The notes under the pieces are model-generated. The model did no database searches. It was not told the origin of the DNA and saw nothing but the letters and a program-made list of their open reading frames with translations. From positions 62,001-126,000 of the forward strand of contig JANYGI010000084.1 of the NCBI GenBank assembly GCA_025362495.1: a stretch of DNA of 64,000 nucleotides, given 5' to 3'. Origin of the DNA: Byssovorax sp. (lineage in GTDB: Bacteria; Myxococcota_A; Polyangia; Polyangiales; Polyangiaceae). Both the position numbers and the translations under genes were made by a program. Shown one piece after another: positions 1 through 64,000 of this stretch (within the stretch, counting starts at the first letter, position 1; the number at the start of each line of letters is the position of its first letter).

Positions 1-35
1 ATCAAGCGCATGAGATTGAGTAGGCATCAGCCGCG

Positions 36-350
36 TCAGGATGGCAATTCAATTCCGTGGAGCGCGCTCCCGGCCGGCGCGGACGCGCTGTCCGGCGAGC
101 CTCCATCGACGCTGTCGCGATCCTCCCCGCGGCTACCGTGGCTCAGGACCGGTTGAACGTGGCTGAAATCCGCGTTGTGCTCGATCACCTGGAGGCCAAT
201 GCTGAGCGACGTCTCGAACGTCGTTTCGAGCACGTCGAGGGCCTGTTGCGCCCACCCGACGCCGTCACGATGAGGGTGGTAGATGGCCTCGAGCACGCTG
301 ACGAAATCAGCGCGCTCACGGAGCAAAGATCGTCGTGGAATACTCCGCAT
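36..350 (-). pseudogene. possible remnant of a regulator N-terminus
   Basis: A minus-strand frame starting at an ATG (350) reads an acidic-helical stretch of the style seen at the N-terminus of LuxR-type regulators in Polyangia (a VLEAIY.P..D..GWAQQ pattern, then a hydrophobic strand SIGLQVIEH). It loses that character after about 60 residues and ends in low-complexity sequence before a stop at 36; no DNA-binding domain follows in frame. The window edge lies just beyond, so a frameshift leading off the window cannot be excluded. The remaining bases 351-554 hold nothing I recognise except the upstream region of the receptor gene. It could be a chance frame. Confidence 0.28.
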
Positions 351-554
351 GGCCCGGCGCTTCCCCGCATCGCCGATGGTCATCTTCGAGGAAAACGCGC
401 CTCATTTCAAGGCTCGCCTGTCCCACGGTGCCAGCAACGACGCCTCGCGCCCCGCGAAGCCGCGGCCAGCCCCGACGCATCGTGGCCCGCGCCGCGGTGG
501 GCTCCCGGTCGATCCCGCTGTGCAGGCTCGCGTCGCGCGCGTACAAGCCTGGTG

Positions 555-2873
555 ATGCCGCTCCGACCCCTCTTGCGCGGCGCCCGCGACGGCGCCCGGG
601 GTGGGCGGCGTTTGCCACCGACACGCGCAATCGCCGCGACCGCGCTGGGTGCGCTGGCGCTCCTCGGCAGCGCCTCGATCGTGGGCCGCGCTGCCGCCGC
701 GCCGCCCACTGTCGTGTCGGCCGTCATCGCGCCTCGTATCGACCCTCCGCCGCAGGTGGCTTATCCTGCATCCGGATCGGGCGACGCCGAGGTCACTCTC
801 ATCCTCACGATCGACAAGGACGGAGCAGTGCAGCTGGCCGAGATCGAGGCCGGCCCGGAGCCGTTCGCCTCCGCGGCGAAGAGCGCCGCCGCCGCGTGGC
901 ACTTCACGCCGGCGACGCGCGACGGGATCCCCGTGGGGGCCAAGATCCGGTTTGTCGCGACGTTTCACGGCCAAAAGACCGTCCCCGCGCCCGCAGAGCC
1001 CACGAAGTCGTCGTCCGTCGAGGTGCCTTTGCCTCCGGGCGAGCCCACCGCTCCCAGGGCCTCTTCGCCTGCGGCACCCATCGAGATCTCGGTCCGCGCC
1101 GACAAGCTCCCTCCGTCGACCACGTCGCTCTCGCGCGCCGAGGTGCGCCAGATCCCGGGCACCTTCGGCGATCCCTTCCGCGCCATCGAGGTGCTGCCGG
1201 GCGTGACACCGACCGTCTCCGGACTGCCTTTCTTCTACGTCCGCGGGGCGCCTCCGGGCAACGTGGGGTATTACCTCGACGGCATCCGCGTCCCGTATCT
1301 CTTCCACGTCTTCGTCGGGCCCTCGATCGTCAATCCGGCGATGGTGGAGCGCGTGGATCTCCACTCGGGCGGCTATCCGGCCCAGTATGGCCGCTACGCC
1401 GGAGCTATCGTGTCCGCCGAGACCACCGCGCCGCGGGACGACTTCCACGGCGAGGGCAACCTCAGGATCTTCGACGTCGGCGCCCTGATCGAGAGCGGCT
1501 TTGGCGACGGGCGGGGCACCGCGCTCGTGGGCGGGCGCTACTCGTACACCGGCGCGCTGTTCTCGCTGATCTCCCCGTCGTTGACCCTCGACTATCGCGA
1601 CTACCAGGCGCGGATCACCTGGAACCTGACGCCGCGCGACCAGATTGGCCTCTTCGCCTTCGGCGCCTACGATCTGCTGGCCCAGGAGCAGAACAAGATC
1701 GAGAACATCGTGTTCGGGTCCGAGTTCTACCGCTTCGATCTCCGCCTCGATCACCGCTTCGCCGACGGCGGGACGCTGCGCCTGGCGACGACGGTCGGCT
1801 TCGATCAGACCCGGATCGCGACCGGCCAGCAGAACGCGCGCAACCTGCCGATCGGCACGCGCCTGGAGATCACTCACCCGCTCCGGTCGGGCGTCCTGGC
1901 GCGCGCGGGGATCGACGCCCAGTTCGACAGCTACACCGCCGATCCGGCCCGCTGGGGCGATCCCCGAGATCGGGATACCCGAGCTTTCAACGCGCTGTTC
2001 CCGCCGCGCCACGAGGCCGCGCTCACCGCCCACGGAGATCTGGTGGTGAAGCTCGGCCGCCGCGTCGAGATCACGCCAGGGATGCGCTTCGATCTCTTCC
2101 GCTCCGCCGGCACGTCCGCCGTCTCCGCCGACGGTCGCCTCGCCCTGCGCGCCGACGTGACCGACAAGATCCACCTCGTTCACGCGTTCGGCCTCGCACA
2201 TCAACCCCCCTCGTTCATCGTCCCCTTGCCGGGCCTCGCCCTCGGCAGCCTCAGGGGCGGGCTCCAGACCTCGTTCCAGTCGAGCGCCGGTGTCGAGCTC
2301 GATCTGCCCGACGCCACCACCGCGACCGTGAGCGTGTTCGACAACGTCTTCCTGAACATGAGTGACATCGCCGCTCTCCCGCCCGGCGACAGCGCCACCA
2401 TCCACGAGCCGCGCACCCTCGGATCGGCCCAGGGGCTCGAGGTGTACGTCCGACGGCGGCTGACGCGGCGCCTCGGCGGCTTTGCGTCCTACACGCTCTC
2501 TCGATCCACCCGGACTTATTACCTCTGGAAGTTCCCGAGCGCGTTCGACCGCACCCACGTGCTCAACCTCGCCGCGGCCTTCGACCTCGGCGGCGGCTGG
2601 CGCGCCGGGGCGCGGTTCACCTTCTACACCGGCGCTCCGACGCCCGCCTCGCAGAGCGCGGTGGTCACCGGCGATCCGCGCCACGCGAACGAGCGGGATC
2701 CGTCGTTCTACCGCCTCGATCTCCGCGTCGAGAAGCGCTGGACGCTCCAGAAGGCGCGGTGGATCTCGTTCGTGGCCGAGACGCTCAACACCACGCTCCA
2801 CAAGGAGATCGTGGGTAACGTGGAGATCGGGCCGGTCTCCATTCCCAGCCTCGGCGTCGAAGGAGGGTTCTGA
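555..2873 (+). CDS. TonB-dependent receptor with N-terminal TonB C-terminal-like domain
   Basis: Outer-membrane receptor of about 772 residues. After a short basic start and hydrophobic export segment (about residues 22-49) comes a TonB_C-like domain (about 62-138: PPPQVAYP opening, alternating strands, W-HFTPA and G-PV signatures), a Pro/Ala/Ser linker, then a plug (about 180-300, containing the FYVRGAPPGN and GGYPAQYGRYAG motifs) and a beta-barrel ending in an aromatic residue (GGF) as outer-membrane proteins do. The frame is open back to base 57, but the upstream part is Arg/Pro-rich and unlike a protein; ATG 555 (GTG 552 just before) places the export signal near the N-terminus. The next gene overlaps its stop by one base. 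It is paralogous to the receptor at 29103. The substrate is unknown. Confidence 0.85.
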   Translation: MPLRPLLRGARDGARGGRRLPPTRAIAATALGALALLGSASIVGRAAAAPPTVVSAVIAPRIDPPPQVAYPASGSGDAEVTLILTIDKDGAVQLAEIEAGPEPFASAAKSAAAAWHFTPATRDGIPVGAKIRFVATFHGQKTVPAPAEPTKSSSVEVPLPPGEPTAPRASSPAAPIEISVRADKLPPSTTSLSRAEVRQIPGTFGDPFRAIEVLPGVTPTVSGLPFFYVRGAPPGNVGYYLDGIRVPYLFHVFVGPSIVNPAMVERVDLHSGGYPAQYGRYAGAIVSAETTAPRDDFHGEGNLRIFDVGALIESGFGDGRGTALVGGRYSYTGALFSLISPSLTLDYRDYQARITWNLTPRDQIGLFAFGAYDLLAQEQNKIENIVFGSEFYRFDLRLDHRFADGGTLRLATTVGFDQTRIATGQQNARNLPIGTRLEITHPLRSGVLARAGIDAQFDSYTADPARWGDPRDRDTRAFNALFPPRHEAALTAHGDLVVKLGRRVEITPGMRFDLFRSAGTSAVSADGRLALRADVTDKIHLVHAFGLAHQPPSFIVPLPGLALGSLRGGLQTSFQSSAGVELDLPDATTATVSVFDNVFLNMSDIAALPPGDSATIHEPRTLGSAQGLEVYVRRRLTRRLGGFASYTLSRSTRTYYLWKFPSAFDRTHVLNLAAAFDLGGGWRAGARFTFYTGAPTPASQSAVVTGDPRHANERDPSFYRLDLRVEKRWTLQKARWISFVAETLNTTLHKEIVGNVEIGPVSIPSLGVEGGF

Positions 2874-3775
2874 TGCGCGCACGACTCCCGATCTCCATCT
2901 CCCTCGTTCGATTCGCGGCGGCGGCTCTCCTCCTGGCGGGGTGCCTCCCGGGCGATACGCGGCCTGCGCCCGCGACGATTCACTTCACGGTGGAGGCGAG
3001 CCGCGCCGTCCTCGAAGGCGTGACGACGATCGATGGATGGCACATCACGTTCGAGCGATTGCTCCTCGGGCTCGGCGGCGCCCGGCTCGGGGCGCGCGGG
3101 ACTGGCGGGAACATCGATCCTTCGGTGTGCACCAGCTATGCGAACGCGAACTACGAACGCCTCTTCGACGTCACCGTCGCCGGACGTCAACCGCTCTCCG
3201 ACATCTACGGTCTCGGGGCCTGCGGCGTGAGCTTCGAGGTCAGCTGGCTCGACTCGAGCACGACGCTCGGCGCGGGAGTCTCGGCCAAAGATCTCCTGTT
3301 CATGCGCAACGCCGGCACCCCTGACGGGTGGAAGAAATCGCGGTCCTTGTACGTGCGCGGGCAGGCGACCCGCGAGGGCGTCACCGAGCGCTTCGCCTGG
3401 TCGTTCCAGCCGGCGATCGCCGCTCGGGGCTGCACCGGCGCGGGCGACATGGGGTTCGCCAGCGACGTCTTCCTCACCTCGGGTACGGCGGTGCAGCTCC
3501 CGATCATCGTCCACGGAGAGTCGCTGTTCCGGGAGGGCCTCGACGACGAGAGCCCGCTCCGCTTCGACGCGCTGGCCGCCGCCGACACCGATGGTGATCA
3601 CGAGATCACGGACGACGAGCTCCGCGCCATTGCGGGGCCGACGACCGACGCCGACGCCGGGGTGACGTCCCGGGACGGCGGAGCACCGTCGCTCGAAGAC
3701 GTGCTCTTCCTGGAGCGCGTGCCGCGGATGGTGCGACTCGGCGACAGCGGCCCGTGCCTGGGTGCCATCCGCTGA
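2873..3775 (+). CDS. lipoprotein with EF-hand-like motif, partner of the TonB receptor
   Basis: A 300-residue lipoprotein of unknown family. A type II signal peptide ends in LLAGC (Cys24). Near residues 238-250 sits an EF-hand-like calcium loop, DTDGDHEITDDEL, in an Ala-rich context, followed by an Asp/Gly-rich tail. Its ATG overlaps the receptor stop codon (TGATG), so the two are translationally coupled and probably act together at the outer membrane, for example as a surface-exposed substrate-capture subunit; that role is inference. There are four or more Cys residues in the body, consistent with disulfides. Confidence 0.75.
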   Translation: MRARLPISISLVRFAAAALLLAGCLPGDTRPAPATIHFTVEASRAVLEGVTTIDGWHITFERLLLGLGGARLGARGTGGNIDPSVCTSYANANYERLFDVTVAGRQPLSDIYGLGACGVSFEVSWLDSSTTLGAGVSAKDLLFMRNAGTPDGWKKSRSLYVRGQATREGVTERFAWSFQPAIAARGCTGAGDMGFASDVFLTSGTAVQLPIIVHGESLFREGLDDESPLRFDALAAADTDGDHEITDDELRAIAGPTTDADAGVTSRDGGAPSLEDVLFLERVPRMVRLGDSGPCLGAIR

Positions 3776-3825
3776 ACGGGGCGCGGGGCACCGCAGGCGC
3801 GGGGCCGCGCGCCGTTCACTGCGGG

Positions 3826-3831
3826 TAGGAT
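3826..3831 (+). promoter_or_regulatory. putative -10 element TAGGAT, leaderless start of the histidine kinase
   Basis: TAGGAT lies 6 nt before ATG 3838, the spacing that would place transcription initiation at or next to the start codon. No good -35 box is visible. The same bases contain AGGA, so they could instead serve as a weak ribosome-binding site. Confidence 0.4.
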
Positions 3832-3837
3832 GCGCCG

Positions 3838-5358
3838 ATGCTCCTCGCGCACTGGCCCGCCCTGCTCGCGTGCGTCGCGCAGGCCATGCTCGCGCTGCTC
3901 GCCCTCCGCGCGAGGGATCCGCTCGGCGCGCCGCTCGCGCTCCTCGGCGCGGATCTCTTCGTGTGGAACTTCGCCGACCTCGCGTTCAAGGTCTCGGGGC
4001 TCCCGATCTGGCACGTGCTCGACATCACCGCATCACCGCTCACGCCGGTGTTCGGCCTGCATTTCGTGCTCCTCTTCGTCGGGCGTCGCCGCGAGCTCGG
4101 GCGCCTGCTGATGCTCACCTACGCGCTCTTCGGGGCGCTCTCGCTCTCGTCGGCGATCGCGTTGATCACGCCGGAGCATCGGCCGCTGCTCGGTACGTCG
4201 ACGTGGTCGGCCGTGTTCCTGACGGGGACGCTCGCGGTGATCGTCTTCGGCGGGTGGCTGCTCGTGCGTCATCGTCGCTCCACGTCGAGCGCCGACGAGC
4301 GCGCGCGCGCGCGGCTGCTCCTCCTCGCGATGCCGCTCGCCGCCGCGTTCGGCGCCACCGATCTCGTCCACGTCCTCGTCCCCGCGGTGCCCGAGCTCGC
4401 GAGCCTCGGCGCCGCGGGGTGCGCGCTCCTGATGATGATCGTCATGCTGCGCGGGCGCCTCCTCGGTCGCGATTTCACGCGCGGGGTAGCCCTCACCGCG
4501 GGCGTGCTCGGCGTGACCGCGGTCATCGCGTACCTGCTGGTGTTCCGGATCTTCGCGACCAGCACCGCGCTCCTCGTGGTCGCCACGACGACGCTCAGCC
4601 TCGCGCTCATCGCCGCCACGCGGCAGCTCGCGGCGTCGGCGTCGATCCGCCGCGCGCGCGCCTCGGAGATGGCGCTCATGGGCCGCTTCTCCGCGCAGAT
4701 GGCCCACGATCTCAAGAACCCGCTCGCCGCGCTCAAGGGCGCCGCGCAGTTCCTCCAGGAAGAGCAGCGGCTCGGTCGATCGCTCGCCGACCAGGGCGAG
4801 TTCTTCGAGATCATCGTCGGCCAGGCCGATCGTCTGGAGCGCCTGATCAGCACCTACCAGCGCCTCGGCCGCCTCGAGCCCGAGCTCGTGAAGGTCGACG
4901 TCGGCGCGCTGGTGCGCGAGGTCCTCGCCCTGCAGATCTTCGCCGGCGGCGGCGCGACCGTGAGCGTGACGATCGCCGACGATCTGCCTGCCTGCGCGGC
5001 CGATCGCGATCTCCTCGCGCGCACCGTCGAGAACCTGGTGAAGAACGCCTTCGAGGCCATGCCGGACGGCGGCGCGCTCGCGGTGAGCGTCGCGTACGAG
5101 GGCGAGGGAGAGGCCGGCGTCGTCATCCGCGTCGGCGACACCGGCGCGGGGATGAACGCTCGCACTCGCGAGCAAATCTTCGATGATTTCTACACCACCA
5201 AGGCCACGGGCAGCGGGCTCGGCCTCCCCTTCGTGCGGCGGGTGATCGAGGCCCACGGCGGCGACGTCACGCTCACGAGCGAGGTCGGTCGTGGTAGCGT
5301 CTTCACCTTGCGACTCCCTGCATTTCGAGCCCCCAGCGCCGAGCGTCGTCATGGTTGA
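3838..5358 (+). CDS. membrane sensor histidine kinase
   Basis: A 506-residue kinase. Residues 1-265 form roughly seven hydrophobic segments with short loops and no periplasmic sensor domain, so it probably senses within the membrane. A HisKA segment follows (MGRFSAQMAHDLKNPLAALKG, phospho-acceptor His290), then a HATPase domain with N box (NLVKNAFEAM), G1 box (GDTGAGM) and G2 box (GSGLGLPFVRRV). It autophosphorylates and should pass phosphate to the sigma-54 response regulator, whose start codon lies inside its last codons (8-base overlap). The N-terminus resembles the NtrB-like, multi-pass kinases common in myxobacteria. Confidence 0.93.
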   Translation: MLLAHWPALLACVAQAMLALLALRARDPLGAPLALLGADLFVWNFADLAFKVSGLPIWHVLDITASPLTPVFGLHFVLLFVGRRRELGRLLMLTYALFGALSLSSAIALITPEHRPLLGTSTWSAVFLTGTLAVIVFGGWLLVRHRRSTSSADERARARLLLLAMPLAAAFGATDLVHVLVPAVPELASLGAAGCALLMMIVMLRGRLLGRDFTRGVALTAGVLGVTAVIAYLLVFRIFATSTALLVVATTTLSLALIAATRQLAASASIRRARASEMALMGRFSAQMAHDLKNPLAALKGAAQFLQEEQRLGRSLADQGEFFEIIVGQADRLERLISTYQRLGRLEPELVKVDVGALVREVLALQIFAGGGATVSVTIADDLPACAADRDLLARTVENLVKNAFEAMPDGGALAVSVAYEGEGEAGVVIRVGDTGAGMNARTREQIFDDFYTTKATGSGLGLPFVRRVIEAHGGDVTLTSEVGRGSVFTLRLPAFRAPSAERRHG

Positions 5359-6724
5359 GCCTCGCCCGATCGTGCTCGTTGTCGACGACGATCCCGCCCT
5401 CGGGAAGGTCGTCGTCGCGCTCCTCGCGCAGGACGGGATCGACGCGCGCGCCGTGCGATCCGGCCCGGCCGCGCTCGAGTCGCTCGCCGAGCGGCCCGCG
5501 GACGCGGTGATCACCGATCTGCGCATGCCCGGCATGGACGGGATGGAGCTGCTCGGAAAGATCATCACCGAGCACCCCGGTACACCGGTGATCATGTTCA
5601 CCGCCCACGGCACGGTGCCCCTCGCCGTCGAGGCCATGAAGCGCGGAGCGGCCGAGTTCGTGCTCAAGCCCTTCGCGCGCGAAGAGCTGCTGTTCGTGGT
5701 CCGCAAGGCCCTCGCCGGCGCGGCCCACGCCGAGTCGCGGCCGCCCGAGGCCGCGCCCGCCGCGGGGCGCTTCACCGGCGCTTCGGCCGCGATGCGAGAG
5801 TGCCAGTCGCTGGTCACGCGCGCCGCCGCGGGCACGGCGACGGTGCTCCTCCGCGGCGAGAGCGGCACCGGGAAAGAGGTCGCGGCGCGATCGATCCACG
5901 AGCAGAGCCCGCGGCGCAAAGGCCCCTTCGTCCGCGTGCACTGCGCCGCCTTGCCGGACGCGCTGCTGGAGAGCGAGCTCTTCGGCTACGAGAAGGGCGC
6001 GTTCACCGGCGCGGTGCAGCGCAAGCCCGGCCGCGTCGAGCTGAGCCAGGGAGGGACGCTGTTCCTCGACGAGATCGGCGACACGACCCTGAGCGTGCAG
6101 GTCAAGCTCCTGCGCCTCTTGCAAGAGAAGGAGTACGAGCGCCTCGGCGGGGTGGAGACGCTCAAGGCCGACGTGCGCTTCGTCGCCGCCACCAACCGCG
6201 ATCTCGAGGCGATGATCAAGGCCGGTACCTTCCGGGAAGACTTGTTTTACCGCCTCAGCGTGGTGCCGATCGGCCTCCCTCCCCTGCGCGACCGGCCCGA
6301 GGACATCGCCCCTCTGGCAACGCGGTTCTGCGCCGAGCTGGGCGCCGCCAACGGCCGTCCCGGCGCCGCCCTCGACGCGGGGGCGATAGCCGTCCTCGAA
6401 GCCCAGAGCTGGCCAGGCAACGTGCGTCAGCTCCAGAACTTCATCGAGCGCCTGGTCGTCCTCGCCGAGGGCGACGCGCTCGGCGAAGGCGAGGTGCAGC
6501 GCGAGCTCGCCCGCAAGCTCCCCGGGAGCGCGCCTGTCGCGAAGAGCGAGAGCGGCACCGAGTCGGGATCACGCCTCCTGGAAGACAGCCGCCGTGACGC
6601 CGAGCGCGCTGCGGTGCAAACGGCGCTCACCCGGGCCAAGGGGAACCGCACGCTCGCGGCGCGCCTCCTCGGGATCAGCCGGCGGACCCTTTACAACAAG
6701 CTCGAAGAGCTGCGCCTCGTCTGA
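5351..6724 (+). CDS. NtrC-family sigma-54-dependent response regulator
   Basis: A 457-residue activator. Receiver domain at 5-120 (acidic pocket VDDDP, phospho-acceptor Asp56 in ITDLRMPG, Lys106 in VLKPF), AAA+ domain with Walker A GESGTGKE, the sigma-54 contact loop GAFTGA, Walker B-like GGTLFLDEIGD, and a Fis-type helix-turn-helix at the C-terminus (GNRTLAARLLGISRRTLYNKL). The chosen ATG 5351 sits directly before the receiver and overlaps the kinase gene; an earlier in-frame start (5291) would add residues unlike the family. It is the cognate regulator of the upstream kinase and should activate RNA polymerase carrying sigma-54; targets are not evident. Confidence 0.94.
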   Translation: MVEPRPIVLVVDDDPALGKVVVALLAQDGIDARAVRSGPAALESLAERPADAVITDLRMPGMDGMELLGKIITEHPGTPVIMFTAHGTVPLAVEAMKRGAAEFVLKPFAREELLFVVRKALAGAAHAESRPPEAAPAAGRFTGASAAMRECQSLVTRAAAGTATVLLRGESGTGKEVAARSIHEQSPRRKGPFVRVHCAALPDALLESELFGYEKGAFTGAVQRKPGRVELSQGGTLFLDEIGDTTLSVQVKLLRLLQEKEYERLGGVETLKADVRFVAATNRDLEAMIKAGTFREDLFYRLSVVPIGLPPLRDRPEDIAPLATRFCAELGAANGRPGAALDAGAIAVLEAQSWPGNVRQLQNFIERLVVLAEGDALGEGEVQRELARKLPGSAPVAKSESGTESGSRLLEDSRRDAERAAVQTALTRAKGNRTLAARLLGISRRTLYNKLEELRLV

Positions 6725-6737
6725 GGCGCGCGGCTCC

Positions 6738-7694
6738 CTACTTCGCGTCGGCGCAGCAGCGGAACCCCACCTCGTAGCCGTAGTCTTCTTCCTTGTGGAA
6801 CGTCACCGTCGGCCGGCATCGGCCGCGCACCGGGCCCCACCAGCCGCCTTTGAGGCCGCTGCGGTTGGGCGTCTTCTGCCCGGGTAAATCGACCCATTCG
6901 TTGACGTTGCCGTTGAGATCGTAGATCCCGGCCCACGAGACGCAGGTGGTGAGCGCGCCGATCTTGTTCCGCTGATCGAGCCGCTCCATCTCGGCCTTGC
7001 AGCGCGCGTCGAGGAAGCACTGCTCGTAGTGGAGCATGGTGTGCGAGTGATCGGGGTAGCGATACGGCTTGTCGATGTTGCAGATCGCCTCGTCGCGATC
7101 GTACCCGTAGACATAGGGCCGCATCTCCGGCCCCTCGCAGGCGAAGTTGAACTCGTCCTCGTTACAGAGGCGCTTGCCCGCGGCCGCGCACATCTCCCCG
7201 GCTTGCACCCACGAGGTCAGCACCCGCGGCACCTCGCCGACCTTGTCGGGGTACTCGAAGCGATCCATGCAGTACGAGAGCCTGGTGCGCGACTTCGAGA
7301 CGCAGTGCGAAGGAGCCTTGTACTTCAGGCAACGCTCGCTCACGGTGCGGCTGCCACGATTCTTGTACTCCGGGTGCTCTTCGATGCAGTCCTGGGTGAG
7401 CGCAGGGCAGTAGTCGCCCTCGACGCGGACCATGCCTTCAGAGCACCCGTCGGTGCGGCCCGGGAGCGGCTCCGGGAGGCCCGACGCCGGATCGACGGGG
7501 CTCGCGGACGCGGCGACGGGCGGCAGGGACGACGACGTGCTCGGGGCGGCGACGGACGCGGCGACGCGCGGCGCGGCGCTGGCGATCGTGGCAGGCGCGT
7601 CCGTGGAGGGCTTCGCATCGCGGCACGAAGCGACGGATCCGACGACGAGCAGCGAGGCGAACGCGGCGGCGAAAGGGAGGCGAAGGCGCGACAC
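6738..7694 (-). CDS. SUMF1/formylglycine-generating-enzyme-like lipoprotein
   Basis: A 318-residue lipoprotein starting at GTG; signal peptide ends VASC (Cys24), followed by an Ala/Ser/Pro linker (25-75). The rest is a SUMF1-type fold: a Cys-rich beginning (YCMDRFEYP), a mid-domain with LCNEDEF, and the closing family motifs NGNVNEWV, GGWWGPVR and GFRCC. SUMF1 proteins include formylglycine-generating enzymes and many non-catalytic relatives; extra Cys residues here suggest disulfides in the periplasm or on the surface. It lies 42 bp downstream of the WD40 lipoprotein on the same strand and is probably cotranscribed. Whether it has enzymatic activity cannot be read from the sequence. Confidence 0.85.
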   Translation of the reverse strand: MSRLRLPFAAAFASLLVVGSVASCRDAKPSTDAPATIASAAPRVAASVAAPSTSSSLPPVAASASPVDPASGLPEPLPGRTDGCSEGMVRVEGDYCPALTQDCIEEHPEYKNRGSRTVSERCLKYKAPSHCVSKSRTRLSYCMDRFEYPDKVGEVPRVLTSWVQAGEMCAAAGKRLCNEDEFNFACEGPEMRPYVYGYDRDEAICNIDKPYRYPDHSHTMLHYEQCFLDARCKAEMERLDQRNKIGALTTCVSWAGIYDLNGNVNEWVDLPGQKTPNRSGLKGGWWGPVRGRCRPTVTFHKEEDYGYEVGFRCCADAK

Positions 7695-7736
7695 GCCGCG
7701 ACGTTTAGCAGACCTGCGCGGCGAGCGGAGCTGGCG

Positions 7737-9812
7737 TCACTTCGCGGGGCACGAGAGCGGCGGATACTCCGCGTCGGGATCCGCATACGAGTCGTCCTTG
7801 GCGAGCAGCTTCCCGAGCAGTCCAGGGCTGTAGAAGCGGTCCTCGCAGAAGTCGAAGGGCAAGCTCACCGAGCCCACGCGGCAGAGTGGCAATTCGTGGG
7901 CGGCGCAGGCGTCCGGGCCCACGAAGTCGATGTGACCGTCCGCCGCGAGCACGTAGCCGGCCTCCCTCCCCTCCAGGGTGCGCAGCGTGGCGAGGCGGGT
8001 GGAGTCCTGGGCGCGCAGGAGCGAGAGCAGCCCGGCCATCGTCGCGGAGACACGGAATCCCCGATCAGGAGAGACGGTATCGGCCTTGAGGCGGCCAATG
8101 TACTCGTCCAGCGTCCCGCGGGCGAAGCTGCTCATCGCCGGGTTCCACAGGCGAATCACGCGATCGGGGCCCTGGGCGGCGATCTGCTTCCCGTCGGGCG
8201 AGAAGGCCGCGAGCACCACCCGATCGGCGATCTCCTTCAGCGTCTGCACCGGCGTGGGAGTGCCCTTGTCGGTGTCCCAGACGCGCACCGTCGTGTCCCA
8301 CGAGCCGGAGGCGAGCTGCTTCCCATCCGGCGAGAACGAGAGCGAGGTGACCCACTGCGTGTGACCGTTGAACGTCAGCGCCGGCTTGCCCGAGATCGGA
8401 TCCCAGGTGCGAACGCTGTTGTCCCACGAGCCCGACGCGAGCTGCTTCCCCACCGGCGCGAAGGCCACCGTCGTCACACGATCGGTGTGATCGTTGATGA
8501 GCTTGTTCGACGTGTACCTGGGCTGGGCGTCGACGGTCTTGAGGTTCGCGTCCCAGACCTTCACGGTCCTGTCCCACGAGCCCGAGGCGAGGAGCTTCCC
8601 GTCGGGCGAGAACGCGACCGAGCTGACGAAGAGCGTGTGCTCGTCGAGCACGCGGAGGATCTGCCCCTGGGCGAGGTCCCAGACGCGGATCGTCTTGTCG
8701 TTCGAGCCCGAGGCGAGGCGCTTGCTGTCGGGCGAGAACGCGACCGAGTTCACGTCGTCGGTGTGGTCGGTGAAGACCCGCGAGATCACGTTCCTGGTCA
8801 GGTCCCAGATCCGGACGGTCGAGTCCTTCGCGCCCGACGCGAGAAGCTTTCCGTTCGGCGAAAAGGCCACGCTCGTGACCTCGCCGGTGTGCTCCTTGAA
8901 CGTCTGCAAGAGGGCGCCGGTCGCCGCGTCCCAGACGCGGACGCCGCGATCGTCGGAGCCGGTCGCCACCAGAGATCCATCGGCCGAGAAGGCGACCGCG
9001 CGCGGCTTGCCGAGATCGAGGAGGCGCACGCGCTCGTGGAACGTCGACGTCGAGAGGATCGACACGCCCTCGCCGTGAGCCACCGCGAGGCGGAGCCCCG
9101 AGGGCGCCCAAGCGACCGACGTGACCGAGCCGGTGAACCCGTTGGGCACGTCGATATCCAGGGTTTTTCCCGAGGATTTCTCGAGCTCGACGATCGCCCG
9201 ATCGAAGAGCCGCTGGGCCTCGACCAGGTCGCCCAGCTTCTTCGCGGCCATGCCTGCGCCGCCGAGCGCGAGGAAGCTCGGCCACTCGTCCTGCGATCTC
9301 CGGAAGCTCACGAGGGCCTTCTTCGCGTCGCCCGCGGCCTCGGCGATCTCGCCCTCGCGCAGGAGCTTCCTCGCCTCGGCGCGGCTCTTGTCGACCTTGG
9401 CCTTGCTGGGCTCGGCGAGGCGCTTCTCCTGACGATCGACGAGCTCGCGCGCCGCGGCGATGGCGTGCTTCGCCGTCTCGGGGGCGCGGGGCGAGGTCTC
9501 GATCAGGCTCGCGAGGGCCTTGGCTTCGGTGGCCCGGCCGAGCTCGGCGAGGATCGCCACGTGGGCCGCCCAGCTCTCGGGCGCGGTGTCGACGCAGAGC
9601 GCGTCGGCCTTGTCGATCGCGAGCGAGGCGCGCTCGAGGCGCCCCGTCTCGCGCAGGTGCGCGACCTTCGCGCGGAGCACGTCGGCCACGTCGCACGGGT
9701 CCTTCACCGCGGCCTTGACCGCTACCACGCGCGGCGGCGGCGCCGACGAGCAGCCGACGAGGACGAGGATCGCGAGGCCGCCGAGCAGGCGCGCACGGTG
9801 CGGGAGGCGCAT
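7737..9812 (-). CDS. WD40-repeat lipoprotein with N-terminal helical/TPR-like region
   Basis: About 691 residues from the ATG at 9812, chosen because it puts the lipobox LVGC at Cys21; an ATG 13 codons earlier is possible. An alpha-helical region (about 30-210) includes a TPR-like pair of helices (GDAKKALVSFRRS, GDLVEAQRLFDRAIVEL). Eight WD40 blades follow, most with the pattern VAFSPDGK-LASGS-D-V-VWD, enough for a complete propeller. The C-terminal about 110 residues contain FCEDRF, resembling the YCMDRF motif of the SUMF1-like protein encoded next. It is probably an envelope scaffold; the partner is unknown. Confidence 0.88.
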   Translation of the reverse strand: MRLPHRARLLGGLAILVLVGCSSAPPPRVVAVKAAVKDPCDVADVLRAKVAHLRETGRLERASLAIDKADALCVDTAPESWAAHVAILAELGRATEAKALASLIETSPRAPETAKHAIAAARELVDRQEKRLAEPSKAKVDKSRAEARKLLREGEIAEAAGDAKKALVSFRRSQDEWPSFLALGGAGMAAKKLGDLVEAQRLFDRAIVELEKSSGKTLDIDVPNGFTGSVTSVAWAPSGLRLAVAHGEGVSILSTSTFHERVRLLDLGKPRAVAFSADGSLVATGSDDRGVRVWDAATGALLQTFKEHTGEVTSVAFSPNGKLLASGAKDSTVRIWDLTRNVISRVFTDHTDDVNSVAFSPDSKRLASGSNDKTIRVWDLAQGQILRVLDEHTLFVSSVAFSPDGKLLASGSWDRTVKVWDANLKTVDAQPRYTSNKLINDHTDRVTTVAFAPVGKQLASGSWDNSVRTWDPISGKPALTFNGHTQWVTSLSFSPDGKQLASGSWDTTVRVWDTDKGTPTPVQTLKEIADRVVLAAFSPDGKQIAAQGPDRVIRLWNPAMSSFARGTLDEYIGRLKADTVSPDRGFRVSATMAGLLSLLRAQDSTRLATLRTLEGREAGYVLAADGHIDFVGPDACAAHELPLCRVGSVSLPFDFCEDRFYSPGLLGKLLAKDDSYADPDAEYPPLSCPAK

Positions 9813-9916
9813 AGGGGCGCCGATAGTGAAGGGGGACGCCCGCGCTTTCAATGCCCCGCTTCATTCTCTGCGCGGTCGCGCTTCAGGTTCGCGCGGATCT
9901 GCCGTCGTACTCCGAC

Positions 9917-10918
9917 ATGATGGACTCTCGGCCAGACTCGCGGGTGCTGCCGTCGAGCCGTCACCCCACGGCGCCCGCGCCGGGAACGAGGAGGGGTGAG
10001 CTCGCGGACAGCGTGCTCGAAGAGCTGTGGTTCGGGGACGAAGATCCCGAGCGGCCCCGCTACGAGGCTTCACGCAGCCTCGCCGCCGCGGTGGCGCGGA
10101 TCGAGGGGCTACGCCCGTTCCCCATGGCGGCGCAGAAGCTGCTCACGCTCCTCTCGGATCCCGGCTACCGGATGAGCGAGGTGCGCGCCGTGATGGAGTC
10201 CGATCCAGCGCTCGCCGCGCGCACGCTCAACGTCGCCAACTCGCCGCTCTTCCGCGGCCTCAGCCCGTGCCGGTCCATCGATCAGGCGATCGTCCGCCTC
10301 GGCGCGCGCAACGTGCGCGATCTGGCCGTGGGGATAGCGGCGATGAGCATGTTCGCGAGCGCGGACGCGGCCTCGAAGCGTCTCCGCGATCACTGCGTGG
10401 GCGTCGCGGCGATCGCCAGGATCGTCGCCGACACCGCGATGCGCCGGGAGGCGTCGTCGCTGTTCCTGTCGGGCCTGATGCACGACGCGGGCAAGCTGCT
10501 CCTGCTGCAGACCGGCGAGATGACGTACGGCGCCGAGGTCGACGACGACGCGGCGCACGAGGAAACAAGCCTGATCGAGCGCGCGCGCCTCGGCTACGAT
10601 CACGCGGTCCTCGGCGCTCACGTGATGAAGCTCTGGAGGATCCCCGATCCCACCGCGATGCTCGTCGCCTGGCATCACCAGCCGGCGCGCGCGCTCGCGA
10701 TGGGCGGAGACACGGCCCTGATGGTGGCCCTGCTGCGCGCCGCCGACCACATCGAGCATCGCCTCGCGCTCGACGGCGATCTCGACGCCGAGACGTGCCG
10801 CCGCCTCGGCGAGGACGCGGCCTGGACCTACGCGGATCTCGGGCAAGGCGATCTGCGCGAGCTCTGGCCGCAGATGAAGGAGGCGCGGCGCGAGATGCTC
10901 GCGGCGCTCGGCGGCTGA
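9917..10918 (+). CDS. HDOD-domain signalling protein
   Basis: A 333-residue protein from ATG 9917 (the frame is open to an ATG at 9851, but that would leave only 38 bp to the divergent WD40 gene start). After a short Pro-rich leader there is an HDOD domain (about 65-270): LRPFPMAAQKLLTLL, followed by SDPALAARTLNVANS and IDQAIVRLGARNVRDLAV, then LMHDAGKLLLLQ. HDOD proteins are HD-superfamily relatives that usually lack phosphohydrolase activity and act as regulatory platforms in chemotaxis, motility and cyclic-di-GMP signalling. The LMHDAGK segment keeps an HD pair, so catalytic competence is not ruled out. The neighbouring redoxin gene converges only 6 bp away. Confidence 0.88.
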   Translation: MMDSRPDSRVLPSSRHPTAPAPGTRRGELADSVLEELWFGDEDPERPRYEASRSLAAAVARIEGLRPFPMAAQKLLTLLSDPGYRMSEVRAVMESDPALAARTLNVANSPLFRGLSPCRSIDQAIVRLGARNVRDLAVGIAAMSMFASADAASKRLRDHCVGVAAIARIVADTAMRREASSLFLSGLMHDAGKLLLLQTGEMTYGAEVDDDAAHEETSLIERARLGYDHAVLGAHVMKLWRIPDPTAMLVAWHHQPARALAMGGDTALMVALLRAADHIEHRLALDGDLDAETCRRLGEDAAWTYADLGQGDLRELWPQMKEARREMLAALGG

Positions 10919-10924
10919 GCCCGA

Positions 10925-11626
10925 TCACGGCCCGGCGATCGTCGCCTCGAACTTCGTCCAGTACGCGTCGCTCGGCACCCCGGCGAAGGACTCGACGATC
11001 TTCATCGTCCGCGTGTCGACGATGATGTTCGCCGGGTAGACGCTGGCCACGAAGAGCGCGTCGAGCTGCCGCGTGGGATCGATCGTCGCCGGGTAATTCA
11101 CGTGGAACTGCGTCGTCCAGGTCACGAGATCTTGCGCGACCGCCGAGTGCCCGTGACCCGGCCCGTCGTCGAGCTGCACGAGGAACTCCCCTCCGAGCGG
11201 CTTGTACTTGAGGTGCTTGGCCGGGAGCACCGTCTTCGCCTCGCTCTTGCAGGCGCCGCACCACAGGGCCGAGATGCTGATCGAGAGCGCCTTGGGCTTG
11301 GGCGTGCCGCCTCCGTAGGTCGAGCCCACGGGGAACAGGCGATCATCCATGCTCGGATCGAGGGGCGCGTACGCGGGATCGTCGGCGTGCGGGTTGTAGA
11401 AGTCCGAGAGCTGGATCGGCCGCGTCGCGGTGCGGTCCAGCTGCGCGTTCGGGAAGCCGTTGAGCTGATAGAGCGGCACTGTCTCGCCCTGGCTCGTGCC
11501 ATAAGGCCCCCCGGGATACGCTGGAGTCGCGACCACCCCCTGCGACGACTCACCCGTGGAGACGTCGGCCTCGGCGCAGCCGACGGCCGCGGCGGTGAAC
11601 AGCAGAGCAACGTAACGAAAGAGCAT
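10925..11626 (-). CDS. thioredoxin-fold (redoxin) lipoprotein
   Basis: A 233-residue lipoprotein. A thioredoxin-type active site CGAC (Cys123, Cys126) follows a hydrophobic strand (ALSISISALW), and the later strand NYPATIDPTRQLDALFVASVYP fits the AhpC/TSA-redoxin fold, although the usual cis-Pro context is unclear. The signal peptide ends AVGC (Cys17). I chose ATG 11626 over an ATG four codons upstream because GAGGA sits exactly 5 nt before it. It probably acts as a periplasmic or outer-membrane disulfide or peroxide reductase-like protein. Confidence 0.82.
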   Translation of the reverse strand: MLFRYVALLFTAAAVGCAEADVSTGESSQGVVATPAYPGGPYGTSQGETVPLYQLNGFPNAQLDRTATRPIQLSDFYNPHADDPAYAPLDPSMDDRLFPVGSTYGGGTPKPKALSISISALWCGACKSEAKTVLPAKHLKYKPLGGEFLVQLDDGPGHGHSAVAQDLVTWTTQFHVNYPATIDPTRQLDALFVASVYPANIIVDTRTMKIVESFAGVPSDAYWTKFEATIAGP

Positions 11627-11631
11627 GTCGT

Positions 11632-11636
11632 TCCTC
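11632..11636 (-). promoter_or_regulatory. ribosome-binding site deciding the redoxin start
   Basis: On the minus strand GAGGA is followed by five bases and ATG 11626. The alternative ATG at 11638 has no such element and itself overlaps this site. Confidence 0.6.
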
Positions 11637-11638
11637 AT

Positions 11639-12077
11639 CTGGCACCCATGGAGCTGGCGAGCGGACCTCGGGTCGGAGGCGACGCACGCCGCCGGCTCTC
11701 GCCCTGGCCACAACGCCTCCTCCGATGACGATGCGTGAGGTCGGATCGCGCCGCTCGGAACGCGCCGCGCGCCGGGCGCTGTTTCTCCAGGACTACCCGT
11801 CTCGAACCCGGGACTTCAGCTCGGGTGAGCCAGCGGCCGCGGCCGCGGCCGTGGACCCGGCCGAGCGCTCCCGCGCGCCCGACCGCACCATCGGCCACGC
11901 GTGCTCCTCGGGCCCTGGGACGGGCCTGCCGGGCAGCTCCCGAGCGATGGCTGTACCGGTGTCGCGGGCGAGGTCAGCTCGGTCGGCTGCGGCAGATCTC
12001 CTTGATTTCCTGGCCGTTTCACCGCAACTGTCCCGCGGCGAGGAAGCAACCGGGACCTCGACGGTTCGACATCCACC
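11639..12077. other. intergenic region without recognisable gene
   Basis: About 440 bases between the redoxin gene (reading left) and the PilT-like remnant (reading right). Short frames exist but their composition is Arg/Ala/Ser shadow-like. A tRNA-like TTCGA stretch near 11790 does not fold into a T-arm. It presumably holds the divergent promoters; none is convincing. Confidence 0.5.
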
Positions 12078-13198
12078 ATGCCGCGCATCGATAGCCTCTT
12101 GAACCTCGCGAACCAGCAGGGCGCGAACGAGCTCCGCCTCGGCGTCGATCGCGAGCCGCAGATGTTCGCCGACGGCACGCCGAAGCGGCTGACGATGGCG
12201 AAGACGTCGATGGACACGCTGCGCGAGCTCCTCGGCGAGCTCCTCGCCGGCGAGCGCGAGCGCCTGCTCATCGAGCAAGGTCAGGTGCAGTTCGTCCATG
12301 TCACGCCGGACGCGGGGAACTTTCGCGTCACCCTCGTGCGACGCGGATCCGCGAGCGCGGCGCTGGAGATCGACGCGGTGTTCCTGCGCGCTCGGAGCAA
12401 GGCGGTCGCCGCGCCGCCGCCGATGGTCGCGCCGCGCGCCGCCCCGACGCCGACGCCGACGATCGCGCCGCCCGCGCCGACGGCCTCGATCGCCGCGGCA
12501 GCACCGGCTCCACCCCGGATCGCCGACGCGCCGACGCCGGCCGCAGCGACGGGCGCCGACGTGGCGCCGGCCCTCGCCGCGCTGATCGGCGCTCGTGCGT
12601 GCTGCTCACGCTCGAGGATCCCATCGAGTACGAGCTCGCGCCCGGCGCCAAGGGGATCGTCCGCCAGCGCCAGATCGGCCGCGACGTGAAGGACTTCGCG
12701 ACGGGCCTGCGCGACGGGCTGCGCGAGGATCCCGACGTCTTGCTCATCGGCGAGATGCGCGACGCCGAGACGGTGAGCCTCGCCCTCACCGCCGCCGAGA
12801 CTGGCCACCTCGTCCTGGCGAGCCTGCACAGCCGCAGCGCCGCCTCGGCGGTCGACCGGATCATCGATACCTATCCTCCGGATCAGAAGCCGCAGATCCG
12901 CACCCAGCTCGCCGACGCGCTCCGCGTGGTGGTATCGCAGCGCCTGATCCCGCGCTCCTCCGGCGACGGCCGCGTCGTCGCGCTCGAGGTGCTGCGCGCG
13001 AGCTACGCCGTCGCCGGCGCGATCCGCGACGCGAAGTCCTCGAACCTCCAGAGCGCGATGCAGTCCGGCAAGAAAGAGGGGATGATCCCGCTCGAGCGCT
13101 GCCTCGCCGACCTCGTGCAGAAGCGCCAGATCACGATCGAGTCAGCCCGAGCTGTCGCCAATGATCCGGCGGCGCTGACTCAGTATCTGGCCGGCTGA
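12078..13198 (+). pseudogene. PilT-like motility ATPase, frameshifted and lacking Walker A
   Basis: Two frames together resemble a PilT/PilU-type ATPase. Frame one (from ATG 12078) gives the N-terminal PAS-like domain opening (PRIDSLLNLA, the position of the family ASDLHL motif occupied by ANELRL) to about residue 95, then an Ala/Pro linker. Near 12596 the match jumps by one frame to LLTLEDPIEY, Walker B DVLLIGEMRD, the His box HLVLASLHS and the normal PilT C-terminus, ending at 13198. The stretch expected between, GPTGSGKS plus the preceding core strands, is absent in all frames. As it stands it cannot hydrolyse ATP. It is either a decayed gene with an internal deletion or an assembly error; 12599 GTG could express the C-terminal half alone. 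Confidence 0.75.
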
Positions 13199-13241
13199 GC
13201 GGCTGACCGCCTCCCGAGTAGCCGGCCCTCGCCAGGCGATC

Positions 13242-14282
13242 TCACGGATCACAGCGCCCCTCGGACTTGGCGCTGGCGGCGCTCGCGCTCGGGTGCGCCA
13301 CCAGGTACTTGATGCACGCCTGGCGATCCTCGGCGCGGCCGACGGCGCTCTTCAGGCTCTCGCCCGAGTGGACCTCGAGCAGATCGAGCTTGCCTTTGCG
13401 GTGAACGTCGTTGCCCGTCACCTCGAACTGGTGAATCTGCTTCGCGCTCGGGAAATCGATGTTCAGGTTCGTCGTCTCGTGGTGGCCGTCCGCGTGGCGG
13501 ACCTTGACCGTGACCGCGTGCGCACCGACGAGGTCTGGACCGCTGAAGTCCTCGAAGAGGTACTGCCCAGCTCCGCGCGGCTTGCCGCTCAGGACCTTCC
13601 CGCCGATGTGGAGCGAGACTGCCGTGACCGGAGCCGGGAGCCCGTAAAAGCGGAGGACCTTGTGCTTGTCGCTGCCCTGGTCCCAGTCCTGGAAGATCAC
13701 CCGGGCCTTCGCCGCCTCGGTCCCGCAGTCCACGAGACGCACGGTGGCGTCCTTGTGACTGTGCACGAAATTGTGCAGCCCGCCGTACTCCTTCAGGTGC
13801 ACGTCGAGGTGCTGGCTCGAGGGGTTGTTGCACGACTGCCCGTCCTCGAGCTTGTCGACGACGCGGAAGACGGGGCCGTAGCCATTGACCTTGAGACAGA
13901 CGCCGCCGCTGAAGAGCTCTTGCTCGCTCTTGAGGCCGATCTTCCCCGCGATGTCGTCGCACACGCCGGCGACGTTGGCCCGGCCGTAGACCCACGACAT
14001 CGTCGCGTTGCCCGCGGCGTCCATGGTGCGGCCGGGGCGATCGCTGGAGACGAGCTTGGTGCTCACGTCGTCGGTGATACGGTAGGTGACGTCGTCGAGC
14101 GCGACGCCGGCCTTCAGCGCCGCGTCCTCCTGATCCGACAGGGGCTCTTCCTGGTCCACCTCGTCGTCGGCCGCGTCGGCCGTGGCGATGCAGCCCGTCG
14201 CCCCGAAGAGCAGCGCCGCGGGCAGCAGGATCGCGAGCGACCGGAGACACGTGCCGACCCGGAGATTGATCTTCTTCGCCAT
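13242..14282 (-). CDS. secreted lipoprotein of unknown function
   Basis: A 346-residue protein with a clear lipoprotein signal peptide (basic start MAKK, hydrophobic core, GATGC, Cys31) followed by an acidic segment rich in Asp/Glu (32-55). The body is rich in His and beta-strand-like stretches and carries Cys residues that may pair as disulfides (GVCDDIAG, GVCLKVNG, QSCNNP, DCGTEA). I recognise no family. The C-terminal third (HIGGKVLSGK onward) has an Ig-like alternation of strands. The divergent neighbour across 500 bp is another secreted lipoprotein. Confidence 0.75.
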   Translation of the reverse strand: MAKKINLRVGTCLRSLAILLPAALLFGATGCIATADAADDEVDQEEPLSDQEDAALKAGVALDDVTYRITDDVSTKLVSSDRPGRTMDAAGNATMSWVYGRANVAGVCDDIAGKIGLKSEQELFSGGVCLKVNGYGPVFRVVDKLEDGQSCNNPSSQHLDVHLKEYGGLHNFVHSHKDATVRLVDCGTEAAKARVIFQDWDQGSDKHKVLRFYGLPAPVTAVSLHIGGKVLSGKPRGAGQYLFEDFSGPDLVGAHAVTVKVRHADGHHETTNLNIDFPSAKQIHQFEVTGNDVHRKGKLDLLEVHSGESLKSAVGRAEDRQACIKYLVAHPSASAASAKSEGRCDP

Positions 14283-14782
14283 GACATTCGCCTCTTCTGT
14301 AGCTGGGAGACCTTCGCGCTCTCCGGACCGCCACTCTTCGGCCCCGGCTCTGCGCAGTGCTCGTTCAGCAGCTCAGCAATCTTCGATCCACATCCAATTC
14401 GTGTCATTGACCATGACGCCGATCAAAAAATCAGCTCGATTCGCCCTGCCTGGGGCTCGCTGGCACTGCCACCGTCGTCAGCATGGATGGAGGAGGATCC
14501 GCAGGTGGATCCAGCCTTCCCCACCAAGGCCCCTCGTCGAGATCCAGGCAGGCGGGAGAGGGGGCGATCCGGCAAATCACATGTGCTCTCGCAGATCGCA
14601 CCACCTGGTTCGGCTCGCGGCGGAATAACCGCGATGACGGGGTCGGCCCCGCCTCAATTTGGCGTCATTAAATACCGTCACCATTATCGACAGGGCTGGT
14701 GCAGCGCTTGCAATCCGGGGCGCAGCAGCGCGGATGTCGATACCCGCGCGGCGACCCCACCTCGCCTGGAAAGACCACCACG
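14283..14782. other. 500-bp intergenic region between divergent lipoprotein genes
   Basis: No credible coding frame. It contains AT-richer patches unusual for this window (a run of six A at about 14425, and TTAAATACC near 14669) and a sigma-54-like element at 14696-14712. It probably contains the promoters of both flanking genes. Confidence 0.5.
14696..14712 (+). promoter_or_regulatory. possible sigma-54 promoter
   Basis: CTGG and TTGCA are spaced so that GG (14698-14699) and GC (14710-14711) are separated by exactly 10 bases, as in the -24/-12 consensus. The CACG part of the -24 box is poor. The element lies 70 bp before the start of the secreted protein at 14783. Confidence 0.28.
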
Positions 14783-16066
14783 ATGAACCATCTCCTCTCT
14801 CGCGCTCCTTTCCTGGCCCTCCTCGGGGTCGCCCTCTCGGCCTGCCTGGCCGCGCCGGACGACTCGAGCGCTCCCGAGCCCGAGGCGGCGCAGCAGGACG
14901 ACGGCCTCTCCCCCAAGGTCTCGTTCAAGCGCCTCGCGTTCGGCTCGCTCAGCTCGGGCGACCAGGGCCCGGCGAAGAACGCCGACATCGAGGAGGCGCA
15001 GAGCTGGGTGCTGGCCGACGGCATCACCGGCGCGCACACCCAGGATCTCCAGGGCATCAAGCAGGCCGGGAAAATCCCGTACATCCATTTCTACATCGCC
15101 GCCGGGATGGCCAAGCAGGCCTACAAGATCGACGACTGCAACGTGACCTCGTTCGACAGGAGCCTGTGCAAGTGGGGCGGCGACTACATCTCCAAGCACG
15201 TGGCGCAGATCGTCGCGGCCCACGGCGCGGCGGCGAAGAAGGTGCAGCAGATCATGGGGCAGCACCCCGTCCTCGTCCACGTCGAGCCGGACTGGTATCA
15301 GTACACGCAGGTGACGCACCCGGGGTATGGTAACCAGAAGGCGGTGCACGCCCTCGGCCCCTCGGAGTCCGGCGCCATCCTCGACAAGATCGTCGACACC
15401 ATCCATGCCAGTTGCGCGAGCTGCAACGTGGTCCTCGACGTGAGCCCCTGGGCCGACGATCTCGGCGCTTATTTCTCGCACGTGAAGCTGAGCTCGGTCG
15501 CCTACGTCGGCCTCGTCGGCAAGCCGTTCAACGCCACCACTGGCAAGATCGACAATTACACGTACAAGAGCATCTCGGCCATCACCGGCAAGAAGATCAT
15601 CGTCAACACCGCTCACGGGGCGGGCGGCTGGCCGACGGAGTACGACGCGACCTGGGATGGCAAGCTCGACGCGATGTGGGCCGCGGGCGTGGGCGGCCTG
15701 ATTGAGTCCAACAAGAGCCGGAGTCACTACGAGGGTGTCATCGCCGGCTACAAGGCCGCTCACGGCGGCGGCGGGGGCACGCCGCCGCCGGGCCCCGAGC
15801 CCGGGGGGAGCTTCGGTTTTGCGGTCGCGTCGAGCATCAACCCCTGGTGGATCCAGGTCCACGTGAGCGCGCCCGGAGGCGCCAAGGTCACCTCGGTGTC
15901 GGCCACGGTGGACGGGGCGAAGTACGCCTTGAAGCTGCAATCGTGGGGTGACTGGGCTGTGAGCCCCGGGAGCGCCGTCCCCGCCGGGGCGCACGTGGTG
16001 TTCACTGCGCACGACGCCGAAGGGCACACCGGAACGGCGAAATCGGCGGCCTGGCCGGCGAAGTAA
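14783..16066 (+). CDS. secreted lipoprotein, putative carbohydrate-active enzyme with C-terminal binding domain
   Basis: A 427-residue lipoprotein (LSAC, Cys21; start ATG 14783 chosen for this). The central domain (about 45-320) has features of a TIM-barrel hydrolase: strand-loop motifs ending in acidic residues, notably VHVEPDWYQYTQ (candidate catalytic Glu), VVLDVSPWADD, and a late GWPTEYDATWDG. A Gly/Pro linker (GGGGGTPPPGPEPGG) leads to an about 80-residue beta-domain with WWIQVHVS, LQSWGDWA and VPAGAHVVFTA, a pattern seen in expansin-like or carbohydrate-binding modules of myxobacterial polysaccharidases. Polysaccharide hydrolysis is inferred; I cannot assign a glycoside hydrolase family. 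Confidence 0.72.
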   Translation: MNHLLSRAPFLALLGVALSACLAAPDDSSAPEPEAAQQDDGLSPKVSFKRLAFGSLSSGDQGPAKNADIEEAQSWVLADGITGAHTQDLQGIKQAGKIPYIHFYIAAGMAKQAYKIDDCNVTSFDRSLCKWGGDYISKHVAQIVAAHGAAAKKVQQIMGQHPVLVHVEPDWYQYTQVTHPGYGNQKAVHALGPSESGAILDKIVDTIHASCASCNVVLDVSPWADDLGAYFSHVKLSSVAYVGLVGKPFNATTGKIDNYTYKSISAITGKKIIVNTAHGAGGWPTEYDATWDGKLDAMWAAGVGGLIESNKSRSHYEGVIAGYKAAHGGGGGTPPPGPEPGGSFGFAVASSINPWWIQVHVSAPGGAKVTSVSATVDGAKYALKLQSWGDWAVSPGSAVPAGAHVVFTAHDAEGHTGTAKSAAWPAK

Positions 16067-16108
16067 CCCGCTCGCGACGAGGGCTGTGGAGCGCGGCTGT
16101 CGCTCTTT

Positions 16109-16114
16109 TACAAT
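16109..16114 (+). promoter_or_regulatory. putative -10 element TACAAT upstream of GFA gene
   Basis: TACAAT, one mismatch from TATAAT, lies 55 bp before ATG 16169. No matching -35 box is seen. Confidence 0.3.
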
Positions 16115-16153
16115 ACGCGGCCGCGGCGCGGTGGCATGGAGCCGGCCTCACCC

Positions 16154-16161
16154 GAGAGGAG
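16154..16161 (+). promoter_or_regulatory. ribosome-binding site deciding the GFA start
   Basis: GAGAGGAG followed by 7 nt and ATG 16169; it rules out the upstream in-frame ATG 16136. Confidence 0.65.
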
Positions 16162-16168
16162 CTCTGTC

Positions 16169-16528
16169 ATGACCGAGATCAAGACCCACGCCGGCGGCTG
16201 TCACTGTGGAAAGGTTCGCTTCGAGGTGCAGGCCGACGTGAGCCACGTCATGTCCTGCAACTGCTCGATCTGCCAGAGGACGGGCGCGCTGATGGCGTTC
16301 GTCGGCGCCGACCATTTCACGCTGAAGTCCGGCAGCGAGGCGCTGAGCGACTACCAGTTCGGCAAGAAGCACGTTCACCACCAGTTCTGCAGCACCTGCG
16401 GTGTCCGCTCGTTCGGCCACGGCATGGGCCCGAACGGCCAGCCGATGTACATGATCAACGTGCGCTGCCTCGACGACATCGATCTCGAGCCGCTGGCCGT
16501 GAAGAAGTTCGACGGCAAGAGCCTCTGA
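16169..16528 (+). CDS. GFA-family (glutathione-dependent formaldehyde-activating-like) zinc protein
   Basis: A 119-residue protein matching the whole length of the GFA fold. The zinc-binding cysteines are all present in order: CHCG (about 10-13), CNCSIC (about 30-35) and CSTCG (about 77-81). GFA members include S-hydroxymethylglutathione synthase (Gfa), centromere protein V homologues and many uncharacterised enzymes, so substrate assignment is not possible. It is monocistronic by position, followed by 250 bp before the chemoreceptor gene. Confidence 0.92.
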   Translation: MTEIKTHAGGCHCGKVRFEVQADVSHVMSCNCSICQRTGALMAFVGADHFTLKSGSEALSDYQFGKKHVHHQFCSTCGVRSFGHGMGPNGQPMYMINVRCLDDIDLEPLAVKKFDGKSL

Positions 16529-16778
16529 GCGAACCGCCCTGAGGGACGCGAACCCATCGATGTGCAGTGACCACCGCGTCGGCCCCCTGGCCGGGCTCAC
16601 GCTGATCAGGTCGAGGCCGGCATAGCGGCGCGGCGCGCCGGGCTCACCGCGCGCGGCGCAGGGCGGGTTGATCGGGGTTCAAGGATCGCTCGCGGGCACC
16701 GTTCCCCGATCGGCGATGCACGCGCCGACGGCGAAGATCGGCGTCGTTCGTCACGAGCGACCACGCCCGGAGCGCCGC

Positions 16779-18878
16779 ATGAAGAGCTTTACCCTCAAGA
16801 CGAAGCTGCTGATCACGATGGCCGTGCTGGCGATCGGGTTCCTCGGCTTCAGCAGCTACTCGCACCGGACGCTCCAGCTCTTCGCCGCCGATGGTCCGGT
16901 GTACGGCTCGATCGGGCTCGGGAAGGATCTGCTCGCCGACGTCTTGCCGCCGCCCGAGTACCCGATCGAGGCCTACCTCGTCGCGCTCCAGATGGCGTCC
17001 GAGACCGACCCCGCGAAGCTCGACGAGCTCGAGCGGAGCGGCGTGCAGCTGACCAGGGACTACGAAGATCGCCTCGAATTCTGGAAGAAATCGCTCGACG
17101 ATGGCCCGATCAAGCGCCTCGTCACGGGCGAGGCGCCGGGGCCGGTGCGCCGCCTGTTCGAGATCCGCGATCGCGAGCTCATCCCCGCGGTGCGCGCCGG
17201 TGATCACGACAAGGCGCGCGCCGTCGCCGCGGGGCCGCTGCGCGCGGCGTACGCGGAGAGCCGCGCGGTGGTCGACAGGATCGTCGCGCTGCAGACCGAG
17301 AAGACGGACGCCGAGCAGAAGCGCGCGCAGCAGCTGATCGGCGAGCGGAACACGGCGCTGGGCGTGATTTTTCTCGCGGTGTTCGTCGCGGTCTTCGCGG
17401 CCGGGCTCCTGTTGATCCGGGCGATAACGAGCCCGCTCATCGCGATGAAGGTCGCCGCCGAGCGCATCGCCAGGGGCGACATCGCGCAGCAGATCACCCA
17501 CACCTCCAGCGACGAGCTCGGGCAGATGGCCGAGGCGTTCCGGGGCGTGCTCGCGTACCTGCGCGACGTCGCCGAGGCCGCGGCGTCACTCCGCAACGGG
17601 CAGCTCGATCGGCCGCTCGCGCCGCGCTCGCCCGACGACGTGCTCTCCAGCAACGTCAACGAGATGCGCGGCGCCCTCGAGTCGCTGCTGCAGCAGACGA
17701 CCGCGCTGATCCGCGCGGCGCGCGAGGGCGATCTCTCGCAGCGCGGCGATCCGACGAAATTTCAGGGCGCGTACGCCGAGCTCGTCAGTGGCCTCAACGC
17801 GATGATCGACGGCGTGGCGACGCCGTTCCGCTCGGCGTCCGTCGCGCTCGAGCAGCTCGCCGCGCGCGATCTCACCGCGCGCATGGCCGGCCACTACACG
17901 GGGGAGTACGCGGCCGTGCAGCGGTCGCTCAACACTGCCGCCGACAACCTCCACGAGAGCCTGGTGCAGGTGGCGAGCGCCGCGAGTCAGGTCGCGGAAG
18001 CGTCGGGGCAGATCGCGTCGAGCGCGCAGGAGGTCGCCAGCAGCGCCTCGACCCAGGCCAGCTCGCTCGAGGAGGCGGGCGCCAGCCTGCAGGAGATGTC
18101 GGGCATGATCCGCGAGAGCGCCGAGCGCGCGCGCCGCGCCGGCGACCTCTCGACCCGATCGCAGGAGTCGTCAGCGACGGGCGCAGAGTCGATGAAGGCG
18201 ATGCTCGGCGCCATCGGCGAGATCCGCGCCTCCGCGACGAGCACGGCGGCGATCCTCCGCGACATCAACGACATCGCGTTCCAGACCAACCTGCTCGCGC
18301 TCAACGCGGCGGTCGAGGCCGCGCGCGCCGGCGAGGCCGGAGGCGGGTTCGCGGTCGTCGCCGAGGAGGTGCGGAGGCTCGCGATGCGCTCGAAGGAGGC
18401 CGCGAAGAAGACCGAGGGCCTGATCAAGACGTCGGTGGCCTCGGCCGAGCGCGGCGAGGCGATCTGCCACGACGTCGACCAGAGCTTCGCGGCCATCGTC
18501 CACGCGGTGACCGAGGTCGGCGGCCTGGTGCGCGCCATGGCGACGGCGAGCGAGGAGCAGGCGCGCGGGATCCATCAGATCAACGAGGTGGTGGGATCGA
18601 TCGACGGCCTCACCCAGCGCAACGCGGCCAGCTCCGAGGAGTCCGCGAGCAGCGCCGAGGAGCTGTCGAGCCAGTCCGAGGAGCTCGCCACGCTCGTCGC
18701 TACGTTCACGCTCGAGCGCGGCGCCGCGCCGGTGCTCGCGCGGCCGCCGCCGCCGTCGCGCGCCATGGGATCGATGCGCCCGCGACCGAGCGTGCCCCGC
18801 GCGTCGCGAAGGCCCGGCCCGATGGCGCCGCAGCCGAAGAGCGCCGCGCCCGAGCCGTTCCCCGGGTGGGACGCGTGA
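16779..18878 (+). CDS. methyl-accepting chemotaxis protein
   Basis: A 699-residue chemoreceptor. TM1 at about 9-27, a helical periplasmic domain 30-190, TM2 at about 192-213, HAMP at 215-267, then at least one further HAMP-like unit before the signalling helices. The conserved hairpin tip is complete: [24 protein letters not shown], with flanking adaptation helices containing SSxEE-type sites. A Pro/Arg-rich, disordered tail (about 650-699) follows; it has no NWETF-like pentapeptide. ATG 16779 follows a CGGAG ribosome-binding site and starts with the usual basic residues before TM1. No che genes adjoin it, so the cognate pathway is elsewhere. Confidence 0.93.
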
Positions 18879-18891
18879 GCGCGCCCGCCGC

Positions 18892-19983
18892 TCAGCGACG
18901 ACGAACGAGGTAGAAGAAGTCGCGATCCGAGGGCTTCATGACGTACCCCTTCGTCGGGTGCTTGATCTTCGGCACCAGCGTCTCGCTCACCTCGGGCGCC
19001 TCGCCGGGCTTCGCGGGCGCGTAGAGCAGGAAGCGCGTGTACGACCAGTTCACGTCGAGCTCGGCTACGTCGACCGCCCCCGCAGCGCGCATCGCCGCGG
19101 CGAGACCCCGCGGGGTGATCCACTCTCCCAGGCCGTAAAATAGAATCTTTCCGCTGGCGTCGAGGCCGAGCGCCGAGCGGCGGATCGTGGTGTCGCCCGT
19201 TTCGGAGGAGCCCCAGCGGCGCGTCTTCGGATCGGCGTCGAGCACCGGGTTCACCACGCCCTGCTCGATCAAGCAGGGCGGCGTCTGGCGGTACGCCGAG
19301 AACGTCGCGGCCGCGGGCGAGAGCGTCGTCCACGTGCGGATCCGCAGGGAGCCATCGTTGACGAAGGCGACCGTACAGGCCTCGTCCTTCGGCGGGAGGA
19401 AGGTATCGGCGCCGATGCGCATCCCCCAGCCGCCGTGCTTGGCCATGAAGCCGCCGTTGAAGACCGCGAGCAAATCGGCGTGCTCGGCCGCGGGGATGAC
19501 GCCGGGGCGGCGCTCGGCAGGCACGCTCGTCGACTTCGGCTCCGCCGTCCCGGCGAGGAAGCGGAGATCGACGCGGCGGGGATCTATCGCCACGATCGCG
19601 GCGTACATCGCGTGATCGCTGGCGTCGGGGTGAACGGTCGTGCGGACGAGGAGCGGCGGCTTGCCGGCGGCGTCGGCGACGAGCGGAGTCCACACGCCGT
19701 CGCCGTCCTTCGCGGTCTTGGCCTCGGGCGCCGCGAAGCTCGGTGGCGGAAACGCGGGGCCGGCATCGACGGCGACGGCGGCCGCGGGCGGCGGTGGCGC
19801 GGGCGCGCTCGACGCCGGGGCCGTGGGCGCGCTCGGTGGGGCCGCGGCGCTCGCGACGAGCGGCGCTGCGAGCTGTGGCGGAGCGGCGAGCGCGGAGGCC
19901 GGCTCGGCGCCGCTGCAGGCGAGGATCGATGGGGAGAGGGTGAGCGAGAGCAGCGCGGCGAGGGCAGCGCGGCGCGGGATCAC
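18892..19983 (-). CDS. phosphodiester-glycosidase-like (NAGPA/DUF2233-type) lipoprotein
   Basis: A 363-residue protein starting at GTG 19983, which overlaps the upstream stop as GTGA. The signal peptide ends SILAC (Cys23) and an Ala/Pro linker runs to about residue 85. The remaining domain resembles the phosphodiester glycosidase fold named after human uncovering enzyme (NAGPA): a VHPD-sDHAMYAAIVAIDP opening, the signature LLAVFNGGFMAKHGG, and VAELDVNWSYTRFLLY near the end, corresponding to the family D-G-GG/S region. Homologues act on exopolysaccharide or sporulation substrates; the substrate here is unknown. It is translationally coupled to the halogenase-like flavoprotein. Confidence 0.75.
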   Translation of the reverse strand: MIPRRAALAALLSLTLSPSILACSGAEPASALAAPPQLAAPLVASAAAPPSAPTAPASSAPAPPPPAAAVAVDAGPAFPPPSFAAPEAKTAKDGDGVWTPLVADAAGKPPLLVRTTVHPDASDHAMYAAIVAIDPRRVDLRFLAGTAEPKSTSVPAERRPGVIPAAEHADLLAVFNGGFMAKHGGWGMRIGADTFLPPKDEACTVAFVNDGSLRIRTWTTLSPAAATFSAYRQTPPCLIEQGVVNPVLDADPKTRRWGSSETGDTTIRRSALGLDASGKILFYGLGEWITPRGLAAAMRAAGAVDVAELDVNWSYTRFLLYAPAKPGEAPEVSETLVPKIKHPTKGYVMKPSDRDFFYLVRRR

Positions 19984-21335
19984 AGCCGCACCGGGAAGCG
20001 CTCCGCGAAGTAGGCGTGCCAGCGCGCCGGCGGATCGTGGAACACGTCGCCCGCCAGCATCGAGATGATCATCTTTCGCAGCGTCGCGCGCTGCTCTTGC
20101 GCGAAGAGGAGCCCGCGGAGCTCGCCGCGGTAGAACGACTGCACCGCGCCGAGGAACAGATCGCCGGCGGTGCGGAGCTGCGCGGCGTACGACGCGAAGC
20201 GCGCGGCGCTGACGTCGTCCGCGGCGAGCGCGGCGTCGATGGCGTCGGTCGCGCGAACGGCGCCGCCCATCGCGAGGTGCGCGCCCGTGGAGAAGAGCGG
20301 ATCGAGGAAGCCGGCCGCATCGCCGAGGACGAGCCAGCCGTCGCCCGCGAGCGTCTCGACGCGGAAGCTGTAGTCGGCGGCGGCGCGCACGGGCTCGACG
20401 CGCGGCGCGTCGCCGATGAGCCGCTTCATCCACGGCGAGCTCGCGACGGCGTCGTCGAAGATCTGACCGAGGCGCGCGTTCTGCTCGTCGGATCGAGGCG
20501 AATACTCGCGCGGTGCCGGCCCGTTGCGCTCGCCGAAGACGTCGCGCGCGTCGCGCACGCGGGCGCCCACGACCGCCGACGAGAGGACGAAGCCGACGCT
20601 CGTGGTCCCGTCGAGGAACGGGATGAACCAGGCCCAGCCCGGCGTGCTGCCGTCGTCGTTGCGGCCGGCGAGGATCGTCAGCTCGATCTGGCCGACGTCG
20701 ACGCCCTCGTTGCGGTGCCCGCCCTTGACCTGCGTGAAGAGCGCGGTCTTGTCGAGGCCGGCGATCCGCCTGCGGCCCGTGGATTTCGAGAGGAGCGCGT
20801 CGCGGCCCGAGGCGTCGATGACGACGCGCGCGCCGAGGCGTCGCGTCTCGCCGGAGGGCCCCGAGGCCTCGACGCCGACGGCGAAGGAGCCGGCGAAGAT
20901 CGGGCGCTCGACCCGCCAGCCTTCGCGGACGTCGGCGCCGAGCTCGGCCGCGCGGCGCAGGAGGAGCTCGTCGAACTGGGCGCGCGAGACCTGCCACGCG
21001 TAGGGAACGGCCGGCGGGAAGGCGCCCGCGAAGGCGTAGCGCGCCGTCGCCGCGGGGGAGTCGAAGGGCGCCTCGTCGTCGAGGAAGCGCGCCGAGTACT
21101 TGCGGACGAAGCGGCGATCCAGCTCGTCGCTCAGGCCGAGCGCGGCGAGCACCGGCGCGCTCGACGGGAGCAGCGACTCGCCGATGTGGAAGCGCGGGAA
21201 GCGCTGCTGTTCGAGCACCACGACGCGGCGACCGCGCTGCGCGAGGAGCGCCGCCGCGGTCGCGCCCCCGGGGCCGCCTCCGATGATCACGACGTCGACC
21301 TCTTCGTGCCACGGCGGATCGATACGGACGCTCAT
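19980..21335 (-). CDS. flavin-dependent halogenase-like oxidoreductase
   Basis: A 451-residue FAD enzyme. The Rossmann signature GGGPGG is at residues 19-24, FHIGESLLP at 49-57, Lys79 occurs in FVRKYSARF, the GWAWFIP segment (Trp234, Trp236, Ile238, Pro239) matches the WxWxIP motif that marks flavin-dependent halogenases, and the second FAD motif reads LVLGDAAGFLDPLFSTG. Lys79 lies where halogenases carry the lysine that positions hypohalous acid. Many family members are non-halogenating, and no flavin reductase, PKS or NRPS gene adjoins, so halogenation remains a hypothesis; geranylgeranyl-reductase-like chemistry is the alternative. It is the first gene of a two-gene coupled operon. Confidence 0.85.
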   Translation of the reverse strand: MSVRIDPPWHEEVDVVIIGGGPGGATAAALLAQRGRRVVVLEQQRFPRFHIGESLLPSSAPVLAALGLSDELDRRFVRKYSARFLDDEAPFDSPAATARYAFAGAFPPAVPYAWQVSRAQFDELLLRRAAELGADVREGWRVERPIFAGSFAVGVEASGPSGETRRLGARVVIDASGRDALLSKSTGRRRIAGLDKTALFTQVKGGHRNEGVDVGQIELTILAGRNDDGSTPGWAWFIPFLDGTTSVGFVLSSAVVGARVRDARDVFGERNGPAPREYSPRSDEQNARLGQIFDDAVASSPWMKRLIGDAPRVEPVRAAADYSFRVETLAGDGWLVLGDAAGFLDPLFSTGAHLAMGGAVRATDAIDAALAADDVSAARFASYAAQLRTAGDLFLGAVQSFYRGELRGLLFAQEQRATLRKMIISMLAGDVFHDPPARWHAYFAERFPVRL

Positions 21336-21566
21336 GCGGCGATCGAAATAGCCGTTCGGCGATCAACGCGCCAGAGCCACGCGGTCATCGATCGTGCTTC
21401 GCCCCGGGGAGCGAGCCCGCGCCCATGCGCCGCGCGAATGGTCGTCATGCCGAGGTTCGATTGGCGGATCCCCGCTGCGGCGCGCAGATTCACCTCTCGC
21501 CGGGCCGAGCGTTCGAGCGCGCAAGAGCGCCTCGAACACGGCCGCGCCCCCCTTCACCTCCGTATC

Positions 21567-21573
21567 GAGAGGA
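21567..21573 (+). promoter_or_regulatory. ribosome-binding site deciding the start at 21580
   Basis: GAGAGGA followed by 6 nt and ATG 21580; the frame is open 62 codons upstream but that segment is Arg/Ser/Pro-rich shadow sequence. Confidence 0.6.
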
Positions 21574-21579
21574 TCATTC

Positions 21580-22572
21580 ATGCACGCAAAAAAACATTTC
21601 GGCCTCGCCTTCGCCCTCACCCTCGTCGCCGCCTGCGGGGGCAACGAGACCACGTCGTCCACGACGTCAACGTCGTCTGCCAGCGGGACCGGCGGGGCGC
21701 CGGCGACGACCAGCGACAGCGCGAGCGCCTCGACCTCGACCTCGACGTCGAGCGCCGGCGGCGCGGGGGGCGGCGGCGTCGCCGACCTCACCGTCCAGAC
21801 TTACCAGTCCGACGTCGCGGGCCCCGCCGTCGACTCGCACCTGATCCTCGGCAGCAAGGAGGCGGTGCTCGTCGACGGCCAGTTCTTCAAGGCCGACGCC
21901 GCCAAGGTGATCGCGCTCGTCAACGCCTCGGGCAAGACGCTGACGACCGTGTTCCTGACCCACGCGCACCCCGATCATTACCTCGGCCTCGATCCGATCC
22001 ACGCGGCGTTTCCGCAGGCGAAGGTGGTGACGACCGCGGCGGTGCTCGCCGAGTTCAAGGCCAAGTCGGCGGCCACGTTCATGTACCTGAAGACCTCGTT
22101 CACCGATCAGATCGCCGACGCGCTGACGACGCCGGAGGTGCTGGCGGGCAATACGATCACCATCGACGGGCAGGCCCTCACGGTGATCGAGGCGCCGCAC
22201 GCCGGCGAGAGCGGGAGCGCCGCGGCCCTGGCGTTGCCCGGGAAGAAGGCGCTGATCGCCGGCGACGTCGTCTATCACGACGTGCACCTCGTCCTCGGCG
22301 AGTGCGCGTGGCAAGGGTGGCTCGACAACCTCACCGCGGTGAAGGCGATGGGCTTCACGACGTTCTACCCGGGCCACGGCGCCAAGACCGACGCGACGAC
22401 GCTCGACGCCGACGCGGCGTACATCAAGGCCGTGGTGCCGATCATGGACGGCGCGGCGACCGCGGCCGATGCGAAGGCCGCGATCAAGGCAAAATATCCG
22501 GGGTACGCGAGCGATTTCTTGCTCGGGTTCAGCGTCGACAACTACTTCGCCGGTTGCAAGAAGGCTCCCTGA
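21580..22572 (+). CDS. metallo-beta-lactamase-fold hydrolase lipoprotein
   Basis: A 330-residue lipoprotein (VAAC, Cys19) with a striking Thr/Ser/Gly/Ala linker (20-66) typical of Polyangia surface lipoproteins. The MBL domain contains the metal motif HAHPDH (His128, His130, Asp132, His133), a later His in IEAPHAGES, Asp in LIAGDVVYHD and a final His in YPGHG. It should bind two metal ions and hydrolyse a substrate at the cell surface or in the periplasm. The fold is shared by lactonases, thioesterases, beta-lactamases and phosphodiesterases, so the reaction is open. Confidence 0.87.
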   Translation: MHAKKHFGLAFALTLVAACGGNETTSSTTSTSSASGTGGAPATTSDSASASTSTSTSSAGGAGGGGVADLTVQTYQSDVAGPAVDSHLILGSKEAVLVDGQFFKADAAKVIALVNASGKTLTTVFLTHAHPDHYLGLDPIHAAFPQAKVVTTAAVLAEFKAKSAATFMYLKTSFTDQIADALTTPEVLAGNTITIDGQALTVIEAPHAGESGSAAALALPGKKALIAGDVVYHDVHLVLGECAWQGWLDNLTAVKAMGFTTFYPGHGAKTDATTLDADAAYIKAVVPIMDGAATAADAKAAIKAKYPGYASDFLLGFSVDNYFAGCKKAP

Positions 22573-22603
22573 GGGTAGTCCTGGCGAGCTGCGGGATCCC
22601 CCC

Positions 22604-22609
22604 TATGCT
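22604..22609 (+). promoter_or_regulatory. putative -10 element TATGCT, leaderless start of phosphoesterase
   Basis: TATGCT is 8 nt before GTG 22618, and no purine-rich ribosome-binding site intervenes. Confidence 0.45.
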
Positions 22610-22617
22610 CACCGGCC

Positions 22618-23499
22618 GTGACCCTCGCTGAACCTTCGCTGCCCGGCCGCATCCACCTTCGTCGCTTCGCCGGGCCCGAGGGCTACGTGGGTCGCCTCGA
22701 GCCCATGCGCGTCGCGCACTTGACGGATCTCCACGTCGGGCGCGTGACGCCGCACCGGATCCAGCTCGCGGCGGTGGCAATCACCAACCGCGAGAAGCCG
22801 GATCTGGTGGTGATCACGGGCGATTTCGTGTGCCACAGCTTGCAGTACCTGGAGCAGCTCGAGGCGGTGATCCGCGGGTTCGAGGCGCCGGTTGTCGGGG
22901 TGCTCGGCAACCACGATCACTGGTCGGGCGCGGCCGAGGTCGCCCGCGTGCTCCGGCGCGCGGGCGCGCTGATCCTGGAGAACCAGAGCACCACAGTGGA
23001 TGTCGGCAAAGGGCCTCTCCAGATCGTGGGGCTCGACGATGCGTACACCGGGCACGCCGACCGCGCGCGCGCCGTCAAAGGGCTCTCCCCTCACCTGCCC
23101 ACGCTCGGCCTCTCCCACATCGCGGAGGAGGCCGACGGGCTCTATCCCCACAACGTGCCTCTGGTGCTCTCGGGGCACACCCACGCTGGCCAGATCACGC
23201 TGGCGCGGCTGCACGAGATCGCCTTTGGCCGGCTCACGGGCCACCGCTACATTCACGGCCTCTATGGCTCGCGCAGCGGGAGCAACCCCGGAGGCGCGGT
23301 GTACGTCGGCGCGGGGATCGGCGCCTCGGTGATGCCGGTGCGCCTCGGCGATCGCGGGATGCGCGAGATCGCCATGTTCGAGCTGGGAGCGATGCCCGGC
23401 GCCTTCGACGAGCACCACGAGGAGCAGACTCCGCTCAAGGGGCGAAAGCCCTCCTCGTGGGCTCGCGCTCGGCGCGCGAAGGCCGTGAACAAAGGCTAG
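22618..23499 (+). CDS. calcineurin-like metallophosphoesterase
   Basis: A 293-residue enzyme with all five family blocks: TDLHVG (Asp37, His39), VITGDF (Asp69), LGNHDHW (Asn98, His99, Asp100), LGLSHIAE and SGHTHAGQ. This is the arrangement of the YkuE/UDP-2,3-diacylglucosamine-hydrolase-like class of binuclear phosphoesterases. There is no signal peptide or membrane anchor at the chosen GTG start; a hydrophilic Arg/Lys-rich tail follows the domain. Its stop codon is interlocked with that of nuoD on the opposite strand (shared CTAG at 23496-23499). Confidence 0.92.
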
Positions 23500-24635
23500 C
23501 GATCGATCTCGGGGGCGACGACGTCGAAGCTGGCGATCAGCGCGACGAGATCGGCGAGGAACAGGCCGGGGCTCTTGGCCTCGATGATGCCCATCGCGGT
23601 GAAGCTGCCGGTCCGGAAGCGGCAGCGATAGGGCTCCTCGGCGCCCTTGCCAATGACGTAACAGCCCATGTCGCCGCGGGCGCTCTCGACGCGGGAGTAG
23701 GCCTCGCCCTCGGGCTTGATCTTCTTCGGGAGCTTGCCGACGAGGTCGTCTTCCGGGTGCTCGTCGATCTTCGCCAAAGCCTGCTGGAGGATCTTGCCGG
23801 ACTCCTTGCACTCCTCCGAGCGCACGTAGAAGCGGTCCCAGCAGTCGCCCACGGCGCCGAACTGGCCCTTGCCGACGGGCACGGCAAACTCGAAGTCGGA
23901 ATAGACCGAGTAGCCGTCGTCCTTGCGGAGATCCCACTTCACACCGGAGCCGCGGAGGTTCGGGCCGACGAGGCCCCAGTCCTTCGCTTCTTTACCGGTG
24001 ATGATCGCCACGTTCGCGAGGCGCTGGATGTAGATCTCGTTGTATGTGATCAGGCGATCGAACTCCTCCATCAGCGGGACGAACTTGTCGACCCAGGTCT
24101 TGACCTTGTCGGCCCAGCCCTTGGGCATGTCGAACGAGACGCCGCCGATGCGGTGGTAGTTGTACGTGAGCCGCGCGCCGCACAGCTCCTCGATGAAGTC
24201 GTTGATGTACTCGCGCTCGCGGAGAGCCCACATGAAGGGCGTGGTGGCGCCGATATCCATGGCCATGGCGCCAATGGCGATCATGTGGCTGGCGATGCGG
24301 TTGAGCTCGCAGGAGATGACGCGGAGGTACTGCGCGCGCTTGGGCACCTCGATGCCCATGAGCTTCTCGCAGGCCGTGGCCCAGCACTCGTTGGCGAACA
24401 TCGCCGCGACGTAGTCGACGCGGTCGGTGTACGGCATGTAGCCCGGGTAGGTGCAGCGCTCGCCGATCTTCTCGATGCTGCGGTGGAGATAGCCCACGTC
24501 GGGCACCGCTTTGCGGATGATCTCGCCGTCAGACTGGATGATGAAGCGGAGCACGCCGTGGGTGGACGGGTGGTGAGGACCCATGTTGAGGGTCATCTCC
24601 TCGTCCATCTCGTTGGTGAAGATGACGTCGCTCAT
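23496..24635 (-). CDS. nuoD: NADH-quinone oxidoreductase subunit D
   Basis: The 379-residue 49-kDa-type subunit of complex I, lining the quinone site in the peripheral arm. Family signatures are intact: [17 protein letters not shown] near the N-terminus, [22 protein letters not shown], and the C-terminal ARGDMGCYV and [10 protein letters not shown] end, so it is full length. ATG 24635 overlaps the nuoC stop as ATGA. The frame continues upstream through nuoC in another phase, which is not coding. It is the last gene of nuoABCD; nuoE-N are not in the window. Confidence 0.97.
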
Positions 24636-25204
24636 GCCTTTGCGGGCTCCTTCGCAGCCTCTTTCGAGGCCTCTTTCGAGGGTAAAGTGATCTTGAAGAG
24701 CTCGATCGGGTTCGGCCGGATGGTCGGGATCCCGTGATAGTCTTCCTTCTCCTCGTAGTCCTTGCGCAGCGGGTGCCCCTCCCAGTCGTCGGGGAGCAGC
24801 AGGCGCCGCAGATCCGGGTGCCCCTCGAAGAGGACGCCGAGCAGATCGAAGCACTCGCGCTCTTGCCAGTTGGCCGTCGACCACACGTTCACCAGCGTCG
24901 GCATCGCCGGATCCTCGCGCTCGAGATAGGCCTTGAGCACGACCCGGTGCTTCTTGCCATACGAGTAGAGGTGATAGACCACCACGATGCGCTTGTCGTC
25001 CGGGTAGTCGACGCCGGTGATGCACTCGAGATAATCGAAATCGAGGGATTTCTCCGAGCGGAGGTGCTCACAGACGTTCTCGATCTCCCAGGGTGCGATC
25101 TGGAACCAGGGATCCTTGTCCCTGGCCGGATCACCGTGAAAATCGAAGACCGTCTCGGTGCCGAACTTCTCTTGAAGGAGCTTGAAAATGGCGTCGGGGG
25201 TCAT
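24632..25204 (-). CDS. nuoC: NADH-quinone oxidoreductase subunit C
   Basis: The 190-residue 30-kDa-type subunit of complex I. The diagnostic block is complete: [25 protein letters not shown] and GHPLRKDY, contacting NuoD. The C-terminus ends in a Lys/Glu/Ala tail with a short repeat ([14 protein letters not shown]). It is separate from nuoD, not fused as in some proteobacteria, and is coupled to it by ATGA. A 104-bp gap separates it from nuoB; this could hold an internal promoter, but none is clear. Confidence 0.97.
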
Positions 25205-25308
25205 GGCTCGGACGGCTCGCAGTGGGCGCGTGGAGAGGAGATTGGCTATGGCGACAGAGGCCTACGCAGGAGGCCGGGGTTCGGGGCCGCTTGCGGTCCC
25301 ATCGAAAA

Positions 25309-25854
25309 CTAACCGACGCCGTAGCGCTTTTGCAGGTACTTCTCGTTCTTGATCTTGTCCTGGATCTTCAGGAGGCCTTCGAGCAGGGCCTCGGGGCGCG
25401 GGGGGCAGCCGGGGACGTAGATATCGACGGGGATGATCTGGTCGACGCCCTTGCAGACCGAGTACGCGTACTGGAAGAGGCCGCCGCAGTTGGAGCAGCT
25501 ACCCATCGAGATGACGAAGCGCGGTTCGGCCATCTGGTCGTAGAGGCGCTTCACGCGCAGGCCCATCTTGTAGGTGAGCGTGCCGGCGATGATGAAGAGA
25601 TCGCTGGAGCGCGGGCTCGGGCGGGGAGCGGCGCCGAAGCGCTCGAGATCGCCGCGGGGGCCGCCGGTCTGCATCAGCTCGATCGCGCAGCACGCGAGGC
25701 CGAAAAGCATGTACCAGACGCTGTTCGCCCGGCCCCAGTTCAGCATCCAGTTGATGACCTGGTCGGTGTTCGTCGAGAGGACGCTGCCGCCGTCGTCGGA
25801 GTATTTCGCGTCCCAGCCCTTCGGCGGGGCCATCAGGTTCAGGTTCGACGACAT
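25309..25854 (-). CDS. nuoB: NADH-quinone oxidoreductase subunit B
   Basis: The 181-residue subunit carrying iron-sulfur cluster N2, which delivers electrons to quinone. The four ligands are visible: the adjacent pair in GLACCAIE, Cys in GSCSNCGG and Cys in PGCPPRPE. Length and order match the family. It begins one base after the nuoA stop, and the N-terminal [15 protein letters not shown] extension is short and hydrophilic. Confidence 0.97.
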
Positions 25855-25855
25855 G

Positions 25856-26335
25856 TCACTCGGCTCCTTGCGGCATCGCTTCTTCGAGGTCGTGTTCCTT
25901 GATGATCTCGGGGCGCGTGCGGCTCGACACGTTCTGCACGCCGCGGGGATCGCCCTTGATCGAGCGGATCCACTCGAGGTCGCCCTTCACCCAGACGTAG
26001 ACCAGGCCGAGCATCAGGATCACGACGAAGAGGAAGATCTCGACCAGCGCGAACATGCCGCGGCCGGCGTCGACCCAGCGGCGGAACACCGTCGCCACCG
26101 GGTAAACGAAGGCGATTTCGACGTCGAACACGATGTAGATGAGGGCGATGATGTAAAAGCGCGGGTTGAAGTTGAACCACGCGGGGCCGACCGGGGCCTC
26201 GCCGCACTCGTACGTCTCGAGCTTCTCGGCGTACATGTTGTTCGGCCGGATCACCTTGCCGAACAGGAGCGAGCCGAGAATGAAGCCGATCGCCACCAGG
26301 AAGAACGCGGCGACGCTGGCATACGCCATCAACAT
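25856..26335 (-). CDS. nuoA: NADH-quinone oxidoreductase subunit A
   Basis: A 159-residue membrane subunit of complex I with three transmembrane helices and the conserved loop KLETYECGE, then [18 protein letters not shown]. The C-terminal about 35 residues form a hydrophilic tail beyond the usual end ([11 protein letters not shown] onward), somewhat longer than in Escherichia coli. ATG 26335 is chosen; a second Met two codons later is equally usable. It heads the nuoABCD unit, and the promoter should lie in the 144 bp before it, divergent from uppP. Confidence 0.95.
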
Positions 26336-26464
26336 GGGGAGGAACCTCGCGGCAGGAGCCGATGCGTAAAGACGCTGACCGGGGGGATTCTTAGGGGAAA
26401 TTCCCCGGCGAGGCAATGCCGGCGACGAGCGACCTCCGGGATGCCGCCCGCGAGGGGCGCCGTG

Positions 26465-26470
26465 TAACAT
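26465..26470 (+). promoter_or_regulatory. putative -10 element TAACAT, leaderless start of uppP
   Basis: TAACAT is 9 nt before ATG 26480 with no ribosome-binding site between. Confidence 0.42.
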
Positions 26471-26479
26471 CGAGCGCGG

Positions 26480-27331
26480 ATGTCGCTGCTTCAGCTCGTG
26501 GTGCTGGCCGTCGCGCAGGGGGCCGGCGAGGCGTTGCCGATCTCGGCTTCGGGGCACGCGGCCGTCGCTCGCCTGTGGCTCGGGCGGGGCGACGCGGGGC
26601 CGGCGATCGAAGCCGGAATGGCGCTCGCGACGGCGACGGCGCTGGGCGTCGCAGGCCGCCGTCGCCTCGCGGTCGCGCTCGGCGAAGGCGTGCGCGCCAT
26701 CGCTCGGCCCGGCCTTTTCCAGGTTTCCCCGGGGGCTCGCGACGCGGCCGTGCTGACGGTCGCCTCGGCGGCGAGCCTCGCCACGGCGCACCTCGTGGCG
26801 CCGCGAGTCGAGGGGCTGAGGAGCTCTCCACTGGCGATCGCGCTCGGCCTGATCGCCGCGGGCGTGGGCCTCGCGAGCACGATGTTCGCGCGGCGCGGGT
26901 GGCCGCGCGCCGCGCGATCGACCGGCGCAGCGGCCGCCGAGGCGCCCTCGCTGCCGCTCGCCGCGCTGGTGGGAGTGGCCCACGGGCTCGCGGTATTCCC
27001 CGGCGTTTCCCGCGTGGGAGCCGCGTTGACGGTGCTCCTCTGGCTCGGCGTGCGGGCCGACCGCGCCGTCGATCTCGCGCTCTTGATCACGGTGCCGTCG
27101 CTCCTGGTCGCGGCCGCGAGAGGCAGCGCGGGCGGGAGCGGGCCAGAGGCGTTCGAGCCCGGGGCCCTGGCGATCGGCGTGGTGATCGCGTTCCTCGCGG
27201 CGCGGATCGCGGCCTCGACGCTGAAGAGCCTGGTCGCGACCCGGCGCCTCCCGCTGCTCGCGCTGTGGATCATTCCCCTCGGTCTCGCGCTGCTGGCCTA
27301 CGCTCGCGCGCTGCCTGCCTCCGGTACGTAA
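26480..27331 (+). CDS. uppP: undecaprenyl-diphosphatase
   Basis: A 283-residue multi-pass membrane enzyme of the BacA/UppP family that dephosphorylates undecaprenyl pyrophosphate to recycle the lipid carrier for peptidoglycan and polysaccharide export. The catalytic signatures are recognisable but diverged: GAGEALPISASGH (family: E-LP-SSSGH) and FPGVSRVGAALT (family: PG-SRSG-T), keeping the Glu, His and Arg. About eight hydrophobic segments are present, and the middle loop is Ala/Arg-rich. It precedes mannose-1-phosphate guanylyltransferase by 19 bp, consistent with a cell-envelope unit. The substitutions leave some doubt about activity. Confidence 0.87.
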   Translation: MSLLQLVVLAVAQGAGEALPISASGHAAVARLWLGRGDAGPAIEAGMALATATALGVAGRRRLAVALGEGVRAIARPGLFQVSPGARDAAVLTVASAASLATAHLVAPRVEGLRSSPLAIALGLIAAGVGLASTMFARRGWPRAARSTGAAAAEAPSLPLAALVGVAHGLAVFPGVSRVGAALTVLLWLGVRADRAVDLALLITVPSLLVAAARGSAGGSGPEAFEPGALAIGVVIAFLAARIAASTLKSLVATRRLPLLALWIIPLGLALLAYARALPASGT

Positions 27332-27350
27332 CCCCTCACCCCCGACGACG

Positions 27351-28451
27351 ATGACCGACGCCCGACCCTCGATCCACGCCCTCATCCTCGCCGGCGGCGC
27401 CGGTACGCGGTTCTGGCCCGCGTCGCGATCGGCGCGGCCGAAGCAGCTCCTCCCGCTCGTCAGCGACGATCCGCTGATCCTCGAGACGGCGCGCCGCGTG
27501 CTCCCGCTCTGCGGCGGCTACGAGAACGTCCTCGTCGCGAGCGGGCGTCACCTCGTCGAGGCCACCGCGGCGATCTTGCCCGAGCTGCCGTTCCACAATC
27601 TCCTCGTCGAGCCGGTGCCGCGCAACACCGCGCCCGCGATCGGCTGGGCCGCGGCCCGCGTCGCGCGAACCGATCCCGACGCGGTGCTGATGGTGCTCCC
27701 GAGCGATCACCACATCGCCGACGTGCCCGGCTTCCAGGCGACACTCGAGCGCGCGGTGGCCTCGGCGCGCGCCGGCGCGATCACCACGATCGGGATCACG
27801 CCGACGCACCCAGAGACGGGCTACGGCTACATCGAGATGGGCGACGCGCACGCTGGCGGCGGCCTCACCGTGAAGCGCTTCGTCGAGAAGCCGCACCGCG
27901 CTCTGGCGGAGGAGTTTCTCGCGACGGGCCGCTACCTGTGGAACGGCGGAATGTTCTTCTTCCGCGCCCGCGACATGATGGATGCGATCCGCGCGCACCA
28001 GCCCGCGCTCGCCGCGGGCCTCGACGCGTTCGACCGCGCCGCGGCCGCCGGCGACGAGCTCACCGAGGTGCTCCGCACGTTCCCCACGCTGCCTTCGGTG
28101 AGCATCGACAAGGGCGTGATGGAGCACATGTCCACGCTCGCGGTCCTCCCCGGCGATTTCGGCTGGAGCGACATCGGGAGCTGGCAGAGCGCGTGGGAGC
28201 TCGCCGCGAAGGACAGCGTCGGCAACGCCTCGCCCGAGGGCGCGGTGTTCATCGACTCGAAGAACAACCAGGTCGTCGATCTGCGCAACGGCGGGCACGG
28301 CAAGCACCGCGTGATCGCCCTCGTCGGCGTCCACGATCTCGTCGTCGTCGAGACCGACGACGCGCTCTTGATCGTGCCGCGCGAGCGATCGCAGGACGTC
28401 AAAGAGATCGTCGACGCGCTCCGCAAGCGCGGCGATACGCACCTCGTTTGA
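27351..28451 (+). CDS. manC: mannose-1-phosphate guanylyltransferase
   Basis: A 366-residue nucleotidyltransferase making GDP-mannose from mannose-1-phosphate and GTP. The family signatures are clear: LILAGGAGTRFWPASR followed by KQ (residues 12-32), VEPVPRNTAPAIGWAA, PSDHHIAD, GYGYIEMG, FVEKP and WNGGMFFF. The protein stops where the nucleotidyltransferase domain ends, without the phosphomannose isomerase module of AlgA-type enzymes. It is probably cotranscribed with uppP and supplies sugar nucleotide for envelope glycans. Confidence 0.94.
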   Translation: MTDARPSIHALILAGGAGTRFWPASRSARPKQLLPLVSDDPLILETARRVLPLCGGYENVLVASGRHLVEATAAILPELPFHNLLVEPVPRNTAPAIGWAAARVARTDPDAVLMVLPSDHHIADVPGFQATLERAVASARAGAITTIGITPTHPETGYGYIEMGDAHAGGGLTVKRFVEKPHRALAEEFLATGRYLWNGGMFFFRARDMMDAIRAHQPALAAGLDAFDRAAAAGDELTEVLRTFPTLPSVSIDKGVMEHMSTLAVLPGDFGWSDIGSWQSAWELAAKDSVGNASPEGAVFIDSKNNQVVDLRNGGHGKHRVIALVGVHDLVVVETDDALLIVPRERSQDVKEIVDALRKRGDTHLV

Positions 28452-28465
28452 GCGGGCCGATCAGC

Positions 28466-28999
28466 TCATCGACGCCAGGTGTTCACCCAGTCGGGTCCAC
28501 CCGTCGCCCAGTCAATCAGCGCTGTGGTGAGAGGATTCTGGCTCCAGAGGATCTCGTGACGCACCGTCGTCGTCACCTCGGCGACGCTCGGCCCGCGCAG
28601 CGGAACGGGGTGCGGCGTCAGCTCCGGCTTCGTCTCTCGCACGATCGCGGCGAGCTCGCCGCGATCGAAGAAAGTGCCGTGCTGGGCGCAGAAATCGAGC
28701 CGCACGCCGCCGTGCTCGACGGGCTGGAGGGGCTGCTCGCAGATCGGACATTTCCCCTTGGCGTCGGCGAACGGCGACGCGACGTCGTGCTTCGCCGCGC
28801 TGCCGTCGACCAGGCGCGCGAGCCTCTCGGCGTCGAGATCGTAGTGTTGCAGGACGGCCACCGTCCCCGCGTTGTCGAGCCACAGGCCTCCACAGGCGCC
28901 GCACCCGAGCGCGTCGAGATGCCCGACTTTCCCTGCGAACAGCGCGGCGCCGCAGCGGGGGCACGGTGAAGCAGCGGCACCTGTCTCGCGATCCATCAT
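28466..28999 (-). CDS. zf-TFIIB-type zinc-ribbon protein
   Basis: A 177-residue protein with two zinc ribbons: CPRCG (13-17) paired with LGCGACGGLWLD, the hallmark of the zf-TFIIB family, and CPICEQPL paired with DFCAQHGTFFDRGEL (a Cys/His variant). Such proteins are widespread and functionally undefined. No membrane segment is seen. The start is the first of two tandem ATGs at 28999, preceded by TATCCT. It converges with manC across 14 bp. Confidence 0.85.
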   Translation of the reverse strand: MMDRETGAAASPCPRCGAALFAGKVGHLDALGCGACGGLWLDNAGTVAVLQHYDLDAERLARLVDGSAAKHDVASPFADAKGKCPICEQPLQPVEHGGVRLDFCAQHGTFFDRGELAAIVRETKPELTPHPVPLRGPSVAEVTTTVRHEILWSQNPLTTALIDWATGGPDWVNTWRR

Positions 29000-29005
29000 C
29001 GCGCG

Positions 29006-29011
29006 AGGATA
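29006..29011 (-). promoter_or_regulatory. putative -10 element TATCCT, leaderless start of zinc-ribbon gene
   Basis: On the minus strand TATCCT is 6 nt before ATG 28999. Confidence 0.45.
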
Positions 29012-29088
29012 GCCGATATGCCGGGAGCGGAGCCATGATTCAGCGAGGCGCGGAGCGCTGCTGCGACGGTGATCAACCGGCGCGAGTG

Positions 29089-29094
29089 TAGTAT
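29089..29094 (+). promoter_or_regulatory. putative -10 element TAGTAT, leaderless start of TonB receptor
   Basis: TAGTAT is 8 nt before GTG 29103; the intervening CGAAGAGC has no strong ribosome-binding site. Confidence 0.45.
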
Positions 29095-29102
29095 CGAAGA
29101 GC

Positions 29103-31055
29103 GTGATCTCGCGCGCCGACCGTGGACCGACGAGGGCGGCGGCCGCGGTTCTCGCCGTCGTCGCGAGCCTCCACGCGCGCGGCGCCGCAGCGCAGCCCGC
29201 GCCTGCGCCGGCGCCGATCGAGGTCACCGTCACCGGCGACCCGGCGCCTCCTGGCGGCGTCGATCTCGGGCGCCGCGACGTCCGTGAAATGCCGGGGGTC
29301 CTCGACGATCCTTACCGCGCGATCGAGGTGCAACCGGGGGTCTCGTCGGCGGCGAGCGGCGTCCCGTACTACTTCATCCGCGGCGCTCCGCCCGGCAACA
29401 TCGGGTACTTCTTCGACGGCGTCGACGTGCCGCTCCTGTTCCACGCGGGCGGCGGCCCGAGCGTGATCCCGGCCGCGATGATCAAGCGCGTCGAGTTCTT
29501 CCCGGGCCCCTACCCCGCGAGCTTCGGGCGCTTCGCCGGGGCCGTCGTCGACGCCGAGAGCACCGCGCCCGCGAGCGCCTGGCGCGGCGTCTTCAGCCTC
29601 CGCGCGACGGACATCGGCGGCTTCGTCGAAGGGCCCGTGAGCGACGACGTCAGCGTGCTCGTCGGCGGTCGCTACTCGGCCGGCGCGGCGCTGCTCTCGG
29701 CGCTCGTGCCGCTCGTGAGCCTCGAATACGGCGACTACCAGGCGCGCGCGACGTGGCGCATCTCGCCGGGCGAGAAGCTCAGCCTCCTCGTGTTCGGCGC
29801 GCGCGACTACCTGGCCATCGCGACCGACGGCAAGCCGAAGGACAAAGAGGTCCTGCTCGACAGCGATTTTCATCGCGTCGATCTCCGCTACGAGCGCGAG
29901 TCCGCGCGCGGCGACACGCTCACCACCGGCGTCACGCTCGGCCTCGATCAGTCACGCAACCTCGGCGTGCAGAGCGCGCGCGACTTCAAGATCGCCGGCC
30001 GCGCCATCGCGCTCCATCACGTCGGCGAGAGCGGCGCCGTCGTGCGCGGCGGGCTCGACGTCACGGTCGATCGCTACCTCGTCGTGCCCGAGCCGAACGT
30101 CTTCCCGAGCGCCGACGCCAGCGCGACGAAGACCCAGCTCGAGGACGCCTACCGCGTGCTCTTCCCGAGCCGCGTCGACGTCGCGCTCGGCGCGTGGGCC
30201 GAGGCGGCGATCCCGCTCGGCGAGACGTCGACGATCACGCCGGGGCTGCGCCTGGATCACTACACGTCGCTCGGCAACCACGCCCTCGCCGTCGATCCGC
30301 GGCTGATCGGTCGCTTCGGCGTCGGCGAGCACCTGCGCCTCGTGCCCGCCGTCGCCGTCGCCTCGCAGCTCCCCGGGTTCGCGCCGCTCCCCGCGCTCCA
30401 CATCGGCGGCATCCCGGGCGGCCTCCAGCGCAGCCTGCAAACGAGCTTCGGCGCCGAGGTGAAGGCCGGCCCGGTCGAGGGCACCGCCACGGTGTTTCAT
30501 CACGCGATCTGGAACCTCAACGATCCCGTCGGCACCGAGCGCGGCGGCGGCTTCGGCCCCGATCGCTTTCTCACCCGCAGCCTCGGCAACACCTACGGCC
30601 TCGAGCTCGGCGCGCGCGGGGCCCTGCGCCGCGACATGTTCTTCGTCCTCGCGTACACCCTCTCTCGCGCCACCCGCGAGCGCGACGGGCGAGTCGTCCC
30701 CTCCGCCTACGATCGCACCCACGTCATCCAGGCCGCGCTGCTCTTCGATCTCGGCAAGGGCGTCCGCGCCGGCTTCCGCCACGTGTTCTACAGCGGCTTC
30801 CCCGCCGACGAGGTCGCCCCCGGCCACCTCCCGAGCGAGCACCCCGACCGCACCAGGCCCTTCTACCGCCTCGACGTCCGCGTCTCGAAGCGCTGGAAGG
30901 TCGGCAAGAGAGGCTATCTCGAGCTCGCTCTGGATCTCCAGAATGCCACGCTGAGCAAGGAGGTATTCGACGTCTCCTGCACCGACAATGGCTGTACGCC
31001 GAGGGCCATCGGGCCGCTGACGATTCCGAGTCTCACGCTGGAAGCGGGGTTCTGA
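29103..31055 (+). CDS. TonB-dependent receptor
   Basis: A 650-residue outer-membrane receptor: signal peptide ending near GAAAQP, a short extension, then plug (RREMPGVLDDPYRAIEVQPGV-like block, YYFIRGAPPGN, PGPYPASFGRFAGAVV) and barrel ending in GGF or EAGF. The plug is closely similar to that of the receptor at 555, but this copy lacks the TonB C-terminal-like domain. Near the end, a disulfide-capable segment (SCTDNGC) precedes the last strands. No lipoprotein partner follows; the next gene converges. GTG 29103 is supported by the signal peptide and the -10 element. Confidence 0.9.
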   Translation: MISRADRGPTRAAAAVLAVVASLHARGAAAQPAPAPAPIEVTVTGDPAPPGGVDLGRRDVREMPGVLDDPYRAIEVQPGVSSAASGVPYYFIRGAPPGNIGYFFDGVDVPLLFHAGGGPSVIPAAMIKRVEFFPGPYPASFGRFAGAVVDAESTAPASAWRGVFSLRATDIGGFVEGPVSDDVSVLVGGRYSAGAALLSALVPLVSLEYGDYQARATWRISPGEKLSLLVFGARDYLAIATDGKPKDKEVLLDSDFHRVDLRYERESARGDTLTTGVTLGLDQSRNLGVQSARDFKIAGRAIALHHVGESGAVVRGGLDVTVDRYLVVPEPNVFPSADASATKTQLEDAYRVLFPSRVDVALGAWAEAAIPLGETSTITPGLRLDHYTSLGNHALAVDPRLIGRFGVGEHLRLVPAVAVASQLPGFAPLPALHIGGIPGGLQRSLQTSFGAEVKAGPVEGTATVFHHAIWNLNDPVGTERGGGFGPDRFLTRSLGNTYGLELGARGALRRDMFFVLAYTLSRATRERDGRVVPSAYDRTHVIQAALLFDLGKGVRAGFRHVFYSGFPADEVAPGHLPSEHPDRTRPFYRLDVRVSKRWKVGKRGYLELALDLQNATLSKEVFDVSCTDNGCTPRAIGPLTIPSLTLEAGF

Positions 31056-31058
31056 CGA

Positions 31059-31193
31059 TCAGGGGCGCTCGCGCTTCAGGCGCGCCATCTCGGCCAGCGC
31101 CTCGGCGAGCTGGCGGCTCTTTTCGTCGAGGGCCCGCTCCGCTTCCTCGGCTCTGCGCTCTGCTTCGTTTAGCCAGTGGCGAGCGCTCTCCGT
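31059..31193 (-). pseudogene. coiled-coil tail of Uma2 protein separated by an in-frame amber
   Basis: Directly after the TAG stop of the Uma2 gene, the same frame continues for 44 codons to TGA at 31061-31059. It reads a heptad-rich, charged helix (RHWLNEAERRAEEAERALDEKSRQLAEALAEMARLK, given in parts), the kind of tail many Uma2 proteins carry. Extending to this TGA would put the Uma2 end 3 bp from the convergent receptor stop, matching the tight packing elsewhere. A nonsense mutation, read-through or a sequencing error could explain it. Confidence 0.65.
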
Positions 31194-31763
31194 CTATGCG
31201 AGCGGATCCGCGTACACCTCGTCGACCGCCAGCTCGCAAGCGATCGACGTGAGCTTAACGCGCTCCGTCGCCCCCGCCTCGTGGAGTGACCATATCCCGT
31301 CGTCTCCCCGCCGGAAGACCTCGATTCGAGGCTCGCGCTGCGACACCAGCACATACTCTTTCAGCGATGGAACGCGCCTGTAATGCGCGAACTTCTCGCC
31401 ACGATCGTAAGCCTCAGTGCTGTCGGAGAGAACCTCCACCAGCAGAATCGGATTGATGACGGTGTTCGCGTCCTCCGGATCGCGCTCCAGCTTGCCGCAG
31501 ACGACGCTGAGGTCGGGGTAGGTGGCGAGCCCTGTCGCGAGAACGCGCACGAGCACATCGGAGGAGAACGCCGAGCAAGGACGGCCACGCAGCTGAGCGC
31601 CGAGCGTGATCATCACGCTGGACGCCAGCCGCCCGTGCTCGATCGTCCCGCCTGCCATCGCGAAGATCTCGCCGTTGACGAGCTCGTGCTTGGTGTCGCT
31701 CGCGCGCTCCCGCTCGACATACTCGGCGAACGTGAAGGTGGTTTTGTGAGCAGGTTCGTTCAT
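31194..31763 (-). CDS. Uma2-family (DUF820) putative endonuclease
   Basis: A 189-residue protein of the PD-(D/E)XK-fold Uma2 family. Typical blocks: FTFAEYVERER, KHELVNGEIFAMAGGT, HGRLASSVMITLGAQL, the acidic YPDLSVVCG with Asp, and ILLVEVLSDSTE with Glu, giving a D-ExV pattern for metal binding. Family members are numerous in cyanobacteria and Polyangia, often in mobile or duplicated copies; a nuclease role is predicted, not shown. It has a purine-rich site (GGAG) about 10 nt before ATG 31763. It appears prematurely ended by TAG before its coiled-coil tail. Confidence 0.87.
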   Translation of the reverse strand: MNEPAHKTTFTFAEYVERERASDTKHELVNGEIFAMAGGTIEHGRLASSVMITLGAQLRGRPCSAFSSDVLVRVLATGLATYPDLSVVCGKLERDPEDANTVINPILLVEVLSDSTEAYDRGEKFAHYRRVPSLKEYVLVSQREPRIEVFRRGDDGIWSLHEAGATERVKLTSIACELAVDEVYADPLA

Positions 31764-31920
31764 GGCGCGTCTCCGCGCCGGAGTATCGCACGGCGCCCTG
31801 GATCGAGGGCGCGGACCGCGCGCTACCTGCGAGCTCTTCCCGCGGCCCAGGCGAGTCGGGGGTGCCTGCCAGCACATCGGGGAGCGGGGATATCGCGCTC
31901 CTCGCTGCTCTCCCCGCGAG

Positions 31921-31926
31921 TAAGCT
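31921..31926 (+). promoter_or_regulatory. putative -10 element TAAGCT, leaderless start of AlkB-like gene
   Basis: TAAGCT is 6 nt before ATG 31933. Confidence 0.42.
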
Positions 31927-31932
31927 CCGCGC

Positions 31933-32550
31933 ATGCCACTGCCGCCGTTCACCCCGCCGGCCCTCGCGCGCCTCGCGATCGAGGACGGCGCGCTCCTCCA
32001 CCACGAGCGCTGGCTCCCGCCCGAGGTCGCCTCTGCCGCGTTCACCGAGCTCCGCGCTGCAACCCCGTGGCGCGCCGAGCAGATCCGGATCGCCGGTCGC
32101 CTCATCCCCGTGCCGCGCCGGACTGCCTGGTACGGTGATCCCGGCGCAACCTACGTCTATTCGGGCCTCCGGAACGAGCCTTTGCCCTGGACACCGCTGC
32201 TGACCGAGCTCCGCGACGCCGTGATCGCGGCCGCGGGGGCGCCTTTCAACTCGGTGTTAATCAACCACTATCGCGACGGGCGAGACTCGATGGGATGGCA
32301 CGCCGACGACGAGCCCGAGCTCGGCCGAGATCCGGTGATTGCCTCTCTCTCGCTGGGGGCGCCGCGGCGCTTCGTCCTGCGCCACGCGACGCAGAGAGGG
32401 CGCTCGATGGCGTTCCTCCTCGGCGACGGCGCCCTCCTCGTGATGGCGGGCGCGACACAGCACCACTATCGACACGCGGTGCCGAAGACCGCCGAGGCGG
32501 GCGAGCGGATCAACCTCACGTTTCGACAGGTGCTCGCGCCGAGGCGCTGA
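31933..32550 (+). CDS. AlkB-like 2-oxoglutarate/Fe(II) dioxygenase
   Basis: A 205-residue protein spanning the ALKBH2/3-like fold that repairs alkylated DNA or RNA bases by oxidative demethylation. Iron ligands are His123 and Asp125 (WHADDEPELG) and His181 (YRHAVPK); the 2-oxoglutarate-binding arginines are in RINLTFR (192-198). The nucleotide-recognition lid NHYRDGRDSMGWH is conserved. It is a single-gene unit, and its stop is 7 bp from a convergent gene. No ada or other alkylation-response gene adjoins. Confidence 0.93.
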   Translation: MPLPPFTPPALARLAIEDGALLHHERWLPPEVASAAFTELRAATPWRAEQIRIAGRLIPVPRRTAWYGDPGATYVYSGLRNEPLPWTPLLTELRDAVIAAAGAPFNSVLINHYRDGRDSMGWHADDEPELGRDPVIASLSLGAPRRFVLRHATQRGRSMAFLLGDGALLVMAGATQHHYRHAVPKTAEAGERINLTFRQVLAPRR

Positions 32551-32557
32551 GCAGCGA

Positions 32558-34195
32558 TTACCCGCCGTGACCGGGCCCGAGGATCATCTTCATCTTGGCC
32601 TTGGCGTCGAACCCCTCGACGTGCGGCGGATGGTGACACCCGGAGACGCAGCTCTCCGGCTTCGGGCTGGTGATGAGAAGAGCCTTGTTCTTCGGATCCT
32701 TCACGTGGAGCGATCCGGGCCCATGGCACTCTTCGCACTGCACGTTCTGGAGCTTGTCGTTGAATGTCACCGTCGAGCCGCCGGGCTTGCCGTAGCCGGT
32801 GACATGGCAGCTCACGCAGTCGAGGTTGAACTCCTTGAAGTCCTTCTGAAGCGTGGGATATGCCGTCGCGTGGGCCGTCTTGTCCCACACCTTGCGGGCG
32901 TCGTCGTGGCACTCGGTGCAGCGCTCGACGCCGACGTAGCTCGGCTGTCCCGCCTCGGCGGGCTCGGGCTTGCGATCCTTGAAGGCATCCTTGTTGTAGT
33001 CGTTGACGCGCTTGTAATAGCTCACGAGGCCGTCCATCACGGCCTTGTCGCTGCCGAGGCCGTCGCGGATCTCGACGCTGCTGACGTGGAAGTAGCTCCC
33101 CTCCACCGGCGTCACCTCGGCCTCGAGCTTGGCCTTCTCGCCGCGGAGCTTCTCGAGATCGGCCTTGCGCGCGGCGACGTCCTCCGGCTTGACCGATTTA
33201 TCGTTGGCCCACGAGTTGATGCGCGCTTCCAGATCGCGAATGCGCCCCGCGATCCCCAGCACCGCCTCGGCCCGGGAGACGCCGCCCGCGTCGGCGAACA
33301 CCAGCGGAGCGCCCTCCTTGCGCGGCTGCACGAAGAGATCGATCACGCCCACCGTCTGGAGGTGATTGGCGGCCTCGACGACCAGCGTATTGCCCGCGAG
33401 CACAGGAGCCTTGGCGAGATCGTTGCCGTCGCCGATCTCGATCGGCTTGCCCACCACGAGCACGTTGAGCTCGGGCACGTTGTCGGCGAGCCGGAGCGCC
33501 TCGCCCCGGGGCAGCGCGGCGAGGCCTATCAAGATCTCGGCGCCCTGCTTCTTCACCTCGGCGATACCGGCCTTCATCGCCGCGAGCGCCTCCGACGCGC
33601 GCACGCCGTCGGGGTACGTCCCCTGGCGATCCTTCGGATCGGCGACGCCGACGACGCCGACCTTCAGGCCGCCGATCTCGCGCACGAACGTGCCTGTCGT
33701 CGAGCCCTTGCCGTCGACCACGTTGCCCGCGAGCAGCTTCGCCGCCGCGGCGTCACGGCAGCTATCGAGGGTGTCGGTCCCGCCCGCCCAGTCGTTCACG
33801 CCGGGCGCCCAGGCGGCGAGGCCCATCTGCTTGGCGGCGTGCGCCAGCGCCTCGGCCTTCCAGATGTCTTGCTTGGCGCTGTCGGGCTTGAGCTTCGGCT
33901 CCAGGAAGAGCATTGGCCCCGCGCCGAGGAACAGGGTGTTCTGCGCGGCGTCTTTCTGGCTCGTCAGGTACGAGGCGAGGTGCTGCACGCCGCCGAGCTG
34001 ATCCTTGCTGCACCCGCACGGCTCGAGCGCGCCGGCGATGGTGCTCGTCACGTAGAGCCGCAGCGTGGGCTTCGACGAGGCGGCGCCCGTCGTCCCGGTC
34101 GTCGCGGGCGGGGTGTGGCACCCTTCGCAGGCGGCGACGCCACCGGCAGCGAGGATCGCAAACGCGAGAGCAGTCCACGGAATGGCGCGACGCAT
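32558..34195 (-). CDS. multihaem cytochrome c lipoprotein with 5'-nucleotidase-like domain
   Basis: A 545-residue lipoprotein. Residues 35-300 resemble the UshA/5'-nucleotidase metallophosphatase fold of the variety carrying EPCGCSKDQLGG, but the usual metal-binding Asp/His blocks are replaced (VTSTIAG, GVNDWAGG), so it is probably not catalytic. A helical segment (about 330-370) leads to a C-terminal cytochrome c554-like region with CTECH, CVSCH and CEECH haem sites plus CVSGCH. A further CEGCH lies at 23-27, and its first Cys is also the lipobox Cys (VAAC). It may pass electrons at the outer membrane. Gene maturation needs cytochrome c biogenesis genes elsewhere. Confidence 0.85.
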   Translation of the reverse strand: MRRAIPWTALAFAILAAGGVAACEGCHTPPATTGTTGAASSKPTLRLYVTSTIAGALEPCGCSKDQLGGVQHLASYLTSQKDAAQNTLFLGAGPMLFLEPKLKPDSAKQDIWKAEALAHAAKQMGLAAWAPGVNDWAGGTDTLDSCRDAAAAKLLAGNVVDGKGSTTGTFVREIGGLKVGVVGVADPKDRQGTYPDGVRASEALAAMKAGIAEVKKQGAEILIGLAALPRGEALRLADNVPELNVLVVGKPIEIGDGNDLAKAPVLAGNTLVVEAANHLQTVGVIDLFVQPRKEGAPLVFADAGGVSRAEAVLGIAGRIRDLEARINSWANDKSVKPEDVAARKADLEKLRGEKAKLEAEVTPVEGSYFHVSSVEIRDGLGSDKAVMDGLVSYYKRVNDYNKDAFKDRKPEPAEAGQPSYVGVERCTECHDDARKVWDKTAHATAYPTLQKDFKEFNLDCVSCHVTGYGKPGGSTVTFNDKLQNVQCEECHGPGSLHVKDPKNKALLITSPKPESCVSGCHHPPHVEGFDAKAKMKMILGPGHGG

Positions 34196-34344
34196 AGGCC
34201 GCGGGTTCTAGCACACGTCGAGAGCCTGGTGCTTTTCGCCGATGCGGGCGCGCCGCCGGCGTTGTCGTCGTCGTCGCCGTACGTGCGTACGGCTCCTTCT
34301 CCGCCTTGGCGGCACACCCACCTCGACGAAAATCACCGACGGCT

Positions 34345-35841
34345 CTAGAAGCCCTTGGGGGCGAAGGGGAGGATCGTCTTCAGGTCCTGATCGTTGAATC
34401 GCAATTGCAGGCCGACGAAGTAGTCGCGTCGGTCTTTGTTCAGGATGTCGTCGACGCCGCCGAGCAGCCACAGCTTGCGGATGAACTCGTATGCGAGGGC
34501 GATGCGCCAGCGCGGCGAGAGCTCTTCGCCGAAGCCGAAGAGGTCCTGTCGCAGCTCGAAGCGATCGTCGAGGAGGTGCAGATCGAGGCCGAGGCCGCCG
34601 GTCGACTCCTTGATGCCGAAGCGGCCGGTGAAGGGCCCGAAGCGCTTGGCGAACTGGAACGAGAAGCGGAACGAGTTGGTCGTCGTCGTGGTGATCGTGC
34701 GGTAGTGCGGCGGCAGGTTGGGGTTCGTCGTGTCGACGTCGGCCTGCTCGAAGCTCGTTTTACCGCGCGGATCGTTGACCAGCTCGATCAGGTAGTATTT
34801 ATCCTCCGAGGGCTGGAGGCGGAGCTCGACGTAGCTCTTGATGGTGTTGGCGAGGAAGTTGTAGTCGGTCCGCAGGCCGACGATCGTCTGCACGCGGCCG
34901 ATGCCACCGACGAGATCGCCGACGTCTTCCACGACGCCCTCGACCTCGTTGATCAGCGTCTCGTCCTTGGTCAGGCGGCCGATCGTGCCCTCGCCCTTGT
35001 CGAGGCGGGCCGCGACGGCGTCGGCGTGCGCGAGCGTGGACTCGAGGCTGGCGCTGGCGCGGTTCACCCGCTCCATCGTGCTCTTGATCTCGCCCGTCTT
35101 GCCGGGAGCACCAGGTGCGCCGGGTGCGCCAGGTGCGCCGTCGGCCCCCGTCGCCGTCATCTTGCGGATGTCGTCCGAGACCTGCTTCACGTTGTTGAGG
35201 ATCTCGGCGATCTGCGGCCGCGAGTCCCCCGTGATGCCGTTGACGTTGGCGATGACCGCGCGCACGCCGGCGCGGTTCTCCTTCACCGTCTCGTTGAGCT
35301 GCTCGGTCACGTCGGCCAGGTTCTTGAGGATCTGGGCGATCTGCTCCTGGCCCTTGTCGGTGCCGACGGTGTTCTTGAGCGTGCCCGTGACCGTCTTCAC
35401 GTCCTTCAGGATGTCGGCGATCTGGCCCTGCAAGGACTGGATCGTCGGCTCTTCCATGAAGTGGGTGATCTCGCCCTCGTTGGGGATCCGCGGGCTCCCC
35501 TCGGTGCCGGGCGCGAGCACGATCAGCGACTCGCCGATGAGGCTCGTCGCGCGCTTGCCGATGGCCGCGTCGTCGAAGAGCACGAAGTCGGGCTTCATCT
35601 TGATGTCGACGCGCGCCTTGCCGTTCTCGAGCGAGAGGCGATCGATCACGCCGACCTGGATGCCGGAGATCAGCACACGCGACCGCGGTGCGATGCCCGT
35701 GACGTCGGGCAAGTACGCGTGGACGCGGTAGCCGTTCTCGGTGCCGGCGCCCGGCGCGACGAAGCGGTAACCGCCGTACGCGGCGCCCGCTAGCGCGAGC
35801 GTCATCAAGCCGACCTTCGCTGCCCTGGTGAAATCGGCCAT
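34345..35841 (-). CDS. MCE/MlaD-family lipid-transport protein
   Basis: A 498-residue protein with one N-terminal TM helix (about 9-26), an MCE domain (about 36-115: VHAYLPDVTGIAPRSRVLISGIQVG, given in part as VTGIAPRSRVLISG), then long amphipathic helices (120-300) with a collagen-like interruption GAPGAPGAPG, and a C-terminal about 170 residues of alternating strands that look like a small outer-membrane-type beta-domain ending in F. MCE proteins form hexameric tunnels moving phospholipids between membranes. MlaE/MlaF partners are not adjacent. The beta-domain would let one protein contact both membranes; this is inference. Confidence 0.88.
   Translation of the reverse strand: MADFTRAAKVGLMTLALAGAAYGGYRFVAPGAGTENGYRVHAYLPDVTGIAPRSRVLISGIQVGVIDRLSLENGKARVDIKMKPDFVLFDDAAIGKRATSLIGESLIVLAPGTEGSPRIPNEGEITHFMEEPTIQSLQGQIADILKDVKTVTGTLKNTVGTDKGQEQIAQILKNLADVTEQLNETVKENRAGVRAVIANVNGITGDSRPQIAEILNNVKQVSDDIRKMTATGADGAPGAPGAPGAPGKTGEIKSTMERVNRASASLESTLAHADAVAARLDKGEGTIGRLTKDETLINEVEGVVEDVGDLVGGIGRVQTIVGLRTDYNFLANTIKSYVELRLQPSEDKYYLIELVNDPRGKTSFEQADVDTTNPNLPPHYRTITTTTTNSFRFSFQFAKRFGPFTGRFGIKESTGGLGLDLHLLDDRFELRQDLFGFGEELSPRWRIALAYEFIRKLWLLGGVDDILNKDRRDYFVGLQLRFNDQDLKTILPFAPKGF
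35104..35139 (-). repeat. 4 x 9-bp repeat encoding collagen-like Gly-Ala-Pro
   Basis: Four tandem 9-bp units within the MCE gene each encode Gly-Ala-Pro. They lie in the linker between two helical stretches and may vary in copy number. Confidence 0.8.
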
Positions 35842-35953
35842 GAGAAGAGGACCGAGACGGTAGCACGGCTCTCCGATTTACAGGACCCGCCATCGGCCCC
35901 CGCGCGATGCGAAAAGTCCGGGGCCGCGTTCCAGCCCCGAAACCAAGCCGATT

Positions 35954-38059
35954 TCAGCGTTTTGGAAGGGGCGATACGCGCGCGAGAGCGAGGCCACGCA
36001 GGGCCGCCTGGTTCGTCTCGTAGGGATCGATCTGCAGGTGGGCCTCGACCACGAGGCGGACCTTGAAGCGCGGAAAGAGGGGCAACACCTTCGCCGCCGA
36101 GTCGGGCAGGTACGTCGGGATCGGGCTCGTGCCGCCGCAGTGGAGCAGCGCGCGGAGGTGGATCCCTCCGAAGACGGTGCGCCGCTGGTAGTGCCGCTGC
36201 TCGGTGAGCACGCGCTCGGTCTGCGCGTCGAGGTAGCCCGGCGCGACGACGCGCTTGCCCTGGCTCCAGGCCTCGCGGATGCGAAGCGTCATCCCCTCGG
36301 CCACGGCGGGCGCGGTGGCGAGGCCGGGGATCGCCAGGAACTGGCGCGCGACGTCGATCGACGCGCGGAGGTTCTCGTCGTTGCCCTGGAGCGGCGTCAC
36401 CGTCGTCACCGTCGCGCGGAGCGTCTCGATCTCGTCGAACGGGAGCTGGAGCTCGCCAGCGACGAGCAACAGCGGCGGGATCAGCTTGCCGTCGTCGCGC
36501 ACCGCCGCGATCAGCGCCTCGTTGATCTCGATGGCGATCGACGGCGTCCCGCGCGCGAGGATCTCGAAGATTTCCCTTCGATCTTCGACCTCGGCGGGAT
36601 CCTTCGCGAACGCCGGATCCTCGAGATCGGGATCGGGCGGGCGCTTCTCGAGGTCGAGCAGCAGCGGTCGCCAGCGCGGCGTCCGGCGGATGCGCGGCAT
36701 GCTGTCGGCGTCGTGAAACACGAGCTGGACCGCGCCGTCGACCTCGATCCGCGGTGACGACGCGCGCGGCGAGGACGACGACGCTGACGACGGCGTCGCC
36801 GGCGACGGGGTGCTCACCCGCGACGACGCCGGCGCGGGCGGCGCGACCGGGAGCGGCACCGGAACGGCGCGAAGCGACGGCTCGGGGACGCGCGCGAACC
36901 AGGGCTCGGCCGCCGTGGAGGCCGCCGCCGCGCTCGCGGACGCGAAGAGCACGCCGCTCGTGTGGAGCGACGGTCCGCCTTGCGGCGAGGGCATCGGCGG
37001 CGGAGGCGCGGTGGTCGGCGGTGAGCCGAACAGCACGGGATCGGAGTGACGCGGCGGCGGTATCGGCGGCGGCAACACGGCCGACGGCGTCGACACCGGA
37101 GCGGTCGGCACCGTGATCCCCGACGGGTTGGCGCGGAACGGGAGCGCCGCCGCGACGGACACGTTCACGTGGGTCGCGCTCGGCGGAGGAGGCGGCGTCG
37201 GGGCTTCAGCTCGCGCTGAAAACGGGAGCCCGGGGAGCTTGAGATTCGCCATCGAGAGATCGAACGGCATCGTCAGCGCGGGCGGCCGCTGCGTCGGCAT
37301 CGACGCGTGCTCGTCGCCGTCGAGATCCTTCGCGTCGGCGCCGGCCACGACGCCGAGCTCGTCGAGCGGGCCCTCCACGTCGTCGAGCGGGCCCTCGATC
37401 TCGTCGCCCCGTGCGAGGTCGTCGACCGAGATCATCTGCAGGCGCCGCGGCGGAATGTCGGCCCACGTCGGCTCCTGGCCCGACTGCGCGAGGAGCACGA
37501 GGACGGTGCCGGGCTCGTCGGCGCTGCGCAGCGGGATCGCCACGCGGAACGTGAGCGAGCAGATCGCCCGCGCGGTGTCGATCCACAGCGTGTCGGCCTC
37601 GAGCTCGAGGCGCTGCGGCGCGCCGAGGCGATCGAGGAACGCGAACGGCCGCACGCCCGGCAGCCGCGTCAGCAAGCGCGGGTGCTCGGCGTGGAGGTTC
37701 TCGAGCAGCAGCCGCTCGTCCGGGCGGATGGCGGCGAGCGGGCCGAGCTCCTCGTCGAAGGGCGCTTCAGCCTGGATTTCGAGCTTGGAATTGACGTCGC
37801 CCACCACGACGTGCGCGACCGGCGCGCGCCCGGGCTGGCCGCCGCGCGGGAACCCCGGGCCGATGAGGACGATGCCCGCGCTCGCGCGCGACGCGACGCG
37901 ATCCTCGTCGTTGATCGGCTGCTGCTCGGGCGCGAGCGGCGACTCGCCGGGCTCGAGCGTGAAGGTCGCCTTGCAGATCACCGTGAGCGTGGTCGTGCCC
38001 GCGCTGGGTTGCCAGGCGACGGAAGCGACGGGGAGCGCGGAGAGCGAGACGACCTCCAT
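35954..38059 (-). CDS. DUF2169-domain protein
   Basis: About 701 residues from ATG 38059. An N-terminal DUF2169 domain (about 1-200) opens with a strand-rich WQPSAGTTTLTVICKATFTLEPGE, the family start; DUF2169 proteins often sit with type VI secretion or pentapeptide-repeat genes. A long Pro/Ala/Ser low-complexity linker (about 270-440) separates a second globular region (450-700) that also has DUF2169-like end features (QRRTVFGGIHLRALLHCGG). No secretion genes adjoin it. The linker gene segment contains a 21-bp tandem duplication (about 37359-37400) giving EGPLDDVEGPLDE. The function is unknown. Confidence 0.8.
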   Translation of the reverse strand: MEVVSLSALPVASVAWQPSAGTTTLTVICKATFTLEPGESPLAPEQQPINDEDRVASRASAGIVLIGPGFPRGGQPGRAPVAHVVVGDVNSKLEIQAEAPFDEELGPLAAIRPDERLLLENLHAEHPRLLTRLPGVRPFAFLDRLGAPQRLELEADTLWIDTARAICSLTFRVAIPLRSADEPGTVLVLLAQSGQEPTWADIPPRRLQMISVDDLARGDEIEGPLDDVEGPLDELGVVAGADAKDLDGDEHASMPTQRPPALTMPFDLSMANLKLPGLPFSARAEAPTPPPPPSATHVNVSVAAALPFRANPSGITVPTAPVSTPSAVLPPPIPPPRHSDPVLFGSPPTTAPPPPMPSPQGGPSLHTSGVLFASASAAAASTAAEPWFARVPEPSLRAVPVPLPVAPPAPASSRVSTPSPATPSSASSSSPRASSPRIEVDGAVQLVFHDADSMPRIRRTPRWRPLLLDLEKRPPDPDLEDPAFAKDPAEVEDRREIFEILARGTPSIAIEINEALIAAVRDDGKLIPPLLLVAGELQLPFDEIETLRATVTTVTPLQGNDENLRASIDVARQFLAIPGLATAPAVAEGMTLRIREAWSQGKRVVAPGYLDAQTERVLTEQRHYQRRTVFGGIHLRALLHCGGTSPIPTYLPDSAAKVLPLFPRFKVRLVVEAHLQIDPYETNQAALRGLALARVSPLPKR

Positions 38060-38067
38060 TGCACGGC

Positions 38068-38073
38068 ACTCTA
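38068..38073 (-). promoter_or_regulatory. putative -10 element TAGAGT, leaderless start of DUF2169 gene
   Basis: On the minus strand TAGAGT is 8 nt before ATG 38059. The intergenic gap to the divergent gene is 44 bp and also holds TATCCT for the other direction. Confidence 0.42.
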
Positions 38074-38091
38074 TCACCGCGACGCTGCGTG

Positions 38092-38097
38092 TATCCT
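38092..38097 (+). promoter_or_regulatory. putative -10 element TATCCT, leaderless start of dikinase-like gene
   Basis: TATCCT (in GTGTATCCTCGG) is 6 nt before ATG 38104. Confidence 0.45.
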
Positions 38098-38103
38098 CGG
38101 ATC

Positions 38104-40095
38104 ATGCCTCGATCGCTCCCGGCTTCTTTCGCGCGCGCCGCCGCGTTCGCGCTCGCCGTCGCCTCCGCAGCGGCCTGCGGTGACGGTCTGCCGCGGGCGC
38201 TCGTGCCGGGCGGCGAGACGACCGCCGGCGACGTCGATTACGCGGGCAAGATCGACTCGCCCGCGGCGTGGACGGCGCTCGCGGCGCGCCCCGGCTCGGC
38301 GCACCTCTCCCACACCGAGGTGGTCAAGGTGATCGTCGACAGACACACTTCGCGCATCTACTTCACGCAGACGCGCAAGTGGCCGCTGCACTTCGATTTC
38401 GCCGAGAAGTACCTCTCGTCGCTCAGTGATCCGGTGCCCGGGCTCGCGCTCTTCAACCAGCTCGAATACCACAGCGACGATCGCCGCTTCATCCTCGCCA
38501 ACATCACTCATTACCTCGACGCCGACATCTGGTCACTCGAGCTCTTCGCCAACGACGAGCTCGGCCTCGATCCCACCGCGCAGATGTTCCACGACGTGCA
38601 GAAGCTGACGTTCTTCGGCGACCGTCTCCGCTATCGCCCCGTGTCGGAGAAGCACGAGCGCGATCTCGCCGCGGTGCGCGCCAGGATGCCAGTCGTCACC
38701 AGCGACGAGATCTTCGGCAAGCTGCGCTATCAACCGCTCGAGCTCGGCGAGTCGTACGGATACCTGCGCATCTTCTCGAAGGACCATCCGCCGGTGCCAG
38801 CCGCGCTGCGGCCCTACGATCTGGTGGTCCTGGGCGAGCTCCCCGAGGATTTACCGGTGGTGTCGGGGGTGATCTCGGATCAGCTCCAGGCGCCTCTCGG
38901 GCACATCAACATCCTTTGCCACAACCGGGCGACACCCAACATGGCGCTCCGCGGGGCGACCGAGGATCCGGTGGTGACGGCGCTCCACGACAAGCTGGTT
39001 CACCTCGTCGTCGAGGGGCAGTCGTACACGATCGAGCCGGCGACGATGGCCGACGCCGAGCGCTCGTGGGCCTCGAAGCGCCCCGCCGCGAGCTCGACGC
39101 CTCCGCGCGACGATCACGACGTGGGTATGCCGCTGCTGTCCGACAAGGCTGCTCTCGAGGTCTCGCTCGTGGGCGCCAAGGCCTCTCAGCTCGCCAAGGT
39201 GTCGCGGGTGCTCCCGGAGAGCGCCATTCCAAGGGCCTTTGGGCTGCCGTTTCATGCCTACGCGCGCTTCCTGGAGGCCAACGGCTTTGGCCCGAAGATC
39301 GCGGCGATGCTGGCCGATCCGGCCTTCCACAGCGATCCTGAGAAGCGCCGCAAGGACCTCGACGCGCTCCGGGCCGCGATGGAAGCGGGCGTGGTGCCCG
39401 ACGACGTGCTGCTCCCGCTGATGGCGCGGATCAAGGCCACGCTGCCCGCGGGGGCGCTGCGCTTCCGATCGAGCACCAACGCCGAGGATCTGGCGGGCTT
39501 CAACGGAGCTGGCCTGTACCGATCGGCGAAGGTGAAGGATCCAACCGATCCCGAGCAGGTGCGCAAGGGCCTGCGCGACGTGTGGGCGAGCGTGTGGCTC
39601 TGGGGCGCGTTCGAAGAGCGGGAGTTCTACCGGATCGATCACGCGCGGGTGGGCATGGCGATCCTGGTCCAGGTGTCAATCGACAGCCAGGTGGCCAACG
39701 GGGTCGCGCTGACGGCGAACCCCTTCAATCAGGGGCAGCCCGCGTATTTCATCAACTCGCAGATCGGCGGCGGGAGCGTGACCGGCGCGCGCGGCGACGA
39801 GGTGCCGGAGCAGATACTCTATTACACCTTCGCTGACGCCCGCGGGATCGAGCGCCTCTCGAAGAGCTCGCGCATGAACGGCGCCGATCTGCTGAGGACG
39901 CGGGAGGTGCTGGAGCTGGTGGGCTATCTGGAGAAGATCCACGCGGTGTTCACGGGCGACATGTTCGGGATGAGCGGCGACGCCGTCGACGTGGAGTTCC
40001 TGGTCGAGGCGCCGACGCGCAAGGTGCTAATCGTCCAGGCGCGGCCCTACTCGCTCACGTGGTCGGGGGACCGACGGTGGAAGTACGCGCAGTGA
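38104..40095 (+). CDS. exported dikinase-like lipoprotein (PEP synthase/glucan-water-dikinase fold)
   Basis: A 663-residue protein with a lipoprotein signal peptide (SAAAC, Cys25). The N-terminal about 230 residues have no clear family. A swivelling phosphohistidine-like domain comes first (LGHINILCHNRATPNMAL, candidate His267), followed by a PEP/pyruvate-binding ATP-grasp domain (ALRFRSSTNAEDLAGFNGAGLY at 451-472, GVALTANPF, and the ending VEFLVE with LIVQARPY). His domain before ATP-grasp is the order of glucan water dikinases. ATP is not expected where lipoproteins reside, so it may phosphorylate nothing, be retained inside, or use another donor. Confidence 0.83.
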   Translation: MPRSLPASFARAAAFALAVASAAACGDGLPRALVPGGETTAGDVDYAGKIDSPAAWTALAARPGSAHLSHTEVVKVIVDRHTSRIYFTQTRKWPLHFDFAEKYLSSLSDPVPGLALFNQLEYHSDDRRFILANITHYLDADIWSLELFANDELGLDPTAQMFHDVQKLTFFGDRLRYRPVSEKHERDLAAVRARMPVVTSDEIFGKLRYQPLELGESYGYLRIFSKDHPPVPAALRPYDLVVLGELPEDLPVVSGVISDQLQAPLGHINILCHNRATPNMALRGATEDPVVTALHDKLVHLVVEGQSYTIEPATMADAERSWASKRPAASSTPPRDDHDVGMPLLSDKAALEVSLVGAKASQLAKVSRVLPESAIPRAFGLPFHAYARFLEANGFGPKIAAMLADPAFHSDPEKRRKDLDALRAAMEAGVVPDDVLLPLMARIKATLPAGALRFRSSTNAEDLAGFNGAGLYRSAKVKDPTDPEQVRKGLRDVWASVWLWGAFEEREFYRIDHARVGMAILVQVSIDSQVANGVALTANPFNQGQPAYFINSQIGGGSVTGARGDEVPEQILYYTFADARGIERLSKSSRMNGADLLRTREVLELVGYLEKIHAVFTGDMFGMSGDAVDVEFLVEAPTRKVLIVQARPYSLTWSGDRRWKYAQ

Positions 40096-40242
40096 CGGGA
40101 GCCGCGACCGAGGAGAGCGCGCCCACCACAAATACGGCCGCCACGGCCAACGCTTGATGCGTCCATGAAACCCGGACGCGAGCCGGTCGAACCCCTGCCG
40201 CGCCTTCGCCGCCGCCGGGAAAACCTGCTAGCTCTCTCGTCG

Positions 40243-41682
40243 ATGCGGCGTGCGGTAGCGGCCCTGATTCTCCTCGTGATCCCGGGCCTGACCGGCTGCG
40301 TCGGGTCAAGGCCGCTCGGTCCGGCCTCGCCGAACGGCGCGACTCCCGGCGTGAAGCAGCCGGCCATTTCCGCCGGCGCGGCGGCGTGGATCCCCGCGTA
40401 TTCGCCGGCCCAGCTCGCGCTGCTGGCGCCCACCGAGCACGCGATCCAGACGCCGGCGACGCGCGTCGTCCCCGATCTCGAGCGCTTCTGGTACGCCAAC
40501 AACCGCAAGCTCGAGGAGCCCGAAGACGCCCTCAAGTTCACCCGGATGGTGGCGACGATCCTCAGCGATTCGCCTCGATTTTATGCGCTCGACGCCGTCG
40601 CGGGCGACGTCGAGAACGCGTCGATGCAGTACGGGCCAAAGGGGATCGAGCCCGACGGGTGGTCGGTCGCGCGACGCGGCGCGAACGGCGTGGGCGAGCT
40701 CGCGGTCGCGCCCGGCGCGGCCGAGGCGCGCGGGGATTTCGATCGGGGGCAAGCTCTCGCCGCGAAGGGGGATGCGGCCGGCGCGATCGCGGCTCTCCAG
40801 GCAGCCGCGTTGAAGAGCCCGAAGGCTCCGGTGATCGCGGCGGCGCTCGCGGCGGCCCTGGTGAAGGCCGGCAAGATCGACGACGCCGAGCGCGCGTACA
40901 GCGGCGCGATCGCGGCCGATCCCACGTTTGCGCCGCCGTACTTCGGGCTGGCCGAGCTGGCCGAGAAGCGCGGCGACGTCGCCGGGGCGAGGAAATCGCT
41001 GGCCGAAGGGCTCGCGTATCAGCCCGATTCGAAGAGCGCGCTCGCCCTGGCGAAGCGGCTCGGCGGGGGCGGCCTGCGGGTCGCGCCGTTCGCCATCTTC
41101 CTCGACGTCGACAGCGCCGGCGCGATCCACGTGGCCACGACCGAGGGCAACGCCGCGCAGATGTACGGCGGTTGCCGCGCGGTGATGCGCTACGAGCCCG
41201 AGGTCCGCGCGCAGATCTTCGAACAGCCCGCCGAGACGCCCTACTACCTGAGCGTCGTCGAAGAGGTGATCTGCCTCGAGGCCGCGCTCGGCGCCTACAT
41301 GGTCGATCGCAAGGACGACGAAAGGCCCGACCCCGGCCTCGACGAGCTGGTGTCGCTCGCGCACGAAGAAGGCCTGTCGGGCTACGTGATGTTCGAGATC
41401 CTGGGGCAGCACCGGCCGGAAAGAGCGCGGATCGCTCCGCCGGACGTGCATCGAGCCATGGTCCGCTACGTCGAACGAGACCTGTTCGGGCAGAAGCCGG
41501 CGCCGGCCGGCGTTTACACCGTCCACCGCGACGAGACCGACGACGAGCAGGAGCTGGAAGAAGCGATCGAGACGAAGGTCCGCGAGGCCGCACGACGGGC
41601 CGGACGGGACATCGCTCGCGACGTGCAGCGGCAGGTCCGGCGAGGCGTCCACCCTCGCCCGCCCAGCGATGACGACGAGTGA
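40243..41682 (+). CDS. TPR-containing lipoprotein
   Basis: A 479-residue lipoprotein; start ATG 40243 places the lipobox LTGC at Cys19, while an earlier in-frame start would bury it. The middle (about 175-275) has three TPR-like helical pairs (GQALAAKGDAAGAIAALQAAAL, GKIDDAERAYSGAIAADP, GDVAGARKSLAEGLAYQP). The C-terminal half is a globular region with ILGQHRPERAR and an acidic/basic helical tail ending DDDE. I do not recognise the family. A near -10 hexamer TAGCTC lies 8 nt before the ATG. Confidence 0.75.
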   Translation: MRRAVAALILLVIPGLTGCVGSRPLGPASPNGATPGVKQPAISAGAAAWIPAYSPAQLALLAPTEHAIQTPATRVVPDLERFWYANNRKLEEPEDALKFTRMVATILSDSPRFYALDAVAGDVENASMQYGPKGIEPDGWSVARRGANGVGELAVAPGAAEARGDFDRGQALAAKGDAAGAIAALQAAALKSPKAPVIAAALAAALVKAGKIDDAERAYSGAIAADPTFAPPYFGLAELAEKRGDVAGARKSLAEGLAYQPDSKSALALAKRLGGGGLRVAPFAIFLDVDSAGAIHVATTEGNAAQMYGGCRAVMRYEPEVRAQIFEQPAETPYYLSVVEEVICLEAALGAYMVDRKDDERPDPGLDELVSLAHEEGLSGYVMFEILGQHRPERARIAPPDVHRAMVRYVERDLFGQKPAPAGVYTVHRDETDDEQELEEAIETKVREAARRAGRDIARDVQRQVRRGVHPRPPSDDDE

Positions 41683-41713
41683 CAGACAAGAAGCCGGGAG
41701 ATCGAGCTTGGTG

Positions 41714-42886
41714 ATGATCGAAGCGGCTTCAAAGCAGACGTTACTGGCAGCCGGTGTGATCGCCCTCGCGAGCGTCGTGGCGACGCCGGCGCACGCGGAG
41801 TCGCCGCCGCTCGTGTGGAAGTCCGCGACCCAGTCGCCGCGCCCGGCCGCGCCCGACGCGAAGCAGGCGCCGCTCCTGGCGCTCTGCGGTGGATCCGACG
41901 CGGCGCTGACCGAGGTCGCCGCGCGCTCGGCGCATCGTCAGCTCGACGGATCGTCGCTGCTCGGCGCGGACGAGCTGGCCTTCAATTTACGGGCGGCGGG
42001 CGATCCGCACGTGTGGCCGCGCGCGTGGTCGATCGCCGGGACGGCCCTCGACGACGAGGACATCGCGAAGCGCGTGAAGGCCTGGATCGCGCCGTGGAAC
42101 ACGCTCGGGACGCGGCGCTGCGGCATCTCGCGCACCAAGGGCGCCGACGGGATGACGGTGGTCGCCGCCGTGGCCATCGACGCGCTGGCCGACCTCGCGC
42201 CGCTGCCGACGACTGCGCGCGTGGGGCAGTGGATCACCCTCGACGGGACGATGCTGGTGCCGACGAGCGAGGCCAAGGTCGTGCTGCTCGGGCCGCGCGG
42301 GGCGCCGAAGACGGTTGTCGCCTCGCTCGCCGGCTCGAAGATCCACTCGACGTTCTCGGTCGATCAGCCCGGCGCGTGGATGGTGCAAGTCCTCGCGACC
42401 GTGGCCACGGGGCCGCGTCCGGTGCTCGAGGCGATGGTGTTCGCGGGGGCCGCGCCGCCGTCGTCGTTCGTCGCCGTGGCGGCCCCGGGCGAGTCCGCCG
42501 CGAAGGGCGCGAAGGACGATGATCAGGGCATGTTCCAGATGATCAACGCCGCCCGCGTCGCCGAGCAGCTCGAGCCGCTCGTGCGTGACGCGGCGCTCGA
42601 CAAGCTGGCGCGCGCGCACTCGGAAGAGATGCTGCGCGTGCGGATGGTCGGGCACGACGTCGGCGGCGGCGATCCCGCGGCGCGGATCAAGGCGGCCGGC
42701 ATCAAGGCGCACGTGGCCGGCGAGAACGTGGCGAGCGCCGGGACGCTCGAGAACGCCCACCGGGCGCTGTGGGCGAGCCCTTCGCACCGCGGAAACCTGC
42801 TGCTCGACAAGTTCACCCACGTCGGCGTCGCCGTCGTCCGCGCGCCCGATGGGATGGTGTGGGTGACCGAGATGTTCAAGGGCTAG
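41714..42886 (+). CDS. secreted CAP/SCP-domain protein
   Basis: A 390-residue exported protein: signal peptide ending in THAxA-like PAHA-ES, a beta-rich domain (about 35-260) of unknown family, a short linker and a C-terminal CAP domain (about 272-390) containing MINAARVAEQLEPL, AHSEEMLRVRMVGHD, GENVASAGT, and WASPSHRGNLLLDKFTHVGV, the classic four-motif CAP core with both His residues. Bacterial CAP proteins are extracellular and mostly of undefined activity. Its ORF overlaps the previous gene, so cotranscription is likely; ATG 41714 (GTG 41711 adjacent) follows GGGAG. Confidence 0.87.
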   Translation: MIEAASKQTLLAAGVIALASVVATPAHAESPPLVWKSATQSPRPAAPDAKQAPLLALCGGSDAALTEVAARSAHRQLDGSSLLGADELAFNLRAAGDPHVWPRAWSIAGTALDDEDIAKRVKAWIAPWNTLGTRRCGISRTKGADGMTVVAAVAIDALADLAPLPTTARVGQWITLDGTMLVPTSEAKVVLLGPRGAPKTVVASLAGSKIHSTFSVDQPGAWMVQVLATVATGPRPVLEAMVFAGAAPPSSFVAVAAPGESAAKGAKDDDQGMFQMINAARVAEQLEPLVRDAALDKLARAHSEEMLRVRMVGHDVGGGDPAARIKAAGIKAHVAGENVASAGTLENAHRALWASPSHRGNLLLDKFTHVGVAVVRAPDGMVWVTEMFKG

Positions 42887-42928
42887 AGGGAATCGCCGCC
42901 GGCGGGCTGCGCGGGCGCTTTTCCTGTG

Positions 42929-42934
42929 TATTCT
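42929..42934 (+). promoter_or_regulatory. putative -10 element TATTCT, leaderless start of Hsp70 operon
   Basis: TATTCT (in TGTGTATTCT) lies 7 nt before ATG 42942. Confidence 0.45.
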
Positions 42935-42941
42935 ACGGGCA

Positions 42942-45398
<2,457 letters not shown>

Positions 45399-45401
45399 TC
45401 T

Positions 45402-45806
45402 GTGAGCGAGGCGAGCCCCGTCGGGACGAACGCGATCGACAGGATCCGGGACAACCCGTTCTACGTGCTCGGGCTGCGCCCCGACGCGACCCGGCAGGCG
45501 ATCGAGCGGCAAGGGACGAAGCTCCTCGGCATGCTGGAGCTCGAGCTGAAGAGCGCGACGAGCTACCCCACGCCGGTGGGTCGCGCCGCGCGGACGCCGG
45601 AGAAAGTGCGCGCCGCGATGGCCGAGCTGCGCGAGCCGTCGCGGCGCCTCGAGCACGAGATCTGGGCGCGCCTCGAGCCCGAGGCGATGCCCGCCGCGCC
45701 GCGCGACGTCGCGCCGATCGACGACGAGATCGCGCCCCGCGCCGGGCAGGCCGCTGATCCCTGGCCCGACGCGTTCGTCGCGCTCGGGTGGAGGGCCGGC
45801 CGATGA
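45402..45806 (+). CDS. small J-domain-like partner of the Hsp70 protein
   Basis: A 134-residue protein that starts at GTG 45402, three bases after the Hsp70 stop. Residues 16-70 resemble a J-domain start (NPFYVLGLRPDATRQAIERQGTKLL, given in parts) but there is no HPD tripeptide; two further helices rich in Arg/Glu follow (EKVRAAMAELREPSRRLEHEIWARL). The last 50 residues are Pro/Ala/Asp-rich. I infer an inactive or unusual J-like co-chaperone or adaptor dedicated to the upstream Hsp70. It overlaps the next gene by ATGA. Confidence 0.75.
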   Translation: MSEASPVGTNAIDRIRDNPFYVLGLRPDATRQAIERQGTKLLGMLELELKSATSYPTPVGRAARTPEKVRAAMAELREPSRRLEHEIWARLEPEAMPAAPRDVAPIDDEIAPRAGQAADPWPDAFVALGWRAGR

Positions 45807-47293
45807 ACGGCGCGATCGCAGGGATAATCGCCTCGATCTTGATCTCGCGGCTCGGGCCGAAGAACAAGGGGCCGAACAAGCCCAACGTGCCGTTCACCGC
45901 CGCCGTGTGGAGCATCCTCGTGCCCATCGGGCTGGTGCTCTTCGCCGGCGTGCTCGCGGGGCAGGTCTATCTGATCCCGCCGCTGCTGCTGATCATCGCG
46001 GTCGCGCTGCCGTGGACGACGACGCGGCTGGTGCTGATCCCGCTGGGATTTCCCCGCGTCGCCTACTGGCTCACGCGCACCGCCGAGGTCACGTTCGACG
46101 GCGATCTCCACGGCGGCGCGGTGCTCGCGGGCGCGTGGGCGCTGCTGCGACGGCGCGAGCCCGACGAGGCGACGGCGGCCTGGCTCGACGATCGGCTGCG
46201 CCTCGCGAAGCCTCAGACGCTCGGCGGGGCGGGCATCCTGGCGACGGGCCTCTTGCTCGCGGGGCGCGGCGATCGCGACGGCGCGCGCGCGGTGATCCGC
46301 ACGGTGATCGACATCGACGCCAGGGCCTGCCCCGAGGCCGCGCGTCGGCTCGCGGCGGCCTGGCTCGCGGCCGACGCGGCGTCGCGCGGCGCGTGGCGCG
46401 AGGTCGCCGAGATCGGTATCGGCTTCGGATCGGGGCGCCAGGCGTGGCTGCTCTCCGCGGTCGCGCAGTCGCTCCTCGGCGAGCCGCTCGCGCCCGGCCG
46501 GCTCGGGCTCTGGCTGCGCTGGATCGTCGCGCCGAACCGCCGCGGGACGCTGGCCATCGTGCGGCGCGCGCTCGACGTGCTTGACGGCGCGTACCTCGAG
46601 ATCGAATCCAGCGACGCGCCGCCCGCGGGCGCCGCGATCGTCGCCGACGACGCGTGGAGCACCGCGCTCGCTCGTCACGCGGCGCTGCTCACGAAGCCGA
46701 TCGCCTCGGTGGAACAAGGCGATTTGCTCGCGCTCGGCCGCGCCTGGGACGCCATCCTCGAGGACCGCGCCGCCGAGCGGATCCTCGCCGAGCGCGCGCT
46801 GCTGATCGGGGCCGACGGCTCCGCGCGCGCGCTCACCCGCTTGCGCGAGAGCGTCGAAGGCGACCTGACGGCGCTGGTCCTCGGCCGCGACGTCGGCCTC
46901 GACGACCGCGGCGACGCGCCCAGCCCGACGCTGGAGCGCGTGCGCCGCCGGGTGCGCGACAGCCTGCTCGTCGGCGTCGAGTCGGCCTCCGACGCGCTCC
47001 GACGCCGCATCGACGACAAGCGCGAGATCCCCGCCGTCGACGAGTGGCGCGAGTGGACGGCGCTGCGGATCGCCTACGATCACGGGACGAAGCTCGCCGG
47101 CGAGGATTTCCGCCGGCTCGCGTTCCACAAAATTCACCCCGACATCACCAGCCTCGCCGTCTGGCTCTTCAACGAGCGACAGCAGCGGCCCCTCGGCAAC
47201 GCGATGTTCAAGTGGCTGCTCGACGAAGCGACGGCGCTCGACGACGCGCGCGCCATCGCGCTCCAGACCAAGAACGTGGCCTGCGGCGTCTGA
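45803..47293 (+). CDS. membrane protein of unknown function, third gene of Hsp70 operon
   Basis: A 496-residue protein. ATG 45803 overlaps the upstream stop (ATGA) and follows GGAGGG. The N-terminus holds two strong hydrophobic helices (about 34-53 and 55-75, the second ending in LPWTTTRLVLIPLG). The remaining 410 residues are predicted helical, soluble, rich in Ala/Arg/Glu with TPR-like periodicity (ARAVIRTVIDIDARACPEAAR, QAWLLSAVAQSLL). I recognise no family. Coupling to Hsp70 and the J-like gene suggests a membrane receptor or scaffold for the chaperone module. Confidence 0.75.
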   Translation: MNGAIAGIIASILISRLGPKNKGPNKPNVPFTAAVWSILVPIGLVLFAGVLAGQVYLIPPLLLIIAVALPWTTTRLVLIPLGFPRVAYWLTRTAEVTFDGDLHGGAVLAGAWALLRRREPDEATAAWLDDRLRLAKPQTLGGAGILATGLLLAGRGDRDGARAVIRTVIDIDARACPEAARRLAAAWLAADAASRGAWREVAEIGIGFGSGRQAWLLSAVAQSLLGEPLAPGRLGLWLRWIVAPNRRGTLAIVRRALDVLDGAYLEIESSDAPPAGAAIVADDAWSTALARHAALLTKPIASVEQGDLLALGRAWDAILEDRAAERILAERALLIGADGSARALTRLRESVEGDLTALVLGRDVGLDDRGDAPSPTLERVRRRVRDSLLVGVESASDALRRRIDDKREIPAVDEWREWTALRIAYDHGTKLAGEDFRRLAFHKIHPDITSLAVWLFNERQQRPLGNAMFKWLLDEATALDDARAIALQTKNVACGV

Positions 47294-47309
47294 GCGATCG
47301 CGGAGCTCG

Positions 47310-48344
47310 CTACGCCGGCTCGGCCTTGCGACCCAGCGTGATCAGCTGCTCGTCGCGCGGCGGCTCGGGCTGGATCGTGCAGTGCGCGAGCTTGTGCTTC
47401 TCGAGCATCGCGCGGCTCACCGAGGCGACGACGTCCGTCCCGTGGAAGCCCTTCGCGAGGACGACGTGGACCGTGAGCACGTCGAAGCCATCCGAGATCG
47501 ACCACACGTGGAGATCGTGAAAGTCGTCGACGCCGGGCACGTCGCGGAGCGTCTCCTCGATGTGGGCGATGTCGATCTCGATCGGGCTCCCTTCCATCAG
47601 CACGCGTGACGTGTCGCGCACCAGGCAAAAGCCGCCCCAGAGGACGAGCACGCCGATGAAGCTGCTCACGAGCGGATCGGCGCGATTCCAGCCGAAACCA
47701 AGCACGAGCGCGCCCGCGACGATCGCGCCGACCGACCCGAGCACGTCGGTGAGCACGTGGGCCAGCGCCGCGCGGGTGTTGACGTTGTGGCCGTGGCCGC
47801 CCGCGCCGAGCATCCACGCGCTGACGAGGTTGACGAGGAGGCCGAGCACCGCCGTCGCCGTCATCCACGTGGCCTCGATCGCCGGCGGCGAGCGCCAGCG
47901 CGCGGCGGCCTCGATGAAGATCCAGATCGCGATCACCGCGAGCGCGATCCCGTTGGCGAAGGCCGCGAGCACCTCGGCGCGACGGAACCCGTAGGTGCGC
48001 GCGCGCGTCCGGGTCTGCGCGGCAACCTTCTGCGCGACGATCGCCAGCGCGAGCGCGGCGGCATCGAACAGCATGTGCGCCGCGTCGGACAGCAGCGCGA
48101 GGCTCTTCGACCACCAGCCCACGCCGGCCTCGACGAACATGAACGCCGCGGTGATCGCGAACGCGAGGACGAGCCGACCGAGCGGCGTGCCCTTCAGATC
48201 GTGGTGGTGATGGTCGTCGCGATCGTGCCCGCCGCCGAGGGCCGCCTTCGCGCCCGTGGCGGCCGGCGGGTGATGGTGATCGCGCAGATGATCGTGATCG
48301 TGATCATGCACGTGTCCGCCGGCAGCAGCTCCCGGGGTCGCCAT
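47310..48344 (-). CDS. cation diffusion facilitator metal exporter
   Basis: A 344-residue CDF transporter. The His/Asp-rich N-terminus (HDHDHDH and later HDRDDHHHH, residues 12-50) probably binds metal; six TM helices follow with metal-site motifs SLALLSDAAHMLFDAA and HVLTDVLGSVG (H/D pairs), then a cytoplasmic domain with DDFHDLHVWSIS, typical of ZitB/CzcD-type zinc exporters. ATG 48344 is preceded by a -10-like TACGCT; frames upstream belong to the neighbouring thiolase. The terminal 30 residues are a hydrophilic tail. Confidence 0.94.
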   Translation of the reverse strand: MATPGAAAGGHVHDHDHDHLRDHHHPPAATGAKAALGGGHDRDDHHHHDLKGTPLGRLVLAFAITAAFMFVEAGVGWWSKSLALLSDAAHMLFDAAALALAIVAQKVAAQTRTRARTYGFRRAEVLAAFANGIALAVIAIWIFIEAAARWRSPPAIEATWMTATAVLGLLVNLVSAWMLGAGGHGHNVNTRAALAHVLTDVLGSVGAIVAGALVLGFGWNRADPLVSSFIGVLVLWGGFCLVRDTSRVLMEGSPIEIDIAHIEETLRDVPGVDDFHDLHVWSISDGFDVLTVHVVLAKGFHGTDVVASVSRAMLEKHKLAHCTIQPEPPRDEQLITLGRKAEPA

Positions 48345-48351
48345 GATCGCG

Positions 48352-48357
48352 AGCGTA
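48352..48357 (-). promoter_or_regulatory. putative -10 element TACGCT, leaderless start of CDF gene
   Basis: On the minus strand TACGCT is 7 nt before ATG 48344, lying between this gene and the end of the thiolase gene. Confidence 0.42.
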
Positions 48358-48388
48358 GTCCATCGGCCCCGCGGTGGGGGCCGGGCGG

Positions 48389-49642
48389 TCAGCGCTGCGC
48401 GGACACCTTCGAGACGAGCTCCACGATCGTCGCGACGCCCATGCCGCCGCCGATGCAGAGCGTGATCAGCGCGGTGGCGGCCGAGCGACGCTCGAGCTCG
48501 TCGATCGCCGTACCGACGAGGCACGCGCCCGTCGCGCCGAGCGGGTGACCGAGCGCGATCGCGCCGCCGTTGACGTTGATGCGCGCGGGATCGATCCCGA
48601 GCTTGCGCGCGGTCTGCAGCGGCACCGTCGCGAACGCCTCGTTGATCTCCCACAGATCGATGTCGCTCACGCTCATGCCGGCGAGGCGCAGCGCCTTCTC
48701 CGACGCGGGCGCGGGCGCCGTCAACATGATCACCGGCTCGGCCCCGGCCGTCGCGGTGGCGCGGATCCGCGCGCGGGGCGTCAGCCCGTGCTTCGTGACA
48801 TAGTCACCCGACGCTAAAAGGACGGCCGCCGCGCCGTCGACGATCCCGCTGGAGTTGCCCGCGGTGTGGACGTGGCTGATCGCCTTGGTGTCGGGATACC
48901 GCAGCAGCGCGAGCTGATCGAACGTCTCGCCGTTCGGCCCGACGGGCATCGCGCCCATGCCGATGAACGCCGGCTCGAGCTTGCCGAGCGACTCCATCGA
49001 CGCGCCGGCGCGCGGGTGCTCGTCGTGATCGAGCAGCGCCTTTCCATCGACGTCGTGCACGGTGAACAGGCTCTTCGCGAAGCGGCCCTCCTTGATCGCG
49101 ATCTCGGCCTTCTGCTGGCTCTCGAGGGCGAAGCGGTCGACGTCCGCGCGCGTGAAGCCCTCGCGCGTGGCGATGAGATCGGCCGAGATGCCCTGCGGCA
49201 CCATGGCGATCTTCTTGCGAAGGTTGAGGTTGTTGCCGTCGAGGCCGCCGCCGTCGCTGCCCATCGGCGCGCGCGACATGCTCTCGACGCCGCCGGCGAC
49301 GACGCACTCCTGCTGGCCGCTCATCACGCCCATCGCCGCGAAATTCACGGCCTGCGCGCCCGATCCGCAGAAGCGGTTCAGTGTCACGCCCGTCGCCGTG
49401 TCGGGCCAGCCCGCCGTCAGCGCGGCGCTGCGCGCGATGTTCGCGCCCTGCTCGTTGGCCTGCGTCACGCAGCCGATGACGACGTCCTCCACGTCCTCCA
49501 CGCGCAGGCCCGATCGCTGCGCGAGGCGCACGAGCGCGCTCGCGAGGAGCTCCTGCGGGTGCAGGCCCGAGAGGGCACCTTTCAAAGCCTTGCCGCGGCC
49601 GCGCGGGGTACGAATCGCATCGACGATGTAGACGTCACGCAT
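48389..49642 (-). CDS. acetyl-CoA C-acyltransferase (thiolase)
   Basis: A 417-residue type II thiolase that cleaves 3-ketoacyl-CoA (or condenses acetyl-CoA). Active-site blocks are complete: nucleophilic Cys in [12 protein letters not shown], His in WEINEAFA region, [15 protein letters not shown], and the second Cys in TLCIGGGMG. Start ATG 49642 follows GGAGG by nine bases and begins with the family [13 protein letters not shown]. No beta-oxidation partner is adjacent, so fadA versus phaA/atoB identity is not decided. It sits divergently beside oligoribonuclease. Confidence 0.94.
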
Positions 49643-49745
49643 GGGGAGAGCCTCCGTTTCGCGGATGTTTAGCACGCGAAGGGTCGGAGCAAAACCCGGC
49701 CTTTTCACTGGCGTTTGCGCTCGCGCGCAAACCCCTTGGTTCGGC

Positions 49746-49751
49746 TATGCT
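49746..49751 (+). promoter_or_regulatory. putative -10 element TATGCT, leaderless start of orn
   Basis: TATGCT is 7 nt before ATG 49759. The alternative upstream ATG (49747) falls inside this element, supporting 49759. Confidence 0.48.
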
Positions 49752-49758
49752 CGCGCCG

Positions 49759-50310
49759 ATGGCGGACGCTCTTCAGCGCATGGTCTGGGTCGATCTCGAG
49801 ATGACGGGCCTCGAGCCCGAGGCGTGCGTGATCGTGGAGATCGCCACCATCATCACCGACGCGGAGCTCAACCTCATCGCCGAGGGCCCGTGCCTCGTCA
49901 TCCATCAGCCCGAGGAAGAGCTCGCGCGGATGAACCCGTTCGTGCGCGATCTCCACACGCGATCCGGCCTGATCGATCGCATCCGCGAGTCGACGATCTC
50001 GCTCGCCGAAGCCGAGGCCGCGACGCACGCCTTCCTCGAGCCCCTGATCCCGAAGGGGACCACCCCCCTCTGCGGCAACTCGGTGTGGAAGGATCGCGCG
50101 TTCCTCGAGCGCTACATGCCGAGCGTCGTCGGCCTGCTCCACTACCGCATGGTCGACGTGTCGACGCTGAAAGAGCTGGTGCGCCGCTGGTATCCCGCGC
50201 CATACCACGCGCCGAAGAAGAAGGAAGTCCACCGCGCCCTCGACGACATCCGCGAGTCGATCGACGAGCTGCGCTGGTATCGATCCAGGGTCTTCGCGCC
50301 GCCGGTGTAA
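49759..50310 (+). CDS. orn: oligoribonuclease
   Basis: A 183-residue 3'-5' exoribonuclease of the DEDDh type that degrades 2-5-nt RNA and linear diguanylate (pGpG), completing cyclic-di-GMP breakdown. Signatures: WVDLEMTG (Asp12, Glu14), LCGNSVWKDRAFLERYMP, LLHYRMVDVSTLKEL and HRALDDIRESIDELR (His and Asp of the last motif). It is full length. The lipoprotein gene at 50341 begins 30 bp later and may be cotranscribed. Confidence 0.96.
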   Translation: MADALQRMVWVDLEMTGLEPEACVIVEIATIITDAELNLIAEGPCLVIHQPEEELARMNPFVRDLHTRSGLIDRIRESTISLAEAEAATHAFLEPLIPKGTTPLCGNSVWKDRAFLERYMPSVVGLLHYRMVDVSTLKELVRRWYPAPYHAPKKKEVHRALDDIRESIDELRWYRSRVFAPPV

Positions 50311-50340
50311 GCGCCCGCGAGGCGCCTCGTTCTTCGCGCC

Positions 50341-51204
50341 ATGAAGACCTGGCTTGCCCGCTTTGCCCCGGCGATTCCGCTGCTTTCCTTGCTCACCGCG
50401 TGCGGCGCCTCGGCGCCGATGTCGGTCGCCGCGCCCGTGGCCGTCGCCGCCGCGCCCGCGCCCGTGGTGCTCGATCGATCGATGTTCTCGAAGGACGGCG
50501 GCGGCGCGCTCGGCGAGAACGATCTACAGCACGTGCTCTCGACGCCGATCGATCTCCAGTTCCCGGCGCGCATCGGCGTCGTCCCGCTGGCGCAGGCCTT
50601 CGATCCCAAGGGCGAGGTCTCCATCGGCACGCGCAGCGTCGCGGCGCGCGATCTGGCGACGGCGCTGATCGGCGGCCCGCACTACTCGCACGTGAGCGAC
50701 GTCTCGACCGAGCTGCCCAACACCGGCGGGATCGAGGGGCTGCGCCTGATCGCGGCGCGCTACCGCCTGCGCTATCTACTGCTCTACTCGGAGCGCTTCG
50801 AGGACTCGACGCACCTCAACGGCTGGGCGTGGCTCTACCCGACCGTGATCGGGATGTTCGTCGCGCCGGGCGTGACAGTCGAGAGCAGCGGCCTCGTGCA
50901 GGCCGATCTCCTCGACGTGCGCACCGGGACGATCCTCTTCTCGGTGGTCGAGCCGATGCGCGTGCACGAGAAGGAGTGGATGATCGGCGCGGGTCGCTCG
51001 CACAAGGAGCTACAGGGCGAGGCCGCGTCGGCGGCGGCGAAGCGCCTCGCGAAGCGCGTGACAGAGCAGACCAGCGCGCTCGTGGCCTACGCCGATCGCA
51101 TGGGCGCTCCCGAGGCCGCGCACGCGCACGTGCGGATCATCCCGGCACCCGTGCTCGCGGACGCGCCGACGGCGAGCGCGCTCCGGCCCTTCGCCGCGCA
51201 GTGA
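50341..51204 (+). CDS. lipoprotein, possibly rhombotarget-like
   Basis: A 287-residue lipoprotein (LLTAC, Cys21). After an Ala/Pro/Val linker, residues 45-250 look like one globular domain with strand RIGVVPLAQAF, helix LIAARYRLRYLLLYSERF, hydrophobic strand GMFVAPGVTVESSG, and DLLDVRTGTILFSVVEP. This order resembles rhombotarget lipoproteins, a family of unknown function, but I am not certain. It ends in an Ala/His tail. It is placed 6 bp from the convergent Cys-rich gene. Confidence 0.7.
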   Translation: MKTWLARFAPAIPLLSLLTACGASAPMSVAAPVAVAAAPAPVVLDRSMFSKDGGGALGENDLQHVLSTPIDLQFPARIGVVPLAQAFDPKGEVSIGTRSVAARDLATALIGGPHYSHVSDVSTELPNTGGIEGLRLIAARYRLRYLLLYSERFEDSTHLNGWAWLYPTVIGMFVAPGVTVESSGLVQADLLDVRTGTILFSVVEPMRVHEKEWMIGAGRSHKELQGEAASAAAKRLAKRVTEQTSALVAYADRMGAPEAAHAHVRIIPAPVLADAPTASALRPFAAQ

Positions 51205-51210
51205 TCCGCT

Positions 51211-53058
51211 TCAGCGCACGGTGACCGCGAGCCGGTAGTCGAACTGCGCCGATGCCCCCGACGCGGCGGTCGAGGCGGCGACGCGCAGGTAGTACGTGCC
51301 CGGGGCGAGGTCGTGCGCGCCGGGCTGCGACGGCAGAGTCCCCGTCCCGTCGAGGAGCGAGCAGAGGCCGCGCCCCTGCCCCACGTCGTCGTCGGCGAGC
51401 TGGTTTGCCGAGGCGTCGAAGAGCGTCAATCGGCTCTGGATCCCGGTCGATTCGCACGTCTCGGCCGCGCCTTCGATGATCTCCGCGCGCAGCGACGCGG
51501 GCATGGTGCCAGGGATCGTGAGCTTGAAATAATCGAGATCGGCCGCTGCCTGGTGGCTCCCCGTCATGTACGCGTCGATCGGGGAGAACACGCTGGCGGC
51601 GACGGCCGCATCGTTGATCTCGCTCTCGGCGCCCGCGCTCGGCTGGACGTCGACCTCGAGCGTGTAGCCGGGGATCACGGCGGCGTTCGTCGCTTGTTGC
51701 ACGCGGAGGTAATAGCCGCCCGACGCGAGGTGGAGCTCGAGCGCGGAGCACGCGCCGACGCCGCTGTCGTCGTCGACGTGGATCGGGACGCCGAGCGAGT
51801 TGAGGAGCGAGAGCTTCGTATCGGTGCCGGCGAGGCAGTCGATGCCGCTCGCGTCGAAGGTCTCGATCCGCACCACCGACTGCGCGGGCGCGAGATCGAA
51901 CGCGAACACGTCCGCGTCGCCGATGACGCCGATCGCGCCGCGGATCTTCCCGTCGCCGGTGAAGCCGACCGGGTTGATGCTGCTCGAGAGCACGCTGGCC
52001 TCGGCCGTCGTGTCGTTGGGCTCGATCTCGCAGCCGGGCTCGACCTGGCAGCTCGCCGAGCAGCAGTCGCCGCTCTGGGTGTTGCCGTCGTCGCACTGCT
52101 CGCCGGCGATGATCAGGCCGTCGCCGCAGAGCGGGCCGCACTGGCTAGGCTTGCCCGCGGCGCCTCCGCAGACGTAGCCCGGCTCGACGTGGCAGGTCGC
52201 GTCGCAGCCGTCGTTGGGCGCGAAGTTGGCGTCGTCGCAGCCCTCGCCGACGACGACCAGGCCGTCGCCGCAGATGCCGACGCACTTCGTCGGCTCGACG
52301 ACGGCGTCGCAGGTGAAGCCGGGCTCGCGCGCGCACTTGGCGCTGCAGCCGTCGTTCGCGGTGTTGTTGCCGTCGTCGCACTCTTCGCCGGGGCCGAGCG
52401 TCCCGTCGCCGCAGTGGATCGCGCAGATGCTCGGCTCCTCGATGCAGCCGAAGCCGTGCTCGGTGTGGCAGGTCGCGTCGCAGCCGTCGCTCGCCGTGGT
52501 GTTGCCGTCGTCGCACTGCTCGGTCGAGGCGACGACGCCATCGCCGCACTTCGTGGTGCAGGCGCTGGGCGCGCCCACGCAGGTGAACCCGTGCTCGATC
52601 GTGCAGGTCGCGCTGCAGCCGTCGCCGGGCTTGGTGTTGCCGTCGTCGCAGGTCTCGGCGCCGCTGAGCGCGCCGTCGCCGCAGACCGCGCACACGCTCG
52701 GCTCGCCCACGCACACGTAGCCGGGCTCGACCGCGCAGGTCGCGTCGCAGCCGTCGCCTGACGTGATGTTGCCGTCGTCGCAGGCCTCCGGGTCTTCGAT
52801 CGCGCCGTCGCCGCAGCGGGTGCAGACGCTCGGCTCGCCCGCGCAGGTGTAGCCCGGCTCGATCCCGCAGGTCGCGTCGCAGCCGTCGCCGGGCTTGGCG
52901 TTGGCGTCGTCGCAGGCCTCGTCGGCGCCGATCGCGCCGTCACCGCAGACCACGGCCGCGCGGTGCTTCGGATCGTCGATGCCGAAGACGACCCCGCAGC
53001 CGACGAGGTGCGCCGAGGCGCACGCGAGCGCGAGGAGCAGAGCGGATCGCGATCGCAT
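51211..53058 (-). CDS. Cys-rich lipoprotein with seven myxobacterial disulfide repeats and two PPC domains
   Basis: A 615-residue surface lipoprotein (HLVGC, Cys21). Residues 35-345 hold seven repeats of the DUF4215/myxobacterial cysteine-rich type, each about 42 residues with CGDG, ECDDGN (ECDDAN) and DGCDATC plus a terminal C, presumably disulfide-bonded and Ca/Asp-rich. Then come two bacterial pre-peptidase C-terminal-like (PPC) beta domains (about 345-475 and 480-615), each with DxDxFxxx-type strands and GxYYLRV endings. ATG 53058 overlaps the stop of the preceding gene. Likely an extracellular adhesin-like protein of the kinase operon. Confidence 0.9.
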   Translation of the reverse strand: MRSRSALLLALACASAHLVGCGVVFGIDDPKHRAAVVCGDGAIGADEACDDANAKPGDGCDATCGIEPGYTCAGEPSVCTRCGDGAIEDPEACDDGNITSGDGCDATCAVEPGYVCVGEPSVCAVCGDGALSGAETCDDGNTKPGDGCSATCTIEHGFTCVGAPSACTTKCGDGVVASTEQCDDGNTTASDGCDATCHTEHGFGCIEEPSICAIHCGDGTLGPGEECDDGNNTANDGCSAKCAREPGFTCDAVVEPTKCVGICGDGLVVVGEGCDDANFAPNDGCDATCHVEPGYVCGGAAGKPSQCGPLCGDGLIIAGEQCDDGNTQSGDCCSASCQVEPGCEIEPNDTTAEASVLSSSINPVGFTGDGKIRGAIGVIGDADVFAFDLAPAQSVVRIETFDASGIDCLAGTDTKLSLLNSLGVPIHVDDDSGVGACSALELHLASGGYYLRVQQATNAAVIPGYTLEVDVQPSAGAESEINDAAVAASVFSPIDAYMTGSHQAAADLDYFKLTIPGTMPASLRAEIIEGAAETCESTGIQSRLTLFDASANQLADDDVGQGRGLCSLLDGTGTLPSQPGAHDLAPGTYYLRVAASTAASGASAQFDYRLAVTVR

Positions 53059-54101
53059 CAGAACGCTCCTTGCAGCCAGATCCCCGCGCCGTGAGCGTCG
53101 CCCGTCGCCCCCGCGCGCAGCCTCGAGAGAGATGGAGCCGACGACGACGTCGGTGCCCTCGGCGGAGCCTTCGCGCTCGACGGCGCCGTGATCCAGAGGA
53201 CGGCGCCCGCGACCGTGGCCGCCGCGCCGAGCGCGAGCGTGACCGTCGAGACCGTCGCGGCGTCCTGCGCATCGCTGCGGAGCTGGAAGCCCGCGTCGTC
53301 GCAGAAGCTCTGCGCGTCGCAGTGGCCGTTGGCCTTCGATCCGGCGAGCTTCGACAGCGCGCGCACGCCGAACGCCGCGCCGACGCCGAGGCCGGCGAGG
53401 CCCACGCCGAGCAGCGAGATCCCGATCGCCCGCCGCGGGCTCGACGAAGCATCGGGGGTGATGGGCGCCGCGATCGGAGCGGCGCTGGCTACGGGCTCGA
53501 GCGCGGGCACGTCGACGGCGATCGTCGATCCCGCGACGACGTCGCGCGCCGTCGTCCAGGCCTTTTTCCCCGGCGCGGCGGCCTCGAACGTGTAGCGACC
53601 GGGATCGACCGGCTCGGGCTTGCCGAGCCGATCGGCGGCGAGGGCCTCCCCGTTGCGTCGCACCGTGACGCCCACGGCTCCGGGCGCGAGGGCGACGACG
53701 AGCCGCGCGAGGTGCGGCTCGACCGCGACGACGCGCTCTTCGGCCGTGCTCTGTCGAGCGTCCTTCGCGGCCGCGGCGAGCGACACCGCCTGCTGGTACT
53801 GGCTGTACGCGCTCGCGGTGCGCCCGAGCCGCTCGTAGCAGTCACCGAGCCGCAGGATGAGGTTCAGCGCGGTGAAATCGAGCCGTTTTGCCGCCTCGAA
53901 GGCCTGACACGCCTCGGCCGTCTTGCCGGCGTCGAGGAGCTCTTTCCCGTGGTTGTAGAGGGTGAGCACCTGCTCCTTCGTCGACGCGGGCTGCGCCGCG
54001 AGCGCCGACGACGACGCGAAGATCATGGCCGCGACGCCGCCGACGAGGAGTCGACTGGACGCGGCCAGTCGCGCTGTCTCGGCGCGGCGGGGCGCGCTCA
54101 C
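53058..54101 (-). CDS. TPR/PEGA-like exported protein
   Basis: A 347-residue protein from GTG 54101 (overlapping the kinase stop as GTGA). The signal peptide or N-terminal TM ends near SSALAAQP. Residues 40-130 make two to three TPR-like helical repeats (GKTAEACQAFEAAKRLD, GRTASAYSQYQQAV). A PEGA-like beta-domain (about 135-200: GVTVRRNGEALAADRLGKP, DPGRYTFEAAAPGKKAW) follows, then two TM helices (about 225-245, 285-307) flanking a segment with two Cys. This architecture recurs beside myxobacterial kinases. Its ATG-linked neighbour is secreted, implying a signalling-to-envelope link. Confidence 0.83.
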   Translation of the reverse strand: MSAPRRAETARLAASSRLLVGGVAAMIFASSSALAAQPASTKEQVLTLYNHGKELLDAGKTAEACQAFEAAKRLDFTALNLILRLGDCYERLGRTASAYSQYQQAVSLAAAAKDARQSTAEERVVAVEPHLARLVVALAPGAVGVTVRRNGEALAADRLGKPEPVDPGRYTFEAAAPGKKAWTTARDVVAGSTIAVDVPALEPVASAAPIAAPITPDASSSPRRAIGISLLGVGLAGLGVGAAFGVRALSKLAGSKANGHCDAQSFCDDAGFQLRSDAQDAATVSTVTLALGAAATVAGAVLWITAPSSAKAPPRAPTSSSAPSLSRLRAGATGDAHGAGIWLQGAF

Positions 54102-55510
54102 CAGGGAGTATCCGCGGCGGGGGTGGACGGCTTGTGCGCGCTCCCGGGCTTCGATCCAGGGGCTTTCGTGAACGTCGCCTTCGCGGAGGGCAGCGCCGCC
54201 GTCGGAGCAGGGCGCCCGATCGACGCCGACGGCGAGGGGGCGGGGAGAGGATCTTCGACGACGGCGACGGGCGTCGGGCTCGCCGTCGCGACCGCGAGCT
54301 CGATCGCGACGGGCGTCGGCGCTGCGGGCATCAACGCTTCGTCGGCGTGCGCCGTCGCGTGGCGCGCGCTCGTGATCGACGTCACGACGACGACCGCGGC
54401 GACGACCATCGCGCCGATCGATCCCACCAGCGCCGCCAGCGATCCCCGCGCCACGCGCGGCACGCTGGTGCGGCTCAGCGAGGTCCGCGAAGGGCCGCTC
54501 TGCGAGAGGCCGGGCTGCGACGGCTCGGGCACCGAGTAGCCGCGCATCGTCGGCCCGCTCGGCGCGGGGGGCGGCGCGCCGCGCGGTTGCCCCGGCTCCT
54601 CGTCGAGCTCCATCGTCGCGCGATCGGGCAGGTGCCGCGCGAAGGGCGCGAGCGCGCGCGCGAGCTCCGTCACGTTGGAGAAGCGATCTTCGCGCCGCTT
54701 CGAGAGGCAGCGCATCACGACGGCGTCGAAGCCCTCGGGCAGATCTGCCACCTGCGTCGCCAGCGGCTCGGCCGCGCCGCTGACGATCCGCATGATCATC
54801 CCCTCGGTCGTGTCCGAGGTGAACGGGTTGTGCCCGGTGACGAAGAAATAGAGGATCACGCCGAGCGACCAGATGTCGGCGCGCGCGTCGACCTCCTTCG
54901 GGCGAAGCATCTGCTCGGGCGACATGTACGCGCGCGAGCCGAGCACGGTCTGCGTCTTCGTCATCTCGACCTGATCGCCGAGGAGGCTCGCGCTCGTGTA
55001 CTTGGCGATGCCGAAGTCGAGCACCTTGATCAGCGGGGCGCCGCTCGGAAAGCGCGTGAGGAACAGGTTCGCGGGCTTGAGATCACGGTGAACGATCCCG
55101 AGCGCGTGGGCCTCGGAGAGCGCCGCGCAGACCTGGCCGACATAGGCGGCAGCGGTGCTCACGTCGAGCGGCCCGGAGCCCCGCACGACCGTGCGCAGAT
55201 CGCGGCCGTCGAGGTGCTCCATCACGATGTACGGCACGCCGTCGTCGAGCGTCCCGGTGCTCGAGACCTGCGCGATGTGCGGGCTCTTGAGCCGCATCGT
55301 CGCGCTGCCCTCGCGGAGGAAGCGCGTCCTCACGTCGGTGTTGTCGGCGAAGATCGGGAGCAGGCACTTGATGGCCACAGTCTCGCCGGTGGCCTGGTCG
55401 ATGGCCGAGAACACGGCACCCATACCGCCGACCCCGAGCACGCGGTCGATCAGGAATTTCCCTGCGACCAGCTCTCCGGGATCCAGCGGTAATGTCGCCT
55501 GCGCGCTCAT
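54098..55510 (-). CDS. Ser/Thr protein kinase with C-terminal TM segment
   Basis: A 470-residue Hanks-type (PknB-like) kinase. P-loop GVGGMGAVF (26-34), catalytic Lys48, HRDLKPAN (141-148) and DFG (165-167), activation-loop YMSPEQ, all intact, so it should be active. A Pro/Ser linker (310-345) precedes one TM helix (about 350-372) and an extracytoplasmic Ala/Pro tail ending with Lys-rich sequence. It is first in a three-gene coupled unit with the TPR/PEGA-like and Cys-rich proteins and may phosphorylate the TPR protein. Upstream GGAG precedes ATG 55510. Confidence 0.94.
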   Translation of the reverse strand: MSAQATLPLDPGELVAGKFLIDRVLGVGGMGAVFSAIDQATGETVAIKCLLPIFADNTDVRTRFLREGSATMRLKSPHIAQVSSTGTLDDGVPYIVMEHLDGRDLRTVVRGSGPLDVSTAAAYVGQVCAALSEAHALGIVHRDLKPANLFLTRFPSGAPLIKVLDFGIAKYTSASLLGDQVEMTKTQTVLGSRAYMSPEQMLRPKEVDARADIWSLGVILYFFVTGHNPFTSDTTEGMIMRIVSGAAEPLATQVADLPEGFDAVVMRCLSKRREDRFSNVTELARALAPFARHLPDRATMELDEEPGQPRGAPPPAPSGPTMRGYSVPEPSQPGLSQSGPSRTSLSRTSVPRVARGSLAALVGSIGAMVVAAVVVVTSITSARHATAHADEALMPAAPTPVAIELAVATASPTPVAVVEDPLPAPSPSASIGRPAPTAALPSAKATFTKAPGSKPGSAHKPSTPAADTPW

Positions 55511-55931
55511 CTCGGAAAGTTCTCCGTCTCCACGTCAAGGTACAGGGAGCCAGGCGAAACGCCCGATCTACGACCGACTTCCTGGGTCCGCCCGGTAGAC
55601 GCTATCGTTGACCGAACGAACCGTCCAGCCCATGTCGCGCGGAAATCGCCACGGTTCCTGCGGCAAATAGGTGCCGCAACATCCGCGCGACCCCGATCTT
55701 CTCTCGCCGATCCAGGGGTGCAGATCGTCCCTGGGAGCAGGAACTTGACGACCATCCTGAAAATTGCGGCCGCCCATCCGGGCCTGGCCGACCGCGCGCC
55801 GCGTCGCCGTGGCCTGCCTGACGACGCCCTGCGACGAGGCCCCCGCGCCGCGCCCCGGTCGTGCCGAGCCCCGCTTGCCCGCGAGGGGCGCCGGGGTTAA
55901 GCAGCGCGCCCGCCGCGAGCCGTCACCGACG
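55511..55931. other. 420-bp intergenic region between divergent kinase and Tudor-like lipoprotein genes
   Basis: No credible coding frame on either strand. TACCTT, a possible -10 for the kinase, lies about 38 nt before its ATG on the minus strand. No strong element is seen for the rightward gene. Confidence 0.5.
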
Positions 55932-56390
55932 ATGAACCCGAGATCCGCACCGCTCCTGCTCGTCCTGCTGGTGTCCCTCGCCGGCTGCTCGCGCAAATTC
56001 GCGGTCGGCGATCACGTGCTCGTCGAGTGGGAGGGCAAAGATTACCCGGCGATGATCAAGGAAGCGCCCAGCTCTTCCAAGTTCCGGGTCCACTACGACG
56101 GCTACGACGACGTGTGGGACGAGACGGTCCTGAAGGACAAGATCAAGGGCCTCGTCGAGGGCAATGTCGTCCAGCCCGAGCCGCCCGCGAAGGTCCGCGC
56201 CAAGGCCATCCAGGCCGCGCAGACCAACGTGTACAAGATCGGCGACCGCGTCCGCGTCGAGTGGCACGGCCAGATCTACCCCGCGATCATCGCCGGCATC
56301 GTCGGCCAGGAGCGCTACCGCATCCGCTACGACGGGTACGGCACCGAGTGGGACGAGACCGTCGGCCTCTCGCGGATCCAGCCCAAGTGA
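55932..56390 (+). CDS. lipoprotein with two tandem Tudor-knot/chromo-barrel-like domains
   Basis: A 152-residue lipoprotein (SLAGC, Cys19). Two similar halves of about 45 residues follow: each has GDHVLVEWEGKDYPAMI or GDRVRVEWHGQIYPAII, then RVHYDGYDDVWDETV or RIRYDGYGTEWDETV. This is the hallmark pattern of Tudor-knot/chromo-barrel (MBT-like) domains, known mainly from eukaryotic chromatin and RNA-binding proteins. A surface-exposed or periplasmic position excludes chromatin, so another ligand (basic peptide, glycan or nucleic acid) is likely. A linker of about 30 residues separates the copies. Confidence 0.8.
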   Translation: MNPRSAPLLLVLLVSLAGCSRKFAVGDHVLVEWEGKDYPAMIKEAPSSSKFRVHYDGYDDVWDETVLKDKIKGLVEGNVVQPEPPAKVRAKAIQAAQTNVYKIGDRVRVEWHGQIYPAIIAGIVGQERYRIRYDGYGTEWDETVGLSRIQPK

Positions 56391-56513
56391 GCCCACGTAA
56401 ACCCAGGTTTTCAGCGTCGGGACCTTTTGTCCTGGCGCGAAACGGCGCGCGCATCTATTAAGCGGCCGAATTTCGATGGAGCCGCCTTGCCTTGAAGGTT
56501 CGGTTCCACCCAC

Positions 56514-56517
56514 GGAG
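56514..56517 (+). promoter_or_regulatory. ribosome-binding site for EF-G GTG start
   Basis: GGAG is followed by 5 nt and GTG 56523, supporting the GTG start. TATTAA (56456-56461) upstream could be a -10 element, without a good -35. Confidence 0.5.
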
Positions 56518-56522
56518 CTGTC

Positions 56523-58610
56523 GTGACCACCGAACTGTCCCATCTGCGAAACATCGGAATCAGCGCCCACATCGACTCGGGGAAGACGACCCTGACGGAG
56601 CGCATCCTCTTTTACACGAAGCGGATCCACGCGATCCACGACGTGAAGGGCAAGGACGGTGTCGGCGCCAAGATGGACTCGATGGACCTCGAGCGTGAGC
56701 GCGGGATCACCATCCAGTCGGCGGCCACGTACTGCACGTGGAAAGACACCAACATCAACATCATCGACACCCCCGGGCACGTCGACTTCACCATCGAGGT
56801 GGAGCGCGCGCTCCGTGTGCTCGACGGCGCGATCCTCGTGCTGTGCGCCGTCTCCGGCGTGCAGTCGCAGTCGCTCACCGTCGACCGCCAGATGCGCCGC
56901 TACGGCGTCCCGCGCATCGCCTTCGTGAACAAGCTCGACCGCGCCGGCGCCAACCCGCTGAAGGTCAAGGATCAGCTCCGCGAGAAGCTCGCGCTGAACC
57001 CCGTGCTCCTCCAGCTGCCGATCGGCCTCGAGGACAAGTTCGAGGGCGTCGTCGACCTCGTGAAGATGCGGTCCTTCCGCTTCGAAGGCCCCAACGGCGA
57101 GAAGATCGTCGAGGGCGACATCCCCGCCGACATGGTCGCCGACGCGAACAAGTACCGCGACGAGATGCTCGACCAGCTCAGCATGTTCTCGGACGAGCTG
57201 GCCGAGGCGGTGCTCGAAGAGAAGGTGACCGAAGAGGTCGTCGTCGCGGCGATCCGCCACGCGACGATCGCCCTCAAGATCGCCCCCGTGATGATGGGCT
57301 CGGCCTACAAGAACAAGGCCGTGCAGCTCCTCCTCGACGGCGTCACGGCCTACCTGCCCAACCCGATGGACGTCACGAACAAGGGCGTCGATCTCGACAA
57401 GAACGAGGAGGAGGTCACCTTCGCCAGCGATCCGAGCCTGCCGCTCGTGATGCTCGCGTTCAAGCTCGAGGACGGCAAATACGGCCAGCTCTCGTACCTG
57501 CGCATCTACCAGGGCACGCTGAGCAAGGGCGGCGAGGTCACCAATACTCGCACCGGCAAGCGCCACAAGGTCGGCCGCCTCGTGCGCATGCACTCCGACG
57601 ACATGGTCGAGATCGACTCGGCCGAGTGCGGCGACATCGTCGCGATCTTCGGCGTCGACTGCAACTCGGGCGACACCTTCACCGACGGCCGGCTCAACGT
57701 GGCCATGTCGTCGATGTTCGTCCCCGACTCGGTCATCAGCCTCACGGTCTCGCCGAAGGACAACAAGTCCCAGACGAACATGTCGAAGGCCCTCCGTCGC
57801 TTCACGAAGGAAGATCCGACCTTCCGCGTCAGCGCCGATCCCGAGAGCGGCGAGACGATCATCGCCGGCATGGGCGAGCTCCACCTCGAGGTCTACATCG
57901 AGCGCATGAAGCGCGAGTACGCCGCCGAGGTCATCACCAGCCCGCCGCGCGTCGCCTACCGCGAGACGATCACCAAGCGCGTGGACTACAACTACACGCA
58001 CAAGAAGCAGACCGGCGGCTCGGGCCAGTACGGTAAGGTCATGGGCTTCATGGAGCCCTGGACGGACGAGCCCTTCCGCTTCGACGACCAGATCTCCGGC
58101 GGCAAGATCCCGAAGGAGTTCATCTCGGCCGTCGAGAAGGGCTTCCGCTCGATGCTCCCGAAGGGCGCGCTCATCGGCGCTCCCGTCACCGGTGTGTCGG
58201 TGACGCTCGAAGACGGCGCCGCGCACGCGGTCGACTCCTCGGATATCGCCTTCCAGGAGGCCGCCCGCGGCGCCTGGCGCGAGGTCTACCCGAAGGCTGG
58301 CCCGCAGATCCTCGAGCCGATCATGAAGGTCGGCTGCGAGGGGCCGAGCGAGTACCAGGGCGGAATCGTCGGCCTGCTCATGCAGCGCCGCGGCATCATC
58401 ATCGGTAGCTCGGAAGGAGACGCGTTCTGCCGCGTCGAGGCCGAGGTGCCGCTCGCCGAGATGTTCGGCTTCTCCACGGTTCTTCGCTCGGCCTCGCAAG
58501 GGAAAGCGGAGTTCTCCATGGAGTTCTCGCGCTACGCTCTCCTCCCGGGGGCGATCGCGGAAGAGCTCATGAAGAAGTACCGCGAAGAGCTCGCCAAGAA
58601 GGCGAAGTAG
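56523..58610 (+). CDS. fusA: elongation factor G of spdEFG1/mitochondrial EF-G1 type
   Basis: A 695-residue translational GTPase that drives ribosome translocation. G1 AHIDSGKT (15-22), G3 DTPGHVD (82-88), G4 NKLD (136-139) and switch [11 protein letters not shown] are intact. The N-terminal residues [37 protein letters not shown] and [16 protein letters not shown] match human GFM1 far better than E. coli EF-G, which has AHIDAGKTT; this is the spdEFG1 group. Domains II-V are complete to GSS-type end EELAKKAK. It is not in a str operon (no rpsL/rpsG beside it). The next gene follows after 20 bp. Confidence 0.96.
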
Positions 58611-58630
58611 TCACGAACAGGGGGGGCGCG

Positions 58631-59950
58631 ATGTATCGCAAAGACGTCAACGAACGAAGTCCCATGCGGGTCTTCGAGAAGTCGATGCACGGGGGGCTCG
58701 GCCGGGGGAACGTCGGCGTCATCGCCGCGCGGGCCGGAGTGGGGAAGACAGCGCTGCTGGTGCAGATAGCGCTCGACGACCTGCTCCGGGACCGCAAGGT
58801 CCTCCACATCTCGCACGAGCACGCGGTCGATCACGTTCGCTCCTACTACGACGAGATCTTCCGCGATCTCGCGGCCTCGTCGAAGCTCGAGAACCCCGCC
58901 GAGGTGAAGCTCGACGTCGAGCGCAACCGGCTACTTTATTCGCACGTCGCGCCGGCCGCGAGCGGCGCGCCGTCCCCGCGCGGCGGCCGCTCGTCGATCG
59001 CCAGCATCCTCCACGCGGTGGAGTTCTCGCGCGACGTCGCTCACTTCGAGCCCGACGTCATCATCCTCGACGGGCTCGACTTCGACCACGCCGGTGAAGG
59101 CGCGATAGAAGCCCTGGCGAAGCTGGCCGACGATCGCTCGGTCGAGCTCTGGATCTCGGTCAACGTCGACGCCGCGCCGCGCGCGTCGGGCGAGCTACCT
59201 GCACCGATCGAAAGATTCGCGACTCAGCTCGACGTCGTGGTCTTCCTCGCGCCCGAGCGCGACGTGGTGCGCCTCCGCCTGCTGAAAGACCACCAGAGCG
59301 CCGATCTCGCCGACCTGCATTTGCGGCTCGATCCGCACTCGATGCGGATCATCGACGAGGACGTGCCCGCGCCGTCCGAGCGCGCGAAGAACCCGCGCCG
59401 GCATCGCCTCCTCTCGGGTGGCGGCAAGGGCGCAGAGGCCGAGTTCGGCGCCTGCGCCGAGCGCTGGGGCATGACCGAGGTCAACTACAGCTTCGCCGGG
59501 CACACCACGCTGGAGCGCAGCCGCGGCGTCGTCGAGCTCGGCGACGACGATCTCAAGAAGGGCGACTTCAGCCTCGTTTACGTGTCGAAGCGCCTCGGCC
59601 GCGTCCTCAGCGAGATCCCGCTGGTGCGCAGCATCATCCAGACGATCTGGCACCAGATCAACGGCGCCAATCAGGTGTTCGTGGTCGGCGTGATCCAGGC
59701 CGACGACACCGTTCGCGGCGGCACCGGCTGGGGCGCCGAGCTGGCGCGCCTGTGGAACAAACCGCTCTTCGTCTACGATCAGCCGAAGAAGGCCTGGTTC
59801 CGCTGGAGCGGCTCGGCGTGGGAGCTGGCGTCGATGCCGACCATCACCAGCGATACCTTCGCCGGGATTGGCACGCAGACTCTGACCGACGACGGGCGTG
59901 AGGCCATTCGCGAGCTGTTTTTGCGCAGCTTCGGCGATCCGTCGGGCTGA
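58631..59950 (+). CDS. KaiC/RecA-like ATPase fused to a C-terminal SLOG-like domain
   Basis: A 439-residue two-part protein. Residues 20-245: RecA/KaiC/DnaB-type ATPase with Walker A ARAGVGKT (33-40), a following helix ALLVQIALDDLL, HISHEH, Walker B VIILDGLD (143-150) and strand LWISVNVD. Residues 255-395: Rossmann-like SLOG domain with SGGGKGAEAEFG (262-273) binding a nucleotide, SFAGH, HQINGANQVFVVG and GGTGWGAELARLWNKP (363-378). Stand-alone relatives of the second half are small bacterial SLOG proteins of unknown role. It starts 20 bp after EF-G behind AGGGGGGG. No other annotation is offered; a nucleotide-signal sensor coupled to an ATPase is the inference. Confidence 0.8.
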   Translation: MYRKDVNERSPMRVFEKSMHGGLGRGNVGVIAARAGVGKTALLVQIALDDLLRDRKVLHISHEHAVDHVRSYYDEIFRDLAASSKLENPAEVKLDVERNRLLYSHVAPAASGAPSPRGGRSSIASILHAVEFSRDVAHFEPDVIILDGLDFDHAGEGAIEALAKLADDRSVELWISVNVDAAPRASGELPAPIERFATQLDVVVFLAPERDVVRLRLLKDHQSADLADLHLRLDPHSMRIIDEDVPAPSERAKNPRRHRLLSGGGKGAEAEFGACAERWGMTEVNYSFAGHTTLERSRGVVELGDDDLKKGDFSLVYVSKRLGRVLSEIPLVRSIIQTIWHQINGANQVFVVGVIQADDTVRGGTGWGAELARLWNKPLFVYDQPKKAWFRWSGSAWELASMPTITSDTFAGIGTQTLTDDGREAIRELFLRSFGDPSG

Positions 59951-59960
59951 CCAGGCAGCG

Positions 59961-61196
59961 TCAGGTCGACTCCGGCTCTCCCCGTAACGAGAGGAACGTC
60001 GCCGCCACGCTCTCTCCGCCGGAGAGCCGGGCGGCGGCCCACAGCTCGTCTTCGGTCATCGCGCCTGCCAGCTCGTGCATCTCGGTGATGCCGTCAGCGT
60101 TCTTGTGCTCCACGAACGCGGTCATGAACCAGCGGGCCGCCTGCACCCGATCGACGGGGCCTCCGATGCCGTCGCGGAGCCAGCGGCCGATGTGGAGCAT
60201 CGTGACCGCGGTGCCGTGCCCGGCGGCGCGGGCGAACCACGGGCGCGCCTCGTCATCGCGATCGAGCATGGCGAGCTGGTTGGCGAGCGGCAAGCAGGCG
60301 CGGGAGAGGCCCTGTTCGGCGGCCTTCTGCAGCCACGCTATCCCCTTCTCGGCGTCGACCGAGAGGCCTTTACCCTGGACCGAGGCGACACCCACGCTGT
60401 ACTGCGCGGCGGCGTCGCCCGCCTCCGCGGCGGCCAGATAGAGGGTCATCGCCCGCTCTCGATCCTTCGGGACGCCGTCGCCCGATTCGAGCAAGGATGC
60501 CAGGCTGCGCTGCGCTCCCGCGTCCCCCTTGCTCACGGCGGCCTCGAACCAGCGCGCGGCCCCGGCGCGATCGAGTCCGAGCGTCATCATCGCGGTACCG
60601 AGGGAATACTGGGCCTCGACATTGCCACTCTCGGCCGCCGCCGTCAGCGCCGGAATCAACGCCTTGGCTGCGTCCCGCGCCGGTGCCTCACCCGCTTTCG
60701 CCGCGTCCAGGAACCATCGCATCGCCGGCGCGGGTGAGCTCCCTTCGTGGACGCGACCGAGCAGCATCATCGATGGCAAGCTGCCGAGCTTCGCCGCGCG
60801 CTCCCAGTACGTCGCGGCGCGCTCGACGTCGATCTTCGCGCCTTCGCCGGTCGCGAGCATCGTCCCGACGCGGTGGAGGGCGTCGCGATCGCCGAGCTCC
60901 GCGGCGACCGTATACCAGTGCAGGGCCTTGGCGAGATCGCGCGGCGTCCCGTGGCCGAGGGCGCTCGCGGCGCCGAGGTTGTGGGCCGCCTCGGCGACGC
61001 CGGCCTCCGCGGCGCGCTGGTAGAGCGTCACGGCGCGCGGCGCGTCCTCGGGGCCGCCCTGGCCGCGCGAGAGCATCGTCGCGAGGTGGTGCGCGCCCTG
61101 CGCATCGCTGGCCGCGGCGGCCTCCTCGAAGAGCGCGCGGGCTCCGGCAAAGTCGCCGCGCTCGAAGGCGATTTTTCCGTGGTCGATCTGGCTCAT
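59961..61196 (-). CDS. Sel1-repeat protein
   Basis: A 411-residue cytoplasmic-type repeat protein with about nine Sel1-like (SLR) helical pairs, each around 36 residues, such as AVTLYQRAAEAGVAEAAHNLG, ALHWYTVAAELGDRDALHRVG and AATYWERAAKLGSLPSMMLLG (given in parts). No signal peptide is present. Sel1 proteins serve as adaptor scaffolds. GGAG lies 8 nt before ATG 61196. It converges with the SLOG protein gene (10 bp). Confidence 0.92.
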   Translation of the reverse strand: MSQIDHGKIAFERGDFAGARALFEEAAAASDAQGAHHLATMLSRGQGGPEDAPRAVTLYQRAAEAGVAEAAHNLGAASALGHGTPRDLAKALHWYTVAAELGDRDALHRVGTMLATGEGAKIDVERAATYWERAAKLGSLPSMMLLGRVHEGSSPAPAMRWFLDAAKAGEAPARDAAKALIPALTAAAESGNVEAQYSLGTAMMTLGLDRAGAARWFEAAVSKGDAGAQRSLASLLESGDGVPKDRERAMTLYLAAAEAGDAAAQYSVGVASVQGKGLSVDAEKGIAWLQKAAEQGLSRACLPLANQLAMLDRDDEARPWFARAAGHGTAVTMLHIGRWLRDGIGGPVDRVQAARWFMTAFVEHKNADGITEMHELAGAMTEDELWAAARLSGGESVAATFLSLRGEPEST

Positions 61197-61590
61197 GGTG
61201 TTCTCTCCGGAGGGGCGCGAGATCGGATCATTACCCCTCCGGGTGCAGGGCTCAAAGCCGGCAGCAACTTCGCGCGCGGCGGCGCGTTTCGAGCTGCGGG
61301 CTCGGCCGTGCCCGGCGAGGAAGCGGAGGTTCGATCGAGCTCCGCGGCGCGGCCCTTCGACGATCGACGGGGCGCCTCGGCGGCGCTCCCGAACGCGATG
61401 CGAACGCCGGTCACGGGATCGTGAGGCCCGGTATCACCTCACCTGCATGGCTCTGTCCCGTCGTGGGATCGGACGTCGCGGCTACTCTGGATCTGCTCGG
61501 GCGACATGAAGAGCGGCCGACCACGTCATCGACCCGGATCGCGGACTTCCCTCCTGCGCGCGATCCATTTGCACTACCCTGCCGGCCGCG
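61197..61590. other. intergenic region between divergent Sel1 and kinase genes
   Basis: Nearly 400 bases without a recognisable gene; short frames are Arg/Ala/Pro shadow-like. It contains the -10-like TACCCT for the kinase. Confidence 0.5.
61575..61580 (+). promoter_or_regulatory. putative -10 element TACCCT, leaderless start of kinase gene
   Basis: TACCCT is 10 nt before ATG 61591, at the far end of the accepted spacing. Confidence 0.35.
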
Positions 61591-63240
<1,650 letters not shown>

Positions 63241-63274
63241 CCTCTCTCGAGGTGCCTTTCCCGGCAGGGCGGCC

Positions 63275-63293
63275 CTCCGGCGAGCCGCCGGAG
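63275..63293. terminator. hairpin between convergent genes
   Basis: A perfect 8-bp inverted repeat (CTCCGGCG / CGCCGGAG) with a 3-nt loop lies between the kinase stop and the Cys-rich remnant. There is no T-run, so it is at best a bidirectional, Rho-assisted terminator or attenuating hairpin. Confidence 0.4.
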
Positions 63294-63321
63294 CCGGCCA
63301 GACCCCCGCGGAGCGCGAGGC

Positions 63322-63621
63322 TCACCCGCCGCCGGGGAAGAACGCGCCGCAGCAGCCCCGCCAGAAATCGCAGAGGAATGGGCCCGTTTCCTGGCAGGTT
63401 CCCACGATACCCTTGCTGGTCGAGCACTCGCAGAGGCCCGTATCGTCGCACTGGGCGGCCCACTCGTCGTCACCGCAGATGCCTTTGCCGACGCAGCCCG
63501 CCATGATGCCAGTCGCGCCGACGACGGCGTTCTTGCAGACCGAGGCCGTCGTACACGCCTCGTAGATGGGATCGAGGACGCGCGTCGACGCGATCCCCCG
63601 ATCGATTTCAGAAAGTTCGTC
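63322..63621 (-). pseudogene. Cys-rich protein fragment, 5' end unresolved
   Basis: About 100 codons ending at 63322 read a plausible, Cys-patterned C-terminus: VLDPIYEACTTASVC, GIMAGCVGKGICGDDE, CDDTGLCEC, GTCQETGPFLCDFWRGCCG, then Pro/Gly end. Twelve Cys residues in about 75 positions suggest a secreted disulfide-rich protein. No ATG, GTG or TTG precedes it in frame within the gap to the divergent MFS gene; the next ATG (63732) lies inside that gene. The 5' part may be frameshifted or decayed. Confidence 0.45.
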
Positions 63622-63651
63622 ACGCCCGCGCGCGAGCCGCGTTGACCTCGC

Positions 63652-64000
63652 ATGCCCATCGACCCGACCGCCCCTCCTTCGGCGCTCGCTCGGCTCGCGA
63701 GCGACTACGCTGCATTCTTCCGCACCGAGCATCGCGCTCGCAACTACCTCACCGGAGCGCTGATCGACGACGTCGGTATCGCGGTCTCGGCCTGGGCGGT
63801 GACGCTGATGCACACCAACCTCGCCGAGACGCAGCGCGCCCGCGCGACGCTGATGTTGCCAGCGCTCGTGTGCTTCCTCGTCGGGACGCTGATCTCCGGC
63901 CCGCTCGCGGACTGGATGGCGCGGTCCTCGGCGGCCAGACTGGCACTCTGGCGATGGAAGGTCGTGCTCGGAGGGCGACTTTTCGAGACCGGGCTCCTCG
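63652..64000 (+). CDS. MFS transporter, partial (runs off the window)
   Basis: ATG 63652 opens a frame with no stop to the window end (116 complete codons). It starts with a hydrophilic helix, then TM1 (YLTGALIDDVGIAVSAWAVTL), a loop TLAETQRAR, TM2 (TLMLPALVCFLVGTLI) and the MFS motif-A-like loop GPLADWMARSS. This is the N-terminus of a major facilitator superfamily transporter; the substrate cannot be predicted. It lies divergent to the Cys-rich fragment. Confidence 0.8.
   Translation, partial: MPIDPTAPPSALARLASDYAAFFRTEHRARNYLTGALIDDVGIAVSAWAVTLMHTNLAETQRARATLMLPALVCFLVGTLISGPLADWMARSSAARLALWRWKVVLGGRLFETGLL

Follow-up and report, generated by a model that had tools for sequence, protein, structure and literature searches.

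A RecA-fold ATPase fused to a SLOG domain directly downstream of a mitochondrial-type EF-G gene in Byssovorax and its relatives

Introduction

What could a protein that joins a RecA-like ATPase to a nucleotide-binding domain be doing directly behind a gene for elongation factor G (EF-G)? The question is raised by one gene of Byssovorax sp., found in a window of 64,000 nucleotides, i.e., the whole stretch of DNA analyzed here, from a genome of 10.8 Mb in 240 contigs. A preliminary description of this sequence had read the gene as a KaiC/RecA-like ATPase fused to a SLOG-type domain beside EF-G, and had proposed an unusual, perhaps new, sensor-effector of the kind known from immunity and stress systems.

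To our knowledge, it is not settled for what purpose certain bacteria retain an EF-G of mitochondrial type in addition to the canonical one. According to the portions of PMC4342817 at hand, spdEFG1 and spdEFG2 occur mainly in spirochetes, planctomycetes and Deltaproteobacteria, divide translocation and recycling between them, and are the forms from which mtEFG1 and mtEFG2 derive; those portions do not mention a linked ATPase. The features at the locus are as follows.

56523 to 58610, plus strand: EF-G of the spdEFG1, or mitochondrial-EFG1-like, type, directly upstream of the fusion gene (NCBIfam EF-G, 940 bits)
58631 to 59950, plus strand: fusion gene, RecA/DnaB-like ATPase and SLOG domain, 439 aa, ATG start
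58631 to 59350, plus strand: N-module, a single RecA/DnaB/RadA/KaiC-fold P-loop ATPase, residues ~1-240 (profile against PDB, fold matches)
59393 to 59947, plus strand: C-module, a SLOG domain, most likely circularly permuted, residues ~255-439 (model, phrog_768, motifs)

Results

Gene structure

The fusion ORF starts 20 nt downstream of the EF-G stop codon, and from this gap we infer that EF-G and the ATPase would be co-transcribed. Downstream lies a convergent gene encoding Sel1 repeats (59961-61196, minus strand). The phylum holds full-length relatives of the fusion protein at identities down to 36%, and the open reading frame with its motifs is therefore far beyond chance; the best named relatives are those of Minicystis rosea (74% identity) and Sorangium cellulosum (70-72%). 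An AlphaFold model of the whole fusion, built from 16 sequences, has a mean pLDDT of 81.6. The RecA/KaiC-like ATPase and the SLOG domain form a real fusion in one gene.

ATPase module

Both Walker motifs, which had been reported as intact, are present and conserved in an alignment of 76 distinct loci. Walker A reads AARAGVGKT (residues 32-40) and Walker B reads VIILDG, ending with Asp147-Gly148. Gly36 and Gly38 are found in all 76 loci, Lys39 in 75 (with one Arg), and the three residues together in 75/76. The Walker B acid is Asp in 63 and Glu in 12 loci (75/76 with either). At the usual position of the catalytic Glu, an acid (Asp or Glu) occurs in only 38/76 loci, and hydrolysis may therefore have been lost in part of the family; judged from these residues, some members of the family are likely to hydrolyze ATP with the N-module, whereas for the others this is uncertain.

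The likeness to KaiC and RecA was borne out by profile and fold comparisons. A profile of 21 N-module sequences searched against PDB matched the DnaB-like gp41 (8due, E 2.7e-9) and RadA (E 0.003), while the model aligns with DnaB, RadA, RAD51-type and KaiC cores at Z ~19-21 over ~190-220 residues, e.g., 2q6t_D with Z 20.7 and rmsd 3.0 over 205. With a RecA fold and both Walker A and Walker B, the features of the RecA/DnaB/KaiC P-loop ATPase superfamily, the N-module is a RecA-fold nucleotide-binding module. It shares its fold and Walker motifs with the ATPase core of DnaB, T4 gp41, RadA and KaiC, but differs in being a single short domain whose matches fall under the curated Pfam and NCBIfam cutoffs. 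When the single sequence was searched against these collections, the AAA, DnaB and KaiC models all remained sub-cutoff, and for KaiC, RadA and DnaB proper the NCBIfam scores were far below the curated cutoff and mostly confined to a short stretch around Walker A. The N-module was not found in one pattern scan of viral contigs, nor in the phylum to which G284 belongs (0/64 genomes, for a query without a positive control in that set).

SLOG module

The SGGGKGAE and GGTGWGAE loops noted in the preliminary description are present in the second half and near-invariant in 75 bacterial SLOG copies, which together with 7 viral rows (three identical) form the basis of the residue counts. Gly263, Gly267 and Glu269 of the first loop are each found in 75/75 bacterial copies, as are the first two Gly, the Thr and the Trp of GGTGW; its third Gly is found in 74/75. 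Near the C-terminus the protein carries GIGTQ, for which the family form is GIGTR or GTGTR. Glu370 (GGTGWxxE) is conserved in 74/75 bacterial copies and is replaced by Gln or Ala in all 7 viral rows. LOG phosphoribohydrolases have the catalytic loop PGGxGTxxE, and Glu370 presumably corresponds to the catalytic Glu of LOG. Compared with this loop, the C-module has Glu at the LOG position in 74/75 copies, Trp in place of Thr, and in the alignments no Pro before the two Gly.

The reading of this half as a SLOG domain stands on the phage family phrog_768, the motifs and the fold, but its curated SLOG, DprA and LOG Pfam cutoffs were not reached and its segment order is most likely permuted. The domain model (mean pLDDT 94.7) combines a Rossmann-like fold with the glycine-rich SGGA.G[AD/E] and GGT loops, the features of the SLOG superfamily. 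Searches of Pfam, NCBIfam and PDB with the single sequence did not suffice to place the C half: Pfam gave no family for the window's copy at E up to 10, and among 26 members YAcAr matched weakly in 11 (best E 0.003), below the curated SLOG cutoff. Since the Pfam models each cover one clade, the assignment rests on the three lines of evidence above. A profile of the C half against PDB returned a single match (E 1.2), which was taken as chance.

phrog_768, annotated as a phage 'DprA-like DNA recombination-mediator protein', matches the window's C half with E 0.052 and two stand-alone relatives with E 7e-4 and 8e-4. A tblastn search from one stand-alone C-module relative found 29 phage records (best E 1e-21), at ~24-33% identity, and 11 viral-contig loci encode relatives, seven of which were aligned. 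The C-module is homologous to phrog_768 over most of its length, the two sharing SGGA.G[SA]D, TVKGGTGW, W..W and the final G.G[TS]R, and its model matches a protein of phage Atu_ph07 (TM 0.86). The phage proteins differ in the Gln or Ala at the Glu370 position and, by the viral-contig scan, in having no ATPase module. For DprA itself, no Pfam or NCBIfam family was found for the window protein at E up to 10, and none in Pfam for the 26 members at E up to 1; as far as these matches go, the C-module is DprA-like only via phrog_768. On one viral contig (L094, 40-3678) the SLOG domain forms part of the C-terminal region of a protein of 1212 aa.

Circular permutation of the C-module is most likely, as indicated by re-ordering the sequence and by comparison with 3imk. 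When the C-terminal GIGTR-type segment was put first, the phrog_768 score rose in all three members compared (from 20.2 to 25.8, from 20.0 to 25.2 and from 14.1 to 16.1 bits; for the window, the stretch in native order was a few residues longer than the re-ordered one), and the start of the match shifted from profile position 31-33 to position 5-6. YAcAr rose from 15.2 to 18.9 bits (cutoff 28.2) in one of two members compared both ways, and was absent from the second member and from the re-ordered window half. Among the PDB chains compared, the model is closest to 3imk (Z 14.3, against 5.7 for the second-best chain), a putative molybdenum carrier of the same fold (rmsd 3.2, 146 aligned, 12% identity), with which the C-module is colinear over most of the domain. 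We take the Pfam family of 3imk to be PF12694 (cpYpsA); this family matched 1/26 members (E 0.037), and a search for it found 0/20 relatives and 0/14 control genomes, so that the controls were equally silent. PMC6459960 gives a GxD/E motif as a substrate-binding signature of the YpsA clade.

Elongation factor type and gene adjacency

The adjoining gene does encode EF-G, as had been described, but of the mitochondrial-EFG1-like type and not the canonical one. In a comparison of the window's EF-G with PDB, human mitochondrial EFG1 is the best match (766 bits, with T. thermophilus EF-G at 645), as expected of spdEFG1, whereas a second EF-G of the same genome shows the reversed order (524 and 900 bits, respectively); the PDB-wide comparison covers the window's copy, and the spdEFG1 type is assigned by these scores. 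On this opposite score order, the fusion-linked EF-G belongs to the spdEFG1 kind, and the second EF-G, elsewhere in the genome, is canonical. A further EF-G homologue of the window's genome (L104, G000:C161:85711-87192) matches query residues 3-485 only, in an open frame of 551 aa, and may be a truncated form or a frameshift.

The link to EF-G proved far stronger than one window could show. After removal of 12 duplicates, 76 distinct N-module loci remained, of which 74 were testable because two (L020 and L146) reach a contig edge upstream. EF-G lies directly upstream on the same strand in 73 of these 74 loci from the phylum and a second phylum-level group. An additional fused locus (L172, in the phylum of L048, from a record named Acidobacteria) also has EF-G directly upstream, giving 74/75 for a set that contains near relatives, e.g., five Sorangium loci. 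The exception is the fusion of G132 (L031/L153; L153 9345-10610), which has no EF-G within 1.5 kb upstream. The pairs come from Myxococcota, the second phylum-level group (7/7 genomes) and one genome of a third phylum, the gap ranges from -7 to 189 nt (a measure that counts the EF-G stop codon), and the neighbours other than EF-G vary. With 74 of 75 testable loci, the EF-G neighbour of the ATPase is not incidental.

The canonical-type EF-Gs of related genomes are separate genes, and behind none of those fetched was an N-module found; by eye, they are followed by tuf in 5 cases and by ribosomal-protein genes in 3, the rest having another gene or little readable sequence. In 182 genomes no N-module was detected; 18 of these were searched for EF-G, which was found in all 18, 11 of them having only copies 44-49% identical to that of the window. 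The other seven (G006, G032, G036, G037 with 357 nt readable, G056, G128 and G175) have a copy that shares 58-69% identity with the EF-G of the window and is not followed by an N-module.

Upstream of EF-G in split-module genomes, we found fmt-like formyltransferase genes in 9 loci, WcaF-like acetyltransferase genes in 7 and IF-1 in 4 (loci with such genes include L056, L058, L064, L070, L076 and L084). Both IF-1 copies tested score over the NCBIfam cutoff. The three fmt-like genes tested score below the fmt cutoff and lie near a sugar-acetyltransferase-like gene, so the fmt-like gene is possibly a sugar formyltransferase. In the window, a small protein with Tudor-knot-like repeats is encoded just upstream of EF-G (55932-56387, plus strand); four more flank-set loci fall into its cluster, two of which represent one contig.

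Distribution of fused and separate modules

Among 282 genomes of the phylum, the N-module was found in 100 and the C-module in 91. Both occur in 83 genomes, the N-module only in 17, the C-module only in 8 and neither in 174, which corresponds to an odds ratio of 106 that ignores kinship. By coordinates, the modules are fused in 57 of the 83 genomes with both and apart in 26, three of which are fragment-based (G230, G238 and G248). Some single-module calls are doubtful, as the N-module of G127 reaches the contig end and the C-module of G232 lies at a contig end, and G156 was tallied as C only, yet has a divergent N half. A survey of the fusion and its neighbours gives 57 fused genomes in the phylum, with EF-G as the near-invariant neighbour.

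Fused and split-apart arrangements were never found within one family. On quick trees in which contig-cut rows were scored as split, the label changes 4 times for the N-module and 3 times for the C-module. In split genomes the ATPase remains beside EF-G, while the SLOG gene is elsewhere or missing; the core unit therefore looks like EF-G plus ATPase, to which many lineages have SLOG fused as an accessory. The N-module occurs without the C-module in the 17 genomes above, several of them >90% complete, and at E 1e-6 the C-module was found in 0/7 genomes of the second phylum-level group (that of G282, without a positive control there). Going by this gene content, the SLOG half is dispensable.

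Conversely, the genomes of four stand-alone C-module loci (L046, L047, L048 and L050) have no N-module (4/4). In the phylum of L048, the C-module occurs in 13/149 genomes, in at least one as a fusion behind EF-G. On the C-module tree, 27 stand-alone copies form one group (support 91). One neighbour family recurs at varying positions in 5 stand-alone loci, and the one member tested is a sulfotransferase. A neighbour cluster from 9 loci was rejected as shadow ORFs, since they overlap the SLOG gene in antisense in 7/9.

No description of the fusion, or of its link to EF-G, was found in the open-access literature, to which our coverage was confined, and the parts seen of PMC4342817, PMC7824862, PMC7159879, PMC9503650 and PMC6459960 describe neither. 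The architecture first taken as unusual or new is in this sense undescribed, but it occurs in many families, while others have the two modules as separate genes.

Discussion

Computation establishes the two folds (as predicted models), the conserved nucleotide-site residues, the EF-G adjacency and the existence of fused and split forms. Our main reading, to which we give a probability of about 0.45, is that the fusion serves as an accessory to EF-G of the spdEFG1 form. Because the adjacency is so strict, a gene in this position most likely serves the spdEFG1-type EF-G. The N-module ATPase would be co-expressed with EF-G1 and act on EF-G1 itself or on the ribosomes that it serves, probably as an oligomer like its fold relatives. 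The permuted SLOG domain may bind a nucleotide, either a modified one or one of the AMP, NAD or ADP-ribose type, and perhaps cleave it at the base-ribose bond, and this binding could tie the ATPase to the nucleotide state of the cell. The oligomer, the action on EF-G1 or the ribosome, the catalysis or sensing by SLOG and the direction of control are all what we infer from folds, residues and gene order.

The same gene order could also arise if the ATPase works in an unrelated process and shares a transcript with EF-G because this secures high, growth-linked expression. Gene order can persist by co-transcription alone, and there are both similar EF-Gs without the ATPase in some genomes and, in G132, a fusion without an EF-G neighbour. 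However, adjacency in 74/75 loci across three phylum-level groups while the other neighbours change would be unusual if neutral, and the partner is an spdEFG1-like gene instead of the canonical EF-G, which makes this explanation unlikely. The domains themselves suggest a recombination mediator, in which a RecA-family ATPase and a DprA-like domain would load or regulate a recombinase on single-stranded DNA and EF-G would lend only its promoter. By sequence, the N-module has its best solved relatives among DNA helicase and RadA domains, the phage relatives of the C-module are partly annotated as DprA-like mediators, and part of PMC12386762 presents DprA as a RecA mediator. The phage label is an annotation and not a tested function, though, and the SLOG half appears permuted, with 3imk as its nearest fold among the chains compared. 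As the ATPase also stays beside EF-G in split genomes and no DNA-repair gene appears among the shared neighbours identified (a minority of all neighbours), we consider such a mediator improbable.

Argyrin acts on EF-G. A role in stress or self-protection, where spdEFG1 and the ATPase sustain translation when canonical EF-G is blocked, e.g., by argyrin, and SLOG reports the stress, would fit the presence of a canonical EF-G in the same genome, and a literature search on elongation factor G and Sorangium returned a paper on argyrin B. But the pair occurs across many families, a spread that so special a use would not require, and this role is quite improbable. The immune sensor-effector of the preliminary description has a parallel in ThsA of Thoeris, in which, according to part of PMC9503650, SLOG domains sense cyclic ADP-ribose variants and the SLOG sensor is joined to a second functional domain, as in the fusion. 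That partner is a sirtuin NADase, however, and not a RecA-like ATPase, and we found no defence context: the best PADLOC match has an E of only 0.0068, plasmids gave no match, and the location behind EF-G is fixed and housekeeping-like. An immune function is thus very improbable, and this part of the earlier proposal found no support.

We take spdEFG1 to be the translocase of the spdEFG1/spdEFG2 pair. Its near-invariant ATPase neighbour, joined to SLOG in some lineages and encoded apart from it in others, offers a directly testable lead on the needs or the control of a mitochondrial-type EF-G, and the C-module would be a candidate for a SLOG role outside immunity and hormone metabolism. A bolder version, possible but in our view doubtful, is a new translation-control system. 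In it, an ATPase assembly would be dedicated to spdEFG1, and the permuted SLOG domain would switch this assembly by sensing or destroying a nucleotide. If true, translocation would follow the nucleotide or NAD state of the cell, and EF-G would have a partner of a new kind.

Elsewhere in the window, two genes were noted by eye. The gene at 49747-50310 (plus strand) encodes what we assume, from its resemblance, to be an oligoribonuclease, and the gene at 51211-53058 (minus strand) encodes a protein with many cysteine-rich CGDG..CDDGN..DGC repeats.
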